IMG/VR virus record: IMGVR_UViG_3300009703_000007
Span: 30,121-94,120 of that record
Source of the DNA: a virus
Strand: one strand, 5' to 3'
DNA: 64,000 nucleotides
The notes beneath the pieces were generated by a model that saw only the letters and a program-made list of their open reading frames with translations, did not search any database and had not been told where the DNA came from. Positions 1 through 64,000 of the stretch are shown piece by piece; positions within the stretch are counted from its first letter, which is position 1, and every line of letters starts with the position of its first letter. The position numbers and the translations under genes were made by a program.

Positions 1-37
1 GGGCAGAGTTTGGTGTTGGCAGAGGACCAGGGTATTA

Positions 38-71
38 AGGGTATTTACCCTATTCTACTATAGAGGAAGAC
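38..71 (+). promoter_or_regulatory. Hairpin, -10-like element and ribosome binding site before the first gene
   Basis: A short perfect hairpin (AGGGTA, 2-nt loop, TACCCT, 38-51) is followed by overlapping -10-like hexamers TATTCT (51-56) and TACTAT (56-61) and a Shine-Dalgarno stretch GAGGAAG (63-69) just ahead of the ATG at 72. The hairpin lacks a T-run, so it is not a convincing terminator. No gene was recognised in bases 1-37; the end of an upstream gene may lie just outside the window. Confidence 0.35.
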
Positions 72-488
72 ATGGCTACAGGAATTGTACATTGGTATAC
101 CGCGTCGATGACAGGCGTCACCGCGGCCGGAGAGAGTACCCCAGTGGTGTTTAGCCCAGCAGCCGCTGGTGCCAACACACTTATTGCGTTCAATGGTATG
201 TTGGGAGACCGCATAACCGGACTTCGAATCAAGCGGGTCACAGATGTCACTGCCACCAACTACGATGTGCACGTGTATAAAGACGTGGGAGGGACACTAC
301 ACGCGTATTCAGTGTACGCTATCGCGTTCGACGCTGACCTCAAGTGGGATTTTGCTATCGATGATCTGAACACAGACGCCAAGGCTGCAGTAGATCGGTT
401 GTACGTAACCGCGCAGGTCAACTCTGGAGCGGACCCGATCGACATAGACGTAGAGCTTACGGTAGCTCCGGCGATTGGTGGCAACTAG
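72..488 (+). CDS. Small virion-type protein of unknown function
   Basis: The 138-residue product is rich in Ala, Val, Thr and Asp, with alternating hydrophobic stretches that suggest a beta-rich fold. It has no signal peptide, membrane segment or cysteine motif. I do not recognise the family. The start is supported by GAGGAAG eight bases upstream. It is the first of four small co-oriented genes separated by only 3-14 bases, so they are probably one operon. Their position at the head-gene end of a tailed-phage structural block suggests a decoration or accessory virion role, which is inference only. Confidence 0.75.
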   Translation: MATGIVHWYTASMTGVTAAGESTPVVFSPAAAGANTLIAFNGMLGDRITGLRIKRVTDVTATNYDVHVYKDVGGTLHAYSVYAIAFDADLKWDFAIDDLNTDAKAAVDRLYVTAQVNSGADPIDIDVELTVAPAIGGN

Positions 489-502
489 CCCTACGTGACA
501 TC

Positions 503-1342
503 ATGGCCTACCCACAGCCCAGCCCTCAAGGAGGAACAGCTACAGCTTCTTATGAGGATGTGCCTTTAGGCGAGCGCGGTGGGCGTGTGCCCATAACAGT
601 TTTAGGGCCCCTGGATCCCCTACCCAGCGTAAGATCGGACGTCTCTACCCTTGACAGTCATGTCATACCTACTCCTCGTAGGCCTTTAGCCATGGAGGTC
701 GCGTCGACTTCAGACGACGATCGTGTCGATGGGGAGGGCGTCCATTGCGTAGAAATACACGGTTTGGTTGTTGACTCGAAGGGCAATTGGCGTGAGGCGC
801 AGGAGGAAGTTGTGCTCTCAGGTACTGAACCGAAGAGACTTGAACACCGTTATATACGTATCAACAGCTTCCACACACACAAAACCAAGTATCCAGGGAA
901 TGCACCTCATGGTGACGTGGAAATCCGAGGTCGTCGCAACCAAAACGTGTACGCACGCATGGTACGAGGCGCCAACGAAGCGGGACAAGCAATGTACACG
1001 GTTCCAGATGGCTTCAACGGCTATCTATTCGAGTGGTCTGCCGGGTCGACACAAGCAGCGGTGGTAGTGTTGCTCCTGTCCACGTGTGACTGGAAAGACC
1101 GCCTTCTCAGGGAGGGTGTGTTCATGCTGGACGATTGTGTGATTGCTACTGCGCACGTAGTAAGGAGCTTTGGGTCCCCTCTACGCATGCCCCCCAGGAC
1201 CGACATAAAATTAGCTACGGAGCTTGGAAAGTCGGGAAGGCCTGTGGTGCCCAAGCGTGGCGACAGAGAAAGATCGACTAAACTTAAGAGTACCCCTGGA
1301 AAGACCGTGGGTAGCTTTTCCTTATACTTGGAGCCTATATAA
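503..1342 (+). CDS. Putative virion protein with an ordered-repeat beta domain
   Basis: The product has 279 residues. A central stretch (about residues 65-165) runs: Ser/Asp-rich acidic turn, GEGVHCVEIHGL, a 'V-D-S-K-G-N-W-R-E' turn, then VVLSGTEP, YIRINSF and GDVEIRGR. From memory this order resembles a small beta-sandwich protein found in many marine tailed phages (pattern: GARTVxVxGLDxxxxExxExVTLNG ... YLRINR). That resemblance was not tested. The C-terminal part contains a hydrophobic strand AAVVVLLLST and a basic tail. There is no clear ribosome site, and the gene begins 14 bases after its neighbour, so translational coupling is likely. A structural role is probable; the exact function is unknown. 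Confidence 0.7.
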   Translation: MAYPQPSPQGGTATASYEDVPLGERGGRVPITVLGPLDPLPSVRSDVSTLDSHVIPTPRRPLAMEVASTSDDDRVDGEGVHCVEIHGLVVDSKGNWREAQEEVVLSGTEPKRLEHRYIRINSFHTHKTKYPGNAPHGDVEIRGRRNQNVYARMVRGANEAGQAMYTVPDGFNGYLFEWSAGSTQAAVVVLLLSTCDWKDRLLREGVFMLDDCVIATAHVVRSFGSPLRMPPRTDIKLATELGKSGRPVVPKRGDRERSTKLKSTPGKTVGSFSLYLEPI

Positions 1343-1345
1343 CTC

Positions 1346-1789
1346 ATGGCTTTTACCCAGCCTATAACCGGCGAGACCTCCGCAGCGAAAGTTGCAGCCG
1401 AAGACGCGGCTGCAGCTACGTCAGCTTCTGTAGCTGTTACGTTGGGACTGTCTATAGACCGTACCTTCCCCGCAGCTGCTACGGACACCATCAAGGAGAG
1501 GATTTCCTTCCCTTATGGCCTTTCACAAGTATCAGGTATAGCTGTGTGCTCTATCGGGGTGAGAGGTACAGGCACAATAAAAGTGAGTAACGGAATAGCG
1601 GGAAGTGGTAACTCCATGTTGAACAGCGACTTCGACGTCAGCACGCTAGCGGCAGACGATGCAATTGAAGGCCTTACGCTGACATCTACAGAAGCTGATC
1701 TACAGGGGACATCTCTACAAGGCCTGACACTAGAGTTTGTCAATTGCACTGTGCCTCATCTGATCAAGATCAAGTTCCAGGAGCAGTAG
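1346..1789 (+). CDS. Small virion-type protein of unknown function
   Basis: The 147-residue product has an Ala-rich N-terminus (about residues 10-30) followed by alternating beta-type segments such as SGIAVCSIGVRGTGTIKV and a C-terminal LTLEFVNCTVPHLIKIKF. The size and composition resemble the first gene of the window, and it lies three bases after the preceding stop. GGAG occurs within the end of the preceding gene, 12 bases from the ATG. I cannot assign a family. It is likely a minor capsid or decoration component by context. Confidence 0.7.
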   Translation: MAFTQPITGETSAAKVAAEDAAAATSASVAVTLGLSIDRTFPAAATDTIKERISFPYGLSQVSGIAVCSIGVRGTGTIKVSNGIAGSGNSMLNSDFDVSTLAADDAIEGLTLTSTEADLQGTSLQGLTLEFVNCTVPHLIKIKFQEQ

Positions 1790-1792
1790 AAC

Positions 1793-2590
1793 GTGGCCAC
1801 CTACGAAACCATAGCTGAGTGGCAGGCTGCACAAGGGGGAGGAGGATCTCCTTGGAAGAACATCTGGGAGATAGATTTCTCGACACTAGGGTCGGATACC
1901 TGGGCAGATGGTACGCAAGCCATCACTGCCACCGCGGGGGATAACCTTGTCTCGGTTAACTGGACAGTAGGGAATCAAGGCAATTCCACCACGTTCGGTC
2001 CTGACGGTGCCAACGGTGTTGTGATAGACCCGACTAGTTCACCCTCTACGTTGTGGTGGTCGTCTAGCGACACAGCGCCATATATAGAGGCAGACCTAGC
2101 TGATCTACTAGGCGAAGCTATGTCCCGCGATGATGTGTACTCATTCCAGATGGAGTGGAGTGGCGATGTTATCGGTGCCAACTACGAAGCGGTAGGACTC
2201 GGTGTCGTGGACTCAACCACCAAGGGACCGACTAATCGAGTACGTTACGCCAATGGGGAGAAGTGGACCCCGGGAAGATTCAACTCTTCAACGTCACATT
2301 CGTTTACGGACGTAGCCCTTATAGGTGTGACCGGTACCCAGATTGTAATCTTCGGCGGAGGCGTAGGATATCGTTGTGGGAGGTCTACAACAGGCATCGG
2401 CGCGGTAGGTGACATGATGGATCAATCCAACGCCGCCAAGGACTTCGGCACGATGATTTCCAACACGCCGGGCAACACAGCGCAGCACATGGACGTGGAC
2501 AGCCTTAAGGTGAAGCTCTTCGTTGAAAAGCAGGGAGGAGCTGCAGCGTATTCACAGACTCTCTCGAAGTTCTCTCTTTGGAAGAAGTAA
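1793..2590 (+). CDS. Virion-type protein, probable beta-sandwich
   Basis: The product has 265 residues and starts at GTG, with AGGAG nine bases upstream. After a short Gly-rich linker (GGGGSPW near residue 15) the sequence is rich in Trp, Ser, Thr and Asp with motifs typical of concanavalin-like jelly-rolls (WEIDFSTLGSDTW, VYSFQMEWSGDV, LIGVTGTQIVIFGGG). A surface or fibre-tip adhesin or a head fibre is possible. This is a composition-based guess, and the family is not recognised. It is the last gene of the first small operon; a 130 bp gap follows. Confidence 0.7.
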   Translation: MATYETIAEWQAAQGGGGSPWKNIWEIDFSTLGSDTWADGTQAITATAGDNLVSVNWTVGNQGNSTTFGPDGANGVVIDPTSSPSTLWWSSSDTAPYIEADLADLLGEAMSRDDVYSFQMEWSGDVIGANYEAVGLGVVDSTTKGPTNRVRYANGEKWTPGRFNSSTSHSFTDVALIGVTGTQIVIFGGGVGYRCGRSTTGIGAVGDMMDQSNAAKDFGTMISNTPGNTAQHMDVDSLKVKLFVEKQGGAAAYSQTLSKFSLWKK

Positions 2591-2720
2591 AAGGCACAAG
2601 GCCACAGGTACTATATTGACACACTAAAACTTTGCTTAGCACCTACCTGGAACTAAGCTTTATCAGCTGGACACGGTGTGACGAATCACACCCGAGTGAG
2701 CAGCTTGTACACAAGGCCAC
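2591..2720 (+). other. Intergenic gap with a perfect hairpin
   Basis: This 130 bp gap holds a perfect hairpin at 2675-2692 (GGTGTGA, loop CGAA, TCACACC), with weaker outer pairing AGCTG 2665-2669 against CAGCT 2701-2705. No T-run follows, so it is more likely an RNA stability or processing element than a classical terminator. A TTGACA at 2616-2621 has no matching -10 at normal spacing. Confidence 0.4.
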
Positions 2721-3527
2721 ATGGCCTACAATAGAGAAGAAATTAGGAGCTTTTACAATATGTACACTAAGTTAGCATTTGTACAGGGAGTTCAGCACAG
2801 CCTCGTAGAGGCCGGGTTCTTAGCTTACACTGGCGCCGATGAGGCGACTGAACATGCGCAGAAGCTAGCTGGCTGTCTCACTGTTGACCCCGCAGAGGTC
2901 GAGTTTGGACCATCTGAAGTAGCTGAAATCGCAGACACCCTTATGGGCCTCAAGATGGCCGGGGTAGCGCAGCCCGCTGAAGACACCGAAGCTCTGACGC
3001 GACTGGAAACTGCAGTAACCAATATCAAGCGTGCCATGCAGGAAGGCGGAGACCTCGCCGATCCAGGTGCCGCAGGAGCCGACGTAGATACCAACGCCAA
3101 GGCAGATTATGATGTGTCCGGAAACGGAGACACCTCCACTCCAATCGGAGCGGGATCTACCACGGGTGATGAATCCGACCGGTCTCCGGCCGACTCTGTG
3201 CCCGACAGAAAGGCGCCCGAGGGTGCTGACGGTGCGGGAGCCGATACCAACGCCAAGGCCAAGTACCAGGTCCCCGGAAACGGCGACTCTGCTATTGCTG
3301 AGCGACAGACCACCGGCGATGAGCTGAAGGTAGCTGCTCAGTGGGGAGCGCAGCTGGTCGAAGGTGTGGAAAACGCCGTCAAGGTAGCAACAGTCCGTGA
3401 GCTTGTCAAGCTTCAGACGGACACGGAGCGACAGGGGCTGGTTGATTATGTCAACCATAACTTCTCTGCTAAGTCCGCAGCCACTGATGACGATATTCTC
3501 GCGGCTATAGCATCAGCGGCTAACTAG
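2721..3527 (+). CDS. Virion-type protein with an internal duplication
   Basis: The product has 268 residues. The N-terminus (about residues 16-48) carries KLAFVQGVQHSLVEAGFL, closely similar to the start of the 191-residue product at 3940 (AFxxGVQxxLxxAG). The middle is acidic and low complexity and contains a duplicated unit: residues 119-151 and 171-201 both run from DTNAKA through GNGD to TTGDE. The C-terminus is helical with KVA and VKLQ patches. The family is unknown. An internal or scaffold-like virion role would fit its place upstream of the protease-like and capsid genes, but this is inference. A strong terminator follows the stop. Confidence 0.75.
   Translation: MAYNREEIRSFYNMYTKLAFVQGVQHSLVEAGFLAYTGADEATEHAQKLAGCLTVDPAEVEFGPSEVAEIADTLMGLKMAGVAQPAEDTEALTRLETAVTNIKRAMQEGGDLADPGAAGADVDTNAKADYDVSGNGDTSTPIGAGSTTGDESDRSPADSVPDRKAPEGADGAGADTNAKAKYQVPGNGDSAIAERQTTGDELKVAAQWGAQLVEGVENAVKVATVRELVKLQTDTERQGLVDYVNHNFSAKSAATDDDILAAIASAAN
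3075..3323 (+). repeat. In-gene duplicated 31-33 residue unit
   Basis: Two copies, bases 3075-3173 and 3231-3323, encode units sharing DTNAKA, GNGD and TTGDE separated by an acidic linker. The copies have diverged at the DNA level, so this is an old in-frame duplication rather than a recent slippage event. Confidence 0.8.
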
Positions 3528-3550
3528 CCACCCTGGGTATACACTGACTG

Positions 3551-3587
3551 GGCTGCGCTCGCTTAGCGAGTCGTAGCCTTTTCGTTT
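3551..3587 (+). terminator. Strong intrinsic terminator
   Basis: GC-rich stem 3551-3578 (GGCTGCGCTCGC, loop TTA, GCGAGTCGTAGCC with one bulged T) followed by TTTTCGTTT. It lies 23 bases after the stop of the 268-residue gene and would end that transcript on the + strand. Confidence 0.85.
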
Positions 3588-3595
3588 ATAGGCTT

Positions 3596-3904
3596 ATGAC
3601 GTTAACAGACTACGTAAAATTAGCGGGGGGTGCTATATTCGCGCCGCCACAAGCTATGGTGCCTAGGTCTCCATCGCCCGCTACGGGTGTAACAGCACCC
3701 ACCCCTCCGGGGTTAGGTGCGTCTCCAGGGGTAAAGCTGCCTGCCGCGTCCGCAGCTCCGTCGCCCGCAGTGGCTAAAGTGCCTAAGCCCCCTAAGCCAC
3801 CCAAGCCAAAGGCGCCGCTTAAGTTACCAAAGCTGAAGCCCAAGCTGGGAACAGACTTTGCGTCTCACGTTAGGCATACGTCGTTAGTGACCTTTCCGGC
3901 CTGA
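3596..3904 (+). CDS. Proline/lysine-rich small protein
   Basis: The product has 102 residues. It starts with a short helix containing VKLAGG, then is dominated by Pro, Ala and Lys, with PKPPKPPKPKAPLKLPKLKP near residues 62-82. It looks intrinsically disordered and strongly basic, so it may bind DNA or a partner protein. There is no Shine-Dalgarno site. TTTATA ends five bases before the ATG, directly after the terminator, so a leaderless transcript is possible. I do not recognise the family. The absence of stops in this compositionally biased stretch makes the call moderately safe. Confidence 0.6.
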   Translation: MTLTDYVKLAGGAIFAPPQAMVPRSPSPATGVTAPTPPGLGASPGVKLPAASAAPSPAVAKVPKPPKPPKPKAPLKLPKLKPKLGTDFASHVRHTSLVTFPA

Positions 3905-3906
3905 GC

Positions 3907-3939
3907 TATATACTCTATCCTTAAGCAGTGAGTGAATAG
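3907..3939 (+). promoter_or_regulatory. Candidate -10 promoter element
   Basis: CTATATACT at 3906-3914 includes TATACT (3909-3914), 25 bases before the ATG at 3940. There is no matching -35 hexamer. It belongs to a set of CTATAnT-like sites seen before several + strand transcription units. Confidence 0.35.
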
Positions 3940-4515
3940 ATGCAGATAGCTTTCATTACAGGTGTTCAGAGCGCCCTGTTAGACGCAGGATTACTGAAGT
4001 ACGCCAGCTTTGATCTACAGTTAGCCCACGCCCACGCAGCCGCTAAGATCGCGATGGAGGCGGAAGGTCTTGACGCGTATTCAGAAGAGGACATACAGGA
4101 CTTGATCAGTGTGTTGCTCCAACTGGAAGATCAGGCAAGTGGTCCTCCTGAAGGAGAGCTTGGAGTTCCCGAGGGTATCACGGCACCTCAAGTCCCTTTG
4201 TCGGAGTCTCCTGAGAGCATGTCTTCGGACGAGAATAAGCCGGACCAGGCCATGGAACACGGCGAGGAAGTGCTCCAGTACCAGGACAAAGTCGCTATAG
4301 TAGGTGGATTGATACGAAAGGGCGTTTCCAACGTGGCTCGAGAGGTGGGCGACAGACTCAAGCCTAAGACCATGCTGGGAAAAGGGCTTGCAGCAGGCTC
4401 TACACTACTTACAGCGGCAGGTACAGGCGCGTACGTAAACAAAAAGCAGCAGCAAGCACAGGCGCCTATCTCAACCGAGATAAGTAGAGCCGAGCGCAAG
4501 CTGAGAGGTTACTAA
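3940..4515 (+). CDS. Virion-type protein sharing an N-terminal domain with the gene at 2721
   Basis: The product has 191 residues. Residues 1-40 (AFITGVQSALLDAGLL ... AHAHAAAKIA) match the N-terminal domain of the 268-residue protein at 2721, so the two are partial paralogs. An acidic Pro/Glu/Ser-rich linker follows. The C-terminal third holds an Ala/Gly-rich, weakly hydrophobic helix (AAGSTLLTAAGTGAYV) before a Gln/Ala tail. An in-frame stop immediately upstream fixes the ATG as the first possible start. The function is unknown; it is likely an internal virion or scaffold-associated component. It lies two bases from the next gene. Confidence 0.7.
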   Translation: MQIAFITGVQSALLDAGLLKYASFDLQLAHAHAAAKIAMEAEGLDAYSEEDIQDLISVLLQLEDQASGPPEGELGVPEGITAPQVPLSESPESMSSDENKPDQAMEHGEEVLQYQDKVAIVGGLIRKGVSNVAREVGDRLKPKTMLGKGLAAGSTLLTAAGTGAYVNKKQQQAQAPISTEISRAERKLRGY

Positions 4516-4517
4516 CT

Positions 4518-6599
4518 ATGCCAATGATCCCGTACACGGGTCAGTATGCCCAGACAGATACCGAGCAGGTATTTTCCCAGGCGTTCTCTGAGCAGGCTTA
4601 CAGCCTTCTCGGCTCCCGTTTTCCTAACTTGTTAGAACACATCGCTACCTTCAAGGTAGTAGAGGCTGATCTGAATTCGGGTAAAGCTGTAGGCACCTTC
4701 ATCCTAATACTGGGGGAAGAGGTTATTTACATCCCTGTAGTTCTGGGGGAGGGGGAAGTTCGCCCCCTCATGATGATGTACCACAAGCGTACGGACATGT
4801 TCACCCCACTGAACAACTCTTGGATCGAGAGAACATTATCTGATTCGCAGAGGTCTATTGGTGATCCTGCTCTTCAGCCCGCCACGCTCAACCACGATAT
4901 AAGTCTCCGTAACCTAGTCCGCCCGCCCAACCTCGTAGGTCGGTTCGCGTACGCGTCAGACCAGTCGTACGCTCTGAAGGCGCTGGATGAGAGCCCTTCT
5001 CAGGTGAAGGAAGCCTTTGCTGAGGTGCTAAAGGGCCATCACGATGTATTAGAGCACGTACTGAATGTGTACGATTTTGAGCAGGTCAAGGACGCGCTAC
5101 GAAAGGAAGCTACCAAGGTGGCTGTTTCCCCCCTCCCCGAGGAGGTAGTAGTGTTCGAGGGAGACCCCAAGGAAGTCAACGCTACACAGTTCAAAGAGAT
5201 GTTCGGAAAGCAGTCCCCACGAGCATTCGAGGCGCTGGTTACGCGCGGGGTAGCAGTGTCGGATAGTCGCCCCGAGGGATCGCATAACAGCCTTGCTCGC
5301 TTAGACGTGAGCGGTAATTTCGAAGAGATCAAAGATCCCGGCGTATATGAGGTTCTCTTTGCTGACGGAGAGTCCAAAGTCTGCTTCGCTTTCCGGGGCC
5401 ACGAAGATGTGCGAAGTTCTGACCCACCCGTAGGTGAGCTGGAGTCCCCTGGTGAGCGGGGCGGAAGTTCCCACCGACACCCCGGCGTTCTGATAGTTAC
5501 AGGAGACGCTACGCTTCACCGCGTTCGTAATGCGCTGGGCCGTCCCTTGCAGCCAGAAGCTTTGAAGGGTAGTAAGATCTACGACGTTTTGTACGGCGGA
5601 AAGAAGTCCAAGCCCAGCCCTACTCATAAGGGGTTCTTTGTACACTGCAAGGATAACGGACGTTGGGCTATAACACCTCAGGTTACTATCAGGTCAGTAC
5701 GCAACGAAGGTAAGGTCGTACATTATCGCGGTTACATGCCGGGAGCTCCGCACGCACACCTTGTGGTGGATCCCTCAGTGCCCGTTCAAGTGCCTAAGTA
5801 CCTAGCTAGACGGTCCATGACGTATCTTCCTCCCAACGCTCAGTTTCTGCGCGTGGATGAGGTCAAGTACCTGGAAGACGCAGTCATCGAAGCTCCAGAC
5901 ATGTTGGCTATGATACTGGCGTCTAGAGTAAGAAGTAGAGGTGCGCGAGACCTTAAGATACAGTCAGTCGGTGAGAAGTCTTACTCCTTGGACGGCCGTC
6001 CTACGATGACCAAGGGTGCTGCCGTCAAGATGTTGATGGTTGACTACGGCCTAGGAGAGTCCGCCACATTCTCTGCTCTCAAGGAAGCGGACGAGCACAA
6101 GATTGTTCGGGCATTTGTGATACCTTCTGGTCTTGACACCAAGACTGCAGCGTTCGGGCAGCCAGAGCAAGGTCAAGACCCTTATGCTCAGCAGATGCAA
6201 GGTCAAGACCCTTATGCTCAGCAGATGCAGCAGCAGCCGGAAGTTCCTATGAGCATGGGAGACGATGTCACCATCGACCCGGAACTGATGCAGCAGGTAG
6301 CGCAGGCGCAGATGATGGATCCAGCGGTGCTGGACGCTGCTGTGATCGTGTCTCTGGCAAGAGTACCGGAGCTCCGAGAGTTGATCCTCGGCTACCTCCC
6401 CAACCTAAAGCAGGGTTTGGATAACTTCGGCAGGATACTCTTAGCGGTCTGGATACACCAAGACTCGGTGCGGGAGCAGGTTGGTGACAGCGCCTTCTCT
6501 AGTCTGGAAGATACTCTTATAACTACGTTTAAGTCCGTAGGTGACACAATTCTGCGCCTTAGCGACGGCACAGACATATTCGACGATACCAAGGAATAG
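4518..6599 (+). CDS. Large virion-type protein with a Q-rich repeat
   Basis: The product has 693 residues with no transmembrane or signal segment. The N-terminal 150 residues are compact (FILILGEEVIYIPVVLGEGEVRPLMMMY). The middle is mixed alpha/beta. Near residues 552-575 a perfect tandem repeat encodes two GQDPYAQQMQ units, followed by a Gln/Met-rich linker and a helical C-terminus. It does not look like a portal or terminase. It starts two bases after its neighbour, with GAGAGG upstream. Its size and place suggest an abundant internal or minor head protein. The family was not recognised. Confidence 0.75.
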   Translation: MPMIPYTGQYAQTDTEQVFSQAFSEQAYSLLGSRFPNLLEHIATFKVVEADLNSGKAVGTFILILGEEVIYIPVVLGEGEVRPLMMMYHKRTDMFTPLNNSWIERTLSDSQRSIGDPALQPATLNHDISLRNLVRPPNLVGRFAYASDQSYALKALDESPSQVKEAFAEVLKGHHDVLEHVLNVYDFEQVKDALRKEATKVAVSPLPEEVVVFEGDPKEVNATQFKEMFGKQSPRAFEALVTRGVAVSDSRPEGSHNSLARLDVSGNFEEIKDPGVYEVLFADGESKVCFAFRGHEDVRSSDPPVGELESPGERGGSSHRHPGVLIVTGDATLHRVRNALGRPLQPEALKGSKIYDVLYGGKKSKPSPTHKGFFVHCKDNGRWAITPQVTIRSVRNEGKVVHYRGYMPGAPHAHLVVDPSVPVQVPKYLARRSMTYLPPNAQFLRVDEVKYLEDAVIEAPDMLAMILASRVRSRGARDLKIQSVGEKSYSLDGRPTMTKGAAVKMLMVDYGLGESATFSALKEADEHKIVRAFVIPSGLDTKTAAFGQPEQGQDPYAQQMQGQDPYAQQMQQQPEVPMSMGDDVTIDPELMQQVAQAQMMDPAVLDAAVIVSLARVPELRELILGYLPNLKQGLDNFGRILLAVWIHQDSVREQVGDSAFSSLEDTLITTFKSVGDTILRLSDGTDIFDDTKE
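6171..6230 (+). repeat. Tandem 30-bp direct repeat inside a gene
   Basis: Two adjacent 30-bp units, 6171-6200 and 6201-6230, are identical except for the last base (A versus G). They encode two decapeptides GQDPYAQQMQ. The near-perfect DNA identity indicates a recent duplication, possibly variable between related phages. Confidence 0.9.
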
Positions 6600-6601
6600 T
6601 C

Positions 6602-7285
6602 ATGGGATCCCCTAGCCACGTAGTAGACCGCGCAATGGCGTCGTTAAGAGAGGGTACGCCCTCGGACGATGTAATGGTGCGTACCCTTGTGCGTGCCCTG
6701 GAATCTCTGGATAACACGTCTGATGAGCTCAAAGCGGCTCTGTCTATCTGGCAGGATCTAGCTAAGAAGTGCTACGTAGAAGCCTACCTACTTGTCACGG
6801 ACGTAACATCCGTAGCAGTTGCTCTGGATATGCCAACGGGTGTAGTTCAGACCTACCAGGAATTCTTCTTTGACACGGATGTCTTTGCGGACAAGCTACA
6901 AAAGTACTCTTACGCCCATGGGCTGTCGGATGGTCCCGGCAAGGAGCTAAAACTACTAGCACTCACTATGGGCAGGGAGTTCATCGACTGGAGACTAGGC
7001 AACACGCTGAGTATTCGTCCAGACGAGGTCCTTAGTCGCCTGTTGACCGATAGCTACGCTATGGCTAAAATAGGTATGCAGTCGGGGATGGTGACCTCTA
7101 AGTCTGCTAAGGAAGCATACCGCTGGGCCACTCTAGCCGCCAAGCTGGCGGATACCTTGAGTAGAAGAGAAGCTGCCGAGGAGACGGATGATATCTTCGA
7201 GGGATTACAGGTGGTACCTGTATTCGACGAAGTAGACATAAGCGACGCTTTGGACCTAGATCCCGCGTTGATCATACGAGGATAA
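6602..7285 (+). CDS. Unrecognised mainly helical protein
   Basis: The product has 227 residues. The predicted composition is almost entirely helical (AMASLREG, LVRALESLDNTSDELKAALSIW, YRWATLAAKLADTLSRREAAEE) with an acidic C-terminus. AAGGAAT seven bases upstream supports the ATG. It overlaps nothing and sits two bases after the 693-residue gene, in a tight head-region operon. No motif points to a function. Confidence 0.7.
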   Translation: MGSPSHVVDRAMASLREGTPSDDVMVRTLVRALESLDNTSDELKAALSIWQDLAKKCYVEAYLLVTDVTSVAVALDMPTGVVQTYQEFFFDTDVFADKLQKYSYAHGLSDGPGKELKLLALTMGREFIDWRLGNTLSIRPDEVLSRLLTDSYAMAKIGMQSGMVTSKSAKEAYRWATLAAKLADTLSRREAAEETDDIFEGLQVVPVFDEVDISDALDLDPALIIRG

Positions 7286-7289
7286 TTAC

Positions 7290-8138
7290 ATGAAAGTCAC
7301 GAGACAGCGCTTTGAGAAGATCGCTGACCGCATAGTTACTTCTGCGTACGGGTCAGAGGACCTTAGCGAAGCAGTAGCCAAGACAGCGACTGAAATGTCT
7401 CTGTCACCGGAGGCTATCAAAACGCTACTCCAGATGGTCAACACTATTGCTTCACTAAAGCATCTAGACGAATCTCCAGATCGGTCCGAAGCTTTCCCGC
7501 TTGCGGAGCCTTCTAAGGTTCTACGTATAGTGTTCAACTTGGGGGACGAGGAAGCAGGAGATGTGCCGGAGGCGCCTGAGCTGGAGCCAGAACCTAGCGC
7601 TGATTTTAGTCAGCCACCTAGTGAAGACATTAGACCTAGTGCTGACGAAGACCCGGTTCCGGAAGTGGTACCTGAAGAGGAAGAGGCGGAGGAAACTCCA
7701 GAGGGAGAAGTCAAGGAAGCTTCGCTAGCACCTCAGGTGTTCCTAACCAAGAGTGCCTCTTTCAACTCTGCTGCACGTAGGCGCGGGCAGGTAGCAGTAT
7801 TCCGAACAAAGCTGGCACTAGTGGAGCAGGAGTACGTAGACCACCTGGACTATCTAGCTTCAGATTTCATAAGGTTGGGCGGCCCAGAGATTGAGCCTTT
7901 TGAGAAGGACGCTCTGTACGTTTACGGCGACGAGGCTAAGGAGCCTCTAGCAGCGGTGCGCAGTGCAATGCACTATCCCGACATGGACGAAGACGCCCTA
8001 GAAAAGTGCGCAGGCGTAAAAATAGTAGACACGTCAACAGCTTCCATGCGAAAGTTGGCTAGAATGTTAGAGCTGAACAAGATGCACAAAGCTCTTGGAG
8101 AAGCTATAGAGACCCTAGCAGCGGATTTAGTGACTTAA
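7290..8138 (+). CDS. Virion-type protein with an acidic central linker
   Basis: The product has 282 residues: an N-terminal helical domain, a Pro/Glu-rich linker (about residues 88-145, mostly E, P, D, S, A), then a C-terminal helical domain with FRTKLALVEQEYVDHLDYLA and a KLARMLELNKMH segment. GAGGAT lies eight bases before the ATG. Its short K-x-A motifs resemble those of its neighbours. The two-domain structure joined by an acidic linker suggests a flexible connector or scaffold-related protein. The function is unknown. Confidence 0.7.
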   Translation: MKVTRQRFEKIADRIVTSAYGSEDLSEAVAKTATEMSLSPEAIKTLLQMVNTIASLKHLDESPDRSEAFPLAEPSKVLRIVFNLGDEEAGDVPEAPELEPEPSADFSQPPSEDIRPSADEDPVPEVVPEEEEAEETPEGEVKEASLAPQVFLTKSASFNSAARRRGQVAVFRTKLALVEQEYVDHLDYLASDFIRLGGPEIEPFEKDALYVYGDEAKEPLAAVRSAMHYPDMDEDALEKCAGVKIVDTSTASMRKLARMLELNKMHKALGEAIETLAADLVT

Positions 8139-8148
8139 AGGTGGTAGT

Positions 8149-9282
8149 GTGGGTGTCATTAAAAACCTAGGCAAAGAGGTTGTTGATCGTCAGGGGCGAG
8201 ATATAGCTGCGCGTGGGTTGAAAGGAGCTCCGGTAGGCCGCGACTTGGCAGAGAACTTCTTCGGAAGAACAGTGGGCGTGCCTCTTATGGGCGCGGCTGA
8301 GACAGTTGGAAAGGGTATCGTAGGTGCAGGAAAGCGGTTAGCACGGGGCACCTCGAACTTACTAGGCGGTGTCGCTCGCAAGACAACACCTCTGAGAGTG
8401 CAGGATAGCTTGGGTAGGGCTGGTGTCATAGACCCCATCCAGCTAGATCTCTCCAACGCACGTCACGCGATTCACGCACGACGGGCTAGTGGCATGGAGA
8501 TCCCAGAGGAGCTAGCGCGCAAAGCTAAAAATAAGTGGCTTGGCCCCGCTTGGCTGGGTGCCACCGTAGGCGTACCCTCCCTAGCTTTGGCAGCCCACGG
8601 TAACCGGGGTGTCTACAAGGACCTTAGTAACGCAGCTGAGACAGGAGTAAGAGAAGTGACAGCTAACGATAATTCTACAAAAGAGTCGCTCAAGGCGTTC
8701 CTAAAAGCAGCGCAGGAAAAGTCTGCAGCGCGAGGCGGAGGCGGAGGCGTCTTCGGAGAGGGCACTGGCAGCAATCCATGGGAGAAGCCGGGTGAGACCG
8801 TAGCTAGAGGTGCTATGGACACTGTGACTGAGTTTTTCAAGCCCACAGCGCAGTCAGCAGGTTACGACCTACAGAAGTCAATATTCGGCCTAGGTGACCG
8901 AGTCAAGGCTCCTGATGCTATTGCAGAATCGGCTGCTAAGGAGTTCGGCAAGCAGACAGGCAGCTACGCCGGTACGCTTCTCCAAGGTATGGTGGACGGC
9001 GGCATTAATATGGGCCGCGAACAGGCTTCATGGGGACCTCAGCGTAAGCGTATCTTTGACCAGCTCATGATGTCCGATCCTGTTATTAGTCGCGCTGACC
9101 CTGAGATGGTGCTGCAGGCCTACCACTCCATGAAGCGATTTGCTCCGTTGTTGTCTACCGACCAGCACGCAGCACAGGCCTTCCTGCGAGAAGCTGTACT
9201 TCACGAAGGAGCGATGAACTACAACACTATGGGTGCGTTGTCCAAGGCTGAGTCTGAAGCCCGCCGTGCACTAGGAATGTAA
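8149..9282 (+). CDS. Virion-type protein, Gly/Ala-rich, possible internal head protein
   Basis: The product has 377 residues and starts at GTG, with AAAGGTGG close upstream. The N-terminus is basic and Gly-rich (residues 1-75). A weakly hydrophobic segment, WLGPAWLGATVGVPSLALAAHG, lies near residues 130-151. A Gly-rich spacer (ARGGGGGVFGEGTG) lies near residue 195, and the C-terminus is helical. A basic, Gly-rich, partly hydrophobic protein in this position could be an internal or ejected head protein, which is inference. The family was not recognised. Confidence 0.65.
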   Translation: MGVIKNLGKEVVDRQGRDIAARGLKGAPVGRDLAENFFGRTVGVPLMGAAETVGKGIVGAGKRLARGTSNLLGGVARKTTPLRVQDSLGRAGVIDPIQLDLSNARHAIHARRASGMEIPEELARKAKNKWLGPAWLGATVGVPSLALAAHGNRGVYKDLSNAAETGVREVTANDNSTKESLKAFLKAAQEKSAARGGGGGVFGEGTGSNPWEKPGETVARGAMDTVTEFFKPTAQSAGYDLQKSIFGLGDRVKAPDAIAESAAKEFGKQTGSYAGTLLQGMVDGGINMGREQASWGPQRKRIFDQLMMSDPVISRADPEMVLQAYHSMKRFAPLLSTDQHAAQAFLREAVLHEGAMNYNTMGALSKAESEARRALGM

Positions 9283-9501
9283 ATGGTTTTGCGTCCAGAA
9301 AAACTCGCTCTTGTATCTCAGTACGGGCTGGATGAACTCGTTCCTAGAATCGAGAAAGCAGCTGCGGACGAGAACGGACGCGTTACACTGCACTCCGCAG
9401 TTAAATCCCTAACCCTAGACTTGCTTGTAAAGCACGCAGAGCACAACAGCACAATGCTCGGGTTAGCCCTTCTCAAGGAGCTGGCAACTACCGATGAGTA
9501 A
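9283..9501 (+). CDS. Small helical protein
   Basis: The product has 72 residues, mainly helical (LVPRIEKAAADENGRVTLHSAV, LLVKHAEHNSTMLGLALLKEL). The ATG follows directly on the preceding stop, with AGGA seven bases upstream. The 3' end overlaps the next gene by eight bases, a typical coupled arrangement. The function is unknown. Confidence 0.65.
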   Translation: MVLRPEKLALVSQYGLDELVPRIEKAAADENGRVTLHSAVKSLTLDLLVKHAEHNSTMLGLALLKELATTDE

Positions 9502-10018
9502 CGACTTTTACAACTTCATGTATGACGTGCACAGCTGTGTTACTGAGGTTCGCACTCTCCGCAAGGTGGCTCAGGCAGAGGTGCTGGACATAGAGTTGCG
9601 TACTAGGGCAGAAAGCAAGTTGGCTGCTGCTGAGAAAGAGATGCTGACACGTCTGGCGCCCTACGCCAAGGCGATGGGTATGGGCGCTGCCGCAGCGACC
9701 CCTGCTTTGGCAGGAGGTGCGGCGTTAGCTAGCAAAGCTAAGAGAGACGCTGAGGACTTCAGGAATAAGTCCTTAATGGGTGCTGCTGCTGTAGGCACGG
9801 GCTTAGTAGCAATGAATCATGCTAGTAAGAAGTCCCTACGGGAACCGCAGGAAAAGGTAGCAGAGGACCACGCTGAAATAGCCACCAAGCTAGCAGCGGT
9901 TTTCTACCTTGACCACCTTCTTTCTGAACTTCCGGAGTCCTTCTCTGGGTTTGACGTCGAGAGTGTTAGAGCAGAGAATGCCAAGCACGCCGCGGACCTT
10001 ATTTTAGCCCTGGTATAG
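9494..10018 (+). CDS. Virion-type protein with a small hydrophobic centre
   Basis: The product has 174 residues. A coiled-coil-like N-terminal half (VRTLRKVAQAEVLDIELRTRAE) is followed by two Ala/Gly-rich hydrophobic stretches (GAAAATPALAGGAALA near residue 65 and GAAAVGTGLVAMNHA near residue 98), then a helix with ATKLAAVFYLDHLLSELPE. The paired Ala/Gly stretches could be membrane-active, as in ejected virion proteins. This is inference. It overlaps the preceding gene by eight bases. Confidence 0.65.
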   Translation: MSNDFYNFMYDVHSCVTEVRTLRKVAQAEVLDIELRTRAESKLAAAEKEMLTRLAPYAKAMGMGAAAATPALAGGAALASKAKRDAEDFRNKSLMGAAAVGTGLVAMNHASKKSLREPQEKVAEDHAEIATKLAAVFYLDHLLSELPESFSGFDVESVRAENAKHAADLILALV

Positions 10019-10022
10019 TTTC

Positions 10023-11816
10023 TTGTATAAGCACATCCAACTGGACGCGGTCGACCCTGTGACGCTGGAGCCTAGAGCTAGTGTCATTGACTCGTCGTAC
10101 CTTGGGTCTGTGAAAACCGCGGCGCCGATACGCGAGTTTATACTCGAGCTGACTCCTCAACCCGGAAAAACTCTTCTACACGTAATCGCTCTAGGGTCGT
10201 ACGAGTACTACGGGCCCAATCGCAATAAAGATGCGTTTGCTGAGCACCACCACGGGCCTGAGGCAGAGCTCAACCTGCCCGCCTGTGCGGTGGACCCTTC
10301 CTACGGGGGCCTGCTAGATCAATTCAAGGGTATGAAGATATACGAAGACCAGAAAGTCTTCGAGACCTTCCGTGACGCTCACGCCTTCCAACACCACAAG
10401 AACAAGGACCCTAACAAGAGGATTGGAGATGTCCTAGAGGCGTTTTACAACCCAGAGATGCACCGAGTCGAGTTGGTCATCAGCCTGGACCACGACAGGT
10501 GTCCTCCCAAATATATCAACCGTATCGACGACGGGTCCATGCTGGCGTTCTCTATGGGCTGTCACATAAAGTTCGATGTGTGTTCGGTTTGTGGGAATAA
10601 AGCACCTACCAGAGCTGACTACTGCAACCACGCCAAGAGGATGCACCAGCCTGGACATGAGTTCGATGAGACAGGTCGACCTGTCTGCGTGTTCAACCCA
10701 AACGCCAGGTTCTTCGATATATCCATAGTGTTCCGCCCTGCCGACCGCATCGGCTACATGCTTAAGAAAATAGCGTCCGAAGACGTGTCCTCAGCGGAAG
10801 CAGGTGAAGACATCCTCAGCTACAACTACAAGCGTGCCCTAGCGGATAAGCTGGGTGACATGGATAAGCGCATTGCAGGACACGTAGAAGGTGTTGAAGA
10901 GCTGCCTGCCCACATGGAAGTAGCACTAAAAGCTATACCTCCTATGCCTGAGCATGACATTGACTTGGATGCTCTTTCCTCACACTCCTTTGCTGACGTA
11001 GTTAAGACGTCTTCCAACCTCGGAGTTATGTTCAGCTCCTCGGAGATCGCTGTCCTTTTAGCCCACAAGTGGCACGGAGGCTTCGAATCCGGGGACGTAA
11101 AGTTAGCGTCTAAGTACGCCGCTACCGCGCTGGCTGCACTACGTGATAGCCCCGATGCTGTGGACGAGATCATAGACTCTGGACTATTCGACGGTAGACA
11201 CCAGCATAAGATAGCCGAGGAACTTTCTGCATTGAAGGAGCTACGAGGGTGTGCTAGAGAGGATTTGCTCAAGCAGGCCTTCCTAGGTGGCCACAAATCA
11301 TTACTGGGCACGGAAGATCTTGGCTGGAGAAAGAATGCCCCTGCTAGTACTGACCGCATCGAAGTTCGCGGCCCCAACGGTGAGATGAAAGTCACAAACC
11401 GAAGCGCTATAACCTCCGCCCAAAATGACCAAAGACTCAAGTCAATGGCGAAAGCGTTGGCGGCAGGTTTACTTGTTGGTGGGTCGTATCGTATGCTAGC
11501 GGGTACTGGAGGCTTAGGAGCGGGAGCTCTTGGTGCGGGAGGGTCTGCGGCGTTGGATTGGGCTGGTAGTAATCGAGTACTGCCGTTCGGTGACCATGAG
11601 AGGTCCAGTGACGGCACTGTCTCCAAAGAGACCTTGTTGTTCAAACAAGGTGAGGAACTTAAAGTGATTAAGACGAGTATGCTGGAGCATATGCACGGTG
11701 GATCAGTGGAATCTGTGGATCTAGACGTGGCCGACGGCAGCTTTAACAAACTTTCTGAAGTTTTGAGCAGTTACGTGTTGAGGGACCTCCTTGACGACGT
11801 TGACAAGATGCGCTAA
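10023..11816 (+). CDS. Putative prohead protease-like head protein with a Cys/His zinc site
   Basis: The product has 597 residues and starts at TTG. The N-terminal half has the look of a phage prohead protease-like domain: GSYEYYGPNRNKDAF near residue 60, FQHHKNKD near residue 122, DVLEAFYNPEMHRVELVISL, SMLAFSMGCHIKFDVCSVCG and a strand FFDISIVFRPADR near residue 235. Between them lies a probable zinc site, CSVCGN ... DYCNHAKRMH. The C-terminal half is helical with a Gly/Ala-rich patch near residue 490. It lies upstream of a scaffold-like gene and the major capsid gene, where head proteases usually sit. I cannot identify a complete catalytic triad, so it could also be a minor head protein with this fold. 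Confidence 0.55.
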   Translation: MYKHIQLDAVDPVTLEPRASVIDSSYLGSVKTAAPIREFILELTPQPGKTLLHVIALGSYEYYGPNRNKDAFAEHHHGPEAELNLPACAVDPSYGGLLDQFKGMKIYEDQKVFETFRDAHAFQHHKNKDPNKRIGDVLEAFYNPEMHRVELVISLDHDRCPPKYINRIDDGSMLAFSMGCHIKFDVCSVCGNKAPTRADYCNHAKRMHQPGHEFDETGRPVCVFNPNARFFDISIVFRPADRIGYMLKKIASEDVSSAEAGEDILSYNYKRALADKLGDMDKRIAGHVEGVEELPAHMEVALKAIPPMPEHDIDLDALSSHSFADVVKTSSNLGVMFSSSEIAVLLAHKWHGGFESGDVKLASKYAATALAALRDSPDAVDEIIDSGLFDGRHQHKIAEELSALKELRGCAREDLLKQAFLGGHKSLLGTEDLGWRKNAPASTDRIEVRGPNGEMKVTNRSAITSAQNDQRLKSMAKALAAGLLVGGSYRMLAGTGGLGAGALGAGGSAALDWAGSNRVLPFGDHERSSDGTVSKETLLFKQGEELKVIKTSMLEHMHGGSVESVDLDVADGSFNKLSEVLSSYVLRDLLDDVDKMR

Positions 11817-11858
11817 CCTATAAAAGACTGTAGATTCCACGCGAGGATTAAAAGTATT

Positions 11859-12536
11859 ATGAGAGGTCTCAAGTTAGAGGATGTACTAACTCAGATCGAT
11901 GATGCAGTAGGTAGCACTAAGCAGGCCGCTGTTAACGACGATGAGTTAAGCACAGAAAAGTTGGCGGAGAAGGAAGAGGAGGATGCTCCTTCTGAGGACG
12001 TTCCCGCAGCCCTGGCTGATGACAAGGACGACAGCGATGAGGACGAGGATGAGGGCGAGGATGAGGACGACGGCGAAAAGGCCGCGTCTGACGCCAGTAT
12101 CCTAGCCGCTATCGAAGCTGCTGTGCAGGAGACGGATAAGACTGCCTCTGTACAGGAAGCCGAGCCAGTTAGCGACTTGATGAAGCTTGCTCAAGACCTT
12201 AACGAACAGCAGTTCGACGGTCTCTTGAAGAAGGCGGACGTTTTGGCGCAGGCGATTGCCGATGGCGTGGTATCTCGGTTGCAGGCCTATGAGAAGGCTG
12301 CGTCCGATTTGCAGACTGAGAAGATGCACGAAGCTTTCAATGCTGCTCCAAGTAACATCAAGGAAGCGGCAGCGCAGGGTTACAACGACGCCCACGCGCA
12401 GATGACTAAGCTGGCAGAGGATCAGTTCGTTAGTGGTTATACCAAGACGGCCCAGCTGCTCACCCACAAAGCTCTGTTCACAAAAGCGGCCAGCATGACT
12501 GATGAGCTGGTAGCTGCTATAAAGAACCAGGAGTAA
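11859..12536 (+). CDS. Putative capsid scaffolding protein
   Basis: The product has 225 residues. An extremely acidic stretch (about residues 35-75, mostly Asp and Glu) is followed by long amphipathic helices with regularly spaced KLA/KAA motifs (LMKLAQDLNEQQFDGLLKKA). A charged, helical protein just upstream of the capsid genes and downstream of a protease-like gene fits a scaffold. GAGGAT lies ten bases before the ATG, and TATAAA at 11820-11825 may be a promoter in the 42 bp gap. The assignment rests on composition and position, as scaffold sequences diverge too far for motif recognition. Confidence 0.5.
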   Translation: MRGLKLEDVLTQIDDAVGSTKQAAVNDDELSTEKLAEKEEEDAPSEDVPAALADDKDDSDEDEDEGEDEDDGEKAASDASILAAIEAAVQETDKTASVQEAEPVSDLMKLAQDLNEQQFDGLLKKADVLAQAIADGVVSRLQAYEKAASDLQTEKMHEAFNAAPSNIKEAAAQGYNDAHAQMTKLAEDQFVSGYTKTAQLLTHKALFTKAASMTDELVAAIKNQE

Positions 12537-12539
12537 ACC

Positions 12540-13070
12540 GTGTCTTCGGCAACCTATCAGCAGCTGCTGGATGAGGTATTGCCATCCGCAGCGTTGGCAG
12601 TCGAGCGTAGCTTTAAGCTAGCGAGCAAAGCCGACGTTGCTAAGGACGTGTTTACTGCTCCGGGAAAGATGACCAGGTTCTTCGATATGTTTACTGGGAA
12701 CACGTCGAAGGAACTGGTCGACCAGCTTAACCATATGCACAAAGCAAAAGGCGAAGCTGTTGGAGCTTTAGGTAAAGCGCAAGACACCATACAAGATCTA
12801 CGCCGAGGCTCACAGCGCAGAGCTACCACCGACTGGCTGAACACCACAGGAGGCAAAGCTCTTGCGGGCATGGGTGCAACGGGTGCCATAGCTGCGCCAG
12901 TAGCTTACGGCGTTGGCCACTTACAAGGAGCCAAGAACAAGAAGCGTGACCGTAACATGGCCTTCGGCTCTGGAATGGCTACGGGACTTGCTGCTCCAGG
13001 GATGGTCAACGCGGGTATGTCCCGACTTCAGCAGGCACACGCCGGCGGGATGCAACCTGCGGGGTACTAG
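12540..13070 (+). CDS. Virion-type protein with a Gly/Ala hydrophobic segment
   Basis: The product has 176 residues and starts at GTG with AGGAG seven bases upstream. The N-terminal half is helical and basic. A glycine/alanine-rich stretch (GATGAIAAPVAYGVG near residue 117 and GSGMATGLAAPGMVNAGM near residue 145) resembles the hydrophobic segments of the genes at 8149 and 9494. It is probably a minor head protein. The function is unknown. Confidence 0.65.
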   Translation: MSSATYQQLLDEVLPSAALAVERSFKLASKADVAKDVFTAPGKMTRFFDMFTGNTSKELVDQLNHMHKAKGEAVGALGKAQDTIQDLRRGSQRRATTDWLNTTGGKALAGMGATGAIAAPVAYGVGHLQGAKNKKRDRNMAFGSGMATGLAAPGMVNAGMSRLQQAHAGGMQPAGY

Positions 13071-13072
13071 TA

Positions 13073-13264
13073 ATGAGTCTTTTTGCTAAGTTAGGCGAAG
13101 TTCGCAGAGAGCATCTCCCGGGCACAGTCAAGGAATCGGCCGCGCAAGAGCCCCCTGAGGCAGGCCACACAGTCTCTAGGGCACTCTTCAAGATGGCCCA
13201 GAGTTTGCGAGCTGTACAGCCCTGCCCTAGAATTACCTATGAAGACCTTGAGCTGATAAAGTAA
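13073..13264 (+). CDS. Small protein of unknown function
   Basis: The product has 63 residues: a basic N-terminus with FAKLGEVRREH, a Pro/Glu turn, then a short helix (ALFKMAQSLRA). It starts two bases after the preceding stop, and its stop codon overlaps the next ATG (TAATG). It is one of a series of very small coupled genes between the scaffold-like and capsid genes. It is supported by tight packing rather than by any recognised family. Confidence 0.6.
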   Translation: MSLFAKLGEVRREHLPGTVKESAAQEPPEAGHTVSRALFKMAQSLRAVQPCPRITYEDLELIK

Positions 13265-13389
13265 TGGGAATTAATGAACAATTGGCTAAGTTAGCCGCGG
13301 CGCTAAGGCGTCTCGGCGAAGCTAAGCGCAAGAACGGGGCCACTAAGGTTGTTTTTGCCGCTAAAGCGCTATCTCACTTGAGAAGGTAA
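13264..13389 (+). CDS. 41-residue basic helical peptide
   Basis: The ATG overlaps the preceding stop (TAATG). The 41-codon frame reads MGINEQLAKLAAALRRLG, then a Lys/Arg/Ala-rich helix ending in SHLRR. It fills what would otherwise be a gap of about 130 bases in a fully packed operon, and it carries the same KLAAAL motif as its neighbours. It is strongly basic (about nine Lys/Arg), so it may bind the acidic scaffold or DNA. That is inference. Confidence 0.65.
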   Translation: MGINEQLAKLAAALRRLGEAKRKNGATKVVFAAKALSHLRR

Positions 13390-13393
13390 GATC

Positions 13394-13789
13394 ATGCAGA
13401 AGTTAGCAAACGCAATCGAAGAAATTGGCCGGTACGTGGAAGCCTTAGAGAAGCAGGCGCAAAAAGCGGCTGCACCTCCATACAAGCCTTCTGTAGTAGA
13501 ACCCGCAATCGACAGCAATCCGCAGCGTGACTACGGTGAGCTACTCCCAAAGCTGGCCGCCAGGCTGGACAAAGAGGAAGATGCGGTGAAGGCGGAACTG
13601 GATAAACTCGACGGTTCTGTTTTAGGTGAGCTTGCAAAGCTTGCCGACGATGATGGAAGTGCTTCTAGTGTTTCACTTGGCAGTGCTTCCGATTATGTAG
13701 ACCATTCCACCAAGTCGCGACGTAAGGAAGCCAATACGTCACGAGGAGCGTGGGATAACTTCACCAAGTATCTTTTGGATAAACCCTAA
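13394..13789 (+). CDS. Small helical head-region protein
   Basis: The product has 131 residues with an amphipathic N-terminal helix (LANAIEEIGRYVEALEKQAQKAAA), a Pro-rich turn, a helical middle (LLPKLAARLDKEEDAVKAELDKL) and a Ser/Asp/Arg-rich C-terminus. AAGG lies eight bases upstream of the ATG. It is probably a minor scaffold or core component by context. The family is unknown. Confidence 0.65.
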   Translation: MQKLANAIEEIGRYVEALEKQAQKAAAPPYKPSVVEPAIDSNPQRDYGELLPKLAARLDKEEDAVKAELDKLDGSVLGELAKLADDDGSASSVSLGSASDYVDHSTKSRRKEANTSRGAWDNFTKYLLDKP

Positions 13790-13805
13790 GAGGAGTTAAC
13801 TAACC

Positions 13806-14327
13806 ATGGCATTTAATGTAGACCGCGGTTGGCCTGATAGTCGAGGTTCTGCTATTGACGAGACGTACGTCCCGGCAGCAGGTCAGAACTTAGAGGAAGG
13901 CCACATCGTAACACTGGGCGGAGCAGTTGGAGCACCAACTATTTCTCTGGTGACATTGGTCGACCTGACGCCTGCGTCCAACTCTGCTGCAGATATTGCG
14001 GATGCGCTTACGCTAGTAGACGCCACCCCGTGTTTTGTAGTTGTTGAAGGTAACGTAGCTGCAACAGGTAACCTTTCAGGAAGCTGGCTAGGTAAGGCTG
14101 TATGTCTTATCGGTGGCGGAATGAAGTTCACCGTGCCCACAGCTAAGTATGACCTAAACGGTGGCGCTGCCGCTACCGTGTTCGCTCCAGGATCTGCCGT
14201 AACGGTAGCTGCTGGACTCATCTCTGCACGGAACGCTGGTACAGCGGACCGGTCCAACTTCCAGCTATTCGGTTGGGTCGAGGACTACAACGCAGCAACC
14301 GGTGCCCTTACGGTCATCCGTAAGTAA
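13806..14327 (+). CDS. Putative capsid decoration protein
   Basis: The product has 173 residues, rich in Ala, Val, Gly and Thr, beta-type throughout (GHIVTLGGAVGAPTISLVTLV, CFVVVEGNVAATGN, GSAVTVAAGLISARN). GAGGAG lies ten bases before the ATG, and the gene sits ten bases before the major capsid gene. Small beta-barrel proteins next to the capsid gene are often head decoration or stabilising proteins. No family match could be made, so this is a positional call. Confidence 0.5.
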   Translation: MAFNVDRGWPDSRGSAIDETYVPAAGQNLEEGHIVTLGGAVGAPTISLVTLVDLTPASNSAADIADALTLVDATPCFVVVEGNVAATGNLSGSWLGKAVCLIGGGMKFTVPTAKYDLNGGAAATVFAPGSAVTVAAGLISARNAGTADRSNFQLFGWVEDYNAATGALTVIRK

Positions 14328-14337
14328 GGAGTAGACA

Positions 14338-15255
14338 ATGAAGACCGAACTTTACAACGTCGACTCACAGGCCATCAACCGTGCGTTCGTACAGAAGATT
14401 GAGTCTGGACGAGTCAAGGAGGCGGCTGATGAGTTCAGCCTCTTCGTCCGCGCGAAGATGCGAGAAGAGGAGATCGTTCAGTCGATCCTCTCACCGATGC
14501 TCGTCACTGAGGATCAGCTCGATCGGGACGTAAACACGGATGAGCCCAAGGTCATCGTCGAGAAGGAAATCGACTCGGTAGCGACCTACGTACCCTTCAA
14601 GGGTTCCGGGCGTAACCGATGGTACACGGGCGACCGCTTCGAAGTGTTCTTCGGAAAGGTCGAGTCGGAGCGATTCAGCAAGTCTAAGTTCCAGCTTATG
14701 ACTTACCGCCACGACATCCGTAAGCTCCTGGCTGACAACAGCGTGTTTGATATTGGCGATCAGGTCGACACTAAGTTCTTCGGACTTTGTGGCGATATCA
14801 TGACCGCTAACCCGACGCAGGATCTTAGCCCCACCGGTGGATTCACACCTACAAACATCAAGTTGATGATGCAGAACATGCTCAATCGCAAGATTCCGAT
14901 GGGATGCTTCGTGATGACCAAGTCACTCTACGCGGAGACGCTAGACTGGCCGGCCACCACGATCTCTGACGAGATTGCGAAGGAGAAGTTCCGCAACGGT
15001 ATCGACGACAGCCTTTCGCTGTTCGGCGTACCTGTGAAGACTACGATCAAGAACGATATCGTTCCTACAAACGAAGCCTGGCTATTCGGCCCAGCGGGAC
15101 AGGGCGATTCTCGTAACTACCTTGGTCACTACTTCTACCTGCAGGAGCCCACGCTCTTCATCAAGCAGGAAGCGGACATCATCACGTTCTGGACGTACAG
15201 CGCGCCCGGTATCGGACTTTCGGGTACGAGTGCCGTAACGCGAGCCACGTTCTAA
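14338..15255 (+). CDS. Probable major capsid protein
   Basis: The product has 305 residues with mixed alpha/beta composition like an HK97-fold shell protein. The N-terminal helix (about residues 1-40) precedes a region with FKGSGRNRWYTGDRFEVFFGKVESERFSKSKFQLM. Later come DEIAKEKFRNGIDDSLSLFG and the C-terminal FIKQEADIITFWTYSAPGIGL. AAGGAG sits seven bases before the ATG, the best ribosome site in the region. Codon choice is visibly biased towards C/G-ending codons, as expected for the most highly expressed virion gene. It is flanked by a decoration candidate and connector-type genes. The fold itself is inferred, not proven. Confidence 0.75.
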   Translation: MKTELYNVDSQAINRAFVQKIESGRVKEAADEFSLFVRAKMREEEIVQSILSPMLVTEDQLDRDVNTDEPKVIVEKEIDSVATYVPFKGSGRNRWYTGDRFEVFFGKVESERFSKSKFQLMTYRHDIRKLLADNSVFDIGDQVDTKFFGLCGDIMTANPTQDLSPTGGFTPTNIKLMMQNMLNRKIPMGCFVMTKSLYAETLDWPATTISDEIAKEKFRNGIDDSLSLFGVPVKTTIKNDIVPTNEAWLFGPAGQGDSRNYLGHYFYLQEPTLFIKQEADIITFWTYSAPGIGLSGTSAVTRATF

Positions 15256-15274
15256 TCAATACTGGTTGTGAGGG

Positions 15275-15775
15275 TTGGGCGGTACCCATCTCTCACAAAT
15301 CGTGCGAATGACTAAACGGTATATAGTTACAAAGGCTACAGAGCTCCTCGGCATCCAGCATAACGCGGGTGCTAGCCGATCTCTTAGCTCTAAGCAACTT
15401 AGCCATCCGCAGGTTTCTGAGGCGCTTCGTAGAGGCATCATAGAGGAAGAGGTTCTAGAAAAGCCTGCTCCTCCAGTTCAGCCACCTGCAGAAGCTGTCG
15501 AGCCCACACCTGCACCGGAACCGGAGCCAGAACCCGAGTCGGAACCTGAGCCAGCACCCGCTGAACCAGAACCCGAGTCGGAGCCAGAACCCGAACCCGA
15601 ACCCGAACCCGAACCTGAGTCAGAAGTTGAAGCCCCCGTTGCAGCGGAGGCAGTCCCTACAGAGGACGATCTGATGGCGATGGAAATCGCAGACCTAAAA
15701 AGTTTAGCTACAGGTCTGGGAATAAAGGGTTCACGCAGATCAACGCTTGTCAAGCGCATCCTAGCGCACGCATAA
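15275..15775 (+). CDS. SAP/HeH-like domain protein with a Pro-Glu linker
   Basis: The product has 166 residues from the TTG at 15275. An ATG at 15308 (155 residues) and a GTG at 15302 are alternatives, none with a good ribosome site. The N-terminal domain (YIVTKATELLGIQHNAG) is followed by about 40 residues of Pro-Glu repeats. The C-terminal 37 residues (LMAMEIADLKSLATGLGI then a basic helix) look like a SAP/HeH helix-extended-loop-helix module, which in known proteins binds nucleic acid. It lies directly after the major capsid gene. A stiff Pro-Glu rod presenting a nucleic-acid binding tip would suit a head-interior protein. That is inference. Confidence 0.7.
   Translation: MGGTHLSQIVRMTKRYIVTKATELLGIQHNAGASRSLSSKQLSHPQVSEALRRGIIEEEVLEKPAPPVQPPAEAVEPTPAPEPEPEPESEPEPAPAEPEPESEPEPEPEPEPEPESEVEAPVAAEAVPTEDDLMAMEIADLKSLATGLGIKGSRRSTLVKRILAHA
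15511..15623 (+). repeat. Pro-Glu coding low-complexity repeat
   Basis: Degenerate 6-bp repeats of the type CCNGAR encode alternating Pro and Glu. The antisense frame reads Ser-Gly repeats and stays open over this stretch only because of the repeat, so it is not a gene. Confidence 0.85.
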
Positions 15776-15791
15776 CTAAGGGAGAAAAGAA

Positions 15792-16283
15792 ATGCCAAAT
15801 CTACCCCACGAGTTGCCTGAGGGAATCCAGTTTGGTTACCAGGGCGCTACAGCTGGGTTAAACCACGACGCTACCCGCGGAGTGTACGCTTTTGATGTGC
15901 CTAACGGCACGGTGTACCTGGGTGAAGCAGTCTCGGCTAGTCGCAGTGTAGCGCTAGTTGCGGGTGCTGAAGCCGCTAACGTCATTCCAGTAGTTGCGAC
16001 AGTCCAGGCCCCTGGGTCCACTGTTACCGTAGCTGCCGTACAGAGATTGCTGTGCGAACTGGTGGATGATAGTGGTGCAACAGCAGCAGTAGCTGTGTTC
16101 AACGCGTCTGCAGGAGGAACTGATGTTTCTACGGTAGGCGGAGCACGGCTGATCGTCGATACCGCAGCAGCGGGTACTATCACACTCAACGTCCTAGACG
16201 TTGGTGTCGAAACAGTGCACTTGCTGGTTAGACCGCTCAACGCTGCGGGAGAACAGGCCCACGCTGCATTAGCCTTCGCGTAA
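15792..16283 (+). CDS. Small beta-rich virion-type protein
   Basis: The product has 163 residues, rich in Ala, Val, Gly and Thr with long beta-type stretches (VIPVVATVQAPGSTVTVAAV, TITLNVLDVGVETVHLLV). GGGAG lies eight bases upstream. It resembles the decoration candidate before the capsid gene in composition but has no clear sequence repeat of it. It could be a second head accessory protein or a head fibre base. A hairpin that may end transcription follows. Confidence 0.65.
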   Translation: MPNLPHELPEGIQFGYQGATAGLNHDATRGVYAFDVPNGTVYLGEAVSASRSVALVAGAEAANVIPVVATVQAPGSTVTVAAVQRLLCELVDDSGATAAVAVFNASAGGTDVSTVGGARLIVDTAAAGTITLNVLDVGVETVHLLVRPLNAAGEQAHAALAFA

Positions 16284-16305
16284 GCCTAACTAGAAACAGG
16301 TTATC

Positions 16306-16359
16306 AAGTCAACAGAGGATGGCAGCTTCAGGGTTGCTGTCCTTCTGTACTTTTGACTT
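16306..16359 (+). terminator. Long imperfect hairpin, possible terminator
   Basis: Outer arms AAGTCAA (16306-16312) and TTGACTT (16353-16359) pair perfectly, and an inner stem around GGCAGC (16321-16326) and GCTGTC adds an imperfect helix. There is a TTTT inside the 3' arm rather than after it, so termination may be partial. It separates the capsid group from the connector group. Confidence 0.5.
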
Positions 16360-16379
16360 AATATTGTCTAGGAGATGTT

Positions 16380-16862
16380 ATGGCTACTGCGATTACTGAA
16401 GCTGAAGTAAGACTGTTTCTGAGAGACTACGCCAACGCAGCAGCCTCCGGCCTGACCTACGTATTCAACGAACTTCTTGACCATGTAGCGTTTACTACGG
16501 CTGAGATAACCCTGGCCATGGACCTTGCTGTTGCTAGGTTCAACGCAACAGGACACTCCACGGCCTATACGTCTTCAACTTTCCCCAACCGGTTCGTCCT
16601 GATGATAGGGACTTGCTCCAACCTGATGTTCAGTGACGCTGTTCTTCAGGCGCGTAACCAACTGGACTACAACGATGGTGGGGAACACCACGGTTACTCT
16701 GACAAGTATCAGGCCTATTTGCACATAAAGGATGCCCTTAACGCACAGTGGACTGAGATAGTACCTATGTACAAGGCATCGTTGAACCTGGAAAGTGGCT
16801 ACGGTTCCCTGCCGAGTGCCTACGCTGGATTCGGATACCCATCACTGGTGGCTAACCTGTAA
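16380..16862 (+). CDS. Putative head-tail connector protein
   Basis: The product has 160 residues, mostly helical in its first 110 residues (AEVRLFLRDYANAA, EITLAMDLAVARFNA, LMIGTCSNLMFSDAVLQARN) with a Tyr/His-rich part (GGEHHGYSDKYQAYLHIKDAL). AGGAGATGTT precedes the ATG. Small helical proteins in this place between capsid and tail genes are often adaptor-type connectors. This is a positional call without a family match. Confidence 0.5.
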   Translation: MATAITEAEVRLFLRDYANAAASGLTYVFNELLDHVAFTTAEITLAMDLAVARFNATGHSTAYTSSTFPNRFVLMIGTCSNLMFSDAVLQARNQLDYNDGGEHHGYSDKYQAYLHIKDALNAQWTEIVPMYKASLNLESGYGSLPSAYAGFGYPSLVANL

Positions 16863-17642
16863 ATGGCCTTTGCTATAAGCATAATAAAGGTAGCTCCTAT
16901 TTACGCTTCTGGCGTCGTGGTGCAGTGGTCTGTAGTAGACCCCCCTGACGCAGGGTCCTACACGTATGACCTAGAGCGCTCAGGGTCCCCTCAGGGACCT
17001 TGGACTGCTGTAATCACCCTGACAGACGCGTACATCCACACGGACACAGGAGCGAGCCTCCACGGGCTTACTAGAGACGTATACTACAGGGTTACTGTTA
17101 ACCCCCCTGTAGCTGCCTCCTTGACCTCGGCCGTACACAACATACAAGGGGAGCTTCCGTTGGCTACGGTGGGCAGACACTTCCTGCGTGCCCGTAAGAT
17201 GCGGTCCGACCTGCTCCGCACATTCCAGAAGTTTTCTGGTAAAGAATACTACATTCTAAAGCGCAAGCACTGGGGTGCTAGGTGCACCACATGCTGGGAC
17301 ACGCTTACCAAGACGGTTGTAGACGAAGCGTGCACTGTCTGTTTTGGAGTAGGCTTTCTGAACGGGTATTACGATCCGTATCGAATATGGGGTAGAATAG
17401 GCAACACTACGATATCCGCCCCCTTGATGATTGAGGGCAAAGCCGACCAACGCATGCTGAAATTTACATGCTTGGACGTTCCCTTCTTGATGCCCGACGA
17501 CGTGATTGTAGGCGTGCTTGACGATCGTAGGTACATAGTGCACACACAAGTGCCCACAGAGATGCGCCAAGTAACGGTTCACCAGGACGTGTCCATAGCA
17601 GAGCTGCCTCGAGATAACCCTGTGTACGCGGTGTCAGTCTAA
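16863..17642 (+). CDS. Fn3-like plus zinc-ribbon connector-region protein
   Basis: The product has 259 residues. Residues 1-95 look like a fibronectin type III domain (VVVQWSVVDPPDAGSYTYDL, GPWTAVITLTDAYIHTD, LTRDVYYRVTV). Residues about 137-165 contain paired cysteines (CTTCWD ... CTVCFGVGF) that could bind zinc. A beta-rich C-terminus follows. It starts directly on the preceding stop and ends in a TAATG overlap. By position it is a neck or head-tail joining protein. The domain pairing is unusual, and the role of the metal site is unknown. Confidence 0.6.
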   Translation: MAFAISIIKVAPIYASGVVVQWSVVDPPDAGSYTYDLERSGSPQGPWTAVITLTDAYIHTDTGASLHGLTRDVYYRVTVNPPVAASLTSAVHNIQGELPLATVGRHFLRARKMRSDLLRTFQKFSGKEYYILKRKHWGARCTTCWDTLTKTVVDEACTVCFGVGFLNGYYDPYRIWGRIGNTTISAPLMIEGKADQRMLKFTCLDVPFLMPDDVIVGVLDDRRYIVHTQVPTEMRQVTVHQDVSIAELPRDNPVYAVSV

Positions 17643-18322
17643 TGCCTCTTATAACCAAGAAGACGTTTAACGAAGAACCCAACAACACCCCCACACAGCT
17701 TCCTCGAATAGCCGTACGAAGCAACCTTTCCCTTTTGGGAGCGTTCCTTCACATTGTTCGAGAGCGGTTTTCTACAGACGCAGACGCCAACTTTCCATGG
17801 TCCTGGGTGGAGGAGCCTGCTAAGTCTGGGGTGACTATTGAGCTGGCCTACAGTGAGGACTCGGAACAGCGCTCCATACTGCCGGGCATCTTGATAGGAA
17901 AAGCGCCTACGCACTGGTCTCCTGTCACAATTGGTGATCGAGCAGGTGCCAACATGCCCCGAGCGGAAGAGACCAAAATCATGCATGGCGCTACGACCAT
18001 AGTCGCCAACGTAATTTCGAGGAACGCTGGAGAGTGTTTTGTCCTCGGTGACATCGTTTCCCACGCCTTCCTCAACGCGTCGGACTATCTAAGATCCGGA
18101 CATAACTTAAGAGACGTATTCAACGTTGTTGAAGGCACCATAACACCGTACCCTAAAGAGAAGACCTGGTGGCAACTCCCTGTGAGTGTCACCATTGAAT
18201 TTACAGAGCGGTGGACCCAACAGGAAAACCCGACACTACTAACTGGAATCAATGTCCTTTTACCCACGGGTGTTGCAGATCCGGAGTACTATACGCAATT
18301 AGCACTCAGGTCGTTGACCTAG
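17642..18322 (+). CDS. Putative neck or tail-completion protein
   Basis: The product has 226 residues. It has a mixed alpha/beta pattern with two Trp-rich segments (FPWSWVEEPAKSG near residue 49, EKTWWQLPVSVTIEFTERW near residue 174). It begins in a TAATG overlap with the preceding gene and is the last gene before the sheath. Proteins in this position often form the tail terminator or neck. I do not recognise the family. Confidence 0.5.
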   Translation: MPLITKKTFNEEPNNTPTQLPRIAVRSNLSLLGAFLHIVRERFSTDADANFPWSWVEEPAKSGVTIELAYSEDSEQRSILPGILIGKAPTHWSPVTIGDRAGANMPRAEETKIMHGATTIVANVISRNAGECFVLGDIVSHAFLNASDYLRSGHNLRDVFNVVEGTITPYPKEKTWWQLPVSVTIEFTERWTQQENPTLLTGINVLLPTGVADPEYYTQLALRSLT

Positions 18323-18393
18323 GTTAATTGTTGAATTTATCGTTGGATACTACTATTTAGGTAGTGTCTTACGTAACACGGTAGGAGAATAGT

Positions 18394-20337
18394 ATGCCTC
18401 GCCCTATGGTTCAGGTGATTCAGCAGCTCTCAACGGCGACAGTTACACCTGCGTCGCCAGAGCTGAACACAGTCTTGGTAGGCCCGTGCTACAACGTGCT
18501 AACCTACGCTGATGACAAAACGACAATAGCCCACACGGCAGCCTATGGAGAGGACGACGTCACTGCGATGACGGCCCCTTATAGCGCTCCTGGAACCGTG
18601 GCTATACTGGACGCGGCCCGTCCAGGGCACATCACAGGTGCTATACTCGACGACGTGTCCACCAACATTTACTTCGATGATTGCTACGTCGAGATGGATA
18701 ATGACTCCACGTCCGGCACAGGAACAATAGCAGCAGGAACTCCTGAGAAAATAACTGTTACAGGCCTCGCCACGGATGCGGCTGGTGATTACTTGATCGC
18801 AGTGGGTGACAGAGTGGTTGTCACCGACTCTACGGGTGCCCCTGACGACAACGTTCGAACTGTCCACAAAATCCTCAGCGCCACTGAGTTCTCAGTGACC
18901 GTTCCCTTCGACGCTGTAATGCATACGACTGGACTCAACTGGTATGTGGAGCACAAACTCTCCGACGTACTCGCTACGTTCAACCCTGCTGTGGACATCA
19001 GTGGCATAGACACGATCACGATACCCAACGCACAGGCGGTAACGTACCGCGGCGGGTCTCGCACCGTAACTACGGCGTCTATCTACAGTGAGTACCGGGA
19101 ACTCCGCCAGGACCTTGGTGCCGACGTAACCGAATACACAAGTTCAACGCTTGCTACCGCAGGCCTAGGCAAGTCGGTTCTTGAAAACCCCTTAGGGCTC
19201 GCTGCCTCACTCTACTTCGCCAATACCACGGCACCTCTCAGGGTACTAGCGGTAGACTCCGACGACACCACAGGCCATAACGCCGCTATCAACGTCCTGG
19301 CCGCTAGGTCGGACATCTACTACATAGGCGTATTGTCCAGTACAGCTGCTATCTTAGCGTCGTATTCAACACATGCTACGCAGATGTCTCAGCCCTCCGT
19401 TGGGAAATTCCGTATAGCTGCGGGAGGTGGTACGTTAGTCACAGTCAAGGCTGTAGGAAATGGCGTACCTACTACGGTAACTGCGGATCTGATGGATGAG
19501 GCTACAGCCACGTTCATTACGGACGGTGTTGCGGTAGGCGACGATGTGGTAGTAGCGGGCTCAACGGGTAACGACGGTGCGTACACAGTAGAGAGCATCG
19601 ATAGTGAGACCCGGCTTAAGCTGGATCCCAACTGGCCGTCCCCGGGTTCCGCTGACGGTACGTACACCATCACTAGAACACTGACGCTGCAGGCACAGAA
19701 CGACGAGTTGGAGCTCATACCTCCAAGCTACGACAACAAGCGTATGCTGCTCATATGGCCTGACTCCATTACAGTTGGCGGAGTTGCGGTTGACGGGTTC
19801 TACCTGGCTGCTGTGCTTGGGGCACAGGTTACCGGATTGCCGAGTCACCAGGGCTTCACCAACATCGGTGTGGCAGGGATCGACTCTCTGTCCAACTCTA
19901 ACTTCTACTTCACCGCTTCGCAGATCGACGATCTTTCGGATGCAGGCTGGTACGTGTTCATACAAGAGTCTCTCAACGGACTTCCGTTCTCAGTACACCA
20001 GGTAACGTCTGCCCAGAGCGGACTTGTGGACGAAGTAGAGCTGAATGTTGTTAAGAACTTCGACTATATCTCAATACAACTTCAGACCACTCTAGACGGG
20101 TTCATCGGCAACTGGAACATCAACCAGACCACGATGGCAGTCATCCGGTCCTCGATAGAAGGTACCTTGGCCAACTTGAAGGCAGTTACTTTCCCGCGTA
20201 TTGGCGCCAGACTGGTCGATGGTAACGTGGACTCTATCAGCATCAACGCTAACGACAGTACCATGTTGGACTGTTACGTCAACTTGACGCTACCGAAGCC
20301 GCTTAACACACTAGTGCTGCACCTGGTCAGCCAGTAA
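18394..20337 (+). CDS. Tail sheath protein
   Basis: The product has 647 residues, the normal size of a contractile sheath. The N-terminus (MPRPMVQVIQQLSTATVTPA then LNTVLVGPCYNV) fits large-phage sheath proteins. The C-terminal 100 residues have the sheath signature: FIGNWNINQTTMAVIRSSIEG, then TLANLKAV, a strand GARLVDGNVDSISINAND and a final beta strand TLVLHLVSQ. The middle is beta-rich, probably the surface domains. AGGAG lies seven bases before the ATG, and a 71 bp gap upstream with TACTAT may hold a promoter. It is followed by the tube candidate. Confidence 0.8.
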   Translation: MPRPMVQVIQQLSTATVTPASPELNTVLVGPCYNVLTYADDKTTIAHTAAYGEDDVTAMTAPYSAPGTVAILDAARPGHITGAILDDVSTNIYFDDCYVEMDNDSTSGTGTIAAGTPEKITVTGLATDAAGDYLIAVGDRVVVTDSTGAPDDNVRTVHKILSATEFSVTVPFDAVMHTTGLNWYVEHKLSDVLATFNPAVDISGIDTITIPNAQAVTYRGGSRTVTTASIYSEYRELRQDLGADVTEYTSSTLATAGLGKSVLENPLGLAASLYFANTTAPLRVLAVDSDDTTGHNAAINVLAARSDIYYIGVLSSTAAILASYSTHATQMSQPSVGKFRIAAGGGTLVTVKAVGNGVPTTVTADLMDEATATFITDGVAVGDDVVVAGSTGNDGAYTVESIDSETRLKLDPNWPSPGSADGTYTITRTLTLQAQNDELELIPPSYDNKRMLLIWPDSITVGGVAVDGFYLAAVLGAQVTGLPSHQGFTNIGVAGIDSLSNSNFYFTASQIDDLSDAGWYVFIQESLNGLPFSVHQVTSAQSGLVDEVELNVVKNFDYISIQLQTTLDGFIGNWNINQTTMAVIRSSIEGTLANLKAVTFPRIGARLVDGNVDSISINANDSTMLDCYVNLTLPKPLNTLVLHLVSQ

Positions 20338-20347
20338 AGGATCTTAA

Positions 20348-21076
20348 ATGGCACATCCCGTAACTAATTCCATCACTGACTGGAAGCCCCAGAACCAGCA
20401 CGTAGAAAGGTTCCTGGATAACGCGGCGTACACTGCTGCTCACCCAGACGATACTCTCTTACTTGCCGGTCCTGCTCGCTTAGCAGATGTGGATTGGTCG
20501 GCTGGCACAGACCAGTTTGGCTCGCTATTGCCATTAGGCATGACTCAGCAGTTCCAGATCTCTCAGAACGTTCCGGTGGCGCCCATGCCGTCCATCGGGA
20601 CCGGCCGCGTGTTTTTCACACGCTCCAAGAGCCAGATCGGCTGGAACATGGGTCGACTGTGGTGTAACGGACGTAACCTCCTACGCGCGCTGTACCACAA
20701 CGCTCGGACAGGTTTGCCTAATGACACAGACCTGCTCAACCTTCCTGAGCCTGTTATGTCTGGAGCCAACTCCAACGTGTTCTTCAACCTCGAGTCAGAG
20801 CTATTCGCTGCGCCCATGGGCATGGCGGTCCTCTTTAGAGACAAGTCCCGGTCCCCTATCGGCGCTTTCTACATTGAGTGTATGATGATCAGTTCTTGGA
20901 GCCTGGGCGTCGCCGCGGGGTCCAACATGATCATGTCCAATGTGTCTGGGCTAGCGGATCGTATTCTTCCGCTAGATCACGCCGCGCACCTGGTGCCTCT
21001 GCGAGATACTCTGGACAACGTCAACGCCTTCATTGATGAGTCTAGTGCTGGAGACGCAGCAGTAGTAACTTCATAA
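20348..21076 (+). CDS. Putative tail tube protein
   Basis: The product has 242 residues, directly downstream of the sheath gene with AAAGGAT six bases before the ATG. It is beta-rich, with segments such as LPLGMTQQFQISQNVPVAPM, GRVFFTRSKSQIGWNMGRLW and a C-terminal GLADRILPL. Larger than classical tubes (about 160-170 residues), but jumbo-phage tubes can be longer. The sheath-tube order and the strong terminator after it support the call. Confidence 0.6.
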   Translation: MAHPVTNSITDWKPQNQHVERFLDNAAYTAAHPDDTLLLAGPARLADVDWSAGTDQFGSLLPLGMTQQFQISQNVPVAPMPSIGTGRVFFTRSKSQIGWNMGRLWCNGRNLLRALYHNARTGLPNDTDLLNLPEPVMSGANSNVFFNLESELFAAPMGMAVLFRDKSRSPIGAFYIECMMISSWSLGVAAGSNMIMSNVSGLADRILPLDHAAHLVPLRDTLDNVNAFIDESSAGDAAVVTS

Positions 21077-21102
21077 AAATTATCAAGCCACACTAGTGAC
21101 TA

Positions 21103-21136
21103 GGCTCAGGATTAACTTCCTGGGCCTTTTCTAGTT
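21103..21136 (+). terminator. Strong intrinsic terminator after the tube gene
   Basis: Nine-bp stem GGCTCAGGA (21103-21111), loop TTAACT, TCCTGGGCC (21118-21126), then TTTTCTAGTTTT. This would separate abundant sheath and tube transcription from the lower-copy spike and baseplate genes downstream. Confidence 0.85.
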
Positions 21137-21137
21137 T

Positions 21138-21155
21138 TGCTATAATGGTTTTAGC
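21138..21155 (+). promoter_or_regulatory. Extended -10 promoter, near-leaderless
   Basis: TGCTATAAT (21138-21146) is a perfect extended -10. No -35 is visible at 17 bp spacing. The expected transcript start, about seven bases downstream, lies only about three bases before the ATG at 21156. There is no Shine-Dalgarno site, so a leaderless message is likely. Confidence 0.6.
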
Positions 21156-22652
21156 ATGCTAGGAATCAGACGACCTTTAACAGCAAAACACGGAGTAGTC
21201 CGCAGCCCGTCCAAGACAGGGCAGGGCGGCTTCGTTGGCGAGCAGAGAAATACCCCAGGGTCTATCGAGCACGCTCAGATCCTCGAAGTGTTCCCCGACA
21301 CTCTCACAGCTCTGGTATCGTATCAAGGGGGGATAGCCCCAGCTACTTTACCCCTCGGTGCAGCATCAAGTCCAGAGTCTCCATCGGGCGGTGTTGCCCT
21401 GCCTTACCGCGGTAGTGAAGTCCTGGTCACTAAGGTTAATGGACAGTTTCACATTGTTCGGTACGTAGCCCCTAAGGACCAGCTGGTGCTCTCCACGGAC
21501 GATGACGCTCGCAGATTCGAGTTCGCGTATGACCCCGCAGGTAGCGAAGAAGGTCACTACAAGAACAAAGGATACACAAGACAGTCAGGCCTCAACCTCA
21601 AAAGCCTCCTCCCGGGCGATTCTGTGCAGATGGGTAGGCTTGGCAACTTCTTAGCGGTTCTAGATGGGGGGATCAACATATTGCGCTCCCACGACTCCGC
21701 GCAGATACTGACGTTCATGCGTGAACAGATGGTCAAGATTGTAGCGAGCCAGTACAAGCTGTTCACAGACTTCGGTAAGGTAGAGCACATTACAGATGAT
21801 CTAGGTGCTACGTTGAGCGTACGTGGGGCTGGGGGAGCTGCTGCAGAGGCTAGTAACGAAGCCTGGACTATACGTGGAGACCTCGGGGCTAGAGGGGACC
21901 TGGTCAACTTACGTGTAACGGATTACACTGGTTTCGACCTCGCCAGAGTTTGGGTCAATAGGATGGGTAATGTGTACAGCCTGACCCAGGACCACGTCTC
22001 GGACGTCATGGGGTCTGCTAGGGCCAACATACGTGGAGCGTTGTCCAACGTATACCATAAATCCGCAGTACACCGCTACAAAGACTACGTACAGGTGATA
22101 GGCGAAAAGTTGTTTGAGGAATCCTTCGATAGTTTCAAAAAAACTGTCGCCAACAACTCTATGGTTGCTGTGATGGGAGAGTCTACAAACATCGTTGGAG
22201 GCAAGAGGACTGACATAGCCGTTGAAGGCTGGGATATAGACGTTACAAAGGAAGGCGTCGTTCTCAACGTTGGCCATGATGCTGACGCTGGATCCGACAC
22301 AGACGTAAGTATATCCATCAAGAAGGGTGACTTCAACGTAGAGACCGACCAGACTGGCGACATGACGTTGAGTACAGGACAGGGCACTATTACGATCAAG
22401 ACCAACGCAGGCCAGGTTGTACTAGACACAGGAGGACAGGCAGGGTCTGTTCTGCTGGGCTCCTCCACGGCAGCGTCCTCAGTAGTTCTTTATGACCAGT
22501 TCAAGTCGGTGTTGGGCGCTATGGCTGCAGCTATAGATTCCCACGTCCACACAGGGTCTACCGGGCCGACTGCTACGCCAGGACAGCTGGCTGCCCTAGT
22601 CAACTCGCTGGGACCACAAGCCAAGTCTTCGGTGGTAAAGGCAGCGTCATAA
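21156..22652 (+). CDS. Putative baseplate spike protein
   Basis: The product has 498 residues. Residues about 35-115 look like an OB-fold domain of the gpV/gp5 type (HAQILEVFPDTLTALVSYQG, SEVLVTKVNGQFHIVRYVA). The middle includes segments typical of trimeric baseplate proteins. The C-terminal part is a run of short beta repeats (GDFNVETDQTGDMTLSTGQG, TITIKTNAGQVVLDTGG) suggesting a triple-stranded beta-helix spike. It ends with DSHVHTGSTGPTATPGQ, a motif common at the end of phage spike and baseplate proteins. It has its own promoter and probable leaderless start. Confidence 0.6.
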   Translation: MLGIRRPLTAKHGVVRSPSKTGQGGFVGEQRNTPGSIEHAQILEVFPDTLTALVSYQGGIAPATLPLGAASSPESPSGGVALPYRGSEVLVTKVNGQFHIVRYVAPKDQLVLSTDDDARRFEFAYDPAGSEEGHYKNKGYTRQSGLNLKSLLPGDSVQMGRLGNFLAVLDGGINILRSHDSAQILTFMREQMVKIVASQYKLFTDFGKVEHITDDLGATLSVRGAGGAAAEASNEAWTIRGDLGARGDLVNLRVTDYTGFDLARVWVNRMGNVYSLTQDHVSDVMGSARANIRGALSNVYHKSAVHRYKDYVQVIGEKLFEESFDSFKKTVANNSMVAVMGESTNIVGGKRTDIAVEGWDIDVTKEGVVLNVGHDADAGSDTDVSISIKKGDFNVETDQTGDMTLSTGQGTITIKTNAGQVVLDTGGQAGSVLLGSSTAASSVVLYDQFKSVLGAMAAAIDSHVHTGSTGPTATPGQLAALVNSLGPQAKSSVVKAAS

Positions 22653-22822
22653 TGGCTGAAGACCTAGTACCTAAGAAAACTTTACTAACACAACTAAATA
22701 CTATTTGTGTGCTGTCCCTGCGTATGCTGGCTTTAACCCAGAAGTACAATGAGCTGCGACGCAAACAAAGGTTGGAGAGCATAAGAAATGCCAGCGACAG
22801 GTTGGGCAAAGCTAGAAAGTAA
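22652..22822 (+). CDS. 56-residue basic coiled-coil peptide
   Basis: The ATG overlaps the stop of the spike gene (TAATG), and the frame ends inside the start of the next gene. The product is helical and basic (LRMLALTQKYNELRRKQRLE) with no signal peptide. Coupling on both sides makes translation plausible. A short coiled coil in this place could be a chaperone or clamp for the spike. No family was recognised. Confidence 0.6.
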   Translation: MAEDLVPKKTLLTQLNTICVLSLRMLALTQKYNELRRKQRLESIRNASDRLGKARK

Positions 22823-24326
22823 CGTATTTGACGCTACTATCCTAACGTCAGCGATCGAGGGCATCAGCACAACGATCGGCTTGGCTAAGGATGTTCTAGA
22901 GGTAGCCAAGGTCACCACGCAGACTGGTGTGGGTTCCCTGGTAGTGAACCCTATAGACACCGCGATCAATGTGGTTGGAGAAGCCTTGGAGACAGCCACC
23001 CAGGCATTCAACTTGGAGGGTGGGGTCCACGTATTGTTCGTGCCAGCTGCAGACGTGTCTACAGGGGACTTGCTGGAGTCCATATCCAAGACCCTCAATA
23101 ACGTATCGGACCTAAACCGGCCCGATTTCGCTGCGGGAGAGTACGCTGCCGGCGGTATGTTTTTAGGAACTGCCAATGAGTACGCTGCTATAGTACAGTC
23201 TGCTGAGCGTTTGGCCAAGATGTCCAGGAACCCTAACCGCGCAGTCACTCCCATACGCATGGCACTGGACGGGGCTCCAGAGTACTGTCTCAGGTCTCCG
23301 CAGAACGTTACCGCTGCACCCTTCGTAAAGTCCAAGTCCCCTGCTGTTAGGGTACTGTGGGATCCAGAACGTAATCTGGGAACTACAGCTCGTCAGGTAG
23401 ATGCTCCTAAGGAAAAGTTCAAGATCAGTAAGTCTTACATAGTCAGGACTACTGCACCTCTTATCAACTCAGCTTACGATCCTGGAACGTTCCCTGAGGG
23501 ATATGTTATAACAGAGCAGGCATTCCCGGGCTACGAAAAACCCAACACGTTCGTAGACACTGATGTGGAGTCGGGCACCGATTACTACTACGGCGTAGCC
23601 TATTCATATTCCGATGAGAACGACGTTGAAGTAGGGCCGTATAGTGTCAGTAATCTAGCTTGGGTTCAGCCCTCACAAACGCCTAAGCACCCACTAACGT
23701 TTCAGGCACCGTACTGGATTTCAGTAGACGGGGGACTTAACGCGCTGTACCCTGACCTGACGGATGTGACGGAGTACATAAACCGATTTATACAAGGATA
23801 TTTAGACGTAGCCTCCAGCAGAGTATCGGGTGCTGATGACGCTGTAGGAGACTTCATCGACAGTGAGATAACAAGACTGTCCGGCTATGAAGGAGAGCTC
23901 AATGCTATGTCTTCCAAGCTAGAAGCGGTAGCGGCCCCGTGGCCTGCCGGAAGCCTAGGTGCCTTTGCCTTTCACACCGGGGGGTCTCACCAAGAGATCC
24001 TGGCAGAGATATCGGGTAAGCTGTATGATACAGCAGACCCTAACACACCTGACGTGACAAGAGGGTACTCAATGGCCCTCATACTCCTAGCCAGCAGTGC
24101 TACGGCTGCTGCTGCAGAAACTGCATACGGGCTTATCAGCCTTTTGATGGCTGGAAACGTTCCCGAGCCGGATCCAGGGCTGGACGCGTCCATAGCCAGT
24201 ATAGGCACCGGCATAGAGTCTCTAGTGGAACAGATAATGACTCAGTTCGGCCCAGACATGGCCGACACTGGCGCTACGATTGAGGAAGCAGCCGCCAGTC
24301 CACCTAACCTCCTCGAATTACCCTAG
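22788..24326 (+). CDS. Tail/baseplate protein with an Fn3-like domain
   Basis: The product has 512 residues. An N-terminal helical part (about 1-100) precedes a domain near residues 185-295 with fibronectin-type features (SPAVRVLWDPERN, SYIVRTTAP, NTFVDTDVESGTDYYYGVAYSYSD). The C-terminal part is helical and Ala/Ser-rich. GGAGAG lies upstream of the ATG, within the preceding small gene. By position it belongs to the tail tip or baseplate. The exact role is unknown. Confidence 0.65.
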   Translation: MPATGWAKLESNVFDATILTSAIEGISTTIGLAKDVLEVAKVTTQTGVGSLVVNPIDTAINVVGEALETATQAFNLEGGVHVLFVPAADVSTGDLLESISKTLNNVSDLNRPDFAAGEYAAGGMFLGTANEYAAIVQSAERLAKMSRNPNRAVTPIRMALDGAPEYCLRSPQNVTAAPFVKSKSPAVRVLWDPERNLGTTARQVDAPKEKFKISKSYIVRTTAPLINSAYDPGTFPEGYVITEQAFPGYEKPNTFVDTDVESGTDYYYGVAYSYSDENDVEVGPYSVSNLAWVQPSQTPKHPLTFQAPYWISVDGGLNALYPDLTDVTEYINRFIQGYLDVASSRVSGADDAVGDFIDSEITRLSGYEGELNAMSSKLEAVAAPWPAGSLGAFAFHTGGSHQEILAEISGKLYDTADPNTPDVTRGYSMALILLASSATAAAAETAYGLISLLMAGNVPEPDPGLDASIASIGTGIESLVEQIMTQFGPDMADTGATIEEAAASPPNLLELP

Positions 24327-24334
24327 GTAGATAA

Positions 24335-24535
24335 ATGGAAAAACACGGCGTAGTATCAGGCGATGAAGAAGCCTCCGATGAGCTTCTAGAGAAGATTGCC
24401 TCTATCACTAACCCGCTGGATAGAATGCCTCGTAAGGCGACGCATCCTTGTGCAGACACGTTACAGAACCTTCGGGATGAACACCGATCTCGTAAACCTT
24501 CCACCCCTCAGGGAACCGATCAGTCGCCTGTCTGA
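24335..24535 (+). CDS. Doubtful 66-residue frame
   Basis: The frame begins nine bases after the preceding stop. The first 25 codons read MEKHGVVSGDEEASDELLEK, like a plausible acidic start. The remainder overlaps antisense with the better-supported - strand gene 24408-24710. There is no clear ribosome site. It could be a short real + strand peptide or a chance frame. Confidence 0.3.
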   Translation: MEKHGVVSGDEEASDELLEKIASITNPLDRMPRKATHPCADTLQNLRDEHRSRKPSTPQGTDQSPV

Positions 24536-24710
24536 CAGCTTCCTCACTCGCATCCAGCAGTGGCCCTATAACTCTTATGTTATCTAGGAAAGCGTCGTTG
24601 GAGTCTGTATATGGGGGGTCTGGGCCTATCACTACATTCAGTACGTAGTCGTTACTAGGAGAGCCGACTAGCTTGCGGGTCCTGGCGAGCACTTTGTTCT
24701 TCTCTAGCAT
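24408..24710 (-). CDS. Minus-strand small protein nested in the tail operon
   Basis: The product has 100 residues from the ATG at 24710, which has GAGG five bases upstream; an upstream ATG at 24752 lacks such a site. The sequence looks like a folded protein: VLARTRKLVGSPSNDYVLNV, VIGPDPPYTDSND, then VIGPLLDASEEAVRQATDRF and EGWKVYEIGVHPEG. It is the only minus-strand gene in the first 35 kb and occupies a 440 bp gap between two + strand tail genes. No family was recognised. Possible roles include a regulator or a late cargo insertion. Confidence 0.6.
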   Translation of the reverse strand: MLEKNKVLARTRKLVGSPSNDYVLNVVIGPDPPYTDSNDAFLDNIRVIGPLLDASEEAVRQATDRFPEGWKVYEIGVHPEGSVTCLHKDASPYEAFYPAG

Positions 24711-24770
24711 TAGGACCTCGCAGTAAACAAAGCTAGTATTAGACAACCACAACAGGTGTGTAAAAATAAT

Positions 24771-25322
24771 ATGTCATTAGCAATAGACAAGGCCAAGGTC
24801 AGCACTGCTGCTTTGGAAATCACTCAAGATACCTCAGAAGCTGATCCAATCGGGCCTGACGCTACTGAAGATGCGGAAGTTGCGCTTACAGAAGAAGATA
24901 TAGTCAACAGGTCTCTAGAAGAGCTCAACATGACCAAGGAGGACGCTTTTGCTATTGTAGAGGCTGTCTTTACTGAGGGCGTGTACCAGGAAACTGTCCA
25001 GATACGTAAGGGCTTGAGTGTAACGTTCCGTACTCGGTCTGCATCGGAGGAGATGCGGCTGAAAGAGGAGCTCATTATGGCAGGGGACATGGCCGTATGG
25101 GAGCGTAATTATCTGGTGCAGGTTCACAACTTAGCTACGTCCCTGGTTTCCATCGGAGATCGGGAGCTGGAAGCAGGTGTTGGTGAGGACGAATACAGGT
25201 CAAGGAAAGAAATGGTAATGTCACTTCCCAACGTGTTGGTGGACGTGTTGGTTAGGAAATTATCCAAATTCGATATGAAGGTCATGGTGGCCTGTCAGGA
25301 TCCGCTCCTACGGGATTTTTAA
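24771..25322 (+). CDS. Tail assembly chaperone, upstream frame
   Basis: The product has 183 residues from the ATG at 24771; a GTG at 24756 is less likely. AGGTG lies 12 bases upstream. It is acidic, helical and lies just before a second small frame and the tape measure gene, the standard place of the gpG-type tail chaperone. Its last codons (GAT TTT TAA) form a slippery run, and the next frame is open in -1 across it. In long-tailed phages this pair is usually made as a short and a frameshifted long form that guide tail assembly around the tape measure protein. Confidence 0.65.
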   Translation: MSLAIDKAKVSTAALEITQDTSEADPIGPDATEDAEVALTEEDIVNRSLEELNMTKEDAFAIVEAVFTEGVYQETVQIRKGLSVTFRTRSASEEMRLKEELIMAGDMAVWERNYLVQVHNLATSLVSIGDRELEAGVGEDEYRSRKEMVMSLPNVLVDVLVRKLSKFDMKVMVACQDPLLRDF

Positions 25323-25336
25323 ATTCCCCTTTGGGG
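25316..25336 (+). promoter_or_regulatory. Candidate -1 programmed frameshift site
   Basis: T-TTT-TAA (25316-25322) sits at the end of the upstream chaperone frame with the stop codon in the A site. Slipping back one base lets tRNA-Phe re-pair on TTT, and reading continues TTA AAT TCC into the downstream frame. A small hairpin CCCC-TTT-GGGG (25326-25336) begins three bases later. The position fits the conserved tail chaperone frameshift. Confidence 0.55.
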
Positions 25337-25654
25337 TACGCTAGGACGCAGCTGACAATACGGAACGTCCCAGTGGCTCCGAAGGGGTCTGTCAGAGATA
25401 AGCTTATGTTAGCAGCGTTACTACGGGAGCAACAGACCAAGGCCGAGACCACCAAGGCTCTGCTGTTGGGCTTATCAGCGGCTATCACCTTTCAAGATAG
25501 AGAGAAACTGTTGACTACTCTGGATAGTCTGGCTGAGGGCATAGACGCCATGTACGTTCCGCTGGGAGAGCAAGCCAAGGCGGATAAGAGCCAAGCGCGA
25601 CAGAGACAGGAGCAGATGGACATCGAGCTTCTTGAACGTGTCAGCGCATTTTAG
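25319..25654 (+). CDS. Tail assembly chaperone, frameshift extension
   Basis: This frame is open from the slippery site and adds about 111 residues. Read alone it could only start at TTG 25331 (107 residues) without a good ribosome site, which favours the frameshift. It is helical (KLMLAALLREQQTKAETTKALLLGL, LLTTLDSLAEGIDAM) with a basic, Gln-rich end. The fused product would be about 293 residues. It lies nine bases before the tape measure gene. Confidence 0.6.
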   Translation, partial: LNSPLGYARTQLTIRNVPVAPKGSVRDKLMLAALLREQQTKAETTKALLLGLSAAITFQDREKLLTTLDSLAEGIDAMYVPLGEQAKADKSQARQRQEQMDIELLERVSAF

Positions 25655-25663
25655 GAAAAACTG

Positions 25664-28600
25664 ATGGCAGCGGAGCTTAGTAACTTTATATCTGATGTCA
25701 GCGCAGGGTTCCAAGGAACCAGCGCAGCATTTAGTCAGACAGGTCAACAACAGCACCTGACTCCAGGCGTGCTGCCCTTGGTTCATACGCCTATGGGGAC
25801 TGCTGCCAGTGTTACTCTCCCTACAGGTAACCCTGTGCTGGGGGTAAGCCCTGCTGTGGCACACCAACAGCAGTTTGCTATGGCTACTCCAGCGCCCATG
25901 TCACCGATGCTAGGAGCGCATCCAGGAGCGTCTCAGTTCCAACCACATATGGCCAACTTCATGGCAGGTGGTGACGCTATGGGCTTGCCTAGCGCTAGTT
26001 ACATGACCGCTCCTTCTATGGGTGTTTACAGACATACACCCACCCCGGGACACCACGGAGGAGGTATCTCACCTACTGCACGGACAGGCATGTTCGGTGA
26101 TATAATGAGTATGGGAGGACCTTATATGGGTCTAGGGTCGGGTATGCGTACACGGCCACTAGGGTACGACCCGATCTCCACACAAGCTGCGCACGCCACT
26201 AGCGTCACTAACCGTGCTATGGCTGCTACCGCTACTGCAGCGTCGTTTGGCATGTCCTTCGGTGGGGCTATGGCAGGAGACCTCGTTGGCACCGGCGTAG
26301 GCACAACAATAGGCGCAGCTATGGGTATGCCTCTTGGCGGCGCAGGGATGGCCGCAGGTGGATTCCTGGGTGGCATGGTCGGAGGGGTGCTGGGAGAAAA
26401 TCTCGGTATGCTGGGAGGTTACGCTATGAACCCGATGGCACCTATGATCAACCGTAGACGAGATATGCTACGGATGCAGGGTTCGACTAGAGGGATCGTG
26501 ACCACAGGGGGCTCTCTGGACGTCTCAGGGTCTGGCCTGGGTTACGGTGCGTCCACTTCAATGGCGCAGGGCATGTACGACATGGCTGCGGACAGTTCTC
26601 TCTTCAATAGAGAAGACTACATGAAGATATCTAGCCTAGCAATGCAGAACGGCATGGTTAATATGGCTAATTCCCCTGAGCAGATCCTTAAGACAGTCAA
26701 GGATGTGTCTAAGACCCTCAGTGTGTTCATGAGTGTTGCTGGGGACCCCGACGTCCAGAGTGCTATGGCGCGCATGGGGGATCTGTATCAAATGGGTGTG
26801 GCCATACCTAAGCTGACAGAGGCCCAGTCCAACATACGTCAGTTTGCTCGCATGGCAGGCGTATCCGTGGACGAGGCCATGTCTACATACGGCGCCCAAG
26901 GTGGGTTCATGTACAAGCAGGCAGGGCTTACTCAAGGCGGCGGTGTTCAGATGGGTATTGCGGGTGCGGGTATATCCAACGCGCTGATACAGAGCGGGGC
27001 GCTATCTCAGGCAGATGTTAATCGTCTTGGCGGAGTGTCTGGCATGGGCCAGAGCTTAGCTGGATCTGCTGCTGGATTCTTGGGTGGAGGAAGTGCTATG
27101 ATGCTACACGGCCTTCTGAGCAGTGGACCCGGGGGCAACCCAGGCATAGACCAGGCTAAGGTGCAGGCTTACCTATCTGGTAAGACATCCATGAATGACC
27201 TAATAGGTGACACCAGCATCTACGGTGGACGCAACGGTATCAGTAACGTTCAGTACGTTATGAACAACCAGGAGCGCCTCCAGACGCAGTTATCGGATAC
27301 TCTTGGGCCGCAGGGCACGATGGCGTTTATGCTCCGTGCTATGCAGGACCTACAGAGCACTATGCCCGGCGCAGATACGCAGACGGTTGCCAACATGATA
27401 ACAGGTAACAAAGATACTGCGCTAATACTATCCGAGCTGGCTGGTAACCCTACGGCTATGCGGTCTATGATTCAGGAGGGTCAAAGAGAGCAAAGACGCG
27501 CGGGGATGGCCGGGCACTCACGGTGGTTGGAAGAGAACTCCGCCTGGCAGAGTAACATCGCCAGGCCGCTGCGCCAGTTCGGAGCAGGACTTGGCGAGCG
27601 GTACTTTGGTGGCTTGTCACGAGGATTAGCTTCGTGGGAAGAGTCCAGCCGAGCAGAAGCTGCAGGACTTCACTTACGCTCAAATGCAGGTGCTGGGTTT
27701 GGGCTGTCTTCCACGTCGGGCCTACCGAACTTGGGCGGAGGAGCTCCCTTCAATGAGAAGGCTCACTGGTACTCTCTCAACCGACCTGCCAACAGCATAC
27801 TGTACCGAGCGATGGGCAATGAAGGTATAACTGGAGCGCTACGCAGTGTGGGAGACATGTTCGGCTGGGGGGGTATGTCGGATGAAAATATCGCAGCGGC
27901 TAGCAGGTCACTTATAGGTGCAGGGGACCTCTTAGCGGAGGAACTTACGTCAAGTCAGTTGTCGTCTATGACAGGAGGGTTGAACCAGTCTCAAGGTGCT
28001 GATGTCACAGAAAAGCTCCTGGCCACATTCCGAACTGAGGCTAGTAAACGAGGAAAGGATAACGCAGCCTTCACACCCGAGATGCTACAGATGGCGTATA
28101 AGAAACGTGACGGAAAGGCGCTTCCTTTATCTGAGGTAAGACGCGCTTGGCAGATAGGTGCAGCGGTGTACGGAAGTGACAGACATATCAAAACGTCTTT
28201 GGACAACGTACGACAGACCAGCTCTCAGCTTAGAGGCTTAGGGTCGGAAGGCATGACTGACCGCCAGGTAAGAGGGATATTACAGTCAGGAGTTGAAGAC
28301 GCTACTGGTATAAAACTTAGTGGACGTAGAACGTTGGATGCTTTAGGGGAAGTGAACAAGTTTGCTTTTGGTCAGGGACTGTTCGGAGAGAAGGGAGGCA
28401 TGGATCTTATATCCCTTCTGGGAGAAGCTTCTATGGTTGGGGCAGCAGGCGCTGATGAAGCCCAAATCAAGCTGCTCGGAACAGAGCGAGGCTCAGAGCT
28501 ACTTAAGATGATGCGCAGTGACGAGGGCCTAAACAAGAGTATACAGGAGTTGTATACTGGCTCTATACTGCACCGAGGGGACAAAGGTATTGGTGCGCTG

Positions 28601-28996
28601 GTGGGTGGCTCTAGAGGTGCCAGCTCTGCACTGGCTATGCGTACGTTGGCTGATACGCTTCAGAATCAAGGAGTCAACGTAGATGAGTTCCGAAAGGACT
28701 ACAGTCTCAAGTCTCTTCGTGGCTTGGAAGGTCTGCAGGGTAGACTAACAGGTAAGTCCGATGACTACGTGCGCAACTGGATAGGGGGTGTCATAGGAGG
28801 AGCAAGTGCCACAGAGCACGTCGGAGGAGCTATGGGCCCCGACGGTATGCGTGTCAGCACAGATCTCGCTTTGTCGTCTTTCGCAGCGTCTGCTGACACG
28901 TCGTCTAAGAGTATGGGAGAGCATGTGAAAACTTTGGGCCAGCACGTAGAAGAATTCGGTGTTGCTGTGCAAGAGATGCGGAGTAAGGGAGAATGA
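25664..28996 (+). CDS. Probable tail tape measure protein
   Basis: With 1110 residues this is one of the two longest products of the window, and it follows the chaperone pair. The N-terminal 150 residues are Gly/Met/Pro/Gln-rich. Residues about 180-265 are a long Gly/Ala-rich hydrophobic region with glycine-zipper spacing (GTGVGTTIGAAMGMPLGGAG), a usual membrane-active part of tape measures. The rest is mostly helical. AGGAAA lies seven bases upstream. At about 0.15 nm per residue it would set a tail near 165 nm. A metre-stick role is inferred from order, length and composition. Confidence 0.65.
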   Translation: MAAELSNFISDVSAGFQGTSAAFSQTGQQQHLTPGVLPLVHTPMGTAASVTLPTGNPVLGVSPAVAHQQQFAMATPAPMSPMLGAHPGASQFQPHMANFMAGGDAMGLPSASYMTAPSMGVYRHTPTPGHHGGGISPTARTGMFGDIMSMGGPYMGLGSGMRTRPLGYDPISTQAAHATSVTNRAMAATATAASFGMSFGGAMAGDLVGTGVGTTIGAAMGMPLGGAGMAAGGFLGGMVGGVLGENLGMLGGYAMNPMAPMINRRRDMLRMQGSTRGIVTTGGSLDVSGSGLGYGASTSMAQGMYDMAADSSLFNREDYMKISSLAMQNGMVNMANSPEQILKTVKDVSKTLSVFMSVAGDPDVQSAMARMGDLYQMGVAIPKLTEAQSNIRQFARMAGVSVDEAMSTYGAQGGFMYKQAGLTQGGGVQMGIAGAGISNALIQSGALSQADVNRLGGVSGMGQSLAGSAAGFLGGGSAMMLHGLLSSGPGGNPGIDQAKVQAYLSGKTSMNDLIGDTSIYGGRNGISNVQYVMNNQERLQTQLSDTLGPQGTMAFMLRAMQDLQSTMPGADTQTVANMITGNKDTALILSELAGNPTAMRSMIQEGQREQRRAGMAGHSRWLEENSAWQSNIARPLRQFGAGLGERYFGGLSRGLASWEESSRAEAAGLHLRSNAGAGFGLSSTSGLPNLGGGAPFNEKAHWYSLNRPANSILYRAMGNEGITGALRSVGDMFGWGGMSDENIAAASRSLIGAGDLLAEELTSSQLSSMTGGLNQSQGADVTEKLLATFRTEASKRGKDNAAFTPEMLQMAYKKRDGKALPLSEVRRAWQIGAAVYGSDRHIKTSLDNVRQTSSQLRGLGSEGMTDRQVRGILQSGVEDATGIKLSGRRTLDALGEVNKFAFGQGLFGEKGGMDLISLLGEASMVGAAGADEAQIKLLGTERGSELLKMMRSDEGLNKSIQELYTGSILHRGDKGIGALVGGSRGASSALAMRTLADTLQNQGVNVDEFRKDYSLKSLRGLEGLQGRLTGKSDDYVRNWIGGVIGGASATEHVGGAMGPDGMRVSTDLALSSFAASADTSSKSMGEHVKTLGQHVEEFGVAVQEMRSKGE

Positions 28997-29235
28997 CTAG
29001 AATAGTCTACAAAAGGCCGGAGTATATCGTTCGTGAGCAGCTGCGTAACGTTATCTTAAACTTTGGAAAAGGTCGAGACTCTGGAGATATCACCAGTATA
29101 AACTTGGCAATGGTTGAGAGCGTAAACTTCGTTTCCCGGACCAATCAAAGGCCACTTTTCGCCACGCTGGATATGCCGTCACGAGATGACCCTAATCACA
29201 TGCCAGCACTAGTAACAGACACCACGAGCGCGTAA
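28993..29235 (+). CDS. Small tail-region protein
   Basis: The product has 80 residues. It begins in an ATGA overlap with the end of the tape measure gene, with AGGGAG just upstream. The sequence is basic at the start (RIVYKRPEYIVREQLRNVIL) and neutral later. It may be a small tail tip or chaperone protein. No family was recognised. Confidence 0.65.
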   Translation: MTRIVYKRPEYIVREQLRNVILNFGKGRDSGDITSINLAMVESVNFVSRTNQRPLFATLDMPSRDDPNHMPALVTDTTSA

Positions 29236-29239
29236 CGAC

Positions 29240-30034
29240 ATGGCTACTACCAATCCACTGATACTAAAGAACGGTGAAACCGGGTCGGTATTTACAAACG
29301 CCCCCGTTATGACGCCGAAGTACCAGTTGCCTGGCACAGGAGGCAAGCGTTATGAGACAATGGCACGTTTGGGTGTCACGTCTATCCCTACCTTTGGAGC
29401 ATTCAAAGGAGACTTCGATAGGTACCGTGCAGCCCTAGAGGGAAATGGATACATAGACTTCATCCTGCAGTCTGCCGTTGAGAACTTCAACGAGCTTATA
29501 CAGGTAGACGAGCTGTTAGGTGACACGTACGTTCCATGGTTCTACGGACAGTCAGCTCCTACGTTTGCCTACTCCGGTATGCTACTGAACACACGACAAG
29601 ATCAGTGGCGCACGGCTATGCACTACTTATACAATGACGTGTTTCGGGGTTCACAGCTAGGCAAAAGAGGTATGTTGGTTCGTCTCCAGTATGACTCCGT
29701 ACTGGTGGAGGGCGCTATGACCTCCTTCGTACAGAGTATGAACGCCAACGATGAAACCGCGGTGCACTTCAACTTTCAGGTGCTGGTGAAGAGATTTATC
29801 GACCTAGACCCCCCAGCTGTAGACAATCTTCCTGTATCCGTGTCTAGGCCTTTCGAGGCCATCTTGTTCGAGCCTGCTCAAGAGTCAGCTAGACAGGAAG
29901 CTATGGTTAGCACGTCCATGTCCTCTGCTTCGGGAATAGTCAGTGCAGAAGACGTCGCTCCTGCCAACAGCACTCCCCCCACATCGTTGGGTGTACTCAA
30001 CGGTGGGTTTATCTCCGAGGATGTGTTCAACTAA
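29240..30034 (+). CDS. Tail tip/baseplate hub region protein
   Basis: The product has 264 residues. A central alpha/beta domain (about residues 85-195) includes APTFAYSGMLLNTRQDQW, AMHYLYNDVFRGSQLGKRGM and LVRLQYDSVLVEGAMTSFV, a layout seen in baseplate proteins that wrap the tube end. The C-terminus is Ser/Ala/Pro-rich and probably disordered. Its stop overlaps the next ATG (TAATG). It is likely a tail-tube initiator or hub component by context. Confidence 0.6.
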   Translation: MATTNPLILKNGETGSVFTNAPVMTPKYQLPGTGGKRYETMARLGVTSIPTFGAFKGDFDRYRAALEGNGYIDFILQSAVENFNELIQVDELLGDTYVPWFYGQSAPTFAYSGMLLNTRQDQWRTAMHYLYNDVFRGSQLGKRGMLVRLQYDSVLVEGAMTSFVQSMNANDETAVHFNFQVLVKRFIDLDPPAVDNLPVSVSRPFEAILFEPAQESARQEAMVSTSMSSASGIVSAEDVAPANSTPPTSLGVLNGGFISEDVFN

Positions 30035-30870
30035 TGCCAACGCTTAATACGTCTCTTCTAGCAGGGGCCTATTCCAGGTCTGCTACTACAGCTGTGGTTA
30101 GTCGCATGGTACCCCTTAACGACACCAAAGGTGTGGCGTTACCTGTAGAGATGGAGGTAGACGTAATAGGTATACCAGATACTGCGGACACCGAAATCCT
30201 TTTCTACGATGACGACCTTGGTACTCTAGTGGCGTACACAGGCGGAGCATTTACAGGTAGTGTAACTGGCGGATCCGTGGTACTAGCCGGTGGCGTCTAC
30301 ACGTTTAAGTTTACTCCAGCTGCGCAGCTACCATACCGTTCCACGGCTTTACTGGGCTGTTACGATATAGGTGCTGAGATAGGATTTTCTGAGTTCTTCA
30401 CGCAAGTAGACCCGGAGGTCACTGCAGGGTGGGCGGACACGCAGCCCATTGAAGCACACTTAGGTACCGCTCTGACGTTGTATCCTAACATGGAGAACTT
30501 CAGAGTAGCTGTGGTAGCTGCTTGTACTACAGACCCTACGAGGACAGATATAGCCAACAAAAGAATGGCTACGCTGCTACACCTAACAGAGCTCGGGGAT
30601 TTCTTGGCTTCTCGTAATACCCAAGTCATACCCCAGATGACTAAAGATTTCACAGCTACCTCTGCTTCCGTTAGTCAGATACTAGCTGTGGCAGCTAGTA
30701 ACGAAAGGTACTTCTGGAACGGTCTAGTTGAGTTGGAGCAAGCCGGGCTGAGCGTCAAATGGACTCAGCTCATAAAGGACCACTACAACGGGCCGTCAAT
30801 ACCCCATAAAGCCAGCGCTGTGTCCTTAGCGGTACACTTAGCAGTTATCTTGGAAAACAGCTTACTGTAA
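30034..30870 (+). CDS. Baseplate-region protein of unknown function
   Basis: The product has 278 residues: a beta-rich N-terminal half (VALPVEMEVDVIGIPDTADT, GGSVVLAGGVYTFKFTPAAQ) and a helical C-terminal half (NERYFWNGLVELEQAGLSV). It is joined to both neighbours by TAATG overlaps, so it is translated with the hub gene. A baseplate role is inferred from the operon. Confidence 0.6.
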   Translation: MPTLNTSLLAGAYSRSATTAVVSRMVPLNDTKGVALPVEMEVDVIGIPDTADTEILFYDDDLGTLVAYTGGAFTGSVTGGSVVLAGGVYTFKFTPAAQLPYRSTALLGCYDIGAEIGFSEFFTQVDPEVTAGWADTQPIEAHLGTALTLYPNMENFRVAVVAACTTDPTRTDIANKRMATLLHLTELGDFLASRNTQVIPQMTKDFTATSASVSQILAVAASNERYFWNGLVELEQAGLSVKWTQLIKDHYNGPSIPHKASAVSLAVHLAVILENSLL

Positions 30871-33350
30871 TGCCTACACTTTTCGATAATCCAGACAGTC
30901 CTCAGGAAGCACAATTTGCTGTGTATTTCTCAGGAGTTCACGTACCCGCTACCAGTGTCACGATATCCAACGCGGCGTGGGAAATGCCACAAGCGTCTAT
31001 ACAGGTCCCGTCATCCTTCTTATTGCACAGGTTTGGCCACGACGACAGAGTGCAGGTTGCGATCTTCTACAAGGATAATTTCTATACAGCAACTTCTGAT
31101 AAAGACCCGACGTTTCGGCTGATATTCGATGGAGAGATAACTTCCTACAGCAGGTCATGGTCTGCGCAGGGTGCCAACGTACAGTTCTCTGCTGTTTCTC
31201 ATGTCCAGATCTTTTCAGAGATGTTCATCAACTTTATCACGAACGTGAACGAATTAGCGGGATCTCACTTGGATACGGGCAGTGGCAGTGGCGTGCTTAT
31301 GCACGGATCGCAGTTCCCTACCTTATTCTTCAAGAAAGGCCTGGACACACGATCCCCACTGATTCAGCGACCGTACGATTTCATACGTAACATGTTGAGC
31401 GTGTTCACTAACAATGGCGCGGAGGGATCTGATGGGTCCCCAGCATTTGTGCGCTCAGTGCCTGTGCAGAAGTTCTTCGATAAACACCGAAAACTAGTAA
31501 AGATGGCCAAACGTTTTGTGGCATGCCCTGTAGTTGAAGACCGGTTGAGTGAGACCGGAACCTCTTTTATGTTTCCTATCATAGAAGCCGTGGGCAGTGA
31601 TTCCATCCTACGTGCGCTTATGAATCGAACCATGATGTTCTCTAACAGATCATCATTATGGCAATCGCTGTACATGACGTTCCAGATCATGTTCTACGAC
31701 ATACTGTTCTTGAATGCCCCGCCCTTTGTCCTTAGTGACCACACAGGAACGATCCTTGGTAAGGGTGATGTTTCAATGGATCGTGTCTCAGACGACCATT
31801 TGCTTAGGCACGCTGCTGCAGGAGAGACCGGTCAGACCGTTAAGATAGGCGGAAACGAAGTAACGCTGTATATGGATCAGGCCTATGTAGATAAGGCAAC
31901 GTCCAGTTCGTCTACCAGCAGCGCAGTTCCTACCTGGGACGGATCAAACCATGCGCTTTCATTTCCTCAGCTAGGTCAGTACATCACCAAGCCACAGAAC
32001 CAGTTCGGCATTCCTCCTAAGTGCAACACCATATTTCCCTCCATGGTTAAGAGCATGGTGTACAACGAAAACTTCGCTACGCAGCCTACCCGTTTGCACG
32101 TGGGAGACATAGAGTGGATACCTATGGCGGGAGTAGGTGCTACGACGCAGATGGACGTTGCGGGTAATGCTTTGAGGACAGGCTACCCAGAAGAAATCAA
32201 CCTACGCATGCAGGCGCTAAAGACAGGTCACCACAAGCAAAGTGTGTACGATGTGTTGTTGTGGCCTGACGAGTACTTCCACGGCGTAATCATGAGTGAG
32301 GAGCAGGGCCCGAGCTGGTTACGTTTTCTAGCTAACGACTTGAACGTTGTCAACGAATCAATAAATCCCGAGGACTCGGACAGGGACGACACACCCAGCG
32401 CTCCCGATCAGCCTGATGATGGTAAGTTCAATTCGGACGGGAGCTATAACGACAGGGTCACCAGGCTGTACTCTGCCTACGCTAAGTACAGATTTTATCA
32501 GGAGAAGTATTCCCGACGACAAGGTAGCATCAACATGTCCTTCAACCCTTATGTTGTACCAGGACTACCGATGCTGTACGTGGATACGTCGCATACTCAA
32601 GAGCATTTGCTGGCGTACGTAACCAACGTGTCGTGGAACATGAGTGTCGGCAATATGTCCACGTCGGTGTCTTATTCGTTTGGGAGAAGCGTCTACGAAA
32701 ATGAAGTTCTTCTACGTGATAAATTTCTGTTCATAGACGAATCCTTAGGCAGTGGTTACGCTAGTCTGACGCAGCCTGATGATCCTGTCCATACTCTTGT
32801 ACCAGCGCTAAATCAGTACGCTGGAGCCAATGAAATGTACCGTCGAATGTTCTACCAAGGAGGTCAAGGTGACGACGACACGGATAACTACACGGGAGCT
32901 TACCAGTCTTTTATGGAACGAGACGTCATTGGAGGAGACAACGTCCCCCTGACCACTGACGGTACAACGGTACCCACATCTAAATTCCAGCTGAGTTTGC
33001 GGCCGGAGTATCAACTATACTCCGATAGCTATGAAGATGCTATGCGGTTCGTAGCTAGGCCCATCTGCACTATTGATGAGTACATTCACTTTATCAACGG
33101 AGTGTCGGAGGAGGAAAAGGTGGAGCTGGGAGAGGTGGGAGAAGGTAGATACATGTACTTACGTCACTACATCCCCTTGGACCCAAACGCTATACTAGAC
33201 GGTGCCGAAGAAGCCATGCATACAACGGGTAAGGTGAAGATAGATATCTGCACTGATGTGGGCGAGTTGGCAGAAGTAAGAGCGGATTATGAGGAAATAC
33301 TGGATAAGCTCCATGATCAAATCTATGAACAACAGCATCCAAACGCGTAA
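30870..33350 (+). CDS. Putative baseplate hub protein (gp27/gpD-like)
   Basis: The product has 826 residues. The first 120 residues resemble the beta-barrel start of baseplate hub proteins: FAVYFSGVHVPATSVTISN, ASIQVPSSFLLHRFGHDDRV, FRLIFDGEITSYSRSW and VQFSAVSHVQIFSEM. Later segments include YDVLLWPDEYFHGVI and SINMSFNPYVVPGLPMLYVD, with a C-terminal helical acidic tail. It follows the tape measure and lies in a TAATG-coupled group, as expected for the hub that carries the spike. Confidence 0.6.
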   Translation: MPTLFDNPDSPQEAQFAVYFSGVHVPATSVTISNAAWEMPQASIQVPSSFLLHRFGHDDRVQVAIFYKDNFYTATSDKDPTFRLIFDGEITSYSRSWSAQGANVQFSAVSHVQIFSEMFINFITNVNELAGSHLDTGSGSGVLMHGSQFPTLFFKKGLDTRSPLIQRPYDFIRNMLSVFTNNGAEGSDGSPAFVRSVPVQKFFDKHRKLVKMAKRFVACPVVEDRLSETGTSFMFPIIEAVGSDSILRALMNRTMMFSNRSSLWQSLYMTFQIMFYDILFLNAPPFVLSDHTGTILGKGDVSMDRVSDDHLLRHAAAGETGQTVKIGGNEVTLYMDQAYVDKATSSSSTSSAVPTWDGSNHALSFPQLGQYITKPQNQFGIPPKCNTIFPSMVKSMVYNENFATQPTRLHVGDIEWIPMAGVGATTQMDVAGNALRTGYPEEINLRMQALKTGHHKQSVYDVLLWPDEYFHGVIMSEEQGPSWLRFLANDLNVVNESINPEDSDRDDTPSAPDQPDDGKFNSDGSYNDRVTRLYSAYAKYRFYQEKYSRRQGSINMSFNPYVVPGLPMLYVDTSHTQEHLLAYVTNVSWNMSVGNMSTSVSYSFGRSVYENEVLLRDKFLFIDESLGSGYASLTQPDDPVHTLVPALNQYAGANEMYRRMFYQGGQGDDDTDNYTGAYQSFMERDVIGGDNVPLTTDGTTVPTSKFQLSLRPEYQLYSDSYEDAMRFVARPICTIDEYIHFINGVSEEEKVELGEVGEGRYMYLRHYIPLDPNAILDGAEEAMHTTGKVKIDICTDVGELAEVRADYEEILDKLHDQIYEQQHPNA

Positions 33351-33352
33351 TA

Positions 33353-34096
33353 ATGTTAGACCTTAAGTTTCTTGGCTTGGGTGGAGATTCTGCTCAACAC
33401 AACGACTTCCCGGCTCAGTTCTTAGTCGGAGACACAGAGGAGGACTCCCCCGGGGTACTGGTGGGCTACAGCGCACATACTGAGTCCGCTCTCAGGATAT
33501 TCGAAATTGACCCCAACTCTATCCGCAGGATCTTTGTATTGAATCTCCTGGACACTCAGGTAGGTGGACTCGAGAACCTCGCGCTCAGTACCTTTTACGG
33601 TACCGTTCCAAAGAAAACTTTGTATGTACCTGAGGCTCTGGTGGAGGACCTGTGGGAAAAGCTTCGTAGGCCGCTTGAGGCAGTGGCTGGCGCACGTCAT
33701 AAACGTGTCACCATGGATGTGTATTTCAACGTTGTAAGTCTCAGTGAAGAGAACTCCGTTATGTACGAGGGAGATCTTGAAATCAGGCCCTTCCGACTTC
33801 CTTGTGTTCCTGGGATACATTGCTTTGGTCTGTTCGTCACCAACACTGTCGGTCCCAACCTAGCTATAATGCCTTACGGTACACTGAGCGCTGATCACCT
33901 AAAGAGTGTTGAGAAGCTACTTGGTCCTAGCGGATCGATGGTTGTGGGCATTAGTGATGTTATACCTGTAAGGTCTGAGCTTACGTCTCTAGCCTCTCTG
34001 AAACCAGGATCGTTAGGTAGAACCATCCTCTGCGGTGCCGAACACACAACTACAATAACCAAAGAAGTCAAGCGGGGAGAGAGAGTATTGTTATGA
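33353..34096 (+). CDS. Metallo-beta-lactamase-fold protein lacking its metal ligands
   Basis: The product has 247 residues. The N-terminal layout follows the metallo-beta-lactamase fold: a first strand (LKFLGLGGDSAQHNDFPAQFLV), a helix-strand (IDPNSIRRIFVLN), then VGGLENLAL and KTLYVPEALVEDLWEKLRRPL. In active members the segment before GGLE reads HxHxDH. Here the four ligand positions are N64, L66, T68 and Q69 (NLLDTQVGG, 64-72). The fold seems kept, and the metal site lost. It lies between the hub gene and the sigma factor region. It may be a structural or regulatory pseudoenzyme. Confidence 0.6.
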   Translation: MLDLKFLGLGGDSAQHNDFPAQFLVGDTEEDSPGVLVGYSAHTESALRIFEIDPNSIRRIFVLNLLDTQVGGLENLALSTFYGTVPKKTLYVPEALVEDLWEKLRRPLEAVAGARHKRVTMDVYFNVVSLSEENSVMYEGDLEIRPFRLPCVPGIHCFGLFVTNTVGPNLAIMPYGTLSADHLKSVEKLLGPSGSMVVGISDVIPVRSELTSLASLKPGSLGRTILCGAEHTTTITKEVKRGERVLL

Positions 34097-34401
34097 ACCC
34101 AATACAACAGGCTGCAGAGCATTGTAGGGTAGTAGGGTCCAGCGCGGTTGCTGCCTACCACCGTCTAGAAGGCGCAAAAATGGGAGAGGACTACCATAAC
34201 TTTCTATCAGAAGCCCTCGATATAACGCTGGCGTTCAACCATAGGTTCATATCCCTTGGTGGTCCTAAGGTCTTGATAGCGTTTGGAGGGGTTGACGAAG
34301 TCAAGAACGATCCTTTCGAAGCAGTGTACTGTTCAGACGCTGTGCCAGATTCAGATAGAAGAACGTTGGAGGGCTGGGCTTCCCCCCGGTGTGAGGACTA
34401 A
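34093..34401 (+). CDS. Small protein upstream of the sigma factor
   Basis: The product has 102 residues with an ATGA overlap to the preceding gene. It is helical at first (QAAEHCRVVGSSAVAAYHRLEG) and then mixed, with ISLGGPKVLIAFGGVDEV near residue 53. No family was recognised. It ends five bases before the GTG start of the sigma factor, so the two are probably co-translated. Confidence 0.6.
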   Translation: MNPIQQAAEHCRVVGSSAVAAYHRLEGAKMGEDYHNFLSEALDITLAFNHRFISLGGPKVLIAFGGVDEVKNDPFEAVYCSDAVPDSDRRTLEGWASPRCED

Positions 34402-34405
34402 GACT

Positions 34406-35110
34406 GTGTCTGAATACCGATCCCGGGACATGGAGTTGTTCCGTACATGGAAAGCTAACCCAACACCGCATACGCTAGGTCCACTCCTCAATCAGCTGGA
34501 CCCTCTTATTATGTCCCAGGTCAGGAACTGGTCGGGAACCATATCCGACCAACGTTTACGCATACGTGCTAGGTCACTGGCCAAGAGTGCCCTTGAAACG
34601 TACGACCCCGCCAAAGGTGCTATCAGCACGCACCTAACTACTCGTCTTCAAAAACTGTCTAGAGAAGTCTACCCCTACCAGAACGCTGCTCGTTTACCCG
34701 AGCATCAACAGATCAAGTACAGATCTTATTCGTCGGCTATGTCAAAGCTGGAAGATGAGCTCGGAAGAAAGCCATCCAATGATGAGTTGGCAGATGAGCT
34801 GAGTTGGAACCCCAGCGCAGTAGTCAGCTATGGTCAGCAGTTACGAGGGGACTACGTAGCATCTGAGGGGGTACACACAGAGTTCTACCAGGACGGCCTA
34901 GAAGATACGCTTTTGTTGGACTACGTGTACCACGACCTGACACCTAAAGAAAAAGATCTGTTTGAACGTGTGACAGGGTATAGAGGCGCGAGGGTTCACA
35001 GTAATACAGAGCTTATGAGTGAGCTCAACCTTACACAAGGTCAGCTGTCGTACATGAAGCGAAAGCTCATAGATAAAATATCCAACTATAAGAAAAGGTT
35101 TGGAACCTAA
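34406..35110 (+). CDS. Phage sigma-70 family RNA polymerase sigma factor
   Basis: The product has 234 residues from the GTG at 34406, chosen because GAGG lies nine bases upstream and the upstream reading would overlap the preceding gene. Residues about 55-85 resemble region 2 of divergent phage sigma factors (ETYDPAKGAISTHLTTRLQK). Residues about 112-140 form region 3 (LEDELGRKPSNDELADELSW). The C-terminal helices (LTPKEKDLFERVTGY, LTQGQLSYMKRKLIDKI) fit region 4. It probably directs host RNA polymerase to late phage promoters. Several -10-only promoters in this window are candidate targets. The gene ends at a bidirectional terminator. Confidence 0.75.
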   Translation: MSEYRSRDMELFRTWKANPTPHTLGPLLNQLDPLIMSQVRNWSGTISDQRLRIRARSLAKSALETYDPAKGAISTHLTTRLQKLSREVYPYQNAARLPEHQQIKYRSYSSAMSKLEDELGRKPSNDELADELSWNPSAVVSYGQQLRGDYVASEGVHTEFYQDGLEDTLLLDYVYHDLTPKEKDLFERVTGYRGARVHSNTELMSELNLTQGQLSYMKRKLIDKISNYKKRFGT

Positions 35111-35155
35111 AGAAAAGGAGACGCGCATGACGTGCTCCTCCTTTTCTTTTTTCAG
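35109..35155. terminator. Bidirectional terminator between convergent genes
   Basis: Perfect 12-bp stem AAAGAAAAGGAG (35109-35120) with CTCCTTTTCTTT (35138-35149), a 17-nt loop and T-runs on the + strand (TTTTTTC) and a T-rich 3' arm on the - strand. It lies between the sigma factor (+) and spoVR (-) and would stop both transcripts. Confidence 0.85.
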
Positions 35156-36681
35156 TCGACTAGGTGCATAGCAGCTTCGATGAAGTCCACCAATTCATCT
35201 TGGTGGACGGGCGAAGCTTCTTCTGACCACGTTGCTGTTCTCACGAGCACCTTACGCCCCCACATCTGAGCTAGTGCGCTGATTACGTCAACGGCACTAG
35301 AACGGTGTACCTCGGAATCTCCCAGATCCATCGCTTGCTCTATCAGTAGTTCTCGTCGGTTATCATGATTGCCATCGATTACTCGAAGTACAGGCTGTCC
35401 ACGGAAGGTGATACTGCTCACCAACGCATCCCGTATATCACGCCAGTCGTTCGTTTCTAGAACGATCTCGCCGTCAGATCTACGTTCGCTGTAAATGAAC
35501 ATGAGATGTTCCTCGACGAATTCTCTGTCGATGAACTCCTGGAGAAACTGAGCGTCGTTGTGTGTTCTACGCACTTCGAAGATCTTCTCCATCCCCTTCA
35601 TAGCTCCCGTGTCCCATTCCTTTCTCTTGACACGGTCCGTACACTCTTCCCACTCCTTGCCAAATCGCCCCTTGTCCCAACGCATCTTGATGTGCTGGAA
35701 CAACTTCCAGCCCAGCGCGTAGACGTTGAGACTGCTTTGCGGCCAATGCACCACTCCCGAATGATGACTGGCGTATGCTACGGCTTCGTTGCCTTCAGCG
35801 TATTCATCCATCAACGTAGTGTGCCAAGTCACTGCCCACCCCTCGTTCATGATCTTAGTCATGCCCTGAGGGTAGAAGTAGTAGGACTCCTCTCGGATCA
35901 TCGCAAGGATGTGGCGTTGCCAGTCCTTCATTTGGCCGTGTGCGATCAAGAATCCCAGGATGTCCCTTTCAGGTTCTGGAGGAAACTTAGTCTCCTTCCT
36001 GATCGCCGCGACGTACGCTTCCCGCTGTTCACAGATGTACGACGAGGGGTTCATGTAGGCCTGAAGATCTGGGTCGTCATCGTGGAATCGATGTGGGTCG
36101 AACTCCGTTGTACGGATGTCTGGGAGACTTCCTGTGTTGTCCTCTACGGCCAGCCTATCCTCGAATCCTGCTCTGTATGGCGCGTACGGGTCGATAAAGT
36201 TTTGGACACAGAGACACAGGTCGATCCATTTTTCTACGGCTTCTTCACCTACTCGATCAATGATTCGAGACACTCGTACCGCGTGATCCGCCATCATCTT
36301 AACAGACTTACGGTTGGTGTGCTGGAACCACTGGTTGTTCTTGAAGAAGTCGACGTGCCCGTAAACGTGTGCCATCACCAATTTCTGATCAATGTCCAGG
36401 TTGCCTTCCATTAGGTAAGCGTAACTGGGATCTGAGTTGATGACCATCTCGTAGATACGAGATCTGCCCCAACGGTAACGTTGCTGTACGGATTCGTACT
36501 CCTGTCCGAACGAGTAGTGCGGGTACCTTTGGGGGAACCCTCCGAATGCGGCTAGTGCCGACATCTCCTCTGAGGAGACCAGAATGAACTCTACAGGGTA
36601 GAAGTCCAATCCAGCGTCCTCAGCCAGCTCCGCTATCTTACGAACATGCGGCGCCAGCTTTGCTTCGATGATTTCACTCAT
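35152..36681 (-). CDS. spoVR: SpoVR family protein
   Basis: The product has 509 residues, the same length as bacterial SpoVR/YcgB proteins. Signatures include AHVYGHVDFFKNNQWF (103-118), EEAVEKWIDLCLCVQNFIDPY and, near residue 285, MNEGWAVTWHTTLMDEY. In bacteria SpoVR is encoded with PrkA and YeaH and is linked to stress adaptation and, in Bacillus, spore cortex formation. Its biochemical activity is not settled. Here it is the last gene of a minus-strand operon with prkA and the DUF444 gene, overlapping the latter by four bases. It appears intact, with no frameshift. Confidence 0.9.
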   Translation of the reverse strand: MSEIIEAKLAPHVRKIAELAEDAGLDFYPVEFILVSSEEMSALAAFGGFPQRYPHYSFGQEYESVQQRYRWGRSRIYEMVINSDPSYAYLMEGNLDIDQKLVMAHVYGHVDFFKNNQWFQHTNRKSVKMMADHAVRVSRIIDRVGEEAVEKWIDLCLCVQNFIDPYAPYRAGFEDRLAVEDNTGSLPDIRTTEFDPHRFHDDDPDLQAYMNPSSYICEQREAYVAAIRKETKFPPEPERDILGFLIAHGQMKDWQRHILAMIREESYYFYPQGMTKIMNEGWAVTWHTTLMDEYAEGNEAVAYASHHSGVVHWPQSSLNVYALGWKLFQHIKMRWDKGRFGKEWEECTDRVKRKEWDTGAMKGMEKIFEVRRTHNDAQFLQEFIDREFVEEHLMFIYSERRSDGEIVLETNDWRDIRDALVSSITFRGQPVLRVIDGNHDNRRELLIEQAMDLGDSEVHRSSAVDVISALAQMWGRKVLVRTATWSEEASPVHQDELVDFIEAAMHLVD

Positions 36682-37847
36682 GAAAGAAGGGTCCTTATTG
36701 CTTCAGGTAGTTGATCGAAGTCAGTCATCAGCGCTACACGGATGTAATCAGCAATTTCGACTGCAGCGTTGGGTTGTTCTCTCCATTGGCTGAGCAGGTG
36801 GTGAAAATCCCTCCCATTCGACTCACACACCTGTGTATACCCGTAGAGAGCGAGTGAAGGGATGAGGTCTATCAGCGTGCTGAGATAGGATGGGAGGTCA
36901 GAAGAGAAGCAGTCACCATCTCCGTAATGGAAGATGTAGATGTTCCACTCCTTAGGGTCATAACGCTCCTTTATGATCTTCTGGGTCAGCTGCAGCGCCG
37001 ACGTCATCAACGTTCCTCCGCCCGCTGTTGTTCTCAGAAACTCGTCTCTAGTAGCTTCCCAGGCTTGGTGATCGTGTAGTACGTAAACGGACTCTTGTTT
37101 CCCGGCGTAGCAGTGTTCGATCCACAACTCCAACCAGTAGGATGCGGCATGGGCTAGGGCCGCTCTGTTTCCCCACGACATAGACGCTGAGACGTCACGT
37201 AGAAAGAAAACCACCGCCTTGGACGTGGGCCTAAGGATAGGCTTGATCGTTCGGTAGCGGAAATCATCGGGAAGAGGCAGAATGACGGGATCTTCTTCGT
37301 CATACACGCCTTCCGCGATGCTGCGGATGAGTGCCTGTATGATGGTATCCTTAGGGATAATCATTACGTCTGGGCCGACGTGCGTTTTACCGCTATACTT
37401 ATGGCCTACTACTTCCATCTCTCCACTGTGCTTTCGCACCATGTTGGGAAGCTCGAACTTTTCACCTAGAAGCTTTGCCAGCTCATCTCGGGTAAGCTCG
37501 AAGTCCGTAAGTCCATGTTCGCCGGGCTGGTCACCTGCCCCGGTGCCTCCCCTACCTCCTGGAGATCCAGGACGAAGGATATCTCCAGGCTGGCCACTGA
37601 CTCCGTTTCCAAAACCGTACCCCTTACCGTCTCCGCTGCTATTATTCGGTCCGAAACGGATACGCGGCAGGTTGATGCGCGGAATAGGCACCCGAACCTT
37701 TTTCTTTCCCTGGTGACCCACGAACGAATCGTCGGTCATGTACTTCTCGAGGTCCTTGCGAACCTTTCGCTTCCCTATATCCCGGAAGCGTTTGTGATTT
37801 CTTTTGTTGATGCCCTCTACGTCAGGCCGGACTCTGGAATCAGACAT
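36678..37847 (-). CDS. yeaH: DUF444 family protein (YeaH/YhbH) with a VWA-like domain
   Basis: The product has 389 residues. The N-terminus is basic (RKVRKDLEKYMTDDSF), followed by IPRINLPRIRFGPNN, a Gly-rich linker (about 75-108) and ELTRDELAKLLGEKFELPN, as in YeaH/YhbH. Residues from about 205 form a VWA-like fold with a MIDAS-type DVSASM and a TTAGGGTLMTSALQLT segment. Bacterial YeaH acts with the PrkA kinase in stress response. AGGAAG lies before the ATG. The gene lies between prkA and spoVR as in bacterial genomes. The family assignment is firm; the role in infection is not known. Confidence 0.9.
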   Translation of the reverse strand: MSDSRVRPDVEGINKRNHKRFRDIGKRKVRKDLEKYMTDDSFVGHQGKKKVRVPIPRINLPRIRFGPNNSSGDGKGYGFGNGVSGQPGDILRPGSPGGRGGTGAGDQPGEHGLTDFELTRDELAKLLGEKFELPNMVRKHSGEMEVVGHKYSGKTHVGPDVMIIPKDTIIQALIRSIAEGVYDEEDPVILPLPDDFRYRTIKPILRPTSKAVVFFLRDVSASMSWGNRAALAHAASYWLELWIEHCYAGKQESVYVLHDHQAWEATRDEFLRTTAGGGTLMTSALQLTQKIIKERYDPKEWNIYIFHYGDGDCFSSDLPSYLSTLIDLIPSLALYGYTQVCESNGRDFHHLLSQWREQPNAAVEIADYIRVALMTDFDQLPEAIRTLLS

Positions 37848-37855
37848 TGCTTCCT

Positions 37856-37905
37856 AATAGTAGTGTCCTCCCCCGCCGCTAAGTGCGGAGGAGGAGACCA
37901 CTATT
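37856..37905 (-). other. Large hairpin between prkA and the DUF444 gene
   Basis: About 50 bases fold into an imperfect hairpin: outer arms AATAGTAGTG and CCACTATT, inner TCCTCC with GGAGGA, and CCGC with GCGG around the loop. No T-run follows on the - strand. The 3' end lies just before the AGGAAG ribosome site of the DUF444 gene. It may be a processing or attenuation element that makes prkA expression differ from the two downstream genes. Confidence 0.55.
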
Positions 37906-37915
37906 GGTTATGGGG

Positions 37916-39982
37916 TTACTTGCTCTCACCTCGAGCGAACACGGATGCCACGTACGCCAGGGCGTCCTTGGCGCAAACCTTGCAGTACCCGTGATCAGAG
38001 ACCAGACGCGCCTTTACGACGTCGATCTTCTCCTGTGTATCTTCGGACACGGCACCAGGGGTGACGAGCGAAGACAAGTGGACGACGTCCTTCTGCTTGT
38101 CGAACAGATATCGCTCCACCGCACGACGCATGTTGTCGTTCGTGGTGTAGTCGATGACCTTTCCCTTACGTTGCTGAATACCGATCCAGGACATCAGCTG
38201 CCCGCGATGGTCGGACTTGTTGGAGGTGTGAACCTCCGCCATGGCCTCGATCGCCGACATGAACTTCTCGTCCGGCTCTTCATCCTTCCCTGTGGTTGGG
38301 TTGCGGATCTTCTCCTTCGAGATGTACGCCGAGATGGAATCGATGTATCGTTCGAACACCTGCTGAGCCTGAGCCGGATCCGCGGCGATTGCTCGCTGCA
38401 CATCCGTCTGAGCCTTCTCCTTGTACTCACCCTCTACCTGCTCCAGCAGGGTCATGAATTGCTCTCGCTCGTCAGCGCTGGCGAGAGGGAGTCGTGAAAG
38501 AACGCGCTTTGTATCCTGGAAGAAGTTCCAAGGGTTGACGCACCCCTTCACCGTGTTTCGAGTGATGACGTTGTCGAAGACGTCCTGGAGGGTGCGCGGA
38601 GAAATGCCTCTGTCCATGCCCTCTCGCTTGCCGGCCTTTCGCATCTCCTTTACGGTTTCGTCCGTGAAGCCGTCGACGTGCTGTCCGTCGTAGAGCTTGA
38701 CCTTCTGCATGACGGTGACGACTCCACCCTTCGGCTCGTCCAATCGAGATGCCACAGCGAACATAGCCGCCATGTCGTAGGTGTGGGGGGCGATGTGCAC
38801 CCCACGGTCCTTGATATCTCGTTCGTAGATGCGGGCTTCCTGCGACATCTTCGTCACGTATGGGATCTCCATCGCTACCGTTCGGTTGCGCAGAGCCTCC
38901 ATGTATTCATCCGACTCCAACTTCTTGAGCTCTGGCTCGTTGTTGTGGCCGAGGATGACTGTGTCTACCGAGCACTGGGCGAACTTCTTCGGCTTGATCA
39001 TACCTTCTTCCGAAGCCGTGAGCAGGTCGTAGAGGAACGCTGTGTCCAGCTTCAACAATTCGACGAATTCGATGATGCCTCGGTTGGCCACCTGGAATTC
39101 TCCGTCGAAGTTGAAGGCACGTGGATCCGAATCGGAACCGTACACCGCGATCTTCCGGTAATTGAGGGAACCTGTCAGCTCAGTGGCATCCTGGTTCTTC
39201 TCGTCCTTCGGCTGGAAGGTACCGATGCCGGACCGGTTCGACTCGCTCAGGAACATCCGTGTGACCACGACGTGGTCGGCCAGCTTGGACCAGTCGCCCT
39301 TGAGCGCCGTCATCAACTTGGTGTAGACCAGGTTGGACAGAGGGTCCAGATCTCCCTTGAACGTCACCCGGCCCTTGCCGCCGGCCTTGACCGCTTCGAC
39401 GAAGGCCTGGCGGTTGTCTGGGTCGATGACGTAAATAGGGTCGTGGCTCATGGGAGCCTTGATCTCACGTACACCCTTTCCGAAGATCTCGTCGTAGTCG
39501 GCCTCTGCGAGGTGCTTGGTACGCACCCACTTGAACGTGTAGAGACGGCCTTCTCGAGTACGGCTGTACGCAGCTAGGCCCTTCTTGAATAGGCGGGCGA
39601 TCGTGGACTTCGCCGAGCCCACAGGACCATGGAGAAGCAGGATGCGCTTCGCCGTAGCGCCACCGTTGGCTGCCGACTGCAGCTTGGTCATGAGGCGCTC
39701 GATGTGGATCTCCGCACCGTACAGCGCGTCCGCTCCGTCGAAGGGGTCTCGGAAGAAGAGGAACTCCGTGTGCTTCCTCCCGAACTCGGTGAACACCTCG
39801 GTACCGTGCGACATGATCATGTCGAACAGTCGAGCATGCGCTCTTCGGCTGAGCGTAGGCTCTGCGTAAACTGCGTTGAGGTACTCCGGTAGGGTAAGGG
39901 TTTCCTCCAGAGCGGAGGTTTCCATTCCAGCTCGTCCACCCTGAATCATCGCCAGAGCGTCGAATACTGTCTTTTTAGCCAT
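37916..39982 (-). CDS. prkA: PrkA family serine protein kinase (YeaG-like)
   Basis: The product has 688 residues, slightly longer than the usual 630-645. An AAA+ part carries a Walker A motif GPVGSAKST (119-127), followed by YTFKWV and PIYVIDPDNRQAF. The region after it (LTGSLNYRKIAVYGSDSDPR, FQVANRGIIEFVELLK) and the C-terminal kinase-like part match PrkA. PrkA/YeaG kinases act in sporulation, stress and nutrient responses of bacteria. AGGAG lies nine bases upstream of the ATG. Codons are visibly enriched in C/G endings, much like the capsid gene, suggesting strong expression or a distinct origin. It is the first gene of the prkA-DUF444-spoVR operon. Confidence 0.92.
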   Translation of the reverse strand: MAKKTVFDALAMIQGGRAGMETSALEETLTLPEYLNAVYAEPTLSRRAHARLFDMIMSHGTEVFTEFGRKHTEFLFFRDPFDGADALYGAEIHIERLMTKLQSAANGGATAKRILLLHGPVGSAKSTIARLFKKGLAAYSRTREGRLYTFKWVRTKHLAEADYDEIFGKGVREIKAPMSHDPIYVIDPDNRQAFVEAVKAGGKGRVTFKGDLDPLSNLVYTKLMTALKGDWSKLADHVVVTRMFLSESNRSGIGTFQPKDEKNQDATELTGSLNYRKIAVYGSDSDPRAFNFDGEFQVANRGIIEFVELLKLDTAFLYDLLTASEEGMIKPKKFAQCSVDTVILGHNNEPELKKLESDEYMEALRNRTVAMEIPYVTKMSQEARIYERDIKDRGVHIAPHTYDMAAMFAVASRLDEPKGGVVTVMQKVKLYDGQHVDGFTDETVKEMRKAGKREGMDRGISPRTLQDVFDNVITRNTVKGCVNPWNFFQDTKRVLSRLPLASADEREQFMTLLEQVEGEYKEKAQTDVQRAIAADPAQAQQVFERYIDSISAYISKEKIRNPTTGKDEEPDEKFMSAIEAMAEVHTSNKSDHRGQLMSWIGIQQRKGKVIDYTTNDNMRRAVERYLFDKQKDVVHLSSLVTPGAVSEDTQEKIDVVKARLVSDHGYCKVCAKDALAYVASVFARGESK

Positions 39983-40093
39983 TGAGATTCTCTCCTGGTT
40001 GTACGTCCTGGCTTGGACGCGCCTGTATAAGCATGTACTTATACCAATAAAAGGTATTAATTACGCTGGAGTGGTATGCTATACTACAGCAGT
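39983..40093. promoter_or_regulatory. Divergent promoter region with a palindromic operator candidate
   Basis: The gap between prkA (-) and the peptidoglycan hydrolase (+) holds a palindrome GTATAAG-CATGTA-CTTATAC (40025-40044) whose arms include -10-like hexamers for both directions. An extended -10 TGCTATACT (40077-40085) lies eight bases before the ATG at 40094, so the + transcript would be almost leaderless. Confidence 0.55.
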
Positions 40094-41407
40094 ATGGCTA
40101 CCTACGGAGATCGTGAGCTCGAGCTCAACATGACGGGCGACGATGTACAAGAATTACAAATAAAATTGGGTGGATGGTTTGGGGCCTATCCTGCTGAGAA
40201 GCCTAGGTGGGACGGTGTTTTTGACACAGCCACTGAGAACGCTGTGATAAGGTTTCAGCTAGCACATAACTTACCCGACACCGGCGTAGTAGACCACTGG
40301 ACGTTCACCCGGCTGGATCAGGAAGCTGCTGATCACTTCTTTTCTCTGGCACAGTATATGTGTCCAACCAAGACCAACGGCTGCAAAGGGTTTGGGACAA
40401 ACCGCAACTCGTTTACTCACGTGAGCGACTCCGGGTCTACGAGCACCATACTCATCCCCGGAGGAGAGGCTGCAGGTGTGAGTAAGGTACTTATATGGAT
40501 GCTACGCGGCCTCTTGGCACGTGCTGAGAGTTCTTACTACAACGTTCCAGGAGGCGGCTACAGATGCGCCTACGACAACGAAGCTAAGAACAGAACCACT
40601 ACCAACCACATTGGTAATGCTATTGACGTAAAGCCGTTCAAAGACGACTGGTCTGAGGCCCCTTTATACGAGGAACAGACGGTCATGGGGGAAACTATAT
40701 CCGTCAAGTATACAGACGCCACTCGAAATTTTCGGCTCGTATGTAACGCCGCAGGCATCCCTTCAGATATAAGAGCATCGGATGTTGTCTACATGGAGAG
40801 GGATGTACCTCTTACCCCTGCCGGATACTACTCGTCTACGTGGGTGCACCTGGACGTTAGAACAGCCTTGGATGGTATAGGTGGCCACCCTGCGGATTGG
40901 TACGCTACCACATACACTGAGCTCAACGCACCGCTTTACCAGGGTCAGCTCTTGATCTTTGCGTCAGCGGAGCCGCCTCCAGCACCACCAGCACCGCCAC
41001 TGTACGGTAGTCAGGCAGAAGAATTCGTGGCTGCTGCTGCGGCCAGCACCTTGGAAGAGTGGAATGTTTATATGGCGTCTGAGGCATCTAGGTTGGAAGC
41101 GTCCACCAGCTCCTTGGCGGGAGATATCGACCCTGCCATAGTGGCTGCAGCAGGCCTGCCGGAAGAGTTGGTCAACCTGGCGCACGAGGTAGGTATCAAT
41201 GGAGTCCTGGCTATAGCCTACGACCGAGCAGACGTCATAGAGGCAGCTAGGCGTTCATACATTCTTTCACAACATACTAGAGACGATTACAGGTCTTTCA
41301 GCAGACTAACGAACGATAAACTAGTGTCGGCTCTAGACGCTAGTAACGCGCTGTTCCGCAGACGCTTCGAGAACTATAGCTTGCCAGCAGAGGACTGCAA
41401 TGCCTAG
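40094..41407 (+). CDS. Peptidoglycan hydrolase with a PG-binding and an M15-like peptidase domain
   Basis: The product has 437 residues from the ATG at 40094. An ATG at 40076 was rejected because it lies inside the -10 element. Residues about 8-75 form a peptidoglycan-binding domain (LELNMTGDDVQELQIKLGGW, DGVFDTATENAVIRFQ, GVVDHWTFTRL). Residues about 165-265 carry a D,D-peptidase type zinc site: NHIGNAIDV and STWVHLDVR supply His/Asp/His ligands. A Pro-rich linker (PPPAPPAPP) leads to a helical C-terminal part. It overlaps the gp25-like gene by eight bases, suggesting a virion-associated lysin rather than the endolysin. Confidence 0.75.
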   Translation: MATYGDRELELNMTGDDVQELQIKLGGWFGAYPAEKPRWDGVFDTATENAVIRFQLAHNLPDTGVVDHWTFTRLDQEAADHFFSLAQYMCPTKTNGCKGFGTNRNSFTHVSDSGSTSTILIPGGEAAGVSKVLIWMLRGLLARAESSYYNVPGGGYRCAYDNEAKNRTTTNHIGNAIDVKPFKDDWSEAPLYEEQTVMGETISVKYTDATRNFRLVCNAAGIPSDIRASDVVYMERDVPLTPAGYYSSTWVHLDVRTALDGIGGHPADWYATTYTELNAPLYQGQLLIFASAEPPPAPPAPPLYGSQAEEFVAAAAASTLEEWNVYMASEASRLEASTSSLAGDIDPAIVAAAGLPEELVNLAHEVGINGVLAIAYDRADVIEAARRSYILSQHTRDDYRSFSRLTNDKLVSALDASNALFRRRFENYSLPAEDCNA

Positions 41408-41825
41408 AGATCTTCACTTATCTGGAATTGACGGCGGCTCTGGACTGTACTGGGCAGGCTACGTCAACGAATTCGCAAGCGGCTTCCAGGCTACTATCAA
41501 CCATTTCATGAAAGTGTTGTTGACTGTGAAAGGATCCAACCCGTTTGCTCCCTCGGAGGGCACAGCCTTCGCGGAGCTGCCTGGGTCCAATATGGGCAAC
41601 CGGATGGATCTGGTGCGGTCTATAATTGTTGAGGCTGTAAAAGACGCTGAAACTTCTGTCAAAAGGAATCAGGCCAAGGAGCCTCTACTAGCTACGGAAC
41701 GTCTTCGCTCTGCGTCTATAGAATCCCTTACTGCAGTGGGACAAGACGGCTTTACTGTACACGTAAAATTAGAGAATCAAGCAGGTCAAAGGCTCCTGAC
41801 ACTGCTACCACACGTGAGTTTGTAG
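41400..41825 (+). CDS. gp25-like baseplate wedge protein
   Basis: The product has 141 residues. It matches the gp25/W pattern: FQATINHFMKVLLTVKGSNP then FAPSEGTAFAELPGSN (about residues 30-67), followed by IIVEAVKDAETSVKRNQ and a C-terminal strand FTVHVKLENQ. gp25-like proteins sit at the sheath-baseplate interface and start sheath polymerisation. It precedes a J-like gene by two bases, the usual wedge order. Confidence 0.65.
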   Translation: MPRDLHLSGIDGGSGLYWAGYVNEFASGFQATINHFMKVLLTVKGSNPFAPSEGTAFAELPGSNMGNRMDLVRSIIVEAVKDAETSVKRNQAKEPLLATERLRSASIESLTAVGQDGFTVHVKLENQAGQRLLTLLPHVSL

Positions 41826-41826
41826 A

Positions 41827-43419
41827 ATGGCGAATAATATTTCCCCGAGCGTAGTAACTGCAGCAGAGTCACTGCTGGTTCAGGTTATGCGTGACAAGTA
41901 TCCCAGCGAAAACTGGTCCCCCAACTCAGCCCTACGTGATTTGGTGGTGCGTACACTGGCATACGGCCTAGCTTACTTGGACACTACCAAAGACTATGTA
42001 TTGGAGCGAAGTAACGTAGCCAACCTGTCCAACCTGGAAGATGCTGCTGCCATCGCTGCTGCTGATGCCTTGCTGTCTAACTTTTTTATAACAAGAAATA
42101 CCGGCGATGCTTCAAGTGGTGTAATAACGGTATACCTGAGTAAGAAGGTAGATGTTCTAGTCAAGTCGTCTACTAGATTTTTCAAGACATCCAGCGACCC
42201 ATTTCACATCACAACACAAGTAGATACTGTTTTTCCTGCTACGCAGCTACACACGGTAACAGACGGCGACGGTAATGAACTGGAGTACTGGTTCAACCTT
42301 CCCGTAACCTCAGATGAGGATGATGCTCCTGCTACCATACCTGCGGGTATATGGGAGTCGTGGACACCTTTCAACGCCTACGTCTCACGTGTTGAGAACC
42401 TTGTGGACTTCTCAAACGGTGTGGGAGTTGAAACCAATGAAGCGTTCATAGCCCGTGCTAAGGACGCGCTTACAGTGCGTAACCTGGTAAGCGATCGGTC
42501 CGTAAACACGATTCTGTTGGACGAATTCTCCTCTGTTACACGTACTATCTCTGTCGGTGCAGGAGAGGCAGAGCAGATGCGGGACAAAGTAGTAGTGACG
42601 TCCTGGGGCTTGGATCTGCACACAGGAGGGTTCGTCGACACTTGGTTGTGGCTCCCCATCGTGGAGGATCAGGTTCATAGTGAGCTTGTGGGTGTGTCAC
42701 AGGAACTCGACATAGGGTCTGTGACGGATGTGGTCTACAGGGTCAAGAGGGCCTACTGGGTCAACGGATCAGGTGATGAAGTAGACCTCACGTACACCAA
42801 CGAGCTCACAGCAGATCCTGGAGAATTCAGGCTGATCTACGATACTGATTCCAGTCTGTCGTTTTCCATGAGTAACGTACCCAAGGTGATTGTTGGGTCA
42901 GACGTAGTGGGCGAGACCGTGTTTCTTGTCTATGATACCGTTTCCGGCCTGCCCAGCGTTGATACTTTTGTTACCAACCGTACCAATCGTGTACTCTGCT
43001 CCAACCATTTACCGAAGGCTGCCATACCTGTTTACGTCACAGCTAATATACAATATGTAGTCAAAGAAGACGCCACCGAAGTACTCAATGAGGCCACTGT
43101 AGCTGCAGGAGTAGCGTCCTACATAAACACTATAGGAAGTGACTTATACGTGTCCAACGTGATTGCGTATATCTTGGACAATTGGGGGCACATCATAGAA
43201 AACGTGCGAACGCCCCTCAACGTAAACTATGTGCTGTGGTCTACAGAAGGGAAGCGTATCGCTTATACTACGACCAACAAAGTAGAGCTGAGAGAAGATC
43301 TACTAGCGGACGTGATACCAGATCCGTACCCTGATCCTGCAGCGTTCTCCATGTCATCCCGGCTCATGCGTTTCGTAGCTTCAGCGTCTGGGATCACCGT
43401 CACCCTCGACGCGAGCTAA
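41827..43419 (+). CDS. Baseplate J-like wedge protein
   Basis: The product has 530 residues. The N-terminal helix region (ALRDLVVRTLAYGLAYLDTTKD), the beta insert (VITVYLSKKVDVLVKSSTRF) and FSNGVGVETNEAFIARAKDA with SDRSVNTILLDEFSSV are typical of gpJ/gp6-like baseplate wedge proteins. C-terminal ANIQYVVKEDATEVLNEATV fits the second helical domain. It lies directly after the gp25-like gene. In the virion it would form the wedge ring that controls sheath contraction. Confidence 0.75.
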   Translation: MANNISPSVVTAAESLLVQVMRDKYPSENWSPNSALRDLVVRTLAYGLAYLDTTKDYVLERSNVANLSNLEDAAAIAAADALLSNFFITRNTGDASSGVITVYLSKKVDVLVKSSTRFFKTSSDPFHITTQVDTVFPATQLHTVTDGDGNELEYWFNLPVTSDEDDAPATIPAGIWESWTPFNAYVSRVENLVDFSNGVGVETNEAFIARAKDALTVRNLVSDRSVNTILLDEFSSVTRTISVGAGEAEQMRDKVVVTSWGLDLHTGGFVDTWLWLPIVEDQVHSELVGVSQELDIGSVTDVVYRVKRAYWVNGSGDEVDLTYTNELTADPGEFRLIYDTDSSLSFSMSNVPKVIVGSDVVGETVFLVYDTVSGLPSVDTFVTNRTNRVLCSNHLPKAAIPVYVTANIQYVVKEDATEVLNEATVAAGVASYINTIGSDLYVSNVIAYILDNWGHIIENVRTPLNVNYVLWSTEGKRIAYTTTNKVELREDLLADVIPDPYPDPAAFSMSSRLMRFVASASGITVTLDAS

Positions 43420-43422
43420 ACT

Positions 43423-45798
43423 ATGGCGATCATAGGTTCCAATACCGCAGAGACTCTACTTCGTGGGGTGGGTAGCTTTTGGACACAACACTTCAAGGGA
43501 CAAGACGTACTAGAGACGCTACTGCAAGGTGTTGAGACCAACATAGCACAGTCCTACCTGGATATTGTTACTGTACTGGCCCAGCATAGTATCGATAGCG
43601 ACGTGTTGTTGGAGAACGATCTATGGCTTTTGCTGGACCTGAATCCAGATGAATTCTACGCCGACCCATCTGCTCCAGGATCCTTCAGGGTACCTCACAA
43701 TAGCGACTTGGTAAACGTTAGGTTCCTACAAGACCGGATCATGTACCCTACCGTTTCTTACGAGATGGGTTACGACTTTACCGTCGACGGTACTGAGCTG
43801 GTCTTCACGTCCAACATACACTCGCCAATAGCCAACGGAATACCATTCTACATTGACGCCAATGGGGACACGCGGATACTGCTCTGGGCGCAGGACGCTA
43901 AGGTAGAGACGTACGCTCTGTACGAGAAGTTCGGACGTTTCCTGGATATCCCTAAGGACCTTTCGACAGAAGATTACCGTCTACTTATACGGGGAATAAT
44001 GGCGCTGTACGTAAACGGGCCCACGTTGGCAATGATGGAATCCGCGTTGAACGTAATAGCAGCGTTGCCCATCAATACGCAGCCAGATGGAGTGGTAACA
44101 GCCGTAGACCCTGCGTGGGCGGGAGGTACGTTGATCACTGTAACCAGTGCTGCTGCAGATACGCTGAATCCCCCTGTAGTTCAATACGTGTTGCCCTTCG
44201 GTGTACCGTTGGACCCTGTGATAGTCCCAACATACGTACTAGCAGAGAGTGAGTCGTTTTCTTCGGTGTTCACCGTGACGGACTATGTAGAGACGCCTTT
44301 GTGGTGGGAGGAGAACTACATACCCAACGTGTTGGCGCCTACTATGGCGCTTAATCTACGCAGGTCTAGAGCAGGGTTATACGCTCTTTACTATGCGGAC
44401 GTCCATGAAGAGATCAAAGGGTGGACCGACATCGATACTACAACAGGACTCCCTGCTACAGACTTTGTTGCACTAGGTGTGGTTCCTGGTGACATACTGT
44501 GGGTAGGAGAAGTGGGGTTTGAGGAGCCTTTTACTATAACCGCAGTAGGCCCAGACACGCATGTAATGCAGTTCACACCCAGCCTAGATGAGGACTACGT
44601 CTCTGACGGAAGGTTCTCTATCGGCACAATGGTGGATCCTGTAGCCAAGAAGGCTATAGCTACCAACGGACGTACTCTTAGATTTGGAGGTATCTATTAT
44701 GGTATGCCTGAACCAGAGGGAGTCTACGGAGGGCTATGGACGCACAACCTAGCGTGGTTCCTGTGGAATCACTTACTCAAGTATCACGTGTTCATGGTAC
44801 TGTTCGACGACGATGTGGTTACTAGTGACAACATCAAATTCATAGCAGACACCGTATACAACGGTAAACCGTCTCACACACTGCCTGTGATCATACCTTG
44901 GTCGGCATTCAGCGACACCGTCAACCCAGACGACGCTCTGGATATCACAGTTACGTTGACCCTCAGTGAGACCATGGCTGGTCCGGACAATACCTTGGTA
45001 TATGGTTCAGATGAGCTGTACAACGAGCCCTTAGTATACTACGGGATGATGGATCGTGACTACAGTGTCGGAGCTGCTGCGGGTCCTCCGGCTACGTCAC
45101 CAGCCACAGCAGAGGCGGCATACAGCGGTACTGTCGTAGCTACGTACACAGATGCAATGCCTTTTGATCATGACTACACCTACCCCACTTCGGACGGAGT
45201 GATAAGTGAAGCTGACGCAGTATTCGACGGGTGGGACTACACCAACAACGGAGAGCTTACAAGCCTTAAGGATTTTACAACCGGCACTGACCGTGTTGAA
45301 ATTGTCATGGCCGCTTCAGTCAACGATTTCAATGGCACCACTCGAACGTCAGCGTACCTGACAGAGCTCATAGACAACCCCTTGTCGATCGAGATGAAGT
45401 TCGACGCTACCTCTGCTGGGGCAGGTTCAGGAATTGGTCTGTTGTTCCTGGACCCCAACGACAACGACAACTGGTCGGGTATATTCGGGTTCGAGAACGC
45501 AGGAGATATAGACTTTGAGGCTAGAGATACCCGGGCTGGCACGACGGATGTAGAAGCTTCAGCGTCACTTACTACCCCAACTACGTGGTGGATGAAAGTA
45601 GAAAGAACTTTCGCTGATCACGACACCTTCGACGTATACTACAAAGAAGACGATGTAGATTCGTGGATCAGCCTAAATAGTGAAGTTAACGGATTAATCT
45701 CCAACGATACGCAAATATGCTTAGTGGCGTACAACCCATCCGGCAACGCGGGAACCATAGACATTCTCGAACTTGAAATGACAGTTCGGGTTAGCTAG
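43423..45798 (+). CDS. Baseplate wedge protein with a C-terminal lectin-like domain
   Basis: The product has 791 residues. The N-terminal 230 residues are helical with LENDLWLLLDLNPDEFYAD and DYRLLIRGIMALYVNGPT, consistent with a gp7/gpI-type wedge partner of the J-like protein. The last 180 residues look like a concanavalin A/LamG-type beta sandwich (PLSIEMKFDATSAGAGSGIG, WWMKVERTF, DTFDVYYKEDDVDSW). Such lectin-like ends bind glycans or act as fibre attachment points. It starts four bases after the J-like gene. Confidence 0.65.
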   Translation: MAIIGSNTAETLLRGVGSFWTQHFKGQDVLETLLQGVETNIAQSYLDIVTVLAQHSIDSDVLLENDLWLLLDLNPDEFYADPSAPGSFRVPHNSDLVNVRFLQDRIMYPTVSYEMGYDFTVDGTELVFTSNIHSPIANGIPFYIDANGDTRILLWAQDAKVETYALYEKFGRFLDIPKDLSTEDYRLLIRGIMALYVNGPTLAMMESALNVIAALPINTQPDGVVTAVDPAWAGGTLITVTSAAADTLNPPVVQYVLPFGVPLDPVIVPTYVLAESESFSSVFTVTDYVETPLWWEENYIPNVLAPTMALNLRRSRAGLYALYYADVHEEIKGWTDIDTTTGLPATDFVALGVVPGDILWVGEVGFEEPFTITAVGPDTHVMQFTPSLDEDYVSDGRFSIGTMVDPVAKKAIATNGRTLRFGGIYYGMPEPEGVYGGLWTHNLAWFLWNHLLKYHVFMVLFDDDVVTSDNIKFIADTVYNGKPSHTLPVIIPWSAFSDTVNPDDALDITVTLTLSETMAGPDNTLVYGSDELYNEPLVYYGMMDRDYSVGAAAGPPATSPATAEAAYSGTVVATYTDAMPFDHDYTYPTSDGVISEADAVFDGWDYTNNGELTSLKDFTTGTDRVEIVMAASVNDFNGTTRTSAYLTELIDNPLSIEMKFDATSAGAGSGIGLLFLDPNDNDNWSGIFGFENAGDIDFEARDTRAGTTDVEASASLTTPTTWWMKVERTFADHDTFDVYYKEDDVDSWISLNSEVNGLISNDTQICLVAYNPSGNAGTIDILELEMTVRVS

Positions 45799-45812
45799 AA
45801 TCAGGTAGTTTA

Positions 45813-46436
45813 ATGTTCATAAAGAAACTAGTAAGCTTACTACGAAAGCATAAGACGCAGAGCCGAAAACTCCAGGAGGCTCCTCTGCTTCAGGGTGTAG
45901 TGTCGATTCACGCATGGGATGTCAATACGGGCAAGACCGTGGCATCCATGAAGAACCATAACCTACTCACGTACAACGAAAGAGATATCCTGATCGAGCT
46001 ACTTGGCAACATACAGCTGGGCCTGACTACGTACGCTCAAGACAACGGCGGTCTGTCTCCGGACGGTAACCGACGTTGGCTCAAGTGGTTCGCTGTTGGT
46101 GACGGTAACACGGCAGCTGCTCGTACAGACCTGGCATTGGACAACGAACTCCTTAAAATGGAGATCACGTCGTACGGTACGGCTACCAAGGTGGCCAACG
46201 CTCTTCAGATAGATATCAGCATACCAGCTACTGACAGTGGAGGTGACGTAGACACGCTCCTCAACGGTAACACGCTAGAAGAGGTGGGGCTGTTTACCAT
46301 AGCCTTGGACGAGAACGCTCCCGGTGTGCCTGGACCAACAGGGAACGAAGTTATGTTCTCGAGACAGGTGCACCCCGGCATTCCCAAGACATCTTCAATT
46401 CAAGTAGACTACACCTACTCCATTTTCTTCACCTAA
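45813..46436 (+). CDS. Baseplate-to-fibre connector candidate
   Basis: The product has 207 residues. A basic N-terminus (FIKKLVSLLRKHKTQSRKLQ) is followed by VVSIHAWDVNTGKTV, WLKWFAVGDGNTAA and a C-terminal QVDYTYSIFF. The pattern 'frame-matched strand then K..sl.v.yt..i.f' is frequent in small proteins that join fibres to the baseplate. It lies between the wedge gene and the fibre gene. This is a contextual call. Confidence 0.55.
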   Translation: MFIKKLVSLLRKHKTQSRKLQEAPLLQGVVSIHAWDVNTGKTVASMKNHNLLTYNERDILIELLGNIQLGLTTYAQDNGGLSPDGNRRWLKWFAVGDGNTAAARTDLALDNELLKMEITSYGTATKVANALQIDISIPATDSGGDVDTLLNGNTLEEVGLFTIALDENAPGVPGPTGNEVMFSRQVHPGIPKTSSIQVDYTYSIFFT

Positions 46437-46448
46437 GAGATATAAGAC

Positions 46449-48260
46449 ATGCCACTTACTTTTGCCGATGGCGGCAACATCCAGAATGTCACCAACACGG
46501 AGCCGGTCAACGCTACAGTAGCAAACCGCCCTCATGATATTCTCAAGACGAGAACGGAGGAGATTGAAACCTTTGTAGAAGAGTCTGAGTCTCTGGAGAT
46601 CATGGCCAGGGGACTTGCTCCTCATTGCGACGAGGTTATATCCTGGGGTGGTCCACTAGACGGTACTGGCGACGGCCTACTAGTGATAGGCAACAATGCC
46701 TCTGGGGAGCTTAGGTTTTCAGAGCCGGGTAACGCCGACGCGGTGTACAAGATACCCTATAACGAACTAGCGGGGTACTTTGCCGCGGATCCTGTAAGCA
46801 ACCCTCTCAACGAAGGTGAAGTACTCTACTTCGACCTAACTGATTTTGCAGGACGCTCAAGCGCTACTTTCCCACTTACAATACTAACTGCGTCGATAGG
46901 TAAGGGGACTTCAGTAGGTAAGTATCAGCTTCCAATTGGAAAGGTGTACGATGACGACTTCATCTTCGCATGGTCAGGAGACCTGCTAGCTCAAGGAGCT
47001 TCCGGGTACCTAGGTTCTTACGGTGCCACGTCGTCCTGGGCTTACGGTGATGACTACACTTTGGTAGGTGAGCTGAGATTTACGGAGAACGCTGGAGGAG
47101 TTGAAGTAACACCTACAACCATCGACACCGACATCAATTTCTCCAATAAGTACTCAATAGCACACAATCGTATCGCGTTTGGATCAGTAGCTGTAACCCT
47201 GGCACAGGATGAACTTGCCTACGTTGACCTCGACTTGGGCTCTGATGGCGCGTTGCTTACCGTGTCCAAGGCGGCGTACGGCAGCTACACTCCAGACCCC
47301 CTTAGAATTCCTTTGTGGGCTCGCGGAAATGCTGCTACGGAAACTGAGGTAGGTGCCAAGACGATACACGTATTTGGCACAGGTGATACAGTTATACTAC
47401 CCACGGGTGTAGGTCTAACAACAGGTTACGCTTATGGGCTAGGTCCGACCAACGTAAAGATCGGGTCTTCCGTACTCGACGACAAGGGCGCGCTTATATT
47501 CGAACAGAATGTAGGCGGAGCAGGTGCAGGTATCATTCACGACGGTGAGTGGGATGTCAAGGGACCCAACGCTACGATTACGCACACAGATGCGTCGGGT
47601 AAGGTCACCCACAGCTACGACGTACTGGGCGTGGAGTTGGAGCTGCCTGATACAGGAACGCTTAAGGTCATACAAGCAGGTGGAGGTACTGGCGTCAACG
47701 TTGAAATGGCCGGTACAGCTACTGCAGGACTAGGGTTTGTCGCGACAGCAGGCGGGCTTCAGCTGGGTAGCACTTCAGGAAAGTTGGAGTACACGTCCGC
47801 CAGAGGCTCAATGGTCTCTACTCTTGCAGCCTGTGGGTTCAAACACAACCCGAACCACAGCCCCTCTATAGCAGACGGCGCCTACTGGGCTATAGACGGT
47901 AATGTAGACCCTACGTGTACGTTCTACATAGATCCACGACCGTACTTTGTTGCAGGGGGAACAATCACCGACATCTACTTATTCGGTTCTAGCGATGACA
48001 TAGCATCCAACCTTGAGTTCTATCTGTACAGTAAGACAGGTTCGGCTGCTTCGTGGACTACAGAATCAACGGATAACGGAACAACAGGTTCTGGAGTCTT
48101 GACCACAATCGACACGGTACCTGAAACGGGCTTGTCTATAACCGCGGCTACCAACAAGTTCTGGGGTATCAAGGTCGTAGTGACGACAGCGGTCAACCAG
48201 CTGTCAAGATTCTACGGAATGGAGATCGACTACAAATTCACGGAGTTCCTCCCAGGATAG
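46449..48260 (+). CDS. Putative tail fibre protein
   Basis: The product has 603 residues. It has an N-terminal attachment region (MPLTFADGGNIQNVTNTEPV, then RPHDILKTRTEEIETFVEES), a long beta-rich shaft with Gly/Thr/Asp repeats and a C-terminal jelly-roll-like domain (FYIDPRPYFVAGGTITDIYL). It is preceded by the connector candidate and followed by lysis genes, the normal place of fibre genes. A host-recognition role is inferred. Confidence 0.65.
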   Translation: MPLTFADGGNIQNVTNTEPVNATVANRPHDILKTRTEEIETFVEESESLEIMARGLAPHCDEVISWGGPLDGTGDGLLVIGNNASGELRFSEPGNADAVYKIPYNELAGYFAADPVSNPLNEGEVLYFDLTDFAGRSSATFPLTILTASIGKGTSVGKYQLPIGKVYDDDFIFAWSGDLLAQGASGYLGSYGATSSWAYGDDYTLVGELRFTENAGGVEVTPTTIDTDINFSNKYSIAHNRIAFGSVAVTLAQDELAYVDLDLGSDGALLTVSKAAYGSYTPDPLRIPLWARGNAATETEVGAKTIHVFGTGDTVILPTGVGLTTGYAYGLGPTNVKIGSSVLDDKGALIFEQNVGGAGAGIIHDGEWDVKGPNATITHTDASGKVTHSYDVLGVELELPDTGTLKVIQAGGGTGVNVEMAGTATAGLGFVATAGGLQLGSTSGKLEYTSARGSMVSTLAACGFKHNPNHSPSIADGAYWAIDGNVDPTCTFYIDPRPYFVAGGTITDIYLFGSSDDIASNLEFYLYSKTGSAASWTTESTDNGTTGSGVLTTIDTVPETGLSITAATNKFWGIKVVVTTAVNQLSRFYGMEIDYKFTEFLPG

Positions 48261-48265
48261 CAGTT

Positions 48266-48550
48266 ATGAACTTTTTATTTCAAAACGGCAAGGGCAAGTC
48301 GTCTAAAACAGCCACTGTGTACATCATCACGATGCTATTCGTGTGGTTTAAATTCGTACTGTCCGACACATCGTTTACTGTGATGGAACACAGCTTTGTG
48401 ATAGGAGCTCTTGATCCCATGTTGGTAGGCGCCATGGTGGGTGCTGCTGGCGCGGTCTACGGGTGGCGCAGACAGCAGGATTCCAAGGAACGTATGTCAG
48501 GGGATCCTGAGGCGCTCCTAGGAGAGCTTGAGAGGCTCTCAGAGGGGTAG
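48266..48550 (+). CDS. Holin-like membrane protein
   Basis: The product has 94 residues. Two hydrophobic segments, TVYIITMLFVWFKFVL (about residues 17-33) and MLVGAMVGAAGAVYGW (about 52-67), could cross the membrane, with a charged C-terminal tail. It is the first of three small membrane-associated genes after the fibre gene, a common lysis layout. It is a likely holin, though other small membrane proteins look alike. Confidence 0.55.
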   Translation: MNFLFQNGKGKSSKTATVYIITMLFVWFKFVLSDTSFTVMEHSFVIGALDPMLVGAMVGAAGAVYGWRRQQDSKERMSGDPEALLGELERLSEG

Positions 48551-48552
48551 AC

Positions 48553-48966
48553 ATGCCCAACGATGTAGAAGCCCTTGTAGGGCGTGCTGTGGCCTCCTAC
48601 GAGGTCCTGAAGGATAAGCCCTGGTATAGGCGGTGGTGGTTCATCTTGTTAGCTGTGCTGGCTGCGTTGGCAGCCGCTTCGGCTATCGCCAAGGGAGTGC
48701 AAGCAGTACACCTCAAGAAGAAGACTGTGCGTACACAGAAGGCCGCGGTGCTTAAGAGCACGCAGATTATACGCCAGGAGAAGGACGCTAAGCGAAGGCA
48801 AGAGCTTGCCAAGAACGCTCTAGTGCTCAAGGCCAACCTGGATAAGCTGGACAAGGAACTGGACAAGGACCTTGAAGGGCTTACCAAAGCACAGGAAAAG
48901 ATCGCCAATGCTAAAAAATGGAAAGAGCTTTCTAGCGCTATGTCTGTCGATTCTGGTTCTTCTTAG
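48553..48966 (+). CDS. i-spanin-like protein
   Basis: The product has 137 residues. One N-terminal transmembrane segment (WWFILLAVLAALAAASAIA, about residues 27-45) is followed by a long Lys/Glu/Ala coiled coil. This is the Rz-type layout: inner-membrane anchor plus periplasmic coiled coil. It overlaps the next gene by 59 bases, as spanin pairs often do. An outer-membrane partner would be the next product, although that lacks a lipobox. Confidence 0.55.
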   Translation: MPNDVEALVGRAVASYEVLKDKPWYRRWWFILLAVLAALAAASAIAKGVQAVHLKKKTVRTQKAAVLKSTQIIRQEKDAKRRQELAKNALVLKANLDKLDKELDKDLEGLTKAQEKIANAKKWKELSSAMSVDSGSS

Positions 48967-49414
48967 CCCGGTACCTGGGTTTGGACAGGAGCAGCCTACA
49001 GACCTTGCTGACGAAATGTCTTTCGACATGCTCGTCCTACCTGAGTTTGAGGTTCACTTAGAACTCAACAAAGTCTGCTACGACTTCGCAGGAGCACAGG
49101 AACTCGCAGCTAAAGACAGGGAGTTCCACAAAGTTATAATCCGTGAAGCAGATTGTTCTAAGAGAGCCAAGCTGCTAGGTGATGAGGTTGTTACCTTGCA
49201 GAGGGCGACGCTGTCTCTTCAGGCAGACCTCGATGAAGCCGAAGATAACCTGGTAGTTGCGTTTGGGCTGCTGCATTCGGCCGAAGAACAAAACCTGAAG
49301 CTTATGAACAGACCTCACCCTGCTGTGGTGGTACTAGCCATCGCGGGAGCCTTCCTAGGCGGAGCGGGCATTGGTATGGGTGTAGGTATCGGTGTAGGAC
49401 TAGGTTCTAACTAA
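48908..49414 (+). CDS. Secreted lysis-region protein with a C-terminal membrane segment
   Basis: The product has 168 residues from the ATG at 48908; an upstream TTG at 48872 is less likely. A signal peptide is clear (KSFLALCLSILVLLSPVPGF then GQEQ), without a lipobox cysteine. The middle is a coiled coil (LQADLDEAEDNLVVAFGLLH). The end is a Gly-rich hydrophobic segment with GxxxG spacing (AGAFLGGAGIGMGVGIGVG). It may function with the overlapping i-spanin-like gene in envelope disruption. The topology is not that of a classical o-spanin, so the role is uncertain. Confidence 0.55.
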   Translation: MLKNGKSFLALCLSILVLLSPVPGFGQEQPTDLADEMSFDMLVLPEFEVHLELNKVCYDFAGAQELAAKDREFHKVIIREADCSKRAKLLGDEVVTLQRATLSLQADLDEAEDNLVVAFGLLHSAEEQNLKLMNRPHPAVVVLAIAGAFLGGAGIGMGVGIGVGLGSN

Positions 49415-49528
49415 GTCCTTACATTCTGTACAGCTAGTGTATAGCAGTTGTACAGTAGTTGTACAGCAGATTCCTAAGTAGAAACATAGAGTTACAGAAC
49501 TCTATACCTAAAATAGGTAAAATACAGA

Positions 49529-49576
49529 AAAAGACATACATATACAGAGATACTCTCTTTGTTGTGTATGTCTTTT
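49529..49576. other. Long hairpin 1 of the gene-free region
   Basis: AAAAGACATACA (49529-49540) pairs perfectly with TGTATGTCTTTT (49565-49576). An inner hairpin AGAGA-TAC-TCTCT (49546-49558) extends it. The T-run in the 3' arm would allow termination on both strands. Confidence 0.8.
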
Positions 49577-49643
49577 CTTATCCTTCTCTTATATATATAT
49601 TATATTTCTTTGAAAGAGATAATGTATATAAGAGAAGGATAAG
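49577..49643. other. Long hairpin 2 of the gene-free region
   Basis: CTTATCCTTCTCTTATATA (49577-49595) pairs over 19 bp without mismatch with its inverse at 49625-49643, directly abutting hairpin 1. Inner pairs ATTAT/ATAAT and TTTC/GAAA continue the stem almost to the loop. Such an AT-rich cruciform is far longer than a terminator needs. Confidence 0.85.
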
Positions 49644-49757
49644 TGCGTGGTATCGTTGAGAAAACTTACTGTACAGCTACTATACACTAAAATACAAACC
49701 GTAGTGATTACAGGTACTTAGTCCTTACATTTACTGTACACTGCGCTTACATTTAAC

Positions 49758-50285
49758 CTAAACGACCTTACCTGGAGACACCTTTCGGCCTACCAGCAGG
49801 TATCCGTCAGCTCGATTCCACGTCAGGATCTGTCCACACTTAGCGTCTGGCCTCCACGGTGCCCCTAGACTAATGTGTATCCAGGTTGGCTTGTTTGCAG
49901 CCCAGCCTTCGAGTATGAGCTGTCCAAACATGACGTCACTCTCATAAGCAATCCACTTCCAAACCTTTCGAAGATCTACTCGGTTGACGTGAAAGTCAGC
50001 TGCCTCAGCCTTCATGTGTTGAGAAGTCTTAGACCCACCGATAGCTTTGTTGAGGTCAGGGCCCCTATACCCGGAAGTGACGATGACTGGCCTCCGAAAC
50101 CGCGCTCGTACTGGCTCGAGTAAATCTGTGGCTACGCTCTTCAACTTGTCGTAGTGCTCCAGTCCGTCCTTTATGTTACTGTTCTGAAATCTTCGATGGC
50201 TCGTCTTAGTCATCTCTCTAAAAGAGAAGTGCTTAGAAAGTTTGGAGTCGATCCGAGTTAAGTCTTCAGGGCTGTAAATAGTCAT
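49758..50285 (-). CDS. Endolysin, peptidase M15 (M15_3) family
   Basis: The product has 175 residues, typical of the family. Motifs: LSKHFSFREMTKTSHRRFQN at the start, LLEPVRARFRRPVIVTSGYR, then LNKAIGGSKTSQHMKAEAAD with SxHxxxxAxD zinc ligands, and WIHISLG with the final His. It cleaves peptide cross-links in peptidoglycan. It lacks a signal peptide, so it would need the holin. No Shine-Dalgarno site is visible. It lies across the gene-free region from the holin/spanin group, so the lysis functions are split over both strands. Confidence 0.85.
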   Translation of the reverse strand: MTIYSPEDLTRIDSKLSKHFSFREMTKTSHRRFQNSNIKDGLEHYDKLKSVATDLLEPVRARFRRPVIVTSGYRGPDLNKAIGGSKTSQHMKAEAADFHVNRVDLRKVWKWIAYESDVMFGQLILEGWAANKPTWIHISLGAPWRPDAKCGQILTWNRADGYLLVGRKVSPGKVV

Positions 50286-50301
50286 AGTAAATTGTTAGCT
50301 A

Positions 50302-50340
50302 AAACAAAGGGGCCGGCAACGAATGCCAGCCCTTTTCTTT
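50302..50340. terminator. Intrinsic terminator upstream of the endolysin
   Basis: Stem GGGCCGGCA with TGCCAGCCC (one mismatch), 5-nt loop ACGAA, flanked by A-rich and T-rich arms so that it works on both strands. It lies between the zinc-ribbon gene and the endolysin, both on the - strand, so the endolysin probably has its own promoter in the roughly 20 bases before its ATG. Confidence 0.7.
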
Positions 50341-50360
50341 TGTCCGTATTGTTGTAAGCT

Positions 50361-50714
50361 TTACCTTACGTAATACGTGCACGTACCTCGGTTGGCGCTG
50401 TCCCTTAGGAGAGCAAAGTTGAGTTCATTGTAGAAGGCACGGGCTGAGTCCGCGTCCAACACCTCTATCTCCACCTTGCCTTTAGGCATGGTGTACACAC
50501 GCATTACAGGAACTCCTGCTATGTGGACCTGTCTAGTGCTTAGGGCGTGATTTCCGGTAGGAGCCTGTATCTTGGGTTGGCCACAGCTGGCGCATCCCTT
50601 GATTCCTCGCTGCGTCATAGTCCACAGCTTTTCGTGAGTAAACTCACAGAAAGGGCAGGTGTCCGCTAGGGACACCTCTACTTCAAGCGGCTGTGGGTGG
50701 CGTGGGTTCATCAT
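50361..50714 (-). CDS. Zinc-ribbon protein
   Basis: The product has 117 residues. Two CxxC pairs, CPFC (near 20) and CASCG (near 41), form a likely zinc ribbon. The rest is mixed alpha/beta with VHIAGVPVMRVYTMPKGKVE. It overlaps the preceding gene by 32 bases. Possible roles include nucleic-acid or RNA polymerase binding, but nothing specific can be shown. Confidence 0.65.
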   Translation of the reverse strand: MMNPRHPQPLEVEVSLADTCPFCEFTHEKLWTMTQRGIKGCASCGQPKIQAPTGNHALSTRQVHIAGVPVMRVYTMPKGKVEIEVLDADSARAFYNELNFALLRDSANRGTCTYYVR

Positions 50715-51318
50715 CAGTCTCTACTCCTTGCGCCTCTTCTGTTTCCATATAGCGCAAATTAATTGTGTTAACCAACAAGTACGCATAACTCAACGGTGAA
50801 GTCGGGTCAAAATAATCAGCGGAAGTATTTGCGTAGTCGTATAGAAACACGTCGTAGGGCTCCACCTTGTTTACTACGCTGATTAGGTCCCTCACAGGAC
50901 CAGAACAATACTTATCAAGGTACTGCTCATACAGAAACTGTAGTATAGCCCAACGTGCTTGCACAAAGTTAATTGTGCGTCCGTTGAACAGGAACTCTTC
51001 TTTGGACCTGTCCAGGCCCGTTACTACTCCGTCTTTGTTTCTGAGTATCTTGATACCTACCCCGCCGTACGTCTTTGCCGGGTTAGCGAATACTTTCTCA
51101 GTATACCCTCCTTTGCGAGACTTCTTGCAGTAGTTGAACCCAGACCATACTGTAGTAACCTCTACGCGGGACTTACCTGTGCCCGGTACCGTTAGTCCTG
51201 GGCAAGGCGAGAACGGCGAGAGCACGCCAAATCCAGTATTGTCGTTCTTAGGTATCTTAATATACGTATGCTTGGTCTCACCTGTCGGAACTTCCGAGGG
51301 GTGGCAGTACTTAAGCAC
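50683..51318 (-). CDS. Unrecognised protein
   Basis: The product has 211 residues with mixed composition and no recognised motif. The N-terminal part has HTYIKIPKNDNTGFGVLSPF, and the C-terminal half is helical (ARWAILQFLYEQYLDKY) with a Pro/Thr-rich end. It lies in a tight minus-strand operon with nucleotide metabolism genes and overlaps the zinc-ribbon gene. The function is unknown. Confidence 0.65.
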   Translation of the reverse strand: MLKYCHPSEVPTGETKHTYIKIPKNDNTGFGVLSPFSPCPGLTVPGTGKSRVEVTTVWSGFNYCKKSRKGGYTEKVFANPAKTYGGVGIKILRNKDGVVTGLDRSKEEFLFNGRTINFVQARWAILQFLYEQYLDKYCSGPVRDLISVVNKVEPYDVFLYDYANTSADYFDPTSPLSYAYLLVNTINLRYMETEEAQGVETDDEPTPPTAA

Positions 51319-51326
51319 ATGCCTTC

Positions 51327-52028
51327 CTAAGTAAGGGGTGTAGTAGCAGAGCCAGGCAGCGATTCTATAGACGCGTCGTCCATGGGTGCAGTAGCTAGAG
51401 GCCCTAGCGCAGATTTCCAGTTTCTGTCTGACTTGGGTATGCTGTACCTGGACAAGTTAGTCTTAGTCAGCTCTCGTGTGGCTATGATCAGAGGTCCTAT
51501 CATAGTGAACTCCCCTGCCTCAATCGCGTACTCGGCCGCGAACAAGTCCGCTGACTTTATGTGTAGACCAAAATGCTCCGACTGTAGTATGAGGTTCTTG
51601 TGTCGTAGATCTGGGTGGCCCTCACCTAGCTCATGTGCCTCAGTGGACAGCGCGGAAGGAACATACTTCTTGATGTCTCCGGGCTGAAACAGTAGCGTCC
51701 CTAAAGTCAGCAGCTTGGCGGGGCATTCGACACTCAATATGTTCAGGCTACCCTCGACAATGCCGAACCCGCCTGACACTATACCTACAATCTTGACTCT
51801 CGGTTTACGCCCTCTAGTGCTCTCCAGCACACGTAGATAGAGCAGGTTATCGTCATCGATGAATCTACTCATAGCTGCTACGTATCTGAGGTATTCTCCC
51901 ATTTCCAACTTTTGCTGGTCTGTCCAGGACAGAGGGTCAGGATACTCTTTAGCCAGCGCGTCCACAGTAGCGATAGCCGCGGCAGCATCCGGCAACTCTG
52001 CAGGATAGTCGTGTTCTAATTCGTCCAT
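51327..52028 (-). CDS. Unrecognised protein
   Basis: The product has 233 residues. It is acidic at the start (YPAELPDAAAAIATVDALAK), then mixed, with VKIVGIVSGGFGIVEGSLNI near residue 78. No catalytic motif was seen. It lies two bases from the P-loop kinase gene, so it is co-translated with nucleotide metabolism genes. Confidence 0.65.
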   Translation of the reverse strand: MDELEHDYPAELPDAAAAIATVDALAKEYPDPLSWTDQQKLEMGEYLRYVAAMSRFIDDDNLLYLRVLESTRGRKPRVKIVGIVSGGFGIVEGSLNILSVECPAKLLTLGTLLFQPGDIKKYVPSALSTEAHELGEGHPDLRHKNLILQSEHFGLHIKSADLFAAEYAIEAGEFTMIGPLIIATRELTKTNLSRYSIPKSDRNWKSALGPLATAPMDDASIESLPGSATTPLT

Positions 52029-52029
52029 A

Positions 52030-52593
52030 TCACAGTCCTAATTTTGAAATGTCTTCAAGTATACGCTTGACTCGGTCTTCTACGCTACCGCGGAGCACAA
52101 CGTAGTTGCTGACGTGTGAGGCACAGAACTCTCGCAGCATTACCCCTACCGCGTTACGTTCATCAGGCTTGAGTGCGCGTACGCTGTCCATATTTTTTAG
52201 AGTGTACTCTACCTCGGAGCAGGGCAGTAGGTAGCAGAGGTCGTAGTCATTAGCGTGTCTTACAGCTAGTTTTCTAAACTCTTCCCTGAACTCCACTGCT
52301 TTCTTACCTGTCTTACTTTGGTAAAAGTGAGTTCCATACAGCGCGTAAACAGGTAGTGGAGAGTCTATTATGACGTAGGGATACAGGTCTCCTATAGACC
52401 GCTCTATCTGCGCCATCTTTTCCAGCATGTACATCTGCTCAACGATATGCTCTGGAGGTCCGTACTTTTCGATGTACTCTCTAGCGTATTCTGGTAATCC
52501 AAAAGACCTAGGTAGAGCTTCGGCTAGTGCCGACGTCAGCTCAGTCTTCCCTGTGAAGGGAGCTCCAAGCAGTGCTATTTTAATCCGGGCCAT
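52030..52593 (-). CDS. P-loop kinase, NadR/AAA_28-like
   Basis: The product has 187 residues. A Walker A motif GAPFTGKTEL lies at residues 10-19, and a Walker B-like strand YVIIDSPLPVYALYG lies near residue 73. LPEYAREYIEKYG near residue 33 resembles the acceptor-site segment of NadR-type nucleoside kinases. It overlaps the thymidylate kinase gene by 19 bases. A nucleoside or NAD-precursor kinase is likely; the substrate cannot be read from sequence. Confidence 0.7.
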   Translation of the reverse strand: MARIKIALLGAPFTGKTELTSALAEALPRSFGLPEYAREYIEKYGPPEHIVEQMYMLEKMAQIERSIGDLYPYVIIDSPLPVYALYGTHFYQSKTGKKAVEFREEFRKLAVRHANDYDLCYLLPCSEVEYTLKNMDSVRALKPDERNAVGVMLREFCASHVSNYVVLRGSVEDRVKRILEDISKLGL

Positions 52594-53342
52594 TTACTCA
52601 CAAACTCCACACAAGCGTTGTTGCGTTCGCACAGCGCTACTACACGATCGATAATACGTAGCGCCGTGGCAAACTCCGTGTCCTCTTCCTTGATAGTTAT
52701 CGCCGTAGTCATAGTGGTCCCTGCCTGACTGACCTCACTCCCCAGGACATACTCATTATTTGCGTACGTACTCATGCAGGCGTCTGCTACGTAGTTGTAC
52801 GCTTCTCTGACTGCTTCCTTTTGCTTTGCAGCCCTTGTTGCCATGTGGTCACTATCTTCGTCTCTGGTTAAAAGTACTATGTCCTCACTGGAGTCTTCCC
52901 TTTTGAGAACTACAGTAACGTCGAAGAACGTGTTATCGTTCAACTTTCTTAACACGTCACCTTCGCACCGGACTACGGATCCTTCCCTGTTGAGTGTCTG
53001 ATAGACAAACGTAGACAGCGGTCCCCTGTCCGATACCACAGCAAAGCCCTCCTTAAGTGCAGGGCTTATGACTGTTCTGTGGTGGATGAGCCTGTCCGCG
53101 CAGAACAGCAGTTTCTCTTCGTCAGGTGTCAGGTCCGTCTGGGCCAACACAGTTCTTATCAAGCAACATGCTGTAGAAGTTGGAGAGCCTGGCTCCCTGG
53201 TACTGATCGCGTCTATGTCTACAAACTCTAGTATGGTGACGATCTCATCAGCCAGCGTTGTCTTTCCAACACCGTCCGCTCCTTCGAGAACAATCAAAGG
53301 AGCTTGGTTGGTGTACTTGTGGTCGTAAAGTATTCTTCCCAT
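52575..53342 (-). CDS. tmk: Thymidylate kinase
   Basis: The product has 255 residues. It has the dTMP kinase motifs: P-loop LEGADGVGKTTLADEI (19-34), the DR(E/Y)-type STREPGSPTS, and the DRGPLSTFVYQ segment of the lid region. It phosphorylates dTMP to dTDP. It is somewhat longer than the usual 205-215 residues, with an extended C-terminal part. It starts one base after the ribonucleotide reductase stop, so both are made together for dNTP supply. Confidence 0.85.
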   Translation of the reverse strand: MGRILYDHKYTNQAPLIVLEGADGVGKTTLADEIVTILEFVDIDAISTREPGSPTSTACCLIRTVLAQTDLTPDEEKLLFCADRLIHHRTVISPALKEGFAVVSDRGPLSTFVYQTLNREGSVVRCEGDVLRKLNDNTFFDVTVVLKREDSSEDIVLLTRDEDSDHMATRAAKQKEAVREAYNYVADACMSTYANNEYVLGSEVSQAGTTMTTAITIKEEDTEFATALRIIDRVVALCERNNACVEFVSKWPGLK

Positions 53343-56300
53343 TTATCCACATCCCGTGGTTTCTCCACAGCTCTGGCAGGTGTAGCACGATCCTGCACGG
53401 ATGGCTATACCGCCACAATTATGGCACGGTTGGTTGTCTCCGAAGTCAGTTCTGACGTCAGAAAAGTTTACCTCGTCGTATTGCACTAATTCCTGTGTGA
53501 GACCTCTTACGGTTACCTCTCCAGAGGACAGCTGATCCAAGTATCGGGCCACATAGTCTACTATGGACGACGCAAAGCGAATATTCTCATTCTGCGTTAT
53601 GCCTTGTGGGGCGAAGTTAGCTCCACGTAGTTTGGTAGTGATAGCGTCTAGTGGCACGCCGTGTTGTAGGCCTATAGACATCATTACCGCTACGGCGTCT
53701 AGAAGGCCGCTAATGGTAGACCCTTCCTTAGAGCAGTTTATGAACACCTCTCCCACACCACCAGAAGGATAGAAGCCTGTGGTCACGTACCCCTCGAAGC
53801 CCCCTATAGTAAACTTGTGGACCTGTCCTGGACGTGTATCCGGCAGCCTTTTTCTAGGAGATCCTACAGGAGCCGCAGTTCTACCAGCGTTCTCATCGTA
53901 GGACTTGCCTGTACGTAAAGGCTGAGCGTCCTTACTACCATCCCGGTAGACTGCTACACACTTGAGTCCCTTAGTCCACGCAGTTTCGTAGATGTCTAAG
54001 ATGTCTTCGACTGTGGCGCTACTGGGCAGGTTGACTGTCTTGCTAATCGATCCGGATATAAACGGCTGGATGGCTTCCAACATGTCTATGTGTGCGGACC
54101 ATGGCAGTGCCACATCAAAGTCAGCGTCACTGCTCTCGAAGGAGCACTGGAAGATACGCTGCTCATCTGCAGAAAGCTTGTTGCATCCTTGTAGTGTGCC
54201 ATACGCTAGCACGTATGCTTCGATGGCTTCGATGTCTTCCTCAGACTTATGTAGGCGTCTGCGACAGGCGTCTATTACCGTTGGATTTGCCAACTGCATG
54301 ACGCCACCACCCACCAGCGTCTTGAACTTACGAAGGGCAAGCTCCGGTTCGCAGCCTGTAGTGTCACAACCCATAGCGAATGATATAGTTCCAGTAGGAG
54401 CTATGACTGATATCTGCGCGTTTCTAGGTGCTACATCGCTGGTAACAACTGTACTCCATGCGTCACTTGCAGCGAGTGCTAGCAGGTTAAGTGTGGTGAT
54501 GACACCTGGGGAGCTGATAGCCTGCACAGTTTTTTCCAAATCTGAATGGGCGTTCTCGTGCAACCTCAGCACTTCGCGCATGTTACCAGGATCTACTCCC
54601 TTAGCAGTACCTACGTCCCAAGTTAGGCTAATGCTCTTTTTGTACCCTGTAGCAGTCAGCAAGCTGGCTAAGCTAGCAGCTACCGCCCTCCCCTCAACTG
54701 AGTTGTACGGTACGCCCATACTCATGAGCAGCGCACCCAAGTTGGTATACCCTAAGCCCAGCGTTCGGTACAGTATGGAGTTCTCAGCTATCTTAGCTGT
54801 AGGGTAGTCAGCGCCACCCACGATTATGTCCATAGACAGTACTGCGTACTCTACGTCTTGCACAAACCGGCTTATGTCGAATGTGTTGTCTTCTATGTTG
54901 TAGTACTTCAGTAAGTTGAAGGACCCTAGATTGCACGCAGTGTCGTCTAGAAAGAGGTACTCTGAATTAGCTACCACTACGGAGTGGGTGCCTGTATCCG
55001 TAAAAGATGAAACCCCGAAGTTGTGCGTTCCTTCTACAGTAATGTCGTAGACAGGTACGGCTTCCTCTAGTGTTATGTGCTCTACGGAAGCAACGCGGTC
55101 GTTAGTCAGGTCTCGTCTTGACGAGATCCAGTCTGAGAACTTGTCCCAAGCCATGCCGCGAATTTTGCCGCCACGCGGTGAGCTAGCTGCTAGAGGTACA
55201 ATCCCCTTAAGTCCTTCATCGTGGATATGCTTGTTCCACCTGCCAGGGGTGACAGCAGACTCTACAGAGGTGTGCGTACCTCGAGGCTTGGATTCTATGT
55301 CCTCCCAGGTACTAACCAGTAGCTCCTCTGGTACATCGATGTACCTTGGATTCTTTTCTCCAGCACTGTGACTGCGGACGTGCTCGACGTGCTCCTCCAG
55401 CGTCAAGTTGCTGAGAAAGTCATTGGTAGCCTTTCCGTCTACGTGGTGTACGTGCATACCTTCGGGTATGTCTCCGTGGACTTGTGTCCACATCCAGCGT
55501 GCTAACACCTGTGTGCCAGACTTTATCTTGTCTGTTGGTCGCTGATTTATGTACCCTCTATCACTGCGCAGTGCGTTTCGCCATTTGCCTATCTTACGAA
55601 GCCGGGCTCCTTCCTCGAGGTCCTGTGCTTCCACGTAAGTGTCTACGCCGTGCGTACGAACTAAAAACTTGTGCTCTGGGGTGCAAGTCAATACAATGCC
55701 TTTATCTGTGGTAACCTTAACTAGCTTGTTAGTATGCCCAGATACCCAGGCAGCTTGTATTTTTTTAAGGACAGGTAGCCGACTTTCAATATCGTAGCTG
55801 TACGCGTACGGTAGACCCTCATTAGCGTCGAATTTTCTAGACAGCTCTTGTATTTCTACACGGCCTTCAGATGTGTCTACCCGTGTTTCTCCTACAAAGC
55901 AACACGGGTTTGACGCCCTGATTCTATCCACATGGCCACTAGTATGCCACTTCTGGATAGTGTCATCATACTGCAAACCGGGGTCTCCACACGCATACGC
56001 AGCCTCAGCAACCTCTTTGAGTAACGCCGCTGCGTTGACCTTCTTGGCTACGCCTCCGTCTGTACGTCGAGTTAAGTTCCAGTTAGGGGTGACGTCATCA
56101 GTAACAGCCAGGGACATGAATCCGTCTGTGACTCTAACGGAGTGATTTGCATTCTGGTGGAACACCGACGCGTAGGCTTCTCCGTTAAGCCCGGGCGTGT
56201 AACCAGCAGCAATCAGCTTCTTAGCCTTCTCGTCCTCCGTGACCTTGCAGGTGATGAACTCCTGTATGTCAGGATGATCCACATCCAAGATCATCATGCG

Positions 56301-56960
56301 AGCAGCTCTTCGTGTAGCTCCCCCACTCTTGATAGCGCCTGCCCAGGCGTCTAGCCCTCTCATGAAGGAGAGAGGTCCGGTAGAAGTTCCTCCTGTACTC
56401 AGGGGCTCTCCTTGCGCTCGAAGCTTAGACATGTTGGAACCGGTCCCTGAGCCTCCCTTGAACAGGATCCCCTCCGTCATACCCAGCGCTAGGATGGACT
56501 CCATGTTGTCTTCTACGGAGTTGATGAAGCAAGCACTAGCCTGCTGTGATCTGCCTTCGGCTCCAAGGTTGAACCACACTGGAGAGTTCCAAAAGAACCT
56601 CTGCGACAGCACCATGTCCATAAGCCGCGTATAGCAGTCACGTGATCCTTGGAGGTCAAAGTATCCATCCCTAACTCCCCAATCACAGATGCGAGAGCAC
56701 ACTCTGTGTGCAAGGTTGAAGATACTAGTCTCTCGACGTTCTGTACCCTGTTGTCCTCTAAAATATTTGTTAGCTACAATTTGAACTGACTGGTTTGTCC
56801 AGCTCTCAGGACACTCAACAGCCTCTTGCTCAAAAATCACGTCACCGTTCGCGTCCTCTATTCTAACATCTACGTACTTCCAGGTGACGTTAGCGTACGC
56901 GTCTTTGATAGCGTTTATAGCTACCGATTCAGTCTCTCTTAAATTGTTATGAGACAGCAT
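53343..56960 (-). CDS. nrdJ: Class II (B12-dependent) ribonucleotide reductase with an intein
   Basis: The product has 1205 residues and would be 893 after splicing. Reductase motifs include FFWNSPVWFNLG (122-133), ACFINSVEDNM (143-153), FKGGSGTGSNMSKLR (167-181) and the catalytic NPC|SEYLFLDDTACNLGSFN, split by the intein between C353 and S666. The C-terminus ends in a Cys-rich tail (CHNCGG ... CYTCQSCGETTGCG) typical of adenosylcobalamin-dependent NrdJ. It converts ribonucleotides to deoxyribonucleotides without oxygen dependence. It overlaps the RuvC-like gene by 14 bases and is followed by tmk. Confidence 0.92.
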   Translation of the reverse strand: MLSHNNLRETESVAINAIKDAYANVTWKYVDVRIEDANGDVIFEQEAVECPESWTNQSVQIVANKYFRGQQGTERRETSIFNLAHRVCSRICDWGVRDGYFDLQGSRDCYTRLMDMVLSQRFFWNSPVWFNLGAEGRSQQASACFINSVEDNMESILALGMTEGILFKGGSGTGSNMSKLRAQGEPLSTGGTSTGPLSFMRGLDAWAGAIKSGGATRRAARMMILDVDHPDIQEFITCKVTEDEKAKKLIAAGYTPGLNGEAYASVFHQNANHSVRVTDGFMSLAVTDDVTPNWNLTRRTDGGVAKKVNAAALLKEVAEAAYACGDPGLQYDDTIQKWHTSGHVDRIRASNPCCFVGETRVDTSEGRVEIQELSRKFDANEGLPYAYSYDIESRLPVLKKIQAAWVSGHTNKLVKVTTDKGIVLTCTPEHKFLVRTHGVDTYVEAQDLEEGARLRKIGKWRNALRSDRGYINQRPTDKIKSGTQVLARWMWTQVHGDIPEGMHVHHVDGKATNDFLSNLTLEEHVEHVRSHSAGEKNPRYIDVPEELLVSTWEDIESKPRGTHTSVESAVTPGRWNKHIHDEGLKGIVPLAASSPRGGKIRGMAWDKFSDWISSRRDLTNDRVASVEHITLEEAVPVYDITVEGTHNFGVSSFTDTGTHSVVVANSEYLFLDDTACNLGSFNLLKYYNIEDNTFDISRFVQDVEYAVLSMDIIVGGADYPTAKIAENSILYRTLGLGYTNLGALLMSMGVPYNSVEGRAVAASLASLLTATGYKKSISLTWDVGTAKGVDPGNMREVLRLHENAHSDLEKTVQAISSPGVITTLNLLALAASDAWSTVVTSDVAPRNAQISVIAPTGTISFAMGCDTTGCEPELALRKFKTLVGGGVMQLANPTVIDACRRRLHKSEEDIEAIEAYVLAYGTLQGCNKLSADEQRIFQCSFESSDADFDVALPWSAHIDMLEAIQPFISGSISKTVNLPSSATVEDILDIYETAWTKGLKCVAVYRDGSKDAQPLRTGKSYDENAGRTAAPVGSPRKRLPDTRPGQVHKFTIGGFEGYVTTGFYPSGGVGEVFINCSKEGSTISGLLDAVAVMMSIGLQHGVPLDAITTKLRGANFAPQGITQNENIRFASSIVDYVARYLDQLSSGEVTVRGLTQELVQYDEVNFSDVRTDFGDNQPCHNCGGIAIRAGSCYTCQSCGETTGCG
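54966..55901 (-). mobile_element. Intein with an HNH homing endonuclease domain
   Basis: Residues 354-665 (312 residues) interrupt the reductase active site between NPC and SEY. It begins CFVGETRV (Cys1). Block B-like TCTPEHKFLV lies near 425, and block F-like VYDITVEGTHNFGV lies near 637. It ends VVVAN followed by Ser+1. The penultimate residue is Ala instead of the common His. An endonuclease core HVHHVDGKATNDFLSNLTLE (503-522) is of the HNH type. Confidence 0.9.
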
Positions 56961-57537
56961 TAATTCTCCGCCGTAGGGCAGCCTTTAGCCCTTTGTGTTC
57001 TTTACTTCTTATTAGCTTAATGCAGGTCTCTAGACTTTGCCTTGTGACAGGCAGTTCTAGGGAAAGCTTACAGAGTCTGTTCGCCACCTGAAGTCCCACC
57101 AAAGCAAGCCCTGCAGCGTCTGTAACGTCTGTATCTTGTGGAAGAGCGTTGCGTAGTATCTGGTTGACACAGTCTGCAACATCTTCCTTGGAGGCCGATC
57201 CGCTGCCCACAACTGCGAGCTTCATCGACTTTGGAGGTATTGTTAGTAAGGGAATGCCTTTACGGATAGCGGCTAGGCGTAGCACTCCTGCTACTTGTCC
57301 CAGCGTGTGCTGCCTACTGGCAGACCCGTGAGAAGGGCCCTCTATGGCGCAGAGCAGCGGGCTCTTTCCGATCAGTATATCTTCAGTAGAGCTAAAAATA
57401 CGTTCTAGTTTTGCGTTGACGTCGCCACCTGATGGCAGCGCGATTTTCTTGTGGGTTGCCACGAGGTCAGATGACACCAGGACTAGCCCAGTACCGTTTA
57501 GTGAAGGATCCACACCTAATACTGTATAGAGAGGCAT
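56947..57537 (-). CDS. RuvC-like Holliday junction resolvase
   Basis: The product has 196 residues. RuvC motifs: LGVDPSLNGTGLVL with the first catalytic Asp (10), CAIEGPSHGSASRQHTLGQV with the Glu near 66, and the C-terminal TDVTDAAGLALVG with Asp residues near 136-140. It would cut branched DNA during phage replication and packaging. There is no ribosome site; TAAAAT ends six bases before the ATG, so the message may be leaderless. It heads the minus-strand nucleotide operon. Confidence 0.8.
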   Translation of the reverse strand: MPLYTVLGVDPSLNGTGLVLVSSDLVATHKKIALPSGGDVNAKLERIFSSTEDILIGKSPLLCAIEGPSHGSASRQHTLGQVAGVLRLAAIRKGIPLLTIPPKSMKLAVVGSGSASKEDVADCVNQILRNALPQDTDVTDAAGLALVGLQVANRLCKLSLELPVTRQSLETCIKLIRSKEHKGLKAALRRRINAVS

Positions 57538-57614
57538 GGGTATATTTTAGCTTACTAAGACATTGGCCACGTGGCCGAAATCTTACTATTATACCTTAGT
57601 AAGGAGCTCAATTA
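57538..57614. promoter_or_regulatory. Divergent control region with palindromes
   Basis: It contains a perfect 12-bp palindrome GGCCACGTGGCC (57565-57576), CTTACTAAG (57551-57559) and a hairpin CTTACTA-8nt-TAGTAAG (57582-57603) that covers part of the AAGGAG ribosome site (57601-57606) of the + gene. On the - strand TAAAAT (57544-57549) serves the RuvC-like gene; on the + strand TATTAT or TTATAC near 57587-57594 may be the -10. Confidence 0.55.
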
Positions 57615-58556
57615 ATGGCTACAGCAGACCTCAATCAGGATCGACTCAGCTACGTCGACGCGACAGGAAAGACTCAGTTTCAGATATACTCACTGGTACT
57701 GAACGCCATCAGCATCACGGATGGCCTTTTCCTGTTTAAGATAAATGACGTGTTGGTGCCTGCGGGAGACACGTACGAGCGTGTCTGCAACATAGGTGAC
57801 CTGTCGGACTTCCTTCAGGATCGTGCCGCAGCCGTAACCGCGGGGGACTCTTACTACAGATCATCTGCTCTTACTGTCGACTACGACGACATCGAGACTG
57901 CGATAGCTGCGGCAACAGTCATTAAAGAACGTGTCAGCGCTCTTATAGAGTTGTACACGCAGTATCTCGCTGACTTCTTTGGTAACGACACTACACCGGT
58001 ACCCACAGGTGACACCACTCTTTTCGATGCTTTAGTAGCTACTGCTGAGGCCCAGCACGTAGTATATACCGCAGCACAAGCTACAGCTGCTGCTGCTATG
58101 GTGACAAAGAATGCTGCGGATGTCGCACATGCGACACTAGACCTGATCAACAATAAAGTCATACCCATTGAAGCAGATGTTACTGCCCTAGAAGCAGTTG
58201 CGGTAACATCAAATGCTGTAGCTACTTCGATACACACAGCGGCTTTAGCTACAGGGCTGGATGCTGATCCAACCTACGTATCAGTGTGGTCCACGCTGAA
58301 CGGGTTCTCTTCGGGAACCGGGACTACATCCGTAAACCAAATACAGATCGACTTGACTGCCAGATTGGCAGATATCACTGCCCTGGGCGTGTCTACAAGT
58401 ACGCTGCTGTCCAACGCCGCCTTCGAGGTGACAACGACGTCCAATGCCCTAGTTGTGGCAGATGCTGATGAAGCAGCTCAACTGGCATTGCGGACTCAAT
58501 ATGCAGCGGATGTGCTGGCTATTGACCCCACTTACCAGTTCAGCTGGATGCCCTAA
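57615..58556 (+). CDS. Coiled-coil virion-type protein
   Basis: The product has 313 residues. After a beta-type start (QFQIYSLVLNAISITDGLFL) the sequence is Ala/Thr-rich and helical with long coiled coils (AAQATAAAAMVTKNAADVAH, NNKVIPIEADVTALEAVAVT). AAGGAG supports the ATG. It is the only + gene between two - strand blocks and has its own control region. It looks like a fibre or whisker protein. Its stop overlaps the stop of the convergent gene by four bases. The function is unknown. Confidence 0.65.
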   Translation: MATADLNQDRLSYVDATGKTQFQIYSLVLNAISITDGLFLFKINDVLVPAGDTYERVCNIGDLSDFLQDRAAAVTAGDSYYRSSALTVDYDDIETAIAAATVIKERVSALIELYTQYLADFFGNDTTPVPTGDTTLFDALVATAEAQHVVYTAAQATAAAAMVTKNAADVAHATLDLINNKVIPIEADVTALEAVAVTSNAVATSIHTAALATGLDADPTYVSVWSTLNGFSSGTGTTSVNQIQIDLTARLADITALGVSTSTLLSNAAFEVTTTSNALVVADADEAAQLALRTQYAADVLAIDPTYQFSWMP

Positions 58557-59020
58557 AGTGTAACAGTACCGGACTTACGGAACTCCTTAAGTAGCTTCGT
58601 CTCATACTTAGGGCCGTTTTTCTGTATCAGGCCCGTGACGTGTTCCGCCTCTTCAGCAGAGACCAGCTCCTTAGTTATTGGATGTCGTTTTCTCCGTCGC
58701 TGTTTCGACTCTGTTTCGCCCGCACTTTTGGGCGTTGACTTGCCCCTGCGACGTGGTGGCGGCGCAGGAGTCGTAATCAGTGGCTCGGTCTCACCCCGTT
58801 CCGCCATCTTGGCGAAGAATTTTCTCGGGTTGACGGGTAATGAGAACATGGTTAGGGACCTTCCGTCTGCGTCGACAGTAGCTCCCTCTACGTGTATGAA
58901 GTCTTCCGAAGTCAAATCCATGTTGTGTACTTGGAAGACGCCGGTGGATAGAATCTCAGCAAGTTCTTTGTGTGTAAACTGCAGTGGTCCACCTCGGCTT
59001 GGTGACTTTTTGTGTGCCAT
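58553..59020 (-). CDS. Basic protein of the reverse transcriptase locus
   Basis: The product has 155 residues from the ATG at 59020, which has GAGG six bases upstream; an ATG at 59041 lacks one. A folded N-terminal part (LQFTHKELAEILSTGVFQVH, MFSLPVNPRKFFAKMAERGE) is followed by a very basic linker (PPPRRRGKSTPKSAG, KQRRRKRHP) and a helical end. The basic part suggests nucleic-acid binding. The family is not recognised. It is the last gene of the minus-strand unit that includes the reverse transcriptase. Confidence 0.65.
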   Translation of the reverse strand: MAHKKSPSRGGPLQFTHKELAEILSTGVFQVHNMDLTSEDFIHVEGATVDADGRSLTMFSLPVNPRKFFAKMAERGETEPLITTPAPPPRRRGKSTPKSAGETESKQRRRKRHPITKELVSAEEAEHVTGLIQKNGPKYETKLLKEFRKSGTVTL

Positions 59021-59041
59021 TCGAAACCTCGGACGCAGCAA

Positions 59042-59275
59042 GTTAAAGACGAATCAGTCTATGCTTGTTACTTTGTGTTCTGTGGTTAGCCTATGAGAAT
59101 TACTTTGTACTCTGTGTCAGTGCTGTTTTGTACTACTAGCTTAGCGCTAGTATTTCGTCAAGCCCTGTAACTAAGACGGGCAAGATAGCCAACACACATT
59201 GCCCGAACAACTTAGTGAACGGGGAAAATATGAGTCGGTGTAGAGCACGTAACATATACTCTCACTCCTTTGTGA
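59042..59275 (-). ncRNA. Structured segment downstream of the reverse transcriptase
   Basis: These 234 bases carry two clear stems: ACTAAG (59170-59175) plus CGGGCAA (59177-59183) pairing with TTGCCCG (59199-59205) plus CTTAGT (59211-59216), and TACTAGC-TTAGC-GCTAGTA (59134-59152). Two 17-bp direct repeats (59068-59084 and 59100-59116, two mismatches) follow. Retrons carry a structured RNA next to their reverse transcriptase, normally upstream; this one is downstream. A non-coding RNA is therefore only a candidate, and the segment also encodes a possible 39-residue peptide. Confidence 0.4.
59136..59255 (-). CDS. Possible 39-residue membrane peptide
   Basis: AAGGAG lies nine bases before the ATG at 59255, 20 bases after the reverse transcriptase stop. 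The frame reads MLRALHRLIFSPFTKLFGQ then a hydrophobic helix CVLAILPVLVTGL and a short acidic end. It resembles small membrane toxins in general form. It overlaps both hairpins of the segment, so coding and structured-RNA readings compete. Confidence 0.4.
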   Translation of the reverse strand: MLRALHRLIFSPFTKLFGQCVLAILPVLVTGLDEILALS

Positions 59276-60424
59276 TTACTCAAGTTGAGCTGCGTGTAAT
59301 TCCTTAGCTTCGTTAAGCACTGGAAGAAGTTTATCGCGTTTGGCCGGATTGACCTGGCCCATGTAATTTACCATGCCAACCAAGTGCTGGTGTAGTTGGA
59401 GACCCGAGTCGAATCCTGCTCTACCAGCTTGCGCGTCAAACCCTGTCTTCAGACAGTTGTGAACCAACGCTCTGTACTTCAAGTACTTGGTTCTCGGGAC
59501 GTTAGCATGGGCGTTTACCACCATGCCTAGTACGATCTGACGTCCACCAGATCTTTCTACTTTTGTTTTGTTGTGGTTGACTCTGAACCTGCAACCTCTC
59601 ACTATGTTGTACAGCTTTTGCAGCATCCAGTCAACTACTACACGAGGTATGGCGTGGGACGATGAGATGTCAAGATCATCGCTGTACCTCGTGTATGTAA
59701 GTTTTAGGTCTTTGGGAAATACATACTCTACCCACTCAACATCCCCACGACTTGTCACCATAACTTTGGACCAGTCGTAGTCGTAATTGCTTTGCCAGAC
59801 ACCGTCCTTAGGGAAAACCTGTCGCTTGCCTGGTAGTGTGTCTAGAAAGCTCCGTATTCTGGGATCCAGAGATTGCATAGCCGCTAGATTGCAAACATCT
59901 CCACTTGTAGGAGCCCCCTGTGGAACAGTGCCATCCTTGGTACATATATCAGCCACTACGCGCGACGCCGTGTGACTCATGCCCAGCGTTCTCAGAGCCG
60001 ATGAAACCATAAAGTATGTCGTGGTATCGAAGAACGACTCCAAGTCCATGGATATGATTAGTTTGGATCCGGTGTGCTGGTCAGCTGTGTGCCTACACGA
60101 CCTCCCACTAACGTAGGCCCCCACGTGATCCGGTTTAGGTATTCTGTGTAGTACACGCTTAGTCAGCCTCTTCTGAGCGAACTTCAGTGGACGCGAGGGA
60201 TTCCATACCTGTCGGTACTTCCCGCCCTTCTTAGGGATGCGTATGCTGGTGTACATACCATTCTTAGCCTTACTCAAGTACCATAGAAACTTGGGCGAGA
60301 CGCCCATTGCATTTGCAATAGCGCCTAGGTCGGCGGGTATAGTCGTCAGGTTAACATTGACTGCTGTTACAGCAGCCTCCAAACCTGGAGTATCATTAGA
60401 ATTCGATAATCCTGCTATTTTCAT
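59276..60424 (-). CDS. Retron-like reverse transcriptase
   Basis: The product has 382 residues. RT motifs in order: SIRIPKKGGKYRQVWNPSRP (60-79), a retron X-like AYVSGRSCRHTADQH (103-117), motif A SMDLESFFDTT (125-135), motif B VPQGAPTSGDVCNLA (167-181), motif C YTRYSDDLD (244-252), motif D NHNKTKVER (283-291) and LGMVVNAHANVPR (299-311). The layout fits retron and related RTs, not DGR RTs. An extra stretch of about 45 residues lies between motifs B and C. The start overlaps the preceding gene by 29 bases with no separate ribosome site, so translation is probably coupled. Confidence 0.85.
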   Translation of the reverse strand: MKIAGLSNSNDTPGLEAAVTAVNVNLTTIPADLGAIANAMGVSPKFLWYLSKAKNGMYTSIRIPKKGGKYRQVWNPSRPLKFAQKRLTKRVLHRIPKPDHVGAYVSGRSCRHTADQHTGSKLIISMDLESFFDTTTYFMVSSALRTLGMSHTASRVVADICTKDGTVPQGAPTSGDVCNLAAMQSLDPRIRSFLDTLPGKRQVFPKDGVWQSNYDYDWSKVMVTSRGDVEWVEYVFPKDLKLTYTRYSDDLDISSSHAIPRVVVDWMLQKLYNIVRGCRFRVNHNKTKVERSGGRQIVLGMVVNAHANVPRTKYLKYRALVHNCLKTGFDAQAGRAGFDSGLQLHQHLVGMVNYMGQVNPAKRDKLLPVLNEAKELHAAQLE

Positions 60425-60983
60425 CCTTGTTATTCTGTAGTGTTACTGCCCAATGGGACAGGCATGTCTGATCTAAAAATTCGCACCCATACTTTCCTAT
60501 ACCCCTAAAAAGAATATGTGAGCACCTGTGGCACAGCGACCCTCTATCGTTGCTGAAGTCAGTCGGTTTGCATGCTATAACCAGTGTGTAAGAGGCTCCA
60601 GCAATTTTGGTGGATAGAACGCTTTTCAGTTTACTTTTGGGCCACTCCACGTAGTGTAATTTGTCCTCTTGCTTGGACTTGCTATAGAATTCACGCACGG
60701 GTAATATGATAAACCTACTGAGGCTGAGCATCTGCAGGAATTCTGTAGATACATCCTGCAGCCCAAGCTCTTGTACCACAAGAGTCATGTCACTTTGATC
60801 CACCCCTATGACTATGCTGTTTCTTAGGTAGGTCACAGCTTTCATCTTACTGTCGGCCAGGTACAGCCGCCCGTGGAAGCCTCGTCTAGAGGGCCTCCTA
60901 GAGCTGACTGTCCTGTAACGTACGGATAAAATGCCACTGGCAGTTACATCGAACTGCACTTCTCCGTCTTTAGTTTGTATCAC
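60396..60983 (-). CDS. Unknown protein co-translated with the reverse transcriptase
   Basis: The product has 195 residues. It is mixed alpha/beta and basic in the middle (WPKSKLKSVLSTKIAGASYT). The C-terminal part has clustered Cys/His (CHRCSH ... CEFLDQTCLSHW) that may bind metal. It overlaps the RT by 29 bases and the upstream VWA gene by four bases. The coupling suggests a functional partner of the RT. The family is not recognised. Confidence 0.65.
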   Translation of the reverse strand: MIQTKDGEVQFDVTASGILSVRYRTVSSRRPSRRGFHGRLYLADSKMKAVTYLRNSIVIGVDQSDMTLVVQELGLQDVSTEFLQMLSLSRFIILPVREFYSKSKQEDKLHYVEWPKSKLKSVLSTKIAGASYTLVIACKPTDFSNDRGSLCHRCSHILFRGIGKYGCEFLDQTCLSHWAVTLQNNKDENSRIIEF

Positions 60984-62332
60984 TCGAGGCCCTTCAGTGT
61001 CACGACGGTACCCACGGAGCTGAGATTATACGCGTCTCCGGATCCGTGTTTGGAGATCATCCAAATGAACGGGCACTGCGGCATTATTTCTTTGGCGGGG
61101 CACGGTGCGTACCCGTCAGTGTAGTAGAACGCCAAGTCCGGCTCCAATTCACAGCAACGAATGATGGCGGGGTCGAAGGTAGTTCCTCCTCTACCGTCAA
61201 CATCCACCCACGTTTCATCCGCGGTCACAGTCCACTCTTTAGTTATCCGCGTGTCTGCCTGGATAGCTGTAAGTGTCATTCCTTCCTCCTGCATGAAGAA
61301 CTCTTTAAGCAGTGCGAATGCTTCCTTGAGCTCCTCATTGCTGACCGAGGCTGACGTGTCCATCATGAACACGGCGTGGAACGTCTTGTCCTTGATCTTG
61401 CCGGGAAGGAAGAACGAGGGGTCCATGGACCTGCGCTTGGGGCGCTGTACGGAACGCTGCATCGTCAAGGCGATCTTGGTTCGGATGATGTTCAGCAGGA
61501 ACGCCTGCCACGGCACCCTGTACTTCTGCCTCATCTCTTTAAGACGCTGTTGCAAGTGAGCGGGGATAGTTCCTCGCGACTTCTGGACTGCCTCGGCCGC
61601 AGACTGGATTATCTGATCGGTTTCATCTTCCAGTGCTTGGGCCAACTCGCTCATGTCTTGCGACGCCGTGTTCTGGCCGTCATCCTCTTGAACGTCGCCC
61701 TCTTTGTTTCTAGAGTTATTCTTGCCCCACTCGTTGTGGTTTTCACCCCAAGCAGCGCTAGAGAGTCCATCGCCTTTATCGTTCCCTTCTTCGTCGCCTT
61801 CACCCTCGTCGGGGGTAGGAGGTGGAGGTACAGCTAGAAGCTTGAGGACCTCGAGATATGACTCGAAGTCCGAAGCAGGCATGTTGTCTATGCCATCCTG
61901 CTCTGGCAGAAGCGGTGTGAATTCCGACTCATTGAGCATGTGCTGCACGTAGCCAGACCGTCCGTTTATTTTGCGCATTTGACCGTTAACTGCAAAGTCG
62001 GTGGCCTTGAGACACTGGTCTTTGAGTTCCTTGGGAACGTCGTCCAACTTTTGCACGCCCTCTTCTGCGTACTTCATCATCGTACGTGGGACGTGTTTGT
62101 TCTCCAAGTGCACCATCTCATGGTGCAGAGAGTAGATGAACTCACGTGGGGACAGCTTCTTGATTCCCTCAGGGTTGTAAAGTAGTTCGTAGCTGCCTTC
62201 TGTAACCGTGAGGCCCATAGTAGCAACACTCTTGGAGGCTCTGCGCGGCAGGCATGTGGCCATTGTCGCGTAGAAATCTTTGCCCTCTCGGTCCACAAGT
62301 ACCGCTAGAGCTTCGTCGAATTCGATGTCCAC
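60980..62332 (-). CDS. Zincin-motif plus VWA-like protein (DUF2201 type)
   Basis: The product has 450 residues from the GTG at 62332. Longer reading to 62476 would run through the divergent promoter and the + gene, so it is rejected. A metalloprotease-like motif SLHHEMVHLENKH (HExxH at about 71-75) is followed by a Gly/Asp/Asn-rich linker and a C-terminal VWA-like domain with MMDTSASVSNEE and a GRGGTTFDPA loop. This matches the MoxR-associated putative metallopeptidase/VWA family. No MoxR-type AAA gene lies beside it in this window. Confidence 0.75.
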   Translation of the reverse strand: MDIEFDEALAVLVDREGKDFYATMATCLPRRASKSVATMGLTVTEGSYELLYNPEGIKKLSPREFIYSLHHEMVHLENKHVPRTMMKYAEEGVQKLDDVPKELKDQCLKATDFAVNGQMRKINGRSGYVQHMLNESEFTPLLPEQDGIDNMPASDFESYLEVLKLLAVPPPPTPDEGEGDEEGNDKGDGLSSAAWGENHNEWGKNNSRNKEGDVQEDDGQNTASQDMSELAQALEDETDQIIQSAAEAVQKSRGTIPAHLQQRLKEMRQKYRVPWQAFLLNIIRTKIALTMQRSVQRPKRRSMDPSFFLPGKIKDKTFHAVFMMDTSASVSNEELKEAFALLKEFFMQEEGMTLTAIQADTRITKEWTVTADETWVDVDGRGGTTFDPAIIRCCELEPDLAFYYTDGYAPCPAKEIMPQCPFIWMISKHGSGDAYNLSSVGTVVTLKGLE

Positions 62333-62396
62333 AGTATGACTCGCTTTTTGTAGTATTTTACCTATCCTATACTTCGTAGAGAAGTAGGAGATAGCT
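62333..62396. promoter_or_regulatory. Divergent promoter region
   Basis: On the + strand CCTATCCTATACT (62366-62378) holds TATACT before the ribosome site TAGGAG (62386-62391) of the gene at 62397. On the - strand TAAAAT lies about 22 bases before the GTG at 62332. No -35 hexamers are evident. Confidence 0.45.
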
Positions 62397-63377
62397 ATGG
62401 ATATTATCCGTGATGGAAACCTGAGTCGGTTGTACAGCATGCTCCGGGGTAATCCCGAGGCGACTGAATTTGTCAAGACCGCTGATGTTCTTGGTGATAA
62501 CGACTGGCTTGCTCAGCCAGATACTGCATTTGCAGACTCTCGTAAGAGAGAGTTCCCCATTTTGGATCCCCAGCATACTGCTATCTCCATAATGTACGCG
62601 TCCAAATATGGTGCCTCGAACGAAGTGTGGGAAAGCCTACGTGTGGCAGCAGACGTGTACAACGTTGATGAGAGCTTGTTCACGGTCGTGTCTGAGAAGA
62701 CTGCTTCAGTGAGGTCTGAGCCTGTAGCGTATCTTCTGGAAGACCTTAAGAGGTACCCGATCTATGGGGAGCTCTCCATCAAGCAGGCGGAAGAGTACTT
62801 GTATGAGTACGGTGCCAGCATGCATGACAACGCTAGAGAAGAATTCGGGGACAACCTTGTCAAGGTTGCTGAAGACCTGGGTGTAGAGTTGCGCCCGAAT
62901 ACGCTACGTAGAGCGGGGCGTACTGTTACGGATGTTAAGCTAGCCCGTGATATGATGTTTACCCGGTGCTACTACGCAGCCTCAGGAGAAGCCAGGGATG
63001 CATTTATGAAGATTGCTTCTGTGCTCGAAGGCGAGGAAGAAATAGCGGACTCTCGTACACAGACTGAACTGGTAGACCTTCTTAGAACTCTCGATAAGAG
63101 AGCAGGTCTAAGCTACAGCTCTAAGCTTCCTACTCCTGAGCAAACAGTGTACAACACAACTAAAGTAGCTCGAAGAGGGTGGGCTATGGGACCTTATCAG
63201 CTGACCCCCGAGAAGCTGGCCCGCATAGACACCGATATCCTTGGGGATATAATAGGTGACGACATGGTAGATGCCATGTGTGACCGCGGTGAGTTCAACA
63301 TCCGAGAGGCTTCTGCCCTGCTGGGAACTCTACCGAGAGACATCCAGGACGCAGTTGCTCGAACGTTTAGGCTCTAA
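62397..63377 (+). CDS. Virion-type protein
   Basis: The product has 326 residues, mainly helical. Residues about 38-72 (PDTAFADSRKREFPILDPQH then TAISIMYASKYGAS) follow a pattern seen in head-internal proteins of large phages. K-x-A motifs (FVKTADVLG, NLVKVAEDLG, FMKIASVLEG, KVARRGWAM) are like those of the genes at 2.7-13.8 kb. TAGGAG lies six bases upstream. It starts a new + strand unit near the end of the window. The function is unknown. Confidence 0.65.
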   Translation: MDIIRDGNLSRLYSMLRGNPEATEFVKTADVLGDNDWLAQPDTAFADSRKREFPILDPQHTAISIMYASKYGASNEVWESLRVAADVYNVDESLFTVVSEKTASVRSEPVAYLLEDLKRYPIYGELSIKQAEEYLYEYGASMHDNAREEFGDNLVKVAEDLGVELRPNTLRRAGRTVTDVKLARDMMFTRCYYAASGEARDAFMKIASVLEGEEEIADSRTQTELVDLLRTLDKRAGLSYSSKLPTPEQTVYNTTKVARRGWAMGPYQLTPEKLARIDTDILGDIIGDDMVDAMCDRGEFNIREASALLGTLPRDIQDAVARTFRL

Positions 63378-63994
63378 TGGAGTTGGCCCGCAAACAAGAC
63401 ACGGCGCCGGCATACGAATTGCTGGCTGCCTTGTCCGCGGATATACCTGGTTACGTCGATTGGGAGCCTGAGGCCCTGTTCGAAGAACTAGATGATGGTG
63501 GTGTGTCCACGACTGCGCTGCTGCAAGACAAGCTGATGGCTGCTATTGCAGTGAAGCATACAGATGAATTTTACCTGTCCCCGCAGGTGTTTGAGAATAC
63601 CTGCACTGCCTTTGGTAATGCTGTGGTACTTGTGGACGTAGTACAGGAGCCAGAAGTACGCCACATGGCCTGGGCTATGTACGAAGTCAACAAGTTACGC
63701 GAGGATACAGACAAGTCTCTCAAAGAGCCTACGGAAGAGATAGCCAAGTTTGTAGCAGTTGTACTACATAGAGCTGGACTCGTCGTGGCTCCTGACCTTC
63801 TCAAGTTTGCTCAAGAACATCTGGACGACTTGAACCACAATGCAGCGCTCGCTACCGCAGTACGAAAACAGTGGTCCAAGGTGCAGATGTCCAAATTATC
63901 TTCAGCTTCAGTTGAAGAAGACCCTGTTGGTGTGCAGATATCCAGACTTCTAGAAGTAGCTCTGTATATCAAAGCTAGAAAGACTCCTAGATAA
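63377..63994 (+). CDS. Virion-type protein
   Basis: The product has 205 residues and starts in a TAATG overlap with the preceding gene. It is helical (TALLQDKLMAAIAVKHTDEF, AMYEVNKLREDTDKSLKEP). Its stop lies six bases before the window end, so the unit may continue beyond it. No family was recognised. Confidence 0.65.
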   Translation: MELARKQDTAPAYELLAALSADIPGYVDWEPEALFEELDDGGVSTTALLQDKLMAAIAVKHTDEFYLSPQVFENTCTAFGNAVVLVDVVQEPEVRHMAWAMYEVNKLREDTDKSLKEPTEEIAKFVAVVLHRAGLVVAPDLLKFAQEHLDDLNHNAALATAVRKQWSKVQMSKLSSASVEEDPVGVQISRLLEVALYIKARKTPR

Positions 63995-64000
63995 GCGCGA

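Follow-up and report, generated by a model that had tools for sequence, protein, structure and literature searches.

The reverse transcriptase (RT) gene at this locus raises a key question: does it belong to a retron, to a weapon turned against rival phages or the host, or to the phage's own equipment for DNA synthesis? The stretch of DNA that we analysed, hereafter the window, is 64,000 nucleotides long and corresponds to positions 30121-94120 of a virus record of 158,120 bp. The features of the locus are presented in Table 1. Because the stops and starts of neighbouring genes overlap, U, the partner gene P and RT make up one closely packed same-strand run, of which U is the first gene: the U stop and the GTG start of P share 4 nt, and P and RT share 29 nt (60396-60424, the first 29 bases of RT). 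The latter overlap is exactly the one reported in a preliminary description of this DNA, in which a Cys-containing protein of 195 residues had been noted beside a retron-like RT. The RVT_1 match indicates that RT is no chance ORF, and in a codon usage comparison the P frame obtained the top score among the six frames.

Table 1 Features of the RT locus (positions are those of the window)
Feature	Positions	Strand	Description
g205	63377..63994	+	Conserved flank
g326	62397..63377	+	Conserved divergent flank; serves as family marker
U	60980..62476	-	DUF2201 metallopeptidase-vWA protein; Pfam DUF2201_N 1.1e-17, DUF2201 2.1e-11
Partner P	60396..60983	-	195 aa, GTG start, 5 Cys
RT	59276..60424	-	382 aa, retron-class reverse transcriptase; Pfam RVT_1 2.3e-13
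ORF-free segment	59042..59275	none	3' of RT, where relatives have gene D
162-aa ORF	58553..59041	-	Cys-free; likely true start ATG 59020, behind GAGG ribosome-binding site
g313	57615..58556	+	Conserved flank, far side of cassette
RuvC-like resolvase	56947..57537	-	Conserved flank; Pfam 7.8e-16

To which class of RTs does the protein belong? The retron-type motifs named in the preliminary description, PQGAPTS (residues 168-174) and YSDD (247-250), are both present, and profile searches against the RT classes agree with the retron-type assignment made there. The window RT matches the PADLOC retron RT models at 1e-57, NCBIfam retron TIR at 5.4e-50 and retron Ec86 of the PDB at 5e-21, whereas the NCBIfam scores for group II (2.2e-6, far under the cut-off) and Drt2 (0.015) fall far behind, and a group II intron or DRT class for RT was ruled out by these profiles. 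Retron models likewise match 22 of the 22 scanned members of the phage clade described below, with RT_XIII as the best model, and the best retron models comprise RT_XIII, RT_other, RT_outgroup, III-A, XI and XII. Judged by its sequence, RT is a member of the retron class. Between motif B and YSDD the window RT has a lineage-specific insertion of ~44 aa (about residues 195-238, about 59711-59842, minus strand), longer than in all other clade members; another subclade carries, in place of this insertion, a Cys/His insert ahead of motif A.

Relatives were sought in viral contigs and in bacterial and archaeal genomes by alignment-based scans. These succeeded, whereas patterns taken from single sequences of RT, P and U gave no hits, owing to the high divergence of the family; for P, the aligned sequences varied too much to be used in scanning. 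Together with the window RT, 34 distinct viral RTs form a clade of 35 (SH-aLRT 100) that has zero cellular members and whose sources are large uncultivated phages in every case (35/35). The RT trees were built from sampled sequences with no outgroup, so that an origin of the clade inside or beside the bacterial retrons is not readable from them. In all 14 large contigs tested there is exactly one RVT_1 domain, and it lies within the cassette. Sister RTs of the phage clade (L033:5491-6840 and L041:5677-6969) have an N-terminal Cys-rich extension within the RT ORF, which suggests that a counterpart of P or D is fused to these RTs.

The arrangement of the genes around RT is nearly fixed. Synteny comparison found the order U, P, RT in all 34 other clade members, and the coupled partner of the preliminary description is accordingly a constant companion, a protein in the P position being present in 34/34. 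In 33 of these 34, P either directly adjoins the start of RT or overlaps it, the exception being L040, where 256 nt and a small ORF separate the two. On the 3' side of RT, D, a Cys-rich protein of about 430-530 aa that mostly overlaps the RT end, is found in 33 of the 33 members whose contig is long enough. The flanks g205, g326, g313, RuvC and ribonucleotide reductase are common to most members with contigs reaching them. The window phage has all of the flanks together with U, P and RT, but D is present neither at the cassette site nor elsewhere in the record by profile search, at a sensitivity with which D proteins of weak conservation reach only 2e-3 and a highly divergent D could be missed. 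No D remnant was detected in the segment 59042-59275. The neighbouring 162-aa ORF, for which no relatives were found, was considered as a shortened D and rejected, as it is Cys-free and shows no homology to D by any test. Thus, the P-RT unit is able to exist without D.

These data raise the question of whether the RT was acquired repeatedly or has descended with the phages that carry it. The distance between RTs follows the distance between core genes (Mantel rho 0.70, 0/1000 permutations), and the mean identity of RT (0.40) lies beside that of the core flanks g326 (0.41) and g205 (0.36); divergence is faster in P and D than in the core genes. The catalytic D127 and Y247-S-D-D250 of the window RT are intact, and a motif table of the clade gives D127 and Y-x-D-D as invariant in 35/35 RTs. 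The active site of RT is therefore intact and under purifying selection, and RT has been inherited vertically in stable linkage with P. Near-fixed synteny and vertical inheritance argue against a defence module that moves freely.

The proteins encoded around RT give few clues to their function. A C-terminal C-x2-C-x(10-12)-C-x6-C motif is present in 35 of 35 P proteins, and in the window P it reads C-x2-C-x12-C-x6-C at residues 151-174, the same place as in the family; it recurs in 7 of 20000 shuffles of the P sequence and in 3 of 648 phage ORFs. The 29-nt P-RT overlap of the window is identical in L018 and L019. Against the P-family HMM the window P is top among the ORFs of the phage, at a score that is not significant (5.1 bits, E 0.65), and the hhalign comparison with the P family is likewise not significant (E 0.55), its alignment being limited to the Cys region. 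The window P is quite likely to be a strongly diverged P of this family. Neither P nor D has a convincing family match in Pfam or PADLOC, with no retron effector model matched; P and D of the relative L027 have no counterpart among 50,697 phage records; and no fold in the PDB matched the structures that AlphaFold predicts for P (pLDDT 66) and D (pLDDT 77). An orthologous U is present in all clade members, and a MoxR-like AAA gene lies near U (AAA_5 at G000:95755-97086, E 1.3e-4). By analogy with the MoxR-vWA pair of jumbo phages, for which a role in virion assembly has been proposed (PMC7824862), U is probably a virion-assembly co-chaperone and not part of the RT unit.

Is the cassette indispensable to this type of phage? 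A scan with g326 revealed 67 loci, 41 of which (not dereplicated) span the site; P-RT-D is present in 33 and absent in 8. L190, L205 and L221, a sister lineage whose loci cluster together with support of 100, keep g205, g326, U, g313 and RuvC and lack P-RT-D, and at the cassette site they carry an unrelated gene of ~390 aa that matches no Pfam family (L190:4971-6149, L205:4751-5953, L221:5198-6349 (-)). As L241 is likewise without P-RT-D, the unit is dispensable for phages of this type. In L248, a distant relative in which U and D are absent, a protein of 246 aa lies ahead of RT and overlaps it by 8 nt; this protein matches P weakly (hhalign E 0.017), and the arrangement is a hint of P-RT as the basic unit.

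Neighbourhoods of similar composition were also observed outside the family. In an unrelated 156-kb viral contig (L063:4079-10050), a D-like Cys protein, a small Cys protein, an RT, an AAA ATPase and a DUF2201 metallopeptidase-vWA protein occur together, that is, cassette-like parts in a different order, and the small Cys protein and RT overlap by 29 nt. The P-like and D-like Cys proteins of this contig match the families over short CxxC stretches only, and the parallel to the cassette is suggestive only. Retron-class RTs adjoin MoxR (bpMoxR) ATPase and vWA-type genes in L044:3216-6834 and L009:1587-5606, where this neighbourhood recurs, and in a 175-kb viral contig (L089:5887-7457) a retron-class RT with a Cys insert is followed by an RNase H gene with a 1-nt overlap.

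The genome of the window phage has several further features. Outside the window (G000:C1:125659-131058; L006:11660-17059, plus strand), RNA polymerase domains of the beta (Rpb2) and the beta-prime (Rpb1) subunit are combined in one ORF of 1799 aa; other products of the phage are a sigma-70-like factor and a DNA polymerase A that carries a fused uracil-DNA glycosylase domain. In the window, the class II ribonucleotide reductase gene (53343-56960, minus strand) is split by an intein with an HNH endonuclease, and PrkA serine kinase, DUF444 and SpoVR genes stand in a row (35152-39982, minus strand) as a phage-carried bacterial stress operon, whose PrkA shares 40% identity with PrkA of a 595-kb uncultured phage and is related to Thermus phage kinases.

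Canonical retrons produce msDNA, a 2'-5' branched RNA-DNA, and have an msr-msd ncRNA beside RT on one transcript with it. Another important question is whether the locus could be a true retron, with its msr-msd located within the window's gap of 234-255 nt or encoded in trans elsewhere in the genome. It is the retron models that give RT its highest scores, all 35 clade RTs retain the His of region X, and the segment adjoining RT (59042-59275, 234 nt, or 255 nt if the next gene begins at the better ATG at 59020) is the longest ORF-free gap within the 64-kb window. The preliminary description had called this segment structured and gene-poor and had considered an RT system with a downstream RNA. 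The segment is indeed gene-poor, but it is not significantly structured: its folding gives z values of -1.06 on the minus strand (33/200 shuffles as good) and -1.50 on the plus strand (12/200), and Rfam yielded zero family matches anywhere in the window. In relatives, moreover, the same position codes for protein D. On these three grounds a downstream structured RNA was ruled out. The gap contains an imperfect 29-nt direct repeat (59056-59084 and 59088-59116, spacing 32 nt), the core of which, CACAAAGTAA, is also found once in L006. Among the relatives, 24 of 31 have no junction of 60 nt or more anywhere along U-P-RT-D-g313, which leaves no space for an adjacent msr-msd. An ncRNA embedded in the coding genes was ruled out since synonymous conservation revealed no consistent island or trough within them, and the larger U-P spacers of L037, L039 and L040, three of the relatives that do have a longer junction, were rejected as ncRNA since these close relatives, compared with each other, conserve them as proteins.

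The residues linked to recognition of the retron RNA point in the same direction. The window RT has AxxH (A114..H117) instead of the retron NAxxH and V298-L-G300 instead of the retron VTG. In region X of the phage clade Asn occurs in 0/35 RTs, compared with 34/45 bacterial relatives, and the VTG triplet is xLG in 35/35, compared with 40/45 bacterial relatives in which Thr is kept. The Asn of NAxxH varies among retrons (62%; PMC4244168), whereas VTG, which is required for msr binding, opens region Y, the msr-binding region (PMC6868368, PMC4244168). With the Asn of NAxxH and the Thr of VTG lost and no room for an msr-msd, a place for the locus among the canonical retrons is not supported, and a true retron with its RNA in the gap or in trans is improbable.

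What, then, could such an RT be doing? A phage-borne conflict module, in line with the anti-host or inter-phage role considered in the preliminary description, in which a retron-derived RT with P (and D) blocks rival phages or blunts host defence and the fixed site is kept for a constant advantage, is possible, although we consider it doubtful. Anti-phage retrons are the nearest RT classes, P2-like phages in the annotated collection have retrons as accessory genes, P and D change faster than the core, and in the sister lineage the site is taken by an unrelated gene, all of which would fit such a module. Defence genes, however, show a patchy spread, in contrast to the near-universal presence, fixed synteny and vertical inheritance of the cassette, and P and D are without a known effector domain. 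Far less probable is that RT is mere cargo, or a relic, next to the chaperone pair of MoxR and vWA, with P as a partner of the vWA protein and not of RT. Both U and the MoxR-like AAA gene are conserved in this neighbourhood, and retron-class RTs adjoin MoxR/vWA genes in the unrelated contigs L063, L044 and L009 too, but L190, L205 and L221 keep U although the other three genes are absent there, the distant L248 has an RT behind a positional equivalent of P with no U, and the conservation of RT equals that of the core genes, which means that RT is no relic. An RT of a diversity-generating retroelement or a group II intron, both of which are known in phages, is barely conceivable here, given profiles that point to retrons, a 6-kb neighbourhood (57001-63000) with no repeat elsewhere in the 158-kb record, on which the former was rejected, and no intron RNA in Rfam.

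We therefore tentatively favour, at somewhat less than even confidence, the reading that P and RT form a two-gene unit of the phage core, passed on vertically, which does DNA synthesis for a family of uncultivated large tailed phages. P and RT would form a complex in which P, via its Cys4 site and probably with zinc, might serve as the nucleic-acid-binding or priming subunit; this complex would make DNA during infection from phage or host RNA or in an untemplated manner, with no dedicated msr-msd, and D, where present, would be a second Cys-rich accessory extending the unit in most members. With less confidence, the DNA product may serve the phage's own genome metabolism, namely repair, recombination or replication, and not immunity, and RuvC and ribonucleotide reductase are cassette neighbours relevant to such a role. 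For P-RT we place a role in genome metabolism, itself short of an even chance, ahead of one in conflict, which is the more doubtful. That reverse transcription or untemplated synthesis with a Cys4 partner and no dedicated retron RNA is a built-in infection step of the whole phage family is rather unlikely. Several observations count against the favoured two-gene unit: the sister lineage and L241 live without P-RT-D; P and D outpace the core genes in divergence, and fast divergence is common in conflict proteins; no RNase H turned up in the phage record; no fold match informs on P or D; and the window P has diverged too far to give a significant match to the family. A housekeeping role is further weakened by the DNA polymerase A and the DnaG-type primase that the phage already has.

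The locus is of interest for an intact retron-class RT that belongs to the core genes of a diverse phage family, no longer has the residues linked to recognition of retron RNA and is accompanied by proteins that fit no known family; no description of the U-P-RT-D cassette was found in the open-licence literature. If the RT is active, RNA-to-DNA or untemplated DNA synthesis would join the routine repertoire of lytic phages, and the data suggest that such copying or synthesis may be routine in the life cycle of these viruses. P-RT also offers a testable pair for the study of RT mechanism and for biotechnology.

How does the cassette compare with known systems? The known retrons of phages are mobile defence genes of an accessory kind. 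Those of P2-like phages (pro147, Ec48-type; 4LV2017, St85-type) share with the cassette a phage-carried retron-class RT and an adjoining partner, but they are canonical and accessory and have known effector families, and their RTs show only about 27-31% identity to the window RT over part of its length. With bacterial retrons the cassette has in common the RT fold and class, Y-x-D-D, the region X His, the PQGAPTS motif B and an adjacent partner gene; in contrast, the phage clade has lost the NAxxH Asn and the VTG Thr (35/35) and has no adjacent position for an msr-msd, no retron effector model fits P or D, and the cassette is a core gene unit of a phage family whereas retrons form an accessory island. 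The DRT, UG and Abi RTs could in principle have untemplated or protein-primed synthesis in common with the cassette, although their profile match to the window RT is negligible (Drt2 0.015). Finally, the MoxR AAA and metallopeptidase-vWA pair of jumbo phages shares with the locus a DUF2201 metallopeptidase-vWA protein, here U, and a MoxR-like AAA gene nearby, but the study of that pair, which proposes virion assembly, describes no RT with it (PMC7824862).
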